Part shown: positions 1-33,993 of the stretch, piece after piece
How the letters are laid out: every line of letters starts with the position of its first letter
How positions within the stretch are numbered: the stretch's first letter is position 1
Assembly: GCA_030619715.1 (NCBI GenBank)
Contig: JAUXAW010000008.1
Location: 1-33,993, forward strand
Length of the DNA stretch: 33,993 nt
Reading direction: 5' to 3'
Origin: a candidate division WWE3 bacterium
Lineage (GTDB): Bacteria; Patescibacteriota; WWE3; JAUXAW01
The notes under the pieces: generated by a model
Database searches by the model: none
Seen by the model: the letters and a program-made list of their open reading frames with translations, nothing else
Told to the model about the DNA's origin: nothing
Made by a program: the position numbers and the translations under genes

Positions 1-444
1 GGGCTGGCAGGTTTCGATGATCGGGAGAACTACATCCCACCGATCGATTACCATATCTGCCGGATCGCTATCAGAGCCGGGATACTCATCGTCCAAGACG
101 AGGAGTTTCTTGGAATGCTGAGATCTCACACTCCAGTTTCAGAGGATGATGACATCGAAATCCGCTCGGCGGCAATTGAAGCAATTGGAGAGATAGCAAA
201 AAGCAGCGTCCAAAGTAACGCAATGGACATTCAGGGGTTACTCTGGGCACTAGGCCGGGACTGCTGCTTTGAAGATGGGCCACGCTGCTTTAGTTGCCCA
301 CTTGAGGAGTGCTCGACCCGCAAGTACTACCCACAACTTCAATGCGAAGGGTTCTGTCCACTGCAAGCAGTCTGCCGTGCAGCTAACGAAGAGCCTGTTC
401 TGCAATCGGTTCGCGAGCAAAACTTTGTGACTACGTGGTACTAG
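1..444 (+). CDS. C-terminal part of a possible HhH-GPD-like / Fe-S protein (5' end outside window)
   Basis: Frame 1 is open from base 1 (GLAGFDDRENYIPPIDYHICRIAIRAG...), so the listed ATG at 115 is internal. Cys spacing C-X6-C-X2-C-X4-C after a LLWALGRDC segment resembles the EndoIII/MutY Fe-S loop (C-X6-C-X2-C-X5-C). Confidence 0.5.
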   Translation, partial: GLAGFDDRENYIPPIDYHICRIAIRAGILIVQDEEFLGMLRSHTPVSEDDDIEIRSAAIEAIGEIAKSSVQSNAMDIQGLLWALGRDCCFEDGPRCFSCPLEECSTRKYYPQLQCEGFCPLQAVCRAANEEPVLQSVREQNFVTTWY

Positions 445-470
445 AAAGTGGTACTAGAAAGGGAGGAGAG

Positions 471-914
471 ATGAAAATCTGTATCTGTATCTGTGGAAGC
501 TTTAAATTCTGGAGGGAGATGCTCAAAATTGAAGCGCTCCTTAAAGAAAACGGTATCGAGTGTCTGATGCCCGAACCATTCCAGTACTGTGATCGGGAGG
601 ATCCATCTCGGTTCACCGATGACCTACCACCGAGAGAGGAACTCCTACCGCTGGTGAGAGGGACCACTTTTAGACACTTAGCCAAGATTGATAAGGCAGA
701 CTTTGTTCTGGTTGCCAATCCCGGAGGCTATGTGGGGGTGAGCACGCTAATTGAGATTGGCTATGCTTACGGTCGGAGAAAACCTCTCTACGCGCTGGAA
801 GAGTTTGAGGACTTAATGCCTCAGATTCTCACGGATGGAATTGTCTCCGCCGAGGAATTGGTGGAGATAATTAGGAGAAGGGGCGTATTGAGGCGGTGTT
901 TTCTTAAAGTTTAA
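471..914 (+). CDS. Nucleoside 2-deoxyribosyltransferase-like protein
   Basis: MKICICICGSFKFWREM...ADFVLVANPGGYVGVSTLIEIGYAYGRRKPLYALEE fits the fold. ATG at 471 follows GGGAGGAGAG; the listed start at 435 is probably too early. Confidence 0.6.
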   Translation: MKICICICGSFKFWREMLKIEALLKENGIECLMPEPFQYCDREDPSRFTDDLPPREELLPLVRGTTFRHLAKIDKADFVLVANPGGYVGVSTLIEIGYAYGRRKPLYALEEFEDLMPQILTDGIVSAEELVEIIRRRGVLRRCFLKV

Positions 915-938
915 GGCAGCACCGCCTCCTGTTTTTTT
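890..938 (+). terminator. Rho-independent terminator overlapping the gene end
   Basis: GAGGCGGTG ... CACCGCCTC stem followed by CTGTTTTTTTC. Confidence 0.75.
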
Positions 939-957
939 CTACACTTGCTGTAACCAC

Positions 958-1033
958 TCCAAATCAACCCTCACCGTATCTCTTTTTTTGACTTCGCCAG
1001 CAACTCCTCCAGCCGCTCCTCAAAATTTTCCAT
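958..1033. repeat. Dispersed repeat, copy 1 (Clp-ATPase tail-like)
   Basis: AAATCAACCCTCACCGTATCTC TTTTTTTGACTTCGCCAGCAACTCCTCCAGCCGCTCCTCAAAA; near-identical to 2005-2080, and its first part matches the 3' end of the Clp-ATPase gene (2726-2769). Confidence 0.85.
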
Positions 1034-1165
1034 CTTGATTCCTCCCCCCATTCTATCAGAAGTTTAGGGGATTTTGAAATCACAAACTTTACATCTTACC
1101 ATTCTATCCCACAGGTGCGGGACAAAATGGTAAAAACCCTTACCTTAGCAACAAGGTTTCTGGAG

Positions 1166-1185
1166 CCTGCCTGCCGGCAGGCAGG
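1166..1185. repeat. Palindromic repeat CCTGCCTGCCGGCAGGCAGG
   Basis: Perfect 20-bp palindrome; related copies at 2159-2174, 14601-14620 and 32635-32654. Confidence 0.9.
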
Positions 1186-1207
1186 GCTTGGGCCTGGGTT
1201 TTTCCTT

Positions 1208-1927
1208 TCACCGAGAGGGTTTTTTCTTATTGAGTTCTGCGGAGCGAAGAACATTAATGGGAACCAAAGGTGGGTTTTTCATTCTCAAAATTTTCCTCCT
1301 CTGAGCAAAATCTAGGTGGGTCTGGCGGAAGAGTGGGTATATCTCCTTCTTCTTTTTCTTGGTGATCCTTTTCTTATCCGCTTCAAATTCGTCTAAGTAA
1401 TTAAAGAAATGGAGGAGTCTATCTATGTGGTTCCCTCCCACCAAGGCAACTAAACTTTTAAGCTTTTCTAATTTGGTCAATTCTAATATGTTTTGGGCGA
1501 AGATAGCTTCCCGAACCAAGAACAGCTCCACCCTACTTTGGTCTACCAGTAACTCGACTTCCCTTCCGGCTTGAAAGTCCCTTATAATTTTCTTCTCTCT
1601 GCGAGCCAAAGACTCCCTTTCCTCAAGCTTCTGATCTATTGGATAGAGAAGTATCTTGGAACCATGTAAATATTCGAAGAGCAAATTGTAGCCTTCAAAA
1701 GTTCCCCAATGCTCCTCCCATCTAGTTCGCTTTCTGAATTCATCTGGTGAGATACCTCCTTCTGACAGCTTTCTGCAGAACCTCTTAAATCCCGCTTCAC
1801 AGGGAAGCATCTCTAAACAAACTGCTTGCGGATCGATCTTCTTTAGCTGTCTAATCTGCCAGCTATAAAACTCCTTGGCTCCGTGGAAATCCTCTATAAA
1901 TGTAACTTTTATAATCTTATCTATCAT
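1208..1927 (-). CDS. TraB/TIKI/ChaN-like superfamily protein (tentative)
   Basis: 239 aa; N-terminal VTFIEDFHGAKEFYSWQIRQLKKIDPQAVCLEML and C-terminal VALVGGNHIDRLL resemble TraB/TIKI motifs. Promoter TTGATT-17-TATAAT upstream. Confidence 0.4.
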   Translation of the reverse strand: MIDKIIKVTFIEDFHGAKEFYSWQIRQLKKIDPQAVCLEMLPCEAGFKRFCRKLSEGGISPDEFRKRTRWEEHWGTFEGYNLLFEYLHGSKILLYPIDQKLEERESLARREKKIIRDFQAGREVELLVDQSRVELFLVREAIFAQNILELTKLEKLKSLVALVGGNHIDRLLHFFNYLDEFEADKKRITKKKKKEIYPLFRQTHLDFAQRRKILRMKNPPLVPINVLRSAELNKKKPSR

Positions 1928-2004
1928 AACCTTTTAACTACATTATAAGGATACTCATCAAGGAAATCAAGAGTCGCTTCAAATACCCTCAACCACTCAA
2001 CCAT

Positions 2005-2080
2005 CCCAAATCAATCCTCACCGTATCGCCTTTTTTGACTTCGCCAGCAGCTCCTCCAGCCGCTCCTCAAAATCATCCAT
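2005..2080. repeat. Dispersed repeat, copy 2 (Clp-ATPase tail-like)
   Basis: AAATCAATCCTCACCGTATCGCC TTTTTTGACTTCGCCAGCAGCTCCTCCAGCCGCTCCTCAAAA. Confidence 0.85.
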
Positions 2081-2247
2081 AACATCTTACATTTTATCAG
2101 AATTTCGAGGAGACTGTGCAATTTTTCGCGTTAACAAAAAGTTACCCAGAAACAACCACTGCCGGCAGGCAGGGCTTAGGTTTGGGTTTTTTGTTTCATA
2201 AACTACTACCGCCCAGATTGTCCGTGGTTTCGGGTGTAAAACGAGAA

Positions 2248-2280
2248 GGGGAGCAACCTCGTTGTAATAAGGTTGCTCCC
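2248..2280 (-). terminator. Terminator of the 2320-2586 orphan gene
   Basis: GGGAGCAACCT...AGGTTGCTCCC stem; minus-strand tail CTTCTCGTTTT. Confidence 0.75.
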
Positions 2281-2319
2281 TTCTGGACTGTAGACGAGTT
2301 CGGTCGCTTGTTGAGAAGG

Positions 2320-2586
2320 TTAGTCGACCTTCTTCGACACCACAGGACACCATCTCTTTGAATCGAAGACCTCGTTCGGGTCGAACTCGGGGTCGTCGTA
2401 AGGGAGATGATGTTCGTGGGTGTTGAGGAGCCTAACCTCGACGTTGCATGCTGACGTGACCGATGTTGCAACTTCCTCAGCCTCAACCTTTGTCTTGAAC
2501 CCGTGATGAACCTCCTCGTCGAACTCCAACTGACCTGCCGCCACGCCCCAATAAGTGCCATGGGGCAGCGTTCTCAAGTCATCCAT
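2320..2586 (-). CDS. Hypothetical orphan protein
   Basis: MDDLRTLPHGTYWGVAAGQLEFDEEV...; AGGAGTAGAG before ATG; promoter TTGACA-17-TATAGT upstream and terminator downstream. Confidence 0.7.
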   Translation of the reverse strand: MDDLRTLPHGTYWGVAAGQLEFDEEVHHGFKTKVEAEEVATSVTSACNVEVRLLNTHEHHLPYDDPEFDPNEVFDSKRWCPVVSKKVD

Positions 2587-2702
2587 CTCTACTCCTTCCT
2601 GCATTGTTGTGATACGTTCACTCCGATTTGACCTTACTCAAACTATAACGCACTCTAACCAATTTGTCAATTTATGGGGTAGAAGGTCAAAAAAGGGGTT
2701 TG

Positions 2703-5213
2703 TCACTCCGAACGTAGCCAATCCGAATCAATCCTCACCGTATCTCTTTTTTTGACTTCGCCGGCGAGGATTTTTTTGGCGAGGGGGGACTCGATTCTGT
2801 CTTGGATCAGGCGGCGGAGGGGGCGGGCTCCTTGAGACGGGGTGTAACCTTGCCGAGCCAATTCTGCCAGAGCTTCATCGGAAATTTCAAGTTTAATTTC
2901 TTTCTCCGCTAAAGTTTTCTCGACCCGCTTGATCATCAACCGGGCAATCGCTTCAACATTTTCTAAAGACAGAGCGTTGCAGTAGATAATCCCATCGAAG
3001 CGATTCAGAAGTTCGGGCTTAAAAGCCCTTTGGACCTCGTCCTCAAGACGGGGCAAAATGGTGGCCATCTTAAATCCCTTTTCCAAATTTTCAAAGATAA
3101 GATGAGCACCAACATTAGAGGTAGTAATGATAATCGCGTTGGAAAAATCAACCGTCCGCCCGGCGGTGCTCGTCAGCCGCCCGTCTTCCAAAACCTGGAG
3201 GAAAATATTTAGGACATCGGCGTGAGCTTTTTCAAACTCGTCCAAAAGGACCAGCGAAAATGGTTGGCGGCGGATGCCCTCAATTAGCGCTCCAGACAAC
3301 AACCGTTCAACGCTGTCCGGCGTCTGATACTCGGACATGTCAATGCGAATCATTTTTTCTTCGGAGCCAAAATAGCTTTCGGCCAGAGCTTTGGCCATTT
3401 CTGTTTTACCCACACCAGTTGGGCCGACGAAAAGCAAACTGGCCACCGGCCGATTCTCCTCCCGTAGACCAACTCGTGCCCGGCGCATCGCTTCGGCGAT
3501 CGCTTCAATCGCCTCTTCTTGGTTCACAATTCTCTGATGTAAGCTTTCCTCAAGATTCAAAAGCGCCTCGGATTCCTCGGCGGTAATCTGGGTCACCGGT
3601 ACATTTATTTTCTCGGAAACCAACTTGGCCACATCTTGCGAACCGACAAAATCACCTCCCACCCGAACCACCCGTGAAACCGTTTCGTCCAAGAGGTCAA
3701 TCGCTTTGTCCGGCAAAACCCGCTCGTGGAAAAATTTAGCCGCCATCTTGATCGAGGTTACCAATGCCGGATAGGAAATTATCACCTCACGGTCTTTCTC
3801 AAACCCCGTCGCCTCAAACTTCAAAATTTCTAAGGACTGCTCAAAGTTGGCCTCGGGCAGTTCGACGATTTCAAAAATCCGGGCAAAGGCGGCGTTGGGT
3901 TCAATAACTTTCCGGTAGTTTTCAAAGGTGTCCGCCGCAACCAGAGGTAAGGCCGGGTCGGAAAAGTGAGGCTCAAGAGCGGCAAAGACGGCAACGGGCA
4001 AGCTGTGAATCTCATCAATAAAAAGAATGATATTTCCCGCCGCTTTAATTTCTTCGACAATAGCTACGAGACGCTCCTCGACCTCCCCCCGAGTTTTGGT
4101 ACCGGCCAAAAGCGAGGAAATATCCAGCCGCACCAACCGCTTGTCCCAAAGAACGGAAGCAATTCCCCCAACCGCAACGGTCTTACCACACCCCGGCTCA
4201 CCCAAAAGCAGGACATTGTTTTTTTCCGAGCGGGACAAAATCGTAATCATCTCCTCCAAAACTTTATCCTTACCAATAACCTTAGGTAGCTTGCCCTGAG
4301 CTTGTTGAAGGGTTAGATCAGTACTGTACTGATTGAGGATAGGAGTAACGCGGGCGAGCATTGAACGGTTGGCCCTGCCGCCCCAAATTTTTGGCAGTCC
4401 CTCCCACTTTTCCTGCTGATAGATCCACTTGATCGCCTCATGGACATCCTCAATTTTTAGGCCCAGCTGCTCCAAAACCTCCTTCATCTCCTCAAAACCC
4501 AAAACACCGAAGAGGAGATGCTCAAGCCGCAGGTAGTCCGCTTCCGTTTCGACCGCCTCGCGAAAAGCAATCTCCCAAACTTTTTTGTCCCGAAAAACTT
4601 GCAGAGCCGGACCAGAAACCTTGAGCGGGAGTTCGACTTCAAGTCTTCGTAAAAGTTCTTCGAGGCGAGGAAAACGATGGGCGATGGTTAAAAATTGGGT
4701 TGAGTCCAAATCCGCACTACTTAAAACTTTTCGCGTGGCAATATCTTCAACCTTGACAAAGGGCTGATCTTTGACCTCAAAAATCCGAAGCCTTGGGCAG
4801 CGAGCGCTCCAGGTCAGAACTCCGACGGCGGCGAGAAAAAGAAAGAAAAGATACGAAGGATTGCCGAGTGACTGATAAACACAGACGGGAGGAAAAAGAA
4901 GCCAGACGAAGAGGAGCGCTAAAAGAATCAAAACGCAGAGAAGAATGGCCAAAACTCCCAAGATCACCCGCAAGAGGCGGTAGAAAAAACTAACCAACCG
5001 ACCGGCAAAGGAGGGGTCGCGAAAGAGAGGGGTAAAAAGCAGCCGCGCCATTAATGTTACCACTAGACGGTCTTCGGTGGCCAGGATAACGCGCTTCAGG
5101 AAAACAAAAAACCAACGGGGAACTTTGACGTACCAGAAAACGGGAATTTCGAGGATCGACTGAAGAAAGGTTTTAAACGGCGGCTTTTTCTGCGGCAAGA
5201 CCAAATCCGGCAT
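2703..5213 (-). CDS. Membrane-anchored Clp-type double AAA+ ATPase (ClpC/ClpA-like)
   Basis: Two Walker A motifs (GEPGCGKT, GPTGVGKT), DEIHSL and DEFEKAH; N-terminal hydrophobic segments (LLRVILGVLAILLCVLILLALLFVWLLF; LFFLFLAAVGVLTW). Confidence 0.9.
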   Translation of the reverse strand: MPDLVLPQKKPPFKTFLQSILEIPVFWYVKVPRWFFVFLKRVILATEDRLVVTLMARLLFTPLFRDPSFAGRLVSFFYRLLRVILGVLAILLCVLILLALLFVWLLFPPVCVYQSLGNPSYLFFLFLAAVGVLTWSARCPRLRIFEVKDQPFVKVEDIATRKVLSSADLDSTQFLTIAHRFPRLEELLRRLEVELPLKVSGPALQVFRDKKVWEIAFREAVETEADYLRLEHLLFGVLGFEEMKEVLEQLGLKIEDVHEAIKWIYQQEKWEGLPKIWGGRANRSMLARVTPILNQYSTDLTLQQAQGKLPKVIGKDKVLEEMITILSRSEKNNVLLLGEPGCGKTVAVGGIASVLWDKRLVRLDISSLLAGTKTRGEVEERLVAIVEEIKAAGNIILFIDEIHSLPVAVFAALEPHFSDPALPLVAADTFENYRKVIEPNAAFARIFEIVELPEANFEQSLEILKFEATGFEKDREVIISYPALVTSIKMAAKFFHERVLPDKAIDLLDETVSRVVRVGGDFVGSQDVAKLVSEKINVPVTQITAEESEALLNLEESLHQRIVNQEEAIEAIAEAMRRARVGLREENRPVASLLFVGPTGVGKTEMAKALAESYFGSEEKMIRIDMSEYQTPDSVERLLSGALIEGIRRQPFSLVLLDEFEKAHADVLNIFLQVLEDGRLTSTAGRTVDFSNAIIITTSNVGAHLIFENLEKGFKMATILPRLEDEVQRAFKPELLNRFDGIIYCNALSLENVEAIARLMIKRVEKTLAEKEIKLEISDEALAELARQGYTPSQGARPLRRLIQDRIESPLAKKILAGEVKKRDTVRIDSDWLRSE

Positions 5214-5221
5214 TTGAACTA

Positions 5222-5250
5222 ATGATAGCGGGGATGGAGGTAGAAGTCAA
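5222..5250 (-). promoter_or_regulatory. Promoter of the Clp ATPase gene, probably leaderless
   Basis: TTGACT-17 nt-TATCAT (minus strand), -10 ending 8 nt before ATG. Confidence 0.65.
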
Positions 5251-5465
5251 AGCCGAATCTTGTGATATTGGTCGAGTATCTTCTCCGCCCAATAGAGATC
5301 ATCGGCCCGAGTCTTCAACACCGGGTCAATATCTTCGCCCAACCGCTCCTGGGCCTTTTTTAAAAACTCAAGACCGGTCTTTCTCGATCCTCTGGCCAGA
5401 AAAAGTGCTGCCCGGTAAAGATTGGCCACCGCGTCTGCCTGTCGACTATGCTTGTCTAAAACCAT
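5247..5465 (-). CDS. Small hypothetical protein, overlaps the upstream gene end
   Basis: 72 aa MVLDKHSRQADAVANLYRAALFLARGSRKTGLEFLKKAQERLG...; start overlaps the stop region of 5456-5794. Confidence 0.55.
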   Translation of the reverse strand: MVLDKHSRQADAVANLYRAALFLARGSRKTGLEFLKKAQERLGEDIDPVLKTRADDLYWAEKILDQYHKIRL

Positions 5466-5794
5466 AAGCTATCAAAATATCTTCTCACAATCCGGATAAA
5501 TTCCTCTCTTCTTCGATTATCCAAAATTTCCAAGCTATCGTTGTTCAATCTCGGACGAAGATTCAAAACAGCGGTCGTGTCAACCTGTTTGCTCTCAAAA
5601 CTAATTCCCCCGCCCCAAACATCATCTTGCCTACTCCCCTTCTCCAACAGAACCCTTTCTCCATCAGTGTGGAGCTCCCCTCCGGCAACCACCCACTCTC
5701 TTTCCAAGTCAACCGTCAGCTTCACGTGGTCGCCATGGGTCTTTTGGAGTTCGAGAATCTCTTCTTTGGTTAGGGCTCTATCAATAAATTCCAT
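5456..5794 (-). CDS. DUF5674-like protein
   Basis: LTKEEILELQKTHGDHVKLTVDLEREWVVAGGELHTDGERVLLEKGSRQDDVWGGGI...RPRLNNDSLEILD resembles this family. Confidence 0.65.
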   Translation of the reverse strand: MEFIDRALTKEEILELQKTHGDHVKLTVDLEREWVVAGGELHTDGERVLLEKGSRQDDVWGGGISFESKQVDTTAVLNLRPRLNNDSLEILDNRRREEFIRIVRRYFDSLWF

Positions 5795-5852
5795 AGCCCA
5801 ATTCTAACACAGTCGGTATGCTGAAGATACAGATTTTTTGTCAGAAACAGAA

Positions 5853-5886
5853 AGCCCCCTGATACTTTCGTAAGTATAAGGGGGCT
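5853..5886 (-). terminator. Strong minus-strand terminator
   Basis: AGCCCCCTTATACTT ACGA AAGTATCAGGGGGCT followed by TTCTGTTTCT on the minus strand. Confidence 0.8.
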
Positions 5887-6430
5887 GGAATTTTGTAGCT
5901 CATTCAGGTGCCCTATGATGCGCAACCGTCGGAATCTTTTTGAGCTTTGGGCTCTACTTAGAGTTCCTAGGTCGTTGGGATTTTTCTGCATCATGAAGAT
6001 TTTCGGAAAGCGGCACTGACTTTCCTTTGGAGAGAGGTTTTCTGTTTGGGAAAACCTCTACGGCACACGGTTGAGTTCCCTTCTCCATTAGTCTCGGATC
6101 TCCCGTTCACCGGGGACCTGAACCCAGAAGTTCACGGTGCGTGCAAGACCGCAACCTCTGAAGGCTGGGACCCTTCGCGTGTGCGGCGAAGGTTTTTGCC
6201 ACCTAGCAACCTACCTTTTTCGGTTTCGCTCCTTTGGGGATAAAGCGAAGATAGATTACGTTACGAGTCGGTTTCTCGACTCACAGCGGCCGTTCGGTTC
6301 CTCCTCGGGCTTTGTTGGCCCTTTTCAGAACGCTTTGATTCGCAACCGCCAAACCGGTCCCCCTGTGCGGGAGATTCTTTGGTTGTTTCTCTCTGCGCTC
6401 CTCCAAGGCAACGCCCGGGAAGAACTTGTA
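5853..6430 (-). ncRNA. Candidate structured RNA or structured 3' UTR downstream of the coiled-coil gene
   Basis: No convincing ORF. Several hairpins in series: 6033-6059, 6108-6139, 6172-6192, 6265-6282, 6307-6321; ends at the terminator 5853-5886. Confidence 0.35.
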
Positions 6431-6433
6431 CTT

Positions 6434-7777
6434 CTATCCGCTCAGTGCTGGACTCAGGTCGATGGTTTGACCAGCGTAGATCAGGACGATCCACTGACCA
6501 GCAGCATTGACACCAAGGTCGGTTAGACTGTTGGCATCAACCACGCTTTGTATCTGATCCCGAGTGGGAGCTTTTCCCAGTGTTTGGGTCAGAAGGTCCC
6601 AAATGGTGTCGTCTTCTTCGACGACGACCCGAGCGACCTGCTCCAACTTCGCTGCGAGCTGATCCCGCTCTGCGGTGACCTTGTTGAAGGCGCTCTCGAG
6701 GGCTGCCTTCTCCGCGGCGATCTTGGCCACCCGGTCCTCAAGGGTGATCTTCTCGTCCTCGAGTGCCGCCACTTCCGCGGCCTTGCCGGCCAAACCCTCC
6801 TGCAGTTCGGTCTTCTCGTCTTCAGCGGTCGCTACGTGCTGTTGAAGCGAGCTTACCTGTACTTGAAGGTCCGCTTTGCTGGTTTCAAGCGCCGAAACCT
6901 GACTCTGCAGATCTGCTTTCTCCTGGTTGAGCATGGAGACCTGAGTTCGCAGAGCGGCGTTGTCCGCAGTGAGCGGCATGGCTTCGTTCTGCAATGCCTC
7001 CACTTGCCCTTCGAGTTCGGTCACCGTGTCCTGCAGCGTGGACTTCTCGCTCTCAACGGATACAAACCGCTCTTCAAGGTCGGCCCTCGTATCCTGCAGT
7101 GCAGCGATGCGCTGTCCGGGAGCGGTTAGCCGTTGGCGGATCAACCCTTGTGGATGAAACGCTGAAACGGCGACGAAGATCGCGAAGAGGATCAACGCAA
7201 TCAACGCCACGCCGGCGATCGGCGCCAAGATCGGCATCCGGACCTCGGGCATTCGGATTCCGGCGAAGAACTCACGGATCCGCTCGCCCAAGCTGGGTGC
7301 GGGCCGCTCCTCGGCGACCTCGGGCACAACCTCCGGCTCGACGGTCGGGGGGGTCACTTCGATAATCTCCGGTGCCTCGATGGCCTCCGGAGCCCCAACC
7401 TCTTCGGCGACTGGGGCCACCGCTTCCTGCTCCTCGACTGGAGCCGGGATGGGCAAAATGCCCTCGGGAACTTCCCCGAAGCCCAGGTCCTCACCAGCCT
7501 CGAGCTTTTCGACCCAGCTTCTCACGTCTTTCGCCAGGAACCGGCCGTCCTTGCCTTTGCCCAACCTCCACGAGGACCCGCGCTCTTTCAGCCAATCGAA
7601 CAGACTGCTCAAACCATGCTCGGCGGCCAGTCGGTAGGCATCCGCGGAGCCCCATTCATCTTGCTTGAACTCTTGCACAGTACTTCCCCCTTGGTTTTGA
7701 TCTTGGCCGGCGTGTTGTTCTTGCCGACGGCGAACGTACCTACTTGCGTCAGTCGGTTTGGCTATTTTGTCAGCCAT
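6434..7777 (-). CDS. Single-TM protein with long coiled coil and C-terminal LysM-like domain
   Basis: Acidic/Pro-rich linker, TM ILAPIAGVALIALILFAIFVAVSAF, heptad-rich coiled coil, then DDTIWDLLTQTLGKAPTRDQIQSVVDANSLTDLG...WIVLIYAGQTIDLS. GAGGTGAAAA before ATG. Confidence 0.75.
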   Translation of the reverse strand: MADKIAKPTDASRYVRRRQEQHAGQDQNQGGSTVQEFKQDEWGSADAYRLAAEHGLSSLFDWLKERGSSWRLGKGKDGRFLAKDVRSWVEKLEAGEDLGFGEVPEGILPIPAPVEEQEAVAPVAEEVGAPEAIEAPEIIEVTPPTVEPEVVPEVAEERPAPSLGERIREFFAGIRMPEVRMPILAPIAGVALIALILFAIFVAVSAFHPQGLIRQRLTAPGQRIAALQDTRADLEERFVSVESEKSTLQDTVTELEGQVEALQNEAMPLTADNAALRTQVSMLNQEKADLQSQVSALETSKADLQVQVSSLQQHVATAEDEKTELQEGLAGKAAEVAALEDEKITLEDRVAKIAAEKAALESAFNKVTAERDQLAAKLEQVARVVVEEDDTIWDLLTQTLGKAPTRDQIQSVVDANSLTDLGVNAAGQWIVLIYAGQTIDLSPALSG

Positions 7778-8198
7778 TTTTCACCTCGCAATGTTTCTTG
7801 TGTGAATTCCTTCTTTCCTTCATTGGGTTTAAATCTGCACCTTGCGGCACAGACCTCGGCTTGCCATTTATATGGCTACCGGCTCGGTCTTCCCAATCAA
7901 GACCACCCTCCTTCGCTCCTTTCGGAGCTTCGAAGGGCTAGTGTATTTTCTGGGCGCGCGCACGCAGGCGCGCCTAAGGAAATTTTGGAACGGCGGATAG
8001 AGGGATAAAAATGAAACAATAATTATGAGAAATGTTAAGGTGCCGAAGTCGGAGAGAACCTGCGGTTCTCCTCCTTTCCCAAATCACCAAATTTTCTTGA
8101 TGGGCTGGGAGAAGAAGAGAAACGCTCTGGCTATCGGAAAACCGCTTCGGAAAGCGGTCTTTCAGCCTCTCTCCGAAGATATCTCCATTCCACCTTTT

Positions 8199-8227
8199 AT
8201 TATAACACACTCTATCTCATTTGTCAA
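8199..8227 (-). promoter_or_regulatory. Proximal promoter P2
   Basis: TTGACA-17 nt-TATAAT on the minus strand. Confidence 0.85.
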
Positions 8228-8267
8228 AGTGGGCGAAATGAATTTCGCTATTACATTCTATACCTTA

Positions 8268-8296
8268 ATTGTAACATATTATAAGGCAGATGTCAA
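8268..8296 (-). promoter_or_regulatory. Distal promoter P1
   Basis: TTGACA-17 nt-TACAAT on the minus strand; inverted repeat GCGAAAT-GA-ATTTCGC (8233-8248) lies between P1 and P2. Confidence 0.75.
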
Positions 8297-8319
8297 ACAG
8301 GTTTTGGGGTTTGAGAAGT

Positions 8320-8355
8320 GATGTAACTTCCGTACGGCCGTAAGCGAGTTACATC
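8320..8355. repeat. 36-bp imperfect palindrome, copy 1
   Basis: GATGTAACTTCCGTACGGCCGTAAGCGAGTTACATC; related copies at 32715-32750 and 33434-33469. Confidence 0.85.
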
Positions 8356-8387
8356 AATTTGGGTAACAAGCAAGCTTGTCACTACAA

Positions 8388-10913
8388 CTAGCCGTATTTT
8401 GGGTAGCAGCACTTTTTGTATTTCTTGCCAGACCCACAAGGACAGGGATCATTACGACCGGGCTTCTCCCCCCGAACGACTGGTTGCGGTTTAGCCTGCT
8501 TGGCTTGGACCTCACGTGCTTCTTGCTGGACACCGATCTCCAGTTCCGGTCGCTTGTAGATTAATTGTTGAGGTCGGCGAGCAGGAACGGCGGTGGGGGC
8601 CTCTCTAACTTCGACTCGAAAGATACGGTCGGCGATCGAGCCCCAAATTTCATTCATCAATCTTTCAAACATCTCCCGCGCTTCGCGTTTATATTCAACC
8701 AACGGATCGCGAGAAGCGTAGCCACGCAGGCCAATCCCCTTGCGCAAATCATCCAAAGTATCAATATGATCAATCCAGAGGACATCGATTGTTTGCAGAG
8801 CAATCCGGCGCACCAACTGCTCGAACAGTTCCGCCCCAATCTCTTTTTCCTTCGCTTCCCATTGCGATTCGGCATTCTCAATGTACGGTGAGGTTTTTTC
8901 AAGGAACCAAGATTTGAAAGTGTTGGCGGTGTCAATAGGACCCAAAATCCGCCTCCGCACCCGGTAGACAATCTCCCGCTGCTTGTTCATCACGTCATCG
9001 TACTCGACCAGCCGCTTGCGGATATCAAAGTTGTGCCCCTCAACTTTTTTCTGGGCATTCTCGATTGACTTCGAAACCAGCCGGGCTTCAATCGGAACAT
9101 TCTCCTCAACCCCCAACCGCGTCATCAAGTTCGCCACCTGCTCCCCCCCAAAAATCCGCATCAGGTCATCTTGCAGAGCGACAAAAAATCTTGACGAGCC
9201 GGGATCGCCCTGACGACCCGAACGTCCTCGCAGCTGATTGTCAATTCTTCTCGACTCATGTCTCTCAGTCCCAATCACATACAATCCTCCGAGCTCAATA
9301 ACCTTATCGTGTTCTTTTTTCCACTCGTCACTTTGAATTTTGAATTTTGAATTTTGAACTTCCGAAGGCGGCTTCTTGCCGCCGAGGACAATGTCGACGC
9401 CACGTCCGGCCATATTCGTCGCCACCGTTACCGCCCCCACCCGACCGGCTTGGGCAATAATCTGCGCTTCCCTTTCGTGGTTTTTGGCGTTTAAAATTTC
9501 GTGGGAAATTTTTTTGCGAGTCAATAATTTATCAAGAAGCTCGTTCTTTTCAATCGAAGTCGTTCCGACCAAAACCGGCTGGCCGCGCTGGTGGCAGTCC
9601 TCAATCTCGGCAACGACCGCTTGGAACTTGGCCCGCTCGGTTTTGTAAACCATATCGGAATGGTCCTTTCTAATCATTGGCTCGTTGGTCGGAATGACAA
9701 CCACATCAAGGCCGTAAATCTTGGCCAATTCCTCGGCCTCGGTCGCCGCCGTTCCCGTCATTCCCGCCAGTTTCTCGTACATCCGGAAATAATTCTGAAA
9801 GGAGATGGTGGCCATCGTTTTCGATTCTTTCTGAATCGGGACACCCTCTTTGGCCTCAATCGCCTGGTGCAGACCTTCAGAGTAGCGACGACCCAGCATC
9901 AACCGCCCGGTAAATTCATCAACGATGAGAATCTGGTTATCCTTGACGACGTAATCATGGTCTTTGGCGAACAAAGTTTTGGCCTTAAGCGCCGCTTCAA
10001 TATGGTGAATCGTCTCAAAATCCTTCTCGTAAAGATTCTCAACCCCCAACATCCTCTCAACCTTTCTGATTCCCAACTCCGTCAGGTTGACTGTTTTCGC
10101 TTTTTCGTCAACTACATAATCCGTCTTTCGGACTAGCTTTCCCGCCAAGCGGGCAAAGTCGTAGTACTTCTCAACCGCCTCTCCGGCGGGGGCGGAAATG
10201 ATCAGAGGTGTTCGGGCCTCATCAATGAGAGCAAAGTCAACCTCGTCGACGATTGCGTAGGGATGCCCCCTCTGAACCATCTGGGAAAGATCAACGACCA
10301 TGTTATCCCGCAGATAATCAAAGCCAAACTCGTTGTTGGTGCCATAGGTCACATCGGCGGCATAAGCTTCCTGACGGGAAACGGGACGGAGGTGGGCGAG
10401 ACGAGCGTCGGTTTGAGACTTGTCGGTGTAGTCCGGATCATAAATGTAAGACTTCATCTCCTGACAAATACAGCCGACGGAAAGACCGAGAGAATGGAGG
10501 GCCTGACCGTACCAACCGGTGTCGCGGCGAGCCAGATAATCGTTGACGGTAACGAGGTGACAACCCTTGTTGGTCAATGCATTTAGATACAAAGCAAAGG
10601 CAGCCGAATGGGTTTTACCCTCACCGGTCCGCTGCTCGACCGCTTTTCCCTGATGCAAGGCAATCGCCGCCAGCAGTTGGACATCAAAGGCCCGCTCACC
10701 GACGGTGCGGCGGATGGCTTCTCTACAAACGGCGAAGGCTTCGGGGAGAATATTTTGTTGATTGTTGCGAAGCTCGTCAGTTTTGGCCCGCAGCTGTTCG
10801 TCGGACAGCTTTTGGATTTCCGACTCCAGAGAATTGATTTGTTCAACGAGGGGCTGAAGTTTTTTTAATTCACGTTCGTTGGAATCGAGAAAACGACCCA
10901 AAATTTTGACCAT
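8388..10913 (-). CDS. secA: Preprotein translocase ATPase SecA
   Basis: 841 aa; GEGKTHSAAF, VTVNDYLARRDTGWYG, HESRRIDNQLRGRSGRQGDPGSSRF and SEC-C motif GRNDPCPCGSGKKYKKCC. Start overlaps the RNase J stop (TAATG). Confidence 0.98.
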   Translation of the reverse strand: MVKILGRFLDSNERELKKLQPLVEQINSLESEIQKLSDEQLRAKTDELRNNQQNILPEAFAVCREAIRRTVGERAFDVQLLAAIALHQGKAVEQRTGEGKTHSAAFALYLNALTNKGCHLVTVNDYLARRDTGWYGQALHSLGLSVGCICQEMKSYIYDPDYTDKSQTDARLAHLRPVSRQEAYAADVTYGTNNEFGFDYLRDNMVVDLSQMVQRGHPYAIVDEVDFALIDEARTPLIISAPAGEAVEKYYDFARLAGKLVRKTDYVVDEKAKTVNLTELGIRKVERMLGVENLYEKDFETIHHIEAALKAKTLFAKDHDYVVKDNQILIVDEFTGRLMLGRRYSEGLHQAIEAKEGVPIQKESKTMATISFQNYFRMYEKLAGMTGTAATEAEELAKIYGLDVVVIPTNEPMIRKDHSDMVYKTERAKFQAVVAEIEDCHQRGQPVLVGTTSIEKNELLDKLLTRKKISHEILNAKNHEREAQIIAQAGRVGAVTVATNMAGRGVDIVLGGKKPPSEVQNSKFKIQSDEWKKEHDKVIELGGLYVIGTERHESRRIDNQLRGRSGRQGDPGSSRFFVALQDDLMRIFGGEQVANLMTRLGVEENVPIEARLVSKSIENAQKKVEGHNFDIRKRLVEYDDVMNKQREIVYRVRRRILGPIDTANTFKSWFLEKTSPYIENAESQWEAKEKEIGAELFEQLVRRIALQTIDVLWIDHIDTLDDLRKGIGLRGYASRDPLVEYKREAREMFERLMNEIWGSIADRIFRVEVREAPTAVPARRPQQLIYKRPELEIGVQQEAREVQAKQAKPQPVVRGEKPGRNDPCPCGSGKKYKKCCYPKYG

Positions 10914-12601
10914 TAGACTTCGATGAGGACGGGAATAATCATTGGCGTGCGGCCGAGTTTGTCATAGATATACTGCTCCAACTCCTCCTCAATCTTCTCC
11001 CGCATAAAGGCTAAGTCCTTTCTTCGACCTTTGTGTTTTTCGACCACACTGACCACAATCCCTCTGAATTTTTCCAAAAGACCTCTCGAGCTCTTTTCAA
11101 AAACCAGACCACGGCTGATGATTTCGACCTTGCCGGAAATCCTGCCCGTACCCGAATCAATTTGGACAAAGACGACCAAAATCCCACTTTCGGACAGAGC
11201 CCGGCGATCGCGCAAAACGATTCGTCCCACATCACCGATTCCGTAACCGTCAACCATAATGTTCCGCACCGAAACCTTCTTTCCCAACCGAGCGAAATTC
11301 TGGCTCAGCTCCAAACTTTGACCAACAGTGAGCTCAAAAACCCTCTCCGCTTCAATCCCTAACTGAGAGACCATTTTTCGGTATGACCGCGCATGCATCG
11401 GACCACCGCCGATGGGGACAAAGTATTTTGGTTTAACCATCGCCGCCAGCATCAAAAGATCGCCCTGAGAGCCGTGGCCGGAAACGTAAAGGTTCTCCTG
11501 AATTTCGTAGTAGTGAACATCGGCTCCCAATTGCGTCAGCCGGGAGACAACGGCATCGACATTGTTTTTAACCCCCGGCGGGGATGGGTCGCCGGAAAAA
11601 ATAACCGTCGCTCCTTCCTTGATCTGAACGTATTTATGAGCATTATCCGCAATCCGCCAAAGTCCCGACCCCGGCTGGCCGTAACAGCCAGCCACAATGT
11701 AGGTCAGCTGGTTGTCCGGAATATTCTGCGCGGCTCTTGGTTTGACAAAAGTGTTTTTGGGAAAATTAAGGTAACCCAACTGCTCGGCGATAAAAACGCG
11801 CTCGGTCACCGATCGACCAAGCAAGACAATTTTTCTCTTGTGGCGCAACGAGGAACGAATCGCCTGCTCGATGCGGGAGATATTTGAGGAAATCGTCGTG
11901 ATCAGAACTTGTCCCCGCGCGTCATCCAACAGACGATCAAAGCTGTCCTCGATATCTTTTTCCGTCCGGGTGTAACCCGCCGTCTGCGAACCGAGGCAGT
12001 CGGAAAAAAGAGCCAAAATCCCCGGCTCAGTCAGCCGGGCCAGCTTGGAAACGGCGAACGGTTTGTTATCCACCGGCGTCCAGTCAAATTTGAAGTCGCT
12101 AACGTGGGCGATCCGTCCGACCGGGGTTTTAATCACAAAGCCCAAAGTATCGGGGATACTATGGTTGACACGGAAGGGTGAGACTTCAAAAGACCCAATA
12201 GAAAAAGGGCCGCCGTCGGGATCAATGATACGAAGGTCGGCGTCTTCAATGTTAGCCCGATCCTTGAGTCCGGCTTCAATAAACCCCTTGACCAGCGGGG
12301 CGGCGTAGACGGGGATTTTACCCAACTTTGGCAGAATGTAGGGAATCGCTCCGAAATGGTCTTCGTGGCCGTGGGTGACAAGCAGACCTCTGATCCTATC
12401 CTTTTTGTCCTGAAGGTAGGAAATATCCGGGATGAGAATATCGACTCCCGGCATCGTCTCGTCGGGGAAACCAATTCCGCAGTCAACGATCAAAATCTCC
12501 CCGCCGTACTCATAGATATGCATATTGCGGGTCACATCACCGACGCCCCCGAGGGGGATGTATTTGAGAATTTGTTTGTCTGGTTGTTGCTTGAATTTCA
12601 T
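10913..12601 (-). CDS. rnj: Ribonuclease J (metallo-beta-lactamase/beta-CASP)
   Basis: LLVTHGHEDHFGAIPY, VSDFKFDW, HGSQGDLLML, PIGGGPMHARSY. Confidence 0.95.
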   Translation of the reverse strand: MKFKQQPDKQILKYIPLGGVGDVTRNMHIYEYGGEILIVDCGIGFPDETMPGVDILIPDISYLQDKKDRIRGLLVTHGHEDHFGAIPYILPKLGKIPVYAAPLVKGFIEAGLKDRANIEDADLRIIDPDGGPFSIGSFEVSPFRVNHSIPDTLGFVIKTPVGRIAHVSDFKFDWTPVDNKPFAVSKLARLTEPGILALFSDCLGSQTAGYTRTEKDIEDSFDRLLDDARGQVLITTISSNISRIEQAIRSSLRHKRKIVLLGRSVTERVFIAEQLGYLNFPKNTFVKPRAAQNIPDNQLTYIVAGCYGQPGSGLWRIADNAHKYVQIKEGATVIFSGDPSPPGVKNNVDAVVSRLTQLGADVHYYEIQENLYVSGHGSQGDLLMLAAMVKPKYFVPIGGGPMHARSYRKMVSQLGIEAERVFELTVGQSLELSQNFARLGKKVSVRNIMVDGYGIGDVGRIVLRDRRALSESGILVVFVQIDSGTGRISGKVEIISRGLVFEKSSRGLLEKFRGIVVSVVEKHKGRRKDLAFMREKIEEELEQYIYDKLGRTPMIIPVLIEV

Positions 12602-12604
12602 ATA

Positions 12605-13219
12605 TTAAATCAAATTCATCTGATTCTCCGGCACTTTGGTATTGATAATCTCTTTGACCTCAACCTCACCGGCCAGAACCTGGGGAATCGTCTTGAAATC
12701 TTTCTTGAGTTCAACCAAAACTCCTCCGGAACGCAGAGCCGCCGCCGGGTGATAAAGCGGCAAAATGAGGTGGCCCTTGACCCGGTGGGGGACTCCATGA
12801 ATTTGCGAAATTCTGCCGTCGGGAATGAAAAATTCGGTCGCAAATCTGCCCAGAGTGACAATTAGTTGGGAGTTAATAATTTTGATCTGACGCTCAAGAT
12901 AAGGCGAACAGGCGCGAATCTCATCGACCATCGGGTCGCGGTTTTCCGGGGGGCGGTCCTTGATGATGTTGGTGATAAAAACTTTGTCTCTCTTGATACC
13001 AATTGAGGCTAGGAGTTCATCCAAGAGCTGGCCGGCGCGACCGACGAAGGGTCGACCTTGTTGATCCTCGTGAAATCCGGGGCACTGACCGATAAACATT
13101 ATCTTAGAATTAGGATCCCCCTCCCCGGGAACGGTATTCGTCCGCGTTCGATACAACCTGCATTTTTTGCAGGATCTTAAAGCTTTATTAACTTGCTCCA
13201 ACAATTCTTCCTTCTCCAT
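12605..13219 (-). CDS. Uracil-DNA glycosylase family 4-like protein
   Basis: CKKCRLYRTRTNTVPGEGDPNSKIMFIGQCPGFHEDQQGRPFVGRAGQLL...NIIKDRPPENRDP...YHPAA. Confidence 0.85.
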   Translation of the reverse strand: MEKEELLEQVNKALRSCKKCRLYRTRTNTVPGEGDPNSKIMFIGQCPGFHEDQQGRPFVGRAGQLLDELLASIGIKRDKVFITNIIKDRPPENRDPMVDEIRACSPYLERQIKIINSQLIVTLGRFATEFFIPDGRISQIHGVPHRVKGHLILPLYHPAAALRSGGVLVELKKDFKTIPQVLAGEVEVKEIINTKVPENQMNLI

Positions 13220-13246
13220 TTTTTCCAGTATAACATACCGCTTTGG

Positions 13247-14341
13247 TTACCAACTGGGGAGGAATTCCTTAACGTTTTCTGAGGTTAAGACAAACTTCTT
13301 CCCCTTGCCTTCGACAATTTTGCGAGCAACTTTGCGGCAAATACCGTGCAAGGTTCGATCTAGAGTTCGGATTCCGGCATCGTAGCCGAGGGGGCGAATA
13401 ATCTTTGGCCAAAGTTCTTCTTTGATGACAAGTTGGTCGGGCTTAAGACCACACTCTTCCAAAGTCCTTGGCAAAAGATAATCCCGACCAATGTGTAGTT
13501 TTTCCTCATCGGTGTAGGAAGGCATTTCGATTATTTCCAAGCGGTCCAAAACGGCGTTGGAGATGTTGCGGGTGTTGTTGGCGCTACACAAAAACAAAAC
13601 CTCGGAAAGATTAAAGGGGTGGTCGATGTAATGGTCAGTGAAGGCAGCGTTCTGCTCGGGGTCCAACAGCTCGAGGAGAGCCCCCATAATCCCCGACCAG
13701 CCTTGCTCGGCTATCCGGTCAATCTCGTCCAACAGCAAAACCGGATTTTTAACCTGGGCCCGGCGCAGGTTTTTGATAATCAACCCCGGCTCGGCATCGG
13801 GGAAAACTCGGACCTGACCACGGAGCTGCTCGACACTTCCCATCCCACCCATCGCAATCCGAACAAATTCCCGACCGAGCGCCTCGGCAATCGAGTAGGC
13901 GACTGAAGTCTTTCCAATTCCGGGAAGTCCGACAAAACACAAAACCGCCGCTCGGCTCTCCGCTCTCGGCCCGTGCACAACCGCTGATTGCGCTGATTTT
14001 TTACCGCTGATTTCGCTGATTTTTTCCGTCGTTAGTTTTCTGACCGCAAGATATTCCAAGATCCTATCTTTGACTTTCTGCATTCCGTAATGGTTCTTAT
14101 CCAAAATCTTCTGCGTTCTTTTAAGATCCAAAACTTCCTTTGAACCTTTGTCCCAGGGCAGAGAAACAATCCAATCAACATAACGCGAAATCGACTCGTA
14201 CTCGGCGCTGTATCCCCCCAGCTTAGCCATTCGATTGAGGCGCTCAATCATCCGCTCAGCGCGGGATTTTAATTCTGGAGGGAGAACCGCAGATTCAACC
14301 TTTTTATTTAGTTCTTCGATTTCCTTGAATAAAAATTTCAT
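13247..14341 (-). CDS. Lon-type AAA+ ATPase lacking the Lon peptidase domain
   Basis: LDWIVSLPWDK-like motif, LDKNHYGMQKVKDRILEYLAVRKL, Walker A GLPGIGKTS, LLLDEIDRI; ORF ends after the AAA lid, 27 bp before the next gene. Confidence 0.9.
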   Translation of the reverse strand: MKFLFKEIEELNKKVESAVLPPELKSRAERMIERLNRMAKLGGYSAEYESISRYVDWIVSLPWDKGSKEVLDLKRTQKILDKNHYGMQKVKDRILEYLAVRKLTTEKISEISGKKSAQSAVVHGPRAESRAAVLCFVGLPGIGKTSVAYSIAEALGREFVRIAMGGMGSVEQLRGQVRVFPDAEPGLIIKNLRRAQVKNPVLLLDEIDRIAEQGWSGIMGALLELLDPEQNAAFTDHYIDHPFNLSEVLFLCSANNTRNISNAVLDRLEIIEMPSYTDEEKLHIGRDYLLPRTLEECGLKPDQLVIKEELWPKIIRPLGYDAGIRTLDRTLHGICRKVARKIVEGKGKKFVLTSENVKEFLPSW

Positions 14342-15288
14342 AATCCTGTGACCAATATCCCCCCATTCTTTTTAGCGATCACAAACGCTTCTCCTTTAAC
14401 CTCGTCCGGAATAAAATCCAGCCGTTTCTTTCCATAACAGAAAATTTGTCCTGTTTTAGGAAGTTTTTTCCGTGCCTCGGTAAAGCCAGAGGTTAAGGAA
14501 AGATTTAAGGTCAGTTTCTTCTGCGCTTCTTCGATTGACCGGATTAAATCAGAAGAATTGGAAATGACCAAAACCCCCTCGACAATTTTGGCCTGCCAGC
14601 CCTGCCTGCCGGCAGGCAGGCCCTCGTATTCTCCAACCTCAGCAATCTTTTGCTCCAAGAAATCAACATCACGGGCCTTGGCCAAAAAGGCTGATGTGGT
14701 TGCTTCCTGAATGATAGCAAATTCGTCTTCGAGGAAGCTTGCAAGCTCGGCGGCAGTTAAGCCAACCTTTTCCGAGAAAACTGACTCAATCTTTGACCAA
14801 TCTTCAGACGAAACAAGAGCAGGCAGAAGAAGCTCAGGATCGACACTTTCCAGATAAAGGTCGACATCGGCGGGAACGATTTCCGAAAGTCCTTTGGCCG
14901 AAAAGGGGTGGTCGGCAACTTCAAAGCTAACATCGGCAACAAAGGCCTCGTTTTTGGGAACTGGGGGTTGTTGAGAAGACTGTTGTCTTTGTGAATAAAA
15001 ATAATAGACACCGACTCCGACCGCGGCGATGAGAATGGCCACAACAATCGCGACGGGCACTAGTGGTTTGACCTCCTGCGGAGGAGCTTCTTCAACCTCG
15101 GACCCGCCTCGGACCCGCCTCGGACCCGCCTCGGACCCGCCTCGGACCCGCCTCTGGTGGGTGGTGGGTGGTGGGTGGTGGGTGGCGGGCGGTGGAGGTG
15201 ATAACTCAGCCCCACAGCGATGGCAGAAATAGGCCTTCTGAGAGTAGATCTCTTCCTGACATTTTGGACAGATTCTCAGGCGTAACAT
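14338..15288 (-). CDS. Zinc-ribbon, single-TM, DUF3352-like protein
   Basis: N-terminal CPKCQEEIYSQKAYFCHRCGAEL; TM VPVAIVVAILIAAVGVGVYYFY; tandem-repeat-encoded linker. Confidence 0.7.
   Translation of the reverse strand: MLRLRICPKCQEEIYSQKAYFCHRCGAELSPPPPATHHPPPTTHQRRVRGGSEAGPRRVRGGSEVEEAPPQEVKPLVPVAIVVAILIAAVGVGVYYFYSQRQQSSQQPPVPKNEAFVADVSFEVADHPFSAKGLSEIVPADVDLYLESVDPELLLPALVSSEDWSKIESVFSEKVGLTAAELASFLEDEFAIIQEATTSAFLAKARDVDFLEQKIAEVGEYEGLPAGRQGWQAKIVEGVLVISNSSDLIRSIEEAQKKLTLNLSLTSGFTEARKKLPKTGQIFCYGKKRLDFIPDEVKGEAFVIAKKNGGILVTGL
14601..14620. repeat. Palindromic repeat inside a CDS
   Basis: Perfect CCTGCCTGCCGGCAGGCAGG, encoding LPAGRQG within EYEGLPAGRQGWQAKI. Confidence 0.9.
15097..15196. 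repeat. Coding tandem repeats: 11-mer CTCGGACCCGC x5, then (GGTGGGT)n
   Basis: Five exact 11-bp units at 15097-15151, followed by 7-bp units to about 15196. Confidence 0.95.
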
Positions 15289-15450
15289 AATAAATTTTCA
15301 AGCTCCAAGCTCCAAATCCCAATGAAGCTCCAATGTATCAATTCTCAATGTTTGAAAATTTGGTCATTGAGATTTCATTGAAAATGTTCAGCTTCGCTGA
15401 AGATTTCTTCGCCGAAGGCGAACAAATTGGAATTTGAAAATTGAAAATTA

Positions 15451-17679
15451 TCACCGGCTTCTATACGCCGGTTTCTGATAATATGGTGTTCTATATCCAG
15501 GTCTTCTCGGCGGACGGTTTGGGCGGTGGGGGCGCTTGCCTCCCGGAGCCGTTCCGCCTCGACTCGCCCGCGAGTCGGGCGAGGCGGGTGGCCTCTTTTC
15601 TAATGCTTTCTTCGAAAGACTAATCCTCCCCGTGGAATCAATCTCGATTACTTTGACTTTTATTTTATCCCCTTCTTTAACCACGCTCTCCACATTAGGC
15701 ACATGACGGTGGGCCAACTCACTAATATGAACCAGCCCGTCTTTGCCGGGGAGAATTTCGACAAAAGCCCCAAAGTCCATTATTCGCACCACCTTACCCT
15801 CGTATATTTCCCCAACTTTGGCTTCCCTAACAATATTCTCAATCCATTCTTTGGCTCTCTGGGCATCGGAGTCGGGCTCCCCCTCTTGCGAAGAAATCAG
15901 AACCGTTCCGTCGTCTTCGACATCAACATCGCACTTGGTCGTTTCGATAATGTTTTTGATCATCTTGCCCCCGGGACCGATGACCTCACCAATTTTCTTA
16001 GGATCAATTTTGACGACGGTAATCCGCGGGGCATACTTCGAAAGCTGCTCGCGCGGCTTTTCTAAAACCGCATTCATCTTATCCAAAATCTCTAATCGCT
16101 TTTCACGAGATTTTTTAAAGGCCTCTTCCAAAACTTCAAAAGGCACCCCGTGCATCTTCAACTCCATTTGGATAGCGGTCATCCCCTGGCGGGTCCCGGC
16201 CATCTTGAGGTCCATAAAGCCATTGAAATCCTCGACTCCGACGATATCCGTTAGCAAGATGTGCTCTGAGGCATCTTCGTTAACCATTAATCCGATCGCT
16301 ACACCGGCCACCGGGGCCTTGATCGGCACTCCGGCGTCCATCAGGGCCAGCGACGAACCACAGGTGGCGGCCATCGAAGTCGAGCCGTTTTGGGATAAAA
16401 TTTCGGTGACGACACGGATGGCGTAGGGGAAGTCTTCTTTGGAAGGAATCATCGGCTTTAGGGCATTTTCTGCCAGTGTCCCGTGGCCGATCTCCCGCCG
16501 TCCCGGACTGCGAAGCGGCCCCGTCTCCCCAAACGAAAAGGGACGACCATAGTAGTGGTGCATATATCTTTTGGTGTCTTCGCCGGTCATACCCTGAATC
16601 CATTGCTCCAGCGAACTGGAACCCAAGGTGACAATTGAGAGGGCTTGGGTCACTCCCCGAGCAAAAAAGACCGAGCCGTGAGTGCGGGGAAGGAGCCCCA
16701 GCTCAATCTCAATCGGCCGAACTTCATCCAAACCCCGCCCGTCGACCCTTTTTCCTTCGTCGAAAACTAACTTGCGGATCTCTTTCTTTTGAACTTCATC
16801 CAGAGCCCGCTTCATATCTTGTTTGGTGTACTTACCTTCAAATTCGGCGTAAACTTCCTCCAGAAGATCACCATAAGTATCAACAAAATCGACCTTGTCC
16901 ATCGGGGTAGTGACAATCTTTTTGACTTTTTCGCTAGCGAAGTCGGTAATATCTTTTAGCATTTCCTCGGACAAAGCCACCGGTTCATATTCAAGTTTCT
17001 TATTACCTACTTCCCTGGCAAAATCCTCGATAAATTTGGCTAACTGCGCCAATGGTTCTTGACAGAATTTAAGGCCTTCGATTATTTTTTCCTCGGGGAC
17101 CTCTTTACCTTCGGCCTCAATTGCCAAAATCTTACCGTTAACACTGCTAATGACGGCGTCGAGGTCCTGCTCACCCTCGCCATTCACCGGAGGATTAATG
17201 ATAAAGTTGCCTTCCTTAAGACCAAGACGGACGGCGGCGATGGGACCATTCCAAGGGATATCCGAAGCATGGAGAGCGGCCGAGGCGGCGATCAGGGCCA
17301 AAATCTGGGGGTCGTTTTCCTCGTCGATCGAGAGAACGGTAACAATTACTTGAATATCCTCTATGTAGTCTTTAGGGAAAAGGGGGCGAACATTGTGATC
17401 GATTAACCGGGCGGTGACGGTGGCTTCGTCGGTGGGACGGCCTTCTCTCTTGACCCAACGCGAGCCTTTGATGTGGCCACCGGCGTAAAGTTTTTCTTCG
17501 TAGTCAATTCTCAAAGGAAAATAATCAATACTCTCGCGTGGCTCGTTGGCAACCGCGGTCGCCAGAACCACGGTCTCGCCCATCCGCGCCAAAACCGCTT
17601 GGTTGGCCTGAGGGGCGAGTTTACCGGTCTCAAGAGTTAATTTTTTTCCAGCGAAATCAAGTTCTTTTTTGACAATCAT
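15451..17679 (-). CDS. pnp: Polyribonucleotide nucleotidyltransferase
   Basis: RNase PH domains, KH (IGEVIGPGGKMIKNIIE) and S1 (GEIYEGKVVRIMDFGAFVEILPGKDGLVHISEL). Confidence 0.98.
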   Translation of the reverse strand: MIVKKELDFAGKKLTLETGKLAPQANQAVLARMGETVVLATAVANEPRESIDYFPLRIDYEEKLYAGGHIKGSRWVKREGRPTDEATVTARLIDHNVRPLFPKDYIEDIQVIVTVLSIDEENDPQILALIAASAALHASDIPWNGPIAAVRLGLKEGNFIINPPVNGEGEQDLDAVISSVNGKILAIEAEGKEVPEEKIIEGLKFCQEPLAQLAKFIEDFAREVGNKKLEYEPVALSEEMLKDITDFASEKVKKIVTTPMDKVDFVDTYGDLLEEVYAEFEGKYTKQDMKRALDEVQKKEIRKLVFDEGKRVDGRGLDEVRPIEIELGLLPRTHGSVFFARGVTQALSIVTLGSSSLEQWIQGMTGEDTKRYMHHYYGRPFSFGETGPLRSPGRREIGHGTLAENALKPMIPSKEDFPYAIRVVTEILSQNGSTSMAATCGSSLALMDAGVPIKAPVAGVAIGLMVNEDASEHILLTDIVGVEDFNGFMDLKMAGTRQGMTAIQMELKMHGVPFEVLEEAFKKSREKRLEILDKMNAVLEKPREQLSKYAPRITVVKIDPKKIGEVIGPGGKMIKNIIETTKCDVDVEDDGTVLISSQEGEPDSDAQRAKEWIENIVREAKVGEIYEGKVVRIMDFGAFVEILPGKDGLVHISELAHRHVPNVESVVKEGDKIKVKVIEIDSTGRISLSKKALEKRPPASPDSRASRGGTAPGGKRPHRPNRPPRRPGYRTPYYQKPAYRSR

Positions 17680-17684
17680 TATCT

Positions 17685-17948
17685 TTAGAGGTCCAATTTT
17701 TTGGCGATAGCTTCGTAGCGGGCTTCATCTTTCTTCTTCAAATATGCTAAGAGCCGACGCCGCTTGTTGACCATCGCCAACAGCCCGCGGCGGGAGTGAA
17801 CATCTTTTTTGAACTGTTTGAGGTGCTCGGAAAGCTGGCTGATCCGCTCGGTCAAAAGGGCAATCTGAATCTCGGGCGAACCGGTGTCACCCTTGTGAAC
17901 CTCAAATTCCGAAATAATTTTCTGCTTTTCCTCTTTTTCCAAAGCCAT
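17685..17948 (-). CDS. rpsO: 30S ribosomal protein S15
   Basis: [57 protein letters not shown]. Confidence 0.98.
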
Positions 17949-17957
17949 TGTGCTCCT

Positions 17958-17986
17958 ATTCTACCAGTTTGGGAAAGCTGGTGCAA
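17958..17986 (-). promoter_or_regulatory. rpsO promoter
   Basis: TTGCAC-17 nt-TAGAAT; 9 nt to ATG. Confidence 0.65.
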
Positions 17987-18086
17987 GGGGAGTTTAGCGC
18001 TTAGCTCATTAGCTCTTCAGCTCCTAGCTAGCTGAACGCTGAGTGCTGGATGCTAAAGAGCTGATCTTGGACAACGAAAAATGAGA

Positions 18087-18124
18087 AGGGATGGGCAAAC
18101 AACCTTGCGGGCATTCGCCCATCC
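18087..18124 (-). terminator. Terminator downstream of the 18170-18601 orphan gene
   Basis: GGGATGGGC ... GCCCATCCC stem; minus-strand tail TTCTCATTTTT. Confidence 0.65.
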
Positions 18125-18169
18125 CAGTGGGCTATCTTCGGTGGCGAGGCTTTCCACCTCGGATAATCC

Positions 18170-18601
18170 TTACTCCTGAACCTTGCAGCTTGGGATCTTC
18201 ATCTCCAACCAGGCGGTCAGTCCAGAGTCCTCATCCTTGGCCAGGATGATGTCCAGAAACCACTCGTTCGCCTGGTCACGCCAAGGAGAAGGCATGAAGC
18301 CTTCCTGCCTAAATTTGGCAACCACGATGCGCTCAGGTCCGGGCAGCGAGAGCGCCTCCCCTCTTTCAGCGGTTCTGGCACCCACCTTGAAATCAAGGTT
18401 TACCGTGAAAGCGCTGTTTGCCACCTTCCATTGGAGGACGACCTGACCGCTTGCTCGGTTGTGGTAGAGTTTGTAGCTCAGCACCAAGCCAAGACGGTCA
18501 AGGATCTTTTTGGCCTCCTCAGCCAAGGCTCTGACGGCTTCGGTCTTTCCAGCTTTCTTGGTCTCCTCGAACAAGAAGTCATGGAACTTCGCCACGTACA
18601 T
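18170..18601 (-). CDS. Hypothetical orphan protein
   Basis: 143 aa; AAAGGAGGG directly before ATG; promoter TTGACA-17-TATACT upstream. Confidence 0.7.
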   Translation of the reverse strand: MYVAKFHDFLFEETKKAGKTEAVRALAEEAKKILDRLGLVLSYKLYHNRASGQVVLQWKVANSAFTVNLDFKVGARTAERGEALSLPGPERIVVAKFRQEGFMPSPWRDQANEWFLDIILAKDEDSGLTAWLEMKIPSCKVQE

Positions 18602-18715
18602 CCCTCCTTTCTAGCCGGCTTCTCACCGGCAAAGTCCGCCTGCCTCCTCGGCAGACCTAAAATAAGACTGAACTTGACTCTCTATTTTAGAGTATACCTC
18701 ATTTTATAGGATTTG

Positions 18716-19435
18716 TCAAATCTGCTGCTTTTCTAGCTTTTTCTCCACCGGAATCTCGGTGGGTTTGATAACTGGTGACCCGCCAGAGGCGGATTCGGAG
18801 GCGGCGAGGCCGGTCAACAAACATTGGGCAACCTCTTTGGAAGGGACCAGCTCCCAAGCCAAAAGTTGGTGGAAAATCAGCTCGGAAACGGAAGACTTAG
18901 AAGGGTCGACGATGTTAATCTGCCCATAATTTTCGTTCTCAGAACTAACATCAATATTAATAATCACCGCTTCGGAAAAATCGCGGTGATTCTTTTCGTA
19001 GAGCTCACCAAGGTCCGAAAGTTTTTTGACCCCCAAAGTAATCAGCAAACCAAAGTTCAGGCCCTGGTAAGAATAGTGGACATTTTCAACCTCAAAGGCC
19101 CGCTCGACCGGATGAATGACCAACTGAAACTTTCCCCCTTCGGCTTTGTAGGAAACTTTTTCGATCGGCGTCTTGTTCGTATCCAGGGTGACAACCAGAT
19201 TTTTGGGACCAAAATCGTGCTTGATTTCGGTTGAAGCCGGAAGGGAGAGCACTCCTCGGGGAATCTTGCCGGGAAGAATCGGTATTGTCTTTTTGCCCAT
19301 CGGAGAAAAAAGGTGATACAAAGCCAGTGTCGCCGCCGCCGCATCGGCATTGGCGTCGTTGGCGACGAGCAAACCGATACTTTTAGCGTCCTGAATGGTT
19401 TTTAAAGCTGTTTGTGAATCTTTGGAGACTCTCAT
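18716..19435 (-). CDS. DHH-family protein with degenerate catalytic motifs
   Basis: IINIDVSSENENYGQINIVDPSKSSVSELI aligns with the DHH-motif region of DHH phosphoesterases, with DHH replaced by DVS. ATG at 19435; GTG at 19453 is an alternative. Confidence 0.75.
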   Translation of the reverse strand: MRVSKDSQTALKTIQDAKSIGLLVANDANADAAAATLALYHLFSPMGKKTIPILPGKIPRGVLSLPASTEIKHDFGPKNLVVTLDTNKTPIEKVSYKAEGGKFQLVIHPVERAFEVENVHYSYQGLNFGLLITLGVKKLSDLGELYEKNHRDFSEAVIINIDVSSENENYGQINIVDPSKSSVSELIFHQLLAWELVPSKEVAQCLLTGLAASESASGGSPVIKPTEIPVEKKLEKQQI

Positions 19436-19458
19436 GATGCTAGAGGATAGCACAAACT

Positions 19459-20940
19459 TTAGGGGACTGCAAGCGTGTCTCCCACTTTAAATTCAAACTG
19501 GGGTTTGATCAAAATTCCCGCTTCGACGCCGGCCGAGACTTTCTTCTTCGCTTCGGTTTCAATCTGGAGTGACTTGACCCGACCGGAGTGGATGACTTCA
19601 CCATCACGGATAACATTTATCTTGTCACCAACTTTGATCAAGCCGTAGTCGATACGCGTACCGGCAATGACGTCGCCGGACTTGGGTAGGGTGAAAAGTT
19701 TAATAATCTCTCCCTCGCCCTTGACCTCTTTCTCCTCCTTCTTTTCGAGAAGACCTTGAAGCGCCTTTTCCGTGTCCTCGAGCAGCTCATAGATGACATT
19801 GTAGAGACGAACATCAACTCCGGAGATTTTGGCGAGGTACTTGATGTCCGGAGAAATTTTGACGTTGAAGCCAAGAATGATTGCCTGGCTGGCCTGAGCG
19901 AGGAGGACGTCGGACTCGGAAATTTCCCCGGTGGCGGTGTGGATAAATTTTATTTTCCCGGTTTCGGTCTCTAATTTTTGGACCGCTGAATGGATGGCCT
20001 CAAGAGTTCCCTCAACGTCGGATTTGAGAACAATATTAAGCACTCTGACGCCTTTTTCTTCGGGCAAAGCAACTACACCCCTCTTTTCTGTGCTTTCCGT
20101 TTTTTTCTGTGCCTTTTGTGTTGCAAGCGACCCAACTTCGGGAACATCTGACAAACCAAGAACCTCCACCGGCATCGACGGGCCGGCTTCTTTGACCCTC
20201 TGACCCGTATCATCAATCATTGCTTTGACTTTACCGGTTGTTTGACCAGAGAAAATCTCGTCCCCAACCCTTAGGGTTCCGTTCTTGACCAACACCGTCG
20301 CCACCGGACCGCAACGAGAATCAAGTTTGGATTCAATCACTACCCCTTCGAACGGCGCCTGTGGGTCGGCGGTCAGCTCTTCCATCTCCGCCACCAAAAG
20401 AATCATTTCCAAAAGTTGATCTAGGTTTTTCTTGGTCTTGGCGGAGACCTCAACCGTGACCGTGTCCCCACCCGACTCCTCGGGAACTAACCCAATCTCA
20501 ATCAGGTCTTTTTTAGTCCTTTCAACATTCGCATTGGGTAGGTCGATTTTATTAATAGCCACAATAATCGGAACCTCGGCGGCGTGAGCGTGGTCCAGGG
20601 CCTCTTTGGTCTGCGGCTTAACCCCTTCGTCGGCGGCGACGACGAGAATAACAATATCCGTTACCTGCGCCCCCCGCGCTCTCATCTGGGTAAAGGCCGC
20701 ATGCCCCGGCGTATCTATAAATGTAATAGGTTTGGGATTTGGGATTTGGGATTTGGGATTTATACTGTAGGCCCCAATATGCTGGGAAATCCCTCCGAAC
20801 TCCTTACGGGTGAGATCTGTCTTCCTAATAGCAGAGAGAAGGGTCGTCTTGCCATGATCAACATGGCCCATTACAGTGACAACCGGCGGCCGGGTCACAA
20901 GTTCCTTTGATTTTGCAGTTGAACTCCTCTTTGAAGTCAT
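19459..20940 (-). CDS. infB: Translation initiation factor IF-2 (short, no long N-terminal region)
   Basis: [51 protein letters not shown] at 20940 preceded by GGAGGAAGAAATCA; listed start 20982 is likely too early. Confidence 0.95.
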
Positions 20941-21127
20941 TGATTTCTTCCTCCAAAACTGCGCGTCTAAACGCGCGAGCAAACGCTTTCCTTTTCATCG
21001 CCTTTTCAAAACACTCTTCTTTCGGACATAGATAACATCCTCTACCTTTTCCTAACCTAACTAACTCTCTCTGCGGTCTTTTTTCTAAACAACCAATGCA
21101 GGTACGGATTGGCTCACGTTTTTTCAT
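20858..21127 (-). CDS. ylxR: YlxR (DUF448) family protein
   Basis: RTCIGCLEKRPQRELVRLGKGRGCYLCPKEECFEKAMKRKAFARAFR. Confidence 0.85.
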   Translation of the reverse strand: MKKREPIRTCIGCLEKRPQRELVRLGKGRGCYLCPKEECFEKAMKRKAFARAFRRAVLEEEINDFKEEFNCKIKGTCDPAAGCHCNGPC

Positions 21128-22236
21128 TTGACCGCTTGCATAATTTCCTCAACCGCCTTCGGTCCAATTCCCTTGATTGCTCCCAACTCTTCCTCAGACA
21201 TCTCCTTCAATTTTTCAACCTCGGTGATCCTCGCCTTTGCCAACGCGTTGACCGTCCTCGTCGAAAGCCCCAACTTCTTCATCTCATCATCTCGCTTTTC
21301 TTCATCCCCTCCTTTAATGTCAATCTTCCAACCCGTCAACTTAGCCGCCAGACGCACGTTCTGCCCACCCTTACCAATCGCTAAGGAAAGCTGGTCTTCA
21401 AAAACTTGGACTTTGGCTTCCTTTTTCTTTTTGTTTAGCTTGACCTCGATGACCTTGGCCGGAGAAAGAGCGTTGGCAATAAACTTTTCCGTGTCCTCAC
21501 TGTGATGAATGATATCAATCTTTTCGTCTCCGAGCTCGGCAATGACCGCCTGAACCCGCACCCCTTTTTGACCGACGCAAGAACCAACGGGGTCAACATT
21601 TTCCCGGCTTGAAGAAACGGCAATCTTGGTCCGCTCGCCCGGCTCGCGGGCAATTACTTCGACTTTGACCGTGCCGTTGGCAATCTCCGGAACCTCAAGG
21701 GCAAAAAGTTTTTCGACAAACTCCGGTCGGGCGCGGGAAACAATAATTTCCGGACCGCGCGGGCCCTCGCGAACATCGGTGACAAGGACCTTGAGCCGCT
21801 GGTTCATCTGATATTCTTCCCGACGCACCTGCTCTGAGGGAAGCATAATCCCCTGAGTCCGCCCGAGGTCCACAATGACCAGACCTTTTTCGAGACGGAA
21901 GATGTGACCGCTCAAGATTTCCCCGATTTTCTTTTGATATTCCTCGATGACGGCCTTCTTTTCTGATTCGCGAACACGCTGCAGCAAAACTTGTTTGGCG
22001 GTTTGGGCGGCAATCCGCCCAAAGCCGGCCGGAGTGACGTCTTCGTCGTTCTTAAAAACTTTCGCCTCGCCGGTTTCGGAGTCAATCTCGGCGCGTAGTT
22101 CTTCAATGTCACCGCCGTAATCCTTGCGGTAAGCGGAGACAAGAGCTGCCTGCACTGTTTCGAGGACCGCCTCGGGCTCAATTCCTCTTTCGGCGGCGAC
22201 CTGATTCAGCGCCGCGGCAAATTCCGTTTGAACCAT
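21124..22236 (-). CDS. nusA: Transcription termination/antitermination protein NusA
   Basis: NusA N-domain, S1, KH (ALSPAKVIEV; LAIGKGGQNVRLAAKLTGWKIDIK), C-terminal HhH. Confidence 0.97.
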   Translation of the reverse strand: MVQTEFAAALNQVAAERGIEPEAVLETVQAALVSAYRKDYGGDIEELRAEIDSETGEAKVFKNDEDVTPAGFGRIAAQTAKQVLLQRVRESEKKAVIEEYQKKIGEILSGHIFRLEKGLVIVDLGRTQGIMLPSEQVRREEYQMNQRLKVLVTDVREGPRGPEIIVSRARPEFVEKLFALEVPEIANGTVKVEVIAREPGERTKIAVSSSRENVDPVGSCVGQKGVRVQAVIAELGDEKIDIIHHSEDTEKFIANALSPAKVIEVKLNKKKKEAKVQVFEDQLSLAIGKGGQNVRLAAKLTGWKIDIKGGDEEKRDDEMKKLGLSTRTVNALAKARITEVEKLKEMSEEELGAIKGIGPKAVEEIMQAVK

Positions 22237-22245
22237 AGTGGGGGT

Positions 22246-22274
22246 ATCTTATCACACTTCTAGTCACTTGACAA
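22246..22274 (-). promoter_or_regulatory. nusA promoter
   Basis: TTGTCA-17 nt-TAAGAT, 9 nt before ATG; -35 overlaps the divergent plus-strand -35. Confidence 0.6.
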
Positions 22275-22296
22275 TCAACTTGTAGTGTGGTAAATG
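22268..22296 (+). promoter_or_regulatory. Promoter of the small zinc-finger gene
   Basis: TTGACA-17 nt-TAAATG. Confidence 0.65.
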
Positions 22297-22327
22297 TAGG
22301 ATAGCTAACATGCAGAAAGGGGATAGG

Positions 22328-22498
22328 ATGAGCGCACGGTGCACATGCAAAACAAAGCGAACGAACTGCCCCGCTTGTAAGGGTAAAGGTGCGCACCTTC
22401 GCAAGAGAGGCAAACCATGCCCCAACCCCAAGTGCCGTAAGGGAAAGGTGATCACGCGCACCCCGAACCCCAGCTGCCCGAGACATAAGGGTAAGTAG
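22328..22498 (+). CDS. Small Cys-rich zinc-finger-like protein with a DnaJ-type CxxCxGxG motif
   Basis: MSARCTCKTKRTNCPACKGKGAHLRKRGKPCPNPKCRKGKVITRTPNPSCPRHKGK; AGAAAGGGG upstream; downstream hairpin GAGCACCGAAGG...CCTTCGGTGCTC. Confidence 0.75.
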   Translation: MSARCTCKTKRTNCPACKGKGAHLRKRGKPCPNPKCRKGKVITRTPNPSCPRHKGK

Positions 22499-22587
22499 GG
22501 GCGGAGAGCACCGAAGGAAGGGTAGGGCTCAACCCCTCGTTTTACCCGCCTTCGGTGCTCACCAAAAAGTCAATCCACGATCGTAAA

Positions 22588-23514
22588 TTAACCTCCCAAG
22601 TTTTGAAATTCTTTCAGCAACCTCTTTTGTTCCCGGGAAAGTTTTTTGGGGACATTGACGCGGACACGAACATACTGGTCACCTCGTCCGCGGCCGCGAA
22701 GGTGGGGAACGCCTTTGCCGCGTAATCTAAACTGCGTTCCCGACTGAGTCCCGGCGGGAATCTTTAACTTAATAAACTCGTAATCCAGACCAGCTTGCCC
22801 CGAGCGAACGCGAGGGGTTTCGATTTCGATTGTGTCCCCCAGCGCCGCCTGGACAAAACTGATTTCTTTCAAAATATAGATGTCATCACCTATTCGAGTG
22901 AAGGTCGGGTGTGGTTTGATTCTGATAGTTAAATAGAGATCTCCCGAAGGCAGACCTTGGGGCCCTTCTTCCCCCTCACCTCTAAATTTGATCTCGGCTC
23001 CGTCGCGAATGCCAGACGGAATTTTGACCTTTAATTTCTTGCCGTTCAAAACTACTTCCTGGGTCAGACCGCAAACGGCATCCATAAAATCTATTGTCAC
23101 AGAATAGTAGAGATTATGACCCCGGCGCGGGCGGCGACCAAAGCCGCGGAAGCCAAAGACCTGCTCGAAAATGTTGAAGGGGTCGGAAAAATCTCCGAAG
23201 TCAAAATCAAACGGCACGCCGGTGGTGGTGTAGGTGTAAGTGAATGGACCCCACCGGCCGGACTGCGCTCCCATTCCTCCAAATCCTGCATCTTGACTAA
23301 AAGCGGCATGGCCAAACTGGTCGTAGGCCGCCCGCTTTTTCGAATCCGAAAGAACCTGATAGGCCTCGTTGATTTCCTTAAACCTCTCGTCGGCCCCATC
23401 GGTTTTGTCCACATCGGGATGATGTTTTTTCGCCAACCGCTTGTAAGCCCTCTTGATCTCCGCTTCAGAAGCGTTTTTGTTGGCACCTAAAATTTCGTAA
23501 TAATCCTTCGCCAT
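22588..23514 (-). CDS. dnaJ: DnaJ-type co-chaperone without the Cys-rich zinc finger
   Basis: J domain with HPD, G/F region, CTD I/II; no CxxCxGxG repeats. Confidence 0.93.
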   Translation of the reverse strand: MAKDYYEILGANKNASEAEIKRAYKRLAKKHHPDVDKTDGADERFKEINEAYQVLSDSKKRAAYDQFGHAAFSQDAGFGGMGAQSGRWGPFTYTYTTTGVPFDFDFGDFSDPFNIFEQVFGFRGFGRRPRRGHNLYYSVTIDFMDAVCGLTQEVVLNGKKLKVKIPSGIRDGAEIKFRGEGEEGPQGLPSGDLYLTIRIKPHPTFTRIGDDIYILKEISFVQAALGDTIEIETPRVRSGQAGLDYEFIKLKIPAGTQSGTQFRLRGKGVPHLRGRGRGDQYVRVRVNVPKKLSREQKRLLKEFQNLGG

Positions 23515-23541
23515 CGCAAACCCTATTCTACAACAAAAAAG

Positions 23542-23589
23542 CGGCGGTTTGGGAAACCTTTAAAGTTCAAGGTCTCACACAAACCGCCC
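23542..23589 (-). terminator. Terminator of the 23615 gene, directly upstream of dnaJ
   Basis: GGCGGTTTG...CAAACCGCC then GCTTTTTTG on the minus strand. Confidence 0.7.
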
Positions 23590-23614
23590 TGAGGTAAGAG
23601 TAGCTCACTACTAC

Positions 23615-23905
23615 TTAACCTGGTTCGGCTCTTGCTTCCTCCAGCGCCTCCCATAGTGCTTCGGTGTTAAGTAGAGCCCACTCGTGGCTACGGCAAAAAC
23701 CACGAACATGCCCTGCGCCTTCGTGATCAAGGGACCATTTTGCTGGATACAGTTCTCTCTTGCCCCAATCATGTCTGTGTCCCAGAACTTCGCCAGAGTC
23801 TTTCACCCGAAGGAGAAACCATGACGATGCTTCTTCCTTTTCTCCCTCCTGCACAAAGACTTCCACCTCAGTTCCGGGACCAGGGTGTTCAGTTATGATT
23901 TTCAT
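23615..23905 (-). CDS. Hypothetical orphan protein
   Basis: 96 aa; GGAAAGGAGAAA before ATG. Confidence 0.7.
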   Translation of the reverse strand: MKIITEHPGPGTEVEVFVQEGEKEEASSWFLLRVKDSGEVLGHRHDWGKRELYPAKWSLDHEGAGHVRGFCRSHEWALLNTEALWEALEEARAEPG

Positions 23906-23981
23906 TTTCTCCTTTCCCCCTGATAGTTTTGCCGCCGCTGGCGAAGTTTTGGCCAGGCAGCGATTACCCCATCAACGCATT

Positions 23982-24110
23982 CTACAAATTCATACCGACC
24001 CAGTAAAACACACACAGGCCGGCGAAGAGTATCGTTGCGATGAGGGTCGCGAAGAGCAAGACCTTAATGATGGTCTTCAAACTCTCCCAAAAAATCTTCA
24101 AAGTCTCCAT
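23982..24110 (-). CDS. 42-aa single-TM small protein (absent from ORF track)
   Basis: METLKIFWESLKTIIKVLLFATLIATILFAGLCVFYWVGMNL*; AAAGGAG 9 nt before ATG; follows promoter at 24177-24205. Confidence 0.65.
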   Translation of the reverse strand: METLKIFWESLKTIIKVLLFATLIATILFAGLCVFYWVGMNL

Positions 24111-24176
24111 TACGATCTGCTCCTTTCTTCTAAGGAATCTTATGCGGAAACGCTTTCCGCAAGCCAGATTGAGGAT

Positions 24177-24205
24177 ATTTTACCAAAATTTCTACCTTTT
24201 GTCAA
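24177..24205 (-). promoter_or_regulatory. Promoter for the 42-aa/96-aa pair
   Basis: TTGACA-17 nt-TAAAAT on the minus strand. Confidence 0.75.
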
Positions 24206-24208
24206 ATA

Positions 24209-24232
24209 GGAAATGCTCTGGGGATTTTGGGG
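24209..24232. repeat. Promoter-upstream element, copy A
   Basis: GGAAATGCTCTGGGGATTTTGGGG (plus strand), 5 nt from -35 to AAATGC. Confidence 0.85.
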
Positions 24233-24242
24233 GGAAAGAAAA

Positions 24243-24282
24243 AGGTTCCTGCAAAGACCGAAGTCTTTCGCAAGAACCTTCT
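24243..24282 (-). terminator. Terminator of the 24303-24860 gene
   Basis: AAGGTTC...GAACCTT with extended AAAGAC/GTCTTT stem; minus-strand tail TTTTTCTTTCC. Confidence 0.75.
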
Positions 24283-24302
24283 ACGCTCCGCGGACGGGTC
24301 AC

Positions 24303-24860
24303 TTAACGAACTCTAGCGTGGCATTCTGGTGTAGCCAGCAACCAAAAGCCTGCAAGGACTACCGGGATAGAAGCGAGCACGAACGCCCTCTCGATTCCTG
24401 TAGCCCCAACTACCGCTACCCAAAGAACGGCAAGGATGCAAAGGGCGGTGCCAAGGTAGAACGGCGACACCCAAGCTAACCACTTCCACTGCGCCCGTCG
24501 GGCCCGGTCGGACCAGTTGACTCTGGGTCGCTGTCCTTTGAGCGCCTCGTAAACCACAGTGAGAGTCTCAATCATCACCTGATGGATCGGCTCCCACTCA
24601 AAGGCGGGGTACTTGATGAGGGTAATTTGGCGCTTGGAGATTTGAACCTTCGAAAGACCGAGCTCGTGACATTTCTGCGCCAAGGCCCTAACGAAAGAAG
24701 TCGCCTTCACCTGATCTGCCCACCTCCAACCCTCACGAAGGACTACTTCGACGCTGATCCGTCTTCCGAACCCTCCCACCGCTACATCAAACCTGGTGTG
24801 GTAGTACCGGATATCATCCTCCGGCTGGTCAACCAAAACTACATTTTTTTGGGGTTCCAT
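24303..24860 (-). CDS. Hypothetical membrane protein
   Basis: 185 aa with C-terminal hydrophobic hairpin (WVSPFYLGTALCILAVLWVAVVG...AFVLASIPVVLAGFWLLA); AGAAAGGAGAGAAAGG before ATG. Confidence 0.7.
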   Translation of the reverse strand: MEPQKNVVLVDQPEDDIRYYHTRFDVAVGGFGRRISVEVVLREGWRWADQVKATSFVRALAQKCHELGLSKVQISKRQITLIKYPAFEWEPIHQVMIETLTVVYEALKGQRPRVNWSDRARRAQWKWLAWVSPFYLGTALCILAVLWVAVVGATGIERAFVLASIPVVLAGFWLLATPECHARVR

Positions 24861-24932
24861 CCTTTCTCTCCTTTCTTTCTCTCTTTCTTTCTAGACCCAA
24901 CACGAACACCCGTCCGCTAAAGCTGTATCCCC

Positions 24933-24961
24933 AATCTAACACAAATAGATTTGTTTGTCAA
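24933..24961 (-). promoter_or_regulatory. Promoter of the 24303-24860 gene
   Basis: TTGACA-17 nt-TAGATT. Confidence 0.75.
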
Positions 24962-24964
24962 ATA

Positions 24965-24994
24965 ATAAATACTCTGGGGATTTTGGGGTTGGGG
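24965..24994. repeat. Promoter-upstream element, copy B
   Basis: ATAAATACTCTGGGGATTTTGGGGTTGGGG. Confidence 0.85.
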
Positions 24995-25005
24995 CAAAAC
25001 TGTAG

Positions 25006-25446
25006 CTAATCAGAATCTAGAAAGAAAGTGATCGCTTTCCGTGAATAGAGAGTCAAATCGAAGTCAAGCACTTCTTTTGAATCAACCCACTTATACTCAA
25101 AATGTTCCGCAGAAAGTTTAACCCGACCCGACACCACCCTCGCCTCATAAGTTAATCCCACATGAAGCATTCCCGGGTATTTGTGAGGCACACCATCTTT
25201 GATAGGAGGGTTTATTCCCGTTTCGGAATAAGTTTTGGGAGAAGTAATTTTGACCAACAGGCCAGTCTCCTCAAGAGCCTCTTTCTCGGCTGCACTGCTG
25301 AGGTCCTGGCCGGTTTCGACCTTACCTCCGGGTAACTCCCACTCTCCGGGATTAGACCTTTCCTCTTTCGCTCGGCGAAGCAGTAATATCTTACCGTCTT
25401 TTTTGATAAAGCACCTAACAACAATAAGCACCTTTGGAAAGTCCAT
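25006..25446 (-). CDS. NUDIX hydrolase
   Basis: Nudix box GGKVETGQDLSSAAEKEALEETGL. Confidence 0.88.
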   Translation of the reverse strand: MDFPKVLIVVRCFIKKDGKILLLRRAKEERSNPGEWELPGGKVETGQDLSSAAEKEALEETGLLVKITSPKTYSETGINPPIKDGVPHKYPGMLHVGLTYEARVVSGRVKLSAEHFEYKWVDSKEVLDFDLTLYSRKAITFFLDSD

Positions 25447-25455
25447 ACCATTTAT

Positions 25456-25483
25456 ATTTTAACAGCTAGGAACATTTTTTCAA
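25456..25483 (-). promoter_or_regulatory. NUDIX gene promoter, probably leaderless
   Basis: TTGAAA-16 nt-TAAAAT, 9 nt to ATG. Confidence 0.6.
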
Positions 25484-25486
25484 GCA

Positions 25487-25509
25487 GGAAATACTCTGGG
25501 GATTTTGGG
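25487..25509. repeat. Promoter-upstream element, copy C
   Basis: GGAAATACTCTGGGGATTTTGGG. Confidence 0.85.
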
Positions 25510-25520
25510 CAAAAGAAAAA

Positions 25521-25550
25521 GAGCCTATGGATTGTTCACCCATAGGCCCT
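25521..25550 (-). terminator. Terminator of the 25569-25889 gene
   Basis: GGGCCTATGGGTGAACAATCCATAGGCTC then TTTTTCTTTT on the minus strand. Confidence 0.75.
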
Positions 25551-25568
25551 TCGGCCGACGCAGAAGGT

Positions 25569-25889
25569 TCAGAAGACGAAGAGGTTGAGAACGAGCGTCA
25601 CGATCAGTGGGTAGTACCACCGAAGACTTTCTATCGGCGGGGGGAATAGTAGCAACACCCCACAAAGCACGCACACCCCTATGTTGACGACGGCCACCAT
25701 CGGCTGGTTGATCGTCTCAATCCCAGCGAAGAAGGCGTTTACCGCCAAATAGGCGAGCGGCGTAACCCACTCCTCGATCCCAAACACCACCCCCTTACCT
25801 TTCTTACCTTTGTAAGCGGCAATCGCCGTGAGCACAAGCGCGCACAGCATTACCAACAGCGCCCACCCATTCCCTATGATCTGTTCCAC
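25569..25889 (-). CDS. Small multi-TM hypothetical protein
   Basis: 106 aa, several hydrophobic segments; GTG start after AAGGAGGAGGGAAAAC. Confidence 0.7.
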   Translation of the reverse strand: MEQIIGNGWALLVMLCALVLTAIAAYKGKKGKGVVFGIEEWVTPLAYLAVNAFFAGIETINQPMVAVVNIGVCVLCGVLLLFPPPIESLRWYYPLIVTLVLNLFVF

Positions 25890-25956
25890 GTTTTCCCTCC
25901 TCCTTCTTCAGGTTTTTAAGAAGACTACCAACTAACCCAAATCTCCTTCATCCAAA

Positions 25957-25985
25957 CTATAACACTAATAAATCTTGGGTGTCAA
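25957..25985 (-). promoter_or_regulatory. Promoter of the 25569-25889 gene
   Basis: TTGACA-17 nt-TTATAG. Confidence 0.7.
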
Positions 25986-25996
25986 ATTGAGCGAGC

Positions 25997-26026
25997 GGAA
26001 ATACTCTGGGGATTTTGGGGTTGGGG
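25997..26026. repeat. Promoter-upstream element, copy D
   Basis: GGAAATACTCTGGGGATTTTGGGGTTGGGG. Confidence 0.85.
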
Positions 26027-26065
26027 ATTCATCCACCCAGGCCTATGTGACATAATACAGAAACT

Positions 26066-26791
26066 ATGATACAGAGAACATCTTTATCAAAAATGATTAA
26101 ATCTTTTAAACCAGAGGTTTTTTCTTGGTATATTCCAATTTGCTCCCTCTTAGTTGCAGCGATCCTTATTTTTGGTATCTTAGTTTGGTGCTTTTCGTAC
26201 TCAGACAGACACGCGTGGATCGAGAATTTTATTTCATTCATAACACTTATTTTCGCTATGGTGGTAGGGTATTATGCCTTCGAAGAGTTCAGAATTACTA
26301 GGATAGATAGATATAAAAAAGAGGCAGACGAATATTTAAACGGCCTAAAGTTTGAAGAGGCCAAACGGGTTTTTGAGAGCGCCTACAGCCTAGGAGCTAG
26401 GGATAAGTCAATGCTATTAAACTTCTCTGAGTTATGTTCAACACTTGGAGATTTCGGAAAAGCAAGGAAAATAGCTAAGGAAGCAAATGGCCGAGGCGAT
26501 TCATATAGAGATGAGGTGTGTTATCACTACCTCATTATATTAAGCTACCTTGGTGAGAAGAGGATTGATAAAGCTGGAAATGAAATTAAGTCGCTGTTTG
26601 AGATTTCTAAAGGCAAGCCCGTAATGGATATGCGTTGGAGCTTGAAACAAGTTGAGAAAGAAATGATTCCATCAATGGACGGAAAGGCAAAGAAGATATT
26701 TGGAATAATGAAAGATCTCCTAGAAGGAAATATCTCTCCTGCGGATTTTGAACAACGAATGAGGGGAATAAGTTGGTTGGATTTGATTTAA
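26066..26791 (+). CDS. Two-TM protein with possible TPR-like cytoplasmic domain
   Basis: 241 aa; TMs IPICSLLVAAILIFGILVWCF and FISFITLIFAMVVGYYAF, then helical repeats. Confidence 0.65.
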   Translation: MIQRTSLSKMIKSFKPEVFSWYIPICSLLVAAILIFGILVWCFSYSDRHAWIENFISFITLIFAMVVGYYAFEEFRITRIDRYKKEADEYLNGLKFEEAKRVFESAYSLGARDKSMLLNFSELCSTLGDFGKARKIAKEANGRGDSYRDEVCYHYLIILSYLGEKRIDKAGNEIKSLFEISKGKPVMDMRWSLKQVEKEMIPSMDGKAKKIFGIMKDLLEGNISPADFEQRMRGISWLDLI

Positions 26792-26890
26792 CCCCCCCCT
26801 TTATTTTTATTTCCCGAATTTTGATCCCCCGATTTTCTAATCTCTCCTCTTCATCCCATTGGCTTGCGTCAAAGTAAGAAGTAACTGGCT

Positions 26891-26918
26891 CCCTTCGACT
26901 ACGCTCGGGGCAGGCAAG
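26891..26918. repeat. Dispersed repeat CCCTTCGACTACGCTCGGGGCAGGCAAG
   Basis: Related sequences lie inside coding regions at 4290-4312 (Clp ATPase) and 22794-22817 (dnaJ). Confidence 0.6.
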
Positions 26919-26930
26919 TAGGATACCTCT

Positions 26931-28850
26931 TTAAGAGACTACCTCCCCCTCCTTAACTTCGCCTTCGTCGCCGGGTTTTTTGTCTGGATCGGAATCGCCG
27001 GGTGGGGGAGGTTGGGGGCCGGACTGGGGACCTTGTGGGCCAGCTTGTGGTGAGCTTGCCGAACCATACATCGCTTGACCGACTTTTTGTAAGGACTGGC
27101 TCAGGTCTTCGGTTTTTTGTTTGAGTTCCTCGGTGGAAGCGGTGGCGAGGACGGAGCGCAGGGCTTTGACTTTTTCTTCGACCTCTTTTTTCAAATCGGC
27201 CGAGACTTTGTCGCCGGCATCCTTCAAAGTTTTTTCAGCGGTGTAGCAGAGTGTGTCGGCAATGTTTCTTGCTTCGACCTGCTCTTTCTTCTTGAGGTCC
27301 TCCGCGGCGTGGGCCTCGGCATCACGGGTCATTTTTTCAACCTCATCTTTGGCCAATCCCGTCGAACCGGTAATCGTAATTTTCTGCTCTTTGCTGGTTG
27401 CCTTATCCTTGGCGGCGACATTTAAAATTCCGTTGGCGTCAATGTCAAACTTAACCTCAACTTGGGGAACTCCCCGGGGCGACGGGGGAATTCCTCCGAG
27501 AATAAACCGACCCAAAGACTTGTTGTCCGCCGCCATCTCCCGTTCACCTTGTAAAACATTGACCTCAACGCTGGTCTGATTGTCCGCCGCGGTGGAAAAA
27601 ATTTGCGTTTTGGAGGTGGGAATCGTCGTGTTGCGCTCGATCAAAGGCGTGCGAATCCCACCGAGAGTTTCGATTCCCAGAGTCAAGGGGGTAACATCCA
27701 AAAGCAAAACGTCTTTGACCTCGCCGCCGAGAACTCCGGCCTGAATTGCGGCTCCGACGGCAACGACCTCATCGGGATTAACCCCTTTGTGCGGCTCGCG
27801 GCCAAAGAAATTTTTAACCGTCTCGACAATCTTGGGCATCCTTGTTTGCCCCCCGACCAAAATCACCTGTTCGATTTCCGACGCTTTAAAGCCGGCGTCT
27901 TTCAACGCCAACTCACAGGGTTTAATCGTCTTTTGAATCAGGTCGTCAACCAGCTGTTCCAGTTTGGCCCGAGTCAGGGTCATTACCAAATGTTTGGGAC
28001 CGGCGGCATCGGCGGTAATGTAGGGAATATTAATTTCGGTTTCCTGCTTGGTCGAAAGTTCGACCTTGGCCTTCTCCGCCGCATCGCGCAGCCGCTGGAG
28101 GGCCTGACGGTCTTGTCTTAAATCAATCCCCTGCTCCTTCTTGAACTCGTCGGCGAGATAATCAATTACTTTCTGGTCAAAATCATCGCCGCCAAGATGG
28201 GTATCACCGGTGGTTGACTTGACCTCGAAAACCCCGTCGCCAATTTCAAGAATGGAAATATCAAAAGTTCCCCCACCCAAGTCATAAACCGCAATCTGTT
28301 CGTTCTGCTTCTTGTCCAAACCGTAAGCAAGAGAGGAAGCGGTTGGCTCGTTGATGATCCGCAAAACTTCCAAACCGGCAATCTCTCCCGCCTGTTTGGT
28401 CGCTTGTCTTTGTGAATCGTCAAAATAGGCGGGAACGGTAATCACCGCCTGCGTCACTCTCTCGTTTAAAAACGCCTCGGCGTCGGCCCTGCACTTCTGA
28501 AGAATTTTGGCGGAAATTTCCTGCGGGGTAAATTGACGGCTTTCAACCTCGACGACGACCATCCCGTCGCGGCCTTCTTTAATCTCATAGGGCAGCCACT
28601 TAATGTCTTGCTGAACCGAAGGATCGGAAAACCTCCGCCCCATCAGCCGCTTGATACTAAAAATGGTGTTTTTGGGATTGACCAACTGCTGCCGCTTGGC
28701 GACTCGACCAACGAGATTCTTGATCGGATCCACGACCGAAGGAATCAAATTCTCCCCTTCGGCCGAATGAATAATTTTCGGCTGACCGCCTTCCATCACG
28801 GCGACAGCGCTGTTTGTAGTACCGAGGTCTATTCCAATAATTTTAGGCAT
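26931..28850 (-). CDS. dnaK: Chaperone protein DnaK
   Basis: [51 protein letters not shown]. Confidence 0.99.
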
Positions 28851-28852
28851 GA

Positions 28853-29290
28853 TTACTTAACCCTGACCTGCGCTGGTCTCAAAACTTTCCCTTTCACTTT
28901 GTATCCTTTCCGCAAAATCTCTACTACTTTCTGTGCTTCCGTGCCCCCTTCAGTGTTTCCGTGTTGCAGGCCTTCCATCACTTCCGGATCAAACTTGCCT
29001 CCGACTTTAACCTTTATCTCCTCAACCCCCTCCGATTTTAAAACTTCTTTTAGATTTTTCAAGAGCAATCTCAAACCATCGTCGCCGCTGGTCTCGACCG
29101 CTTTTTCTAAATCGTCCAAAATTGGTAAAAGTTTGAGGATTAAAACGGAGTTGGCCAATTTGACAAACTCTTCCTGCTGTTCTCTGACCCGCCGCTCAAG
29201 GTTAATATAATCCGCCCGCGCCCGCTTATACTCCCCCTCCCAATCCTCTCTCGATTCTTTTTGATCCTCCTCCCGATCCCTCTTAATCAT
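28853..29290 (-). CDS. grpE: Nucleotide exchange factor GrpE
   Basis: [18 protein letters not shown]-terminus and coiled coil; ATG at 29290 more plausible than 29362, which overlaps hrcA. Confidence 0.92.
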
Positions 29291-29294
29291 ATTC

Positions 29295-30023
29295 CTACCA
29301 CTCCTTGCCAACCTCTCCCAAGAGTTTGCCAAAGTAGCGAACGACGGGCACAATCTTGTCAAACTTCATTCGACTCGGGCCCAAGACACTAATCGTTCCC
29401 GAATGCTTACCCGAATCAAAGCGGGAGAAAACCACCCCGCAGGGTCTGAAGTTTTCAAGCTCCGTTTCCTCACCGAGCAAAATATGAACGTCGGCGTCGG
29501 AGACGGCCTTGGCAAAAAGTTCCTGCAGGAGGTCATGATGGTCCAAAAGATTCAAGACCGTGCGCGTCACTTCAATATCATAAAATTCGGGATATTCCAA
29601 AATCTTGACCGCGCCGGCGTAGGCCAGGTGACCTTCGGAAGAAAGAGCCAGGGCCAGTTGTGAAGTGACATCGGCCAAGGCCAGAGCCGCTTGGTGCAAA
29701 AGTTTCTCGAACTCAAAACGCTCCTGCCAAAGCCGCTGTCTAATGGCCACTTCCTGCAAAACGGGCACATCCTGCTCTTTCATCAGGTTGGAAATGTAGT
29801 AACGAAGACCCATCGGGGTGGGGATGCGGCCGGCGGAGGTGTGGGGTTTTTGCAAAAAACCCTGCTCGGTCAGGCGAACCATTTCGTTGCGGACCGTCGC
29901 CGGCGAGCAGCTTAGTTTGTATTTTTCGACGAGGCTTCCCGAACCGACCGGGCTGGCCGACTCGATGTATTCCTCGGTGATCGCCTTTAAAATCTCTGTT
30001 TGCCGCTTACTCAACTCTGCCAT
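29295..30023 (-). CDS. hrcA: Heat-inducible transcription repressor HrcA
   Basis: ELSKRQTEILKAITEEYIESASPVGSGSLVEKYKLSCSPATVRNEMVRLTEQGFLQKPHTSAGRIPT. Confidence 0.96.
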   Translation of the reverse strand: MAELSKRQTEILKAITEEYIESASPVGSGSLVEKYKLSCSPATVRNEMVRLTEQGFLQKPHTSAGRIPTPMGLRYYISNLMKEQDVPVLQEVAIRQRLWQERFEFEKLLHQAALALADVTSQLALALSSEGHLAYAGAVKILEYPEFYDIEVTRTVLNLLDHHDLLQELFAKAVSDADVHILLGEETELENFRPCGVVFSRFDSGKHSGTISVLGPSRMKFDKIVPVVRYFGKLLGEVGKEW

Positions 30024-30059
30024 TTGGCACAATATACCACAGAGTGCTAAGGTTGTCAA
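30024..30059 (-). promoter_or_regulatory. hrcA promoter with imperfect CIRCE operator
   Basis: TTGACA (30054-30059)-17-TATATT (30031-30036); TTAGCACTC-N9-TTGTGCCAA at 30024-30050 against CIRCE TTAGCACTC-N9-GAGTGCTAA. Confidence 0.75.
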
Positions 30060-30216
30060 GGGGGTAATTAGGCACTAGGGATTAGGCATTAGGCAATAAG
30101 GACTGGGCGATGTGACTAACTTGACATCCGTTACTTTTCCCCTATAATTAAGCTATGGAGACGCAGAAAAATCTTATCGGTTGCCTCAAAATGAGAGGCG
30201 AGAAAGGAGAAATCGA

Positions 30217-30627
30217 ATGGGAAAGGATGAGGAAAAGAAAGGGTCAGTCTACCTTCGTGTAGGCGAGTCTGGGGTGCTCGAGCTCCAAGCAAAAGCGGTG
30301 ACAATCCAGCAGCTCGTCCACCGCTACTACAACTACTTCTTAGATGGACCACAAGAGGGGTACCAGGTTATCCGCCACGATTTCAAGAAGCTACCAGAAG
30401 TAGGTGTGTTCGTCTTCGAAGGGGCCGACCTCGACGAGGTTAGGGTAGCCTTGGCAGAGAAGTGGGGATTAGATAAGGTGAGCTTGCTAGAGAAACCCCT
30501 ACGAATCCGCCTGGAAGTGCCAATTCCAGAAGGTTTCACCGACGAGGATCTGGTTCGCGCCATCTCCAGCGCCTTATGGAAAGCATTCCCCGATCAGAGA
30601 GGTATGGTTAACATAACACCCGGCTAG
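30217..30627 (+). CDS. Hypothetical orphan protein
   Basis: MGKDEEKKGSVYLRVGESGVLELQ...; AAAGGAG before ATG; promoter TTGACA-16-TATAAT near 30122-30149. Confidence 0.7.
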   Translation: MGKDEEKKGSVYLRVGESGVLELQAKAVTIQQLVHRYYNYFLDGPQEGYQVIRHDFKKLPEVGVFVFEGADLDEVRVALAEKWGLDKVSLLEKPLRIRLEVPIPEGFTDEDLVRAISSALWKAFPDQRGMVNITPG

Positions 30628-30656
30628 ACACCTAGGAGGAGAGCCGCATCCAAAAC

Positions 30657-30697
30657 GAGGGGACTTGATCCATGCGATCGAGCCCCCTCAACTTTTT
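30657..30697 (+). terminator. Terminator of the 30217 gene
   Basis: GGGGACTTGATC...GATCGAGCCCCC followed by TCAACTTTTTT. Confidence 0.7.
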
Positions 30698-30798
30698 TCT
30701 CCTAGTAACAATCCAACCCTTAGGGTTGAAAACGGGTTTCCGCGCCGCCGTTGACACTTCTTAACCCTTAGGGTTGGGAATGTTAGAGAGTGTTGACA

Positions 30799-32592
30799 CT
30801 ACTTGATGGCGAAGAAGGCTTCCTGGGGGAGGGGGACGCGGCCGAATTTTTTGAGGCGTTTTTTGCCTTTCTTTTGCTTCTCTAAAAGTTTTCTTTTTCG
30901 GGTGACATCGCCGCCGTAAAGTTTGGCGGTCACGTCTTTCCTTAAAGCGGGAATCGTCTCCCGCGCCAAAATCTTTCCCCCAATGACAGCCTGAAGGGCG
31001 ACCGCAAACTGCTGGCGGGGAATAACCTTTTTGAGCCGCTTGACCACCTGCCGCCCGACCGCCGCCGCTTTTTCTTTAAGCACAATCTGAGCCAGAGGTT
31101 CAACTCTCTCACCGGCAACCAAAATATCCAACCGGCAAACTTCGACCGGCCGATGTTCAATCAGTTCATAATCCAAAGAAGCGAAGCCGGAGCTTAAAGA
31201 TTTAAGTTGGTCATAAAAATCAACAATCAGTTCCGAGAGGGGTACTTCGTAAGTAAGCTTGACTTGGTTTTCGCTAACATAATCGGTCGAAACAGATACT
31301 CCTCTTTTATCTTGACAGAGCTGAATTATCGAACCTAGAAATTTTTTTGGCGTGAAAATTTGAGCCCGAACCCAAGGTTCGAGAACTTCCATTGAAGGTC
31401 GGGGAAGATCACTGGCACGATGAATAAAGGGTTGGTATTCAACGGACGGGGCAGTCGCGAAGATTTCGAGATTGTAATCTCGCTCGAGGCGCTCTTTGAC
31501 AATCTCCGCATGGAAAACGCCTAAAAATCCGCAGCGGAAACCTTGACCCAAGGAGCTTGATTCTCTCTCGAAGCTAACGGCGGGATCGGTAAGCCTAAGT
31601 TTCTTAAGCGCTGATTCCAACTCCGGAAAATCCTTGTTATCCAGCGAATAAAAACTGACGAAGACAACAGGTTTCGGTTCTTTGTACCCCGGTAACGGTT
31701 CTGTTTTCTGTTTTCCGTTTTCCATCTTCCCCGTCGTCACAGTATCGCCAACTTTAACCAAACTAATATCCTTCAAACCAGTGGCAACATACCCCACCTC
31801 GCCGGTTGAAAGCCCCTCCACCGGCTCCATCTCCGGAGTAAAGTACCCTACCTCGACCGGCTCACACTCAACTTTGGAGTTTAGAAGTTGGAGGTTGGAA
31901 GTTGGAAAGCTAATGTTGCCGTCGACGATCCTCACAAACGCAACGGCGCCCTTGTGCTCATTGTAACTAGAGTCGAAAACTAAAGCGCGTAGAGAGCCGA
32001 AAGGATCGCCGCTTGGGGGTGGGACGCGCTCAACGATGTTTTGCAAAATTTCGTCAATTCCCTCGCCTTTCTTCGCCGACGCAAACAAAATCTCATCACG
32101 GGCGAAACCGAAATTTTTGACCAAATCGTCGGCAACCTTTTCCGGCTCGGCGGCCTCTATGTCAATCTTGTTGACGATGGGAATAATCTTTAATCCCAAA
32201 TCCAAAGCTTTCTGCGTATGAGCGACCGTCTGCGCCTGGATTCCGGCGACGGCGTCAACGATCAAAATTGCACCTTCACAAGCAACCAGCGAGCGGGAGA
32301 CTTCGTAACTAAAATCAACATGTCCCGGTGTATCAATTAAATTGAAAATTGAAAATTTAAAATTGAAAATTTTTTGTAGGTCTTTCGGAAGCTCGTACTT
32401 TAATCGGACTGCCTTAAGCTTTATCGTAACACCTCGCTCTCTTTCTAGCTCCATATTGTCCAGAAACTGCGCGCGCATTTTCAGCGGGGGAATCGTTCCC
32501 GTTTTTTCCAAGAGCCGATCAGCGAGGGTAGATTTTCCGTGGTTAATATGGGCAATCAGAGCTACATTACGAATTCGGTTTTGGGAAGTCAT
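30799..32592 (-). CDS. lepA: Elongation factor 4 (LepA)
   Basis: RNVALIAHINHGKSTLADRLLEKTG, LIDTPGHVDFSYEVSRSL, LepA C-terminal YGGDVTRKRKLLEKQKKGKKRLKKFG. Confidence 0.98.
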   Translation of the reverse strand: MTSQNRIRNVALIAHINHGKSTLADRLLEKTGTIPPLKMRAQFLDNMELERERGVTIKLKAVRLKYELPKDLQKIFNFKFSIFNLIDTPGHVDFSYEVSRSLVACEGAILIVDAVAGIQAQTVAHTQKALDLGLKIIPIVNKIDIEAAEPEKVADDLVKNFGFARDEILFASAKKGEGIDEILQNIVERVPPPSGDPFGSLRALVFDSSYNEHKGAVAFVRIVDGNISFPTSNLQLLNSKVECEPVEVGYFTPEMEPVEGLSTGEVGYVATGLKDISLVKVGDTVTTGKMENGKQKTEPLPGYKEPKPVVFVSFYSLDNKDFPELESALKKLRLTDPAVSFERESSSLGQGFRCGFLGVFHAEIVKERLERDYNLEIFATAPSVEYQPFIHRASDLPRPSMEVLEPWVRAQIFTPKKFLGSIIQLCQDKRGVSVSTDYVSENQVKLTYEVPLSELIVDFYDQLKSLSSGFASLDYELIEHRPVEVCRLDILVAGERVEPLAQIVLKEKAAAVGRQVVKRLKKVIPRQQFAVALQAVIGGKILARETIPALRKDVTAKLYGGDVTRKRKLLEKQKKGKKRLKKFGRVPLPQEAFFAIK

Positions 32593-32634
32593 TGTATGGT
32601 TATTCTACCACCTAGGGTAGATAACAGCTAAAGC

Positions 32635-32654
32635 CCTGCCCGCCGGCAGGCAGG
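32635..32654. repeat. Palindromic repeat variant CCTGCCCGCCGGCAGGCAGG
   Basis: One mismatch from the 20-bp palindrome. Confidence 0.85.
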
Positions 32655-32714
32655 TGTCACTCCAACTCAAATGTAGCGACACGTTTACGTGTTATGGGGG
32701 GAGCTTTACAAACT

Positions 32715-32750
32715 GATGTAAGTCGTCTACGGCCGTACGAAAATAACATC
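32715..32750. repeat. 36-bp imperfect palindrome, copy 2
   Basis: GATGTAAGTCGTCTACGGCCGTACGAAAATAACATC. Confidence 0.85.
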
Positions 32751-32766
32751 ACTTTCACAACTTGGT

Positions 32767-32795
32767 TTGACGGAATCTGTGAGATGTGTTGTAAT
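32767..32795 (+). promoter_or_regulatory. Promoter of the transglutaminase-like gene
   Basis: TTGACG-17 nt-TGTAAT. Confidence 0.65.
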
Positions 32796-32817
32796 CAAAG
32801 GGAGAGGAGGAACCGAA

Positions 32818-33324
32818 GTGGAAATTAGCGAAGCGACGAGAAAGAAGATTGTAGAGCTTTTTGTGAGGGTTCAGAAAGTTCCGTACTACCTGTTCAGGCA
32901 CCGCGACTCAAAGAAACTGTTCTCGCTTAACAAAGGCTGCTGCGCAGAGAAAGTTATCTGGCTCGGTAACAAATTCAAATCTCTTGGTCTCCCTGTCAGA
33001 TATTTCTTAATTGAGTTCAAATGGGAAGACCTCCCTATCCCCGATGATATTTTGGGACTTAAAGAGATGGGTCCTGATTACCATCTTGCGATGAAAACCG
33101 AGATCGACGGGAAGTGGGTTTGGATTGATCCGACCTGGGATCCCGCTCTAGGGAAACTTGGGTTTCCTATCACCGAAGATTGGGATGGGAAGAGCGATAC
33201 TTTGTTGGCGGTCAAACCTCTGAAAGTAGAGGCGTTTGAGCCGGAGGATCCGTCGGATACTGACCTCAGTGAGGAACTCCTGGCGTTCAACGAATACCTC
33301 GAAAAAGCTCGGAAAACACCTTAG
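32818..33324 (+). CDS. Transglutaminase-like cysteine peptidase-fold protein
   Basis: Candidate Cys (NKGCCAEKV), His (DYHLAM) and Asp (WIDPTWDP) in expected order. GTG at 32818 after GGAGAGGAGG; the listed TTG start lies in the promoter -35. Confidence 0.7.
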   Translation: MEISEATRKKIVELFVRVQKVPYYLFRHRDSKKLFSLNKGCCAEKVIWLGNKFKSLGLPVRYFLIEFKWEDLPIPDDILGLKEMGPDYHLAMKTEIDGKWVWIDPTWDPALGKLGFPITEDWDGKSDTLLAVKPLKVEAFEPEDPSDTDLSEELLAFNEYLEKARKTP

Positions 33325-33352
33325 CGAGAGTGCTGTACCGTTAGGGTGTTTT
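33312..33352 (+). terminator. Terminator overlapping the stop codon of the transglutaminase-like gene
   Basis: AAAACACCTTAGCG...CCGTTAGGGTGTTTT followed by GTTTTC. Confidence 0.65.
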
Positions 33353-33433
33353 GTTTTCTGAAAAATTTCTTCTGACGTCAGTCTTTTTTCTTCGGACAAA
33401 ATAGCACGTTGGTGGTATTTTGCCCGTCAAACT

Positions 33434-33469
33434 GATGCAATTCGCCCACGGCCGTACGCAAGTTACATC
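33434..33469. repeat. 36-bp imperfect palindrome, copy 3
   Basis: GATGCAATTCGCCCACGGCCGTACGCAAGTTACATC; touches the stop codon of the next minus-strand gene. Confidence 0.85.
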
Positions 33470-33993
33470 ACTTCTTTTTGATAAGTTTTTGGTAGGCCTT
33501 GTGGGCCTCGTCACCTAACCACCAGTAGGGAAGTAGTTTGAAGGGAAGTTGAGGATCTTCTTTTAGAATGGAGAGGTAGTGAATAGCGTGGGGGGTTTTT
33601 AGGAACTCGCGATACTCGTCATCTAAGGCTCTAAGTTTGTAGACTCTGACAATTAGATTCTCAATACTCTCGTCGCCTATTCCCCCATCGCGCCCGGTAT
33701 TGGAGATGATAATCGTTCCTTCGATATTGTTCTCCTGGACAAAGTTATCCAGAACGCTTTCCAAATTGTAGGGGCAAATCCAAACGCTTTGTTGCAAACT
33801 GGCCGCGCCTAAAATTTTTAACCGTTCTCTTAAAAGGTTCCTACTTTTGGCCATGGTCTCGGGAATATCGTAGGTGATGATGTAAATTCTCTTGTCCCAA
33901 GGGCGGCGTTTTTGGTAGACGGGAATCAAAGACTTGAGCCGCTTCTCGGCTTTCAAAGTGATAATCGGTTCGTAGAAAACATCTCTTTTGAGT
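33468..33993 (-). CDS. PaaX-like / Cas2-fold protein, 5' end outside window
   Basis: KRIYIITYDIPETMAKSRNLLRERLKILGAASLQQSVWICPYN. Frame stays open to the window edge (LKRDVFYEPIIT-LKAEKRL), so the listed TTG start is not the true start. Confidence 0.75.
   Translation of the reverse strand, partial: LKRDVFYEPIITLKAEKRLKSLIPVYQKRRPWDKRIYIITYDIPETMAKSRNLLRERLKILGAASLQQSVWICPYNLESVLDNFVQENNIEGTIIISNTGRDGGIGDESIENLIVRVYKLRALDDEYREFLKTPHAIHYLSILKEDPQLPFKLLPYWWLGDEAHKAYQKLIKKK

What the first reader, a model, noticed from the sequence alone, without database searches (positions are those of the whole stretch)
23542..26066. Island of orphan genes between dnaK and dnaJ sharing a promoter-adjacent element
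hrcA-grpE-dnaK is contiguous, but dnaJ is separated from dnaK by about 3.4 kb holding small, mostly membrane or unknown genes. Four minus-strand transcription units (42aa/96aa, 185aa, NUDIX, 106aa) each have CCCC(AACCCC)AAAATCCCCAGAG(T/C)ATTT just upstream of the -35 box. In copies A-C the -35 to element gap is exactly 5 nt; in D it is 13 nt. Fixed spacing suggests an activator/UP-type element or a common regulon rather than random repeats. Alternatively the unit is a duplicated mobile promoter cassette.
Basis: partly seen in the sequence, partly recalled or inferred. Interest (0 to 1): 0.8.

Follow-up and report, generated by a model that had tools for sequence, protein, structure and literature searches.

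The report
Shared upstream element at four orphan-gene promoters
In one small-genome bacterium, a 3.4 kb block of otherwise unknown genes has been inserted between two heat-shock genes, and its four transcription units each carry the same 18-base sequence just upstream of a strong promoter, which most likely marks a small private set of co-regulated genes.

Summary
AAAATCCCCAGAGYATTT occurs four times on the minus strand between dnaK and dnaJ, 5, 5, 5 and 13 nt from a strong extended -10 promoter. It occurs nowhere else in the 674 kb genome, in none of 56 related genomes, and in 84,980 other genomes only as chance hits. In most relatives dnaK and dnaJ are nearly adjacent, so the 3.4 kb is a lineage-specific insertion. 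Its genes are orphans except for one NUDIX hydrolase. Measured against the genome's other promoters, the four share the element but, apart from the pair B/D, little else. They therefore look like four different promoters carrying one conserved site at about -41 to -58 (D at -50 to -67), rather than one promoter copied intact. I favour a binding site of an unidentified regulator (a one-locus regulon), at about 0.45. A decayed promoter-module duplication is the strongest rival: the same genome reuses other promoter modules in front of unrelated orphan genes, including eight dispersed copies of TTGACAARACTATGAGTTTGTG. An UP element is unlikely because the core is G+C-rich. An integron-like cassette boundary is not supported by any linked recombinase or attC-like structure. 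No regulator, transcript or sister species is available to settle it.

The parts
24211..24228 (-). element copy A, AAAATCCCCAGAGCATTT, 5 nt from -35 (about -58 to -41)
24967..24994 (-). element copy B with CCCCAACCCC extension; core 24967-24984; 5 nt from -35
25489..25506 (-). element copy C, 5 nt from -35
25999..26026 (-). element copy D with CCCCAACCCC extension; core 25999-26016; 13 nt from -35
24177..24205 (-). promoter A: TTGACA-17-TAAAAT, TG before -10
24933..24961 (-). promoter B: TTGACA-17-TAGATT, TG before -10
25456..25483 (-). promoter C: TTGAAA-16-TAAAAT, TG before -10; NUDIX transcript nearly leaderless
25956..25985 (-). promoter D: TTGACA-18-TATAGT, TG before -10
23982..24110 (-). 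42-aa ORF, hydrophobic, one membrane-span-like stretch (unit A, first gene)
   Evidence: no family
23615..23905 (-). 96-aa orphan ORF (unit A, second gene)
   Evidence: no family
24303..24860 (-). 185-aa orphan ORF with hydrophobic C-terminal part (unit B)
   Evidence: no relative in 380 genomes of the phylum
25006..25446 (-). NUDIX hydrolase, 146 aa (unit C)
   Evidence: PF00293 E 4.3e-17; PDB 3grn E 7e-15
25569..25889 (-). 106-aa hydrophobic orphan ORF (unit D)
   Evidence: no relative in 44 other genomes of the class
24238..24282 (-). strong hairpin plus T run (terminator-like) directly before element A
   Evidence: z -3.9
25518..25552 (-). intrinsic terminator directly before element C
   Evidence: z -4.0
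23543..23588 (-). terminator-like hairpin ending the island before dnaJ
   Evidence: z -3.9
26066..26791 (+). 241-aa A+T-rich orphan gene (GC 0.38), divergent from unit D, at the dnaK end of the island

Best explanation
The 3.4 kb between dnaK and dnaJ is a lineage-specific insertion of orphan genes arranged as four separately transcribed units. Each unit has a strong sigma-70-type extended -10 promoter. The shared AAAATCCCCAGAGYATTT is most likely the binding site of a DNA-binding protein that sits directly upstream of RNA polymerase, at about -41 to -58, and switches the four units together. It would therefore be a small regulon confined to one locus. Shown here: four identical sites, promoter placement, near-constant spacing, uniqueness in the genome, and the insertion relative to kin. 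Inferred: protein binding, co-regulation, its sign (activation or repression) and the identity of the regulator, none of which is known.
For: Four exact copies against 0.14 expected, and none elsewhere in the genome. Every copy is followed by a strong promoter, 5, 5, 5 or 13 nt away. In A-C the five bases between element and -35 differ (CCTAT, ATTAT, CCTGC) while their number does not. Against 903 pairs of other promoters from the same genome, upstream similarity of the four ranks in the top 0.2-0.3% and comes from the element. Downstream similarity from -35 onward is ordinary except B/D. So the element is the conserved unit, with sharp edges. Another promoter family of this genome keeps an identical -35-to-spacer sequence in front of unrelated genes, which is consistent with operator-type sites being common here.
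Against: The promoters are near consensus and would not need an activator. Copy D is displaced by 8 nt, about three quarters of a helical turn, which is awkward for strict contact with polymerase. The site has no clear dyad symmetry: the best self-complementary match is 6 of 8 positions. No gene of the island encodes a recognisable DNA-binding domain. A regulator with only four neighbouring targets is unusual. There are only four sites, probably not all independent in origin (B and D share 28 nt), and no sister species to show conservation through time.
Confidence: 0.45

Rival explanations
1. Remnant of promoter-module duplication. A terminator-tail/element/promoter segment was copied when new genes were added, and the copies have since diverged. 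The element has no present regulatory role, or is just the best-kept part.
For: B and D share CCCCAACCCC plus the element and show modest promoter similarity (top 4% of pairs). A and C share the 10-nt terminator tail CTTTTTCTTT before the element (p about 0.03). The same genome copies other promoter modules, with their leaders, in front of unrelated orphan genes, including tandem pairs on C9 (1031 bp apart) and C31 (792 bp apart).
Against: Neutral decay should not leave 17 of 18 positions identical in four copies while flanks, -35/-10 spacers and leaders become as different as unrelated promoters.
Confidence: 0.3
2. Recombination or cassette boundary. The element is the end sequence of element-promoter-gene-terminator cassettes exchanged or accumulated at dnaK-dnaJ, like an integron array but with the site at the 5' end.
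For: Units B, C and D are separate single-gene units with the element at a fixed end; the island is lineage-specific and its genes are orphans. The dnaK-dnaJ gap of relatives G003 and G006 also holds different small ORFs.
Against: No attC-like fold and no dyad. No recombinase was recognised in the island; the two clear tyrosine recombinases of the genome are XerC/XerD-like, lie on other contigs and fall below the integron-integrase cut-off. No copy at the island ends beyond D, no copies elsewhere in the genome or in other genomes beyond chance. One unit (B) lacks an upstream terminator.
Confidence: 0.15
3. Transcription insulator. The C-rich, G-poor sequence between terminator and next promoter is a Rho-loading or roadblock sequence that stops read-through into the next unit.
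For: A and C lie directly after hairpin terminators; the genome encodes Rho (PF07497); the element is C-rich on the transcript strand.
Against: Rho sites do not need an identical 17-mer or a fixed distance to the next -35. Copy D has no same-strand gene directly upstream to insulate against.
Confidence: 0.06

Closest known systems
Single-locus bacterial regulons with operators upstream of -35 (class I/II activator sites)
   Same: identical short site at a nearly constant place upstream of -35 in several neighbouring promoters
   Different: no regulator identified, no dyad or clear direct-repeat symmetry, promoters already near consensus, one copy off by 8 nt
UP element of sigma-70 promoters
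   Same: position directly upstream of -35 (about -41 to -58)
   Different: G+C-rich core CCCCAGAG instead of an A+T-rich tract; an exact sequence is kept
Integron gene-cassette arrays
   Same: short orphan genes in a row, each bounded by a repeated sequence
   Different: no linked integrase, no attC-like folded site, repeat at the 5' side next to a gene's own promoter
CIRCE/HrcA heat-shock operator
   Same: the locus is flanked by hrcA-grpE-dnaK and dnaJ; a CIRCE-like site lies at the hrcA promoter
   Different: the element bears no resemblance to CIRCE, and no CIRCE lies in the island

Membership tests
Regulon with a common operator | shared site at several promoters beyond chance | tested here: met
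Regulon with a common operator | site recognised by an identified regulator; co-expression | not testable with these tools
   no DNA-binding protein recognised in the island; no expression data
Regulon with a common operator | sites conserved in related species | tested here: inconclusive
   no genome of the same family is held; 56 genomes from order to phylum lack the element
UP element | A+T-rich tract at about -40 to -60 | tested here: not met
   core CCCCAGAG
Integron | integron integrase linked to the array | tested here: not met
   only XerC/XerD-like recombinases, on other contigs, below the integron-integrase cut-off
Integron | attC sites with imperfect dyad at cassette ends | tested here: not met
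   element has no such symmetry
Mobile promoter cassette | copies at unlinked places in the genome or in other genomes | tested here: not met
Mobile promoter cassette | whole promoter segment shared between copies | tested here: inconclusive
   only B/D modestly similar beyond the element

The most novel reading that the evidence does not exclude
An integrase-independent cassette system of a small-genome bacterium, in which orphan genes are added as element-promoter-gene-terminator units and the element is both the junction and the control site. It would be part of a genome-wide habit of re-using a few promoter modules for unrelated orphan genes.
Probability: 0.1. Interest if true: 0.75.

Novelty: new member of a known kind. 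Interest (0 to 1): 0.42.

Why it matters
Small-genome bacteria of this kind are thought to have few regulators, and most of their orphan genes have no context. A site that ties orphan genes together gives a direct handle on which of them act together, and a bait to fish out the regulator. The wider pattern, several promoter families each attached to unrelated orphan genes, would bear on how such genomes take up and switch on new genes.

Tried and rejected
Exact 18-mer hits in viral contigs (1) and in 84,980 genomes (38 stretches): nearly all inside long open frames, none with a near-consensus promoter downstream, so chance. Two 3-mismatch hits in the own genome: the C7 one lies within apparent coding sequence without a promoter (by eye), the C33 one differs within the core; both taken as chance. 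A general C-tract upstream of -35 boxes: 11 of 41 other promoters against about 12% background, weak and post hoc. G-quadruplex on the plus strand: only two or three G-tracts, not canonical. Block duplication (D-C copied to B-A) with related genes: the 185-aa and 106-aa proteins are unrelated. Structure prediction of the 185-aa and 96-aa proteins without an alignment: low confidence (pLDDT 51 and 53), not used. Rfam: nothing in the window. No homologue of the orphans tested was found: the 185-aa protein in phages, relatives and viral contigs, the 106-aa protein in the class and viral contigs, the 241-aa protein in viral contigs. Literature: nothing found on this element or this kind of locus.

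Full report
OBSERVATION. The element is real and at the stated places. Four copies of AAAATCCCCAGAGYATTT lie on the minus strand between dnaK and dnaJ, where shuffles of the window give 0.14 matches at up to 3 mismatches and never four. Sixteen consecutive positions, CCCAAAATCCCCAGAG, and then ATTT after one variable base (C in A, T in the others) are identical in all four. Each copy precedes a strong sigma-70-type promoter with an extended -10. The gaps to -35 are 5, 5, 5 and 13 nt. With a start site taken 7 nt after the -10 box, that places the element at about -58 to -41 in A-C and at -67 to -50 in D.

UNIQUENESS. In the 674 kb genome (91.8% complete, 36 contigs) these are the only copies; two further 3-mismatch hits are taken as chance. 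Fifty-six relatives, from the same order to the same phylum, have none at up to 1 mismatch of CCCCAAAATCCCCAGAG. In 84,980 species genomes the 21-mer CCCAAAATCCCCAGAGYATTT has no hit. The 18-mer has 38 hit stretches, from widely different bacteria and one archaeon, nearly all inside long open frames and without a near-consensus promoter downstream. About 15 would be expected from uniform base composition (own estimate), and several of the extra ones are the same gene in related species. The element is therefore private to this lineage as far as the data go.

THE ISLAND. In relatives dnaK is followed by dnaJ after 5-21 bp (G002, G004, G005, G009, G010, G011) or 68-172 bp (G014, G018, G007). In G003 and G006 the gaps of 360-490 bp hold other small ORFs. 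In five genomes (G001, G012, G015, G017, G019) the two genes are not adjacent. The 3416 bp here is thus an insertion in this lineage. It holds four minus-strand units and one plus-strand A+T-rich gene of 241 aa (GC 0.38 against about 0.5). Only the NUDIX hydrolase belongs to a known family. The 185-aa protein has no relative in 380 genomes of the phylum, and the 106-aa protein none in 44 others of the class. Strong hairpin terminators lie immediately before elements A and C and before dnaJ, none before B.

WHAT IS SHARED. I compared the four promoters with all 903 pairs of the other 43 promoters of the same pattern collected from this genome, a control that shares the promoter consensus. In the 60 nt upstream of -35 the four stand out (top 0.2-0.3%), because of the element. 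From -35 onward they do not, except B/D (top 4%). B and D also share CCCCAACCCC before the element, and A and C share a terminator tail. The natural reading is that the element itself is under constraint and that at least some copies descend from one another.

HOW IT MOST LIKELY WORKS. A site kept exact, next to -35, at a nearly fixed distance, at every minus-strand promoter of one locus and nowhere else, behaves like a binding site of a regulator of these units. The sign of the effect is open: the promoters look strong enough to fire unaided, which fits repression or modulation better than strict activation. The 8-nt shift in D argues against an activator that must touch polymerase at one fixed angle. 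No regulator can be named.

PARALLELS IN THE GENOME. The pattern of the strict extended promoter occurs 45 times against 2 for the reversed control. Among these, one family, TTGACAARACTATGAGTTTGTG, has eight copies at up to 3 mismatches against none for the control. They stand in front of ORFs whose predicted proteins are unrelated to each other. Pairs lie 1031 bp apart on C9 and 792 bp apart on C31, and the C9 pair repeats the end of the neighbouring yraN-like gene as well. A second family has a palindrome, two tandem promoters and a conserved leader. Re-use of promoter modules for unrelated orphan genes is therefore a habit of this genome. It is the main reason why the duplication rival keeps 0.3.

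VERDICT. Observation confirmed. The regulon reading is plausible but unproven, the UP-element reading unlikely, and the mobile-cassette reading weakly supported. Novelty is modest: a new, unassigned cis-element set of a known general kind. The locus becomes informative once sister genomes or transcripts are available.

Noticed in passing
G000 contigs C9:16289 and 17320, C27:28134, C31:47400 and 48192, C8:13808, C22:37733, C29:5239 (L119-L126): Eight promoters share TTGACAARACTATGAGTTTGTG, identical through -35 and spacer in five copies, before mutually unrelated predicted proteins. Several also share a leader with GGAGAGAGG and a boxA-like TTCTTTAACAA.
   Followed up: partly
window 8199-8359 (-); also G000 C4:30030-30126 and C33:4094-4190: A palindromic GTGATGTAA..CGTACGG..TTACATCAC element precedes two tandem extended -10 promoters, with a short inverted repeat between them (AGCGAAcTTTAgTTCGC type), and then a GGAGAGAGGC leader that may fold. 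In the window it lies between secA and a 447-aa gene. No Rfam match.
   Followed up: partly
window 30024-30050: CIRCE-like operator (3 mismatches) at the hrcA promoter; none upstream of the island units or dnaJ, so dnaJ seems uncoupled from HrcA control.
   Followed up: partly
G003 C2 dnaK-dnaJ gap (L075:1405-1614) and G006 C8 gap (L076:1797-2226): Relatives also carry different small ORFs between dnaK and dnaJ (a 69-aa Cys-rich zinc-ribbon-like ORF; 70- and 61-aa ORFs), so this may be a recurrent insertion spot.
   Followed up: partly
window 26066-26791 (+): A+T-rich (GC 0.38) 241-aa orphan with an N-terminal hydrophobic stretch and a weak TPR-like match, probably a recent acquisition.
   Followed up: partly
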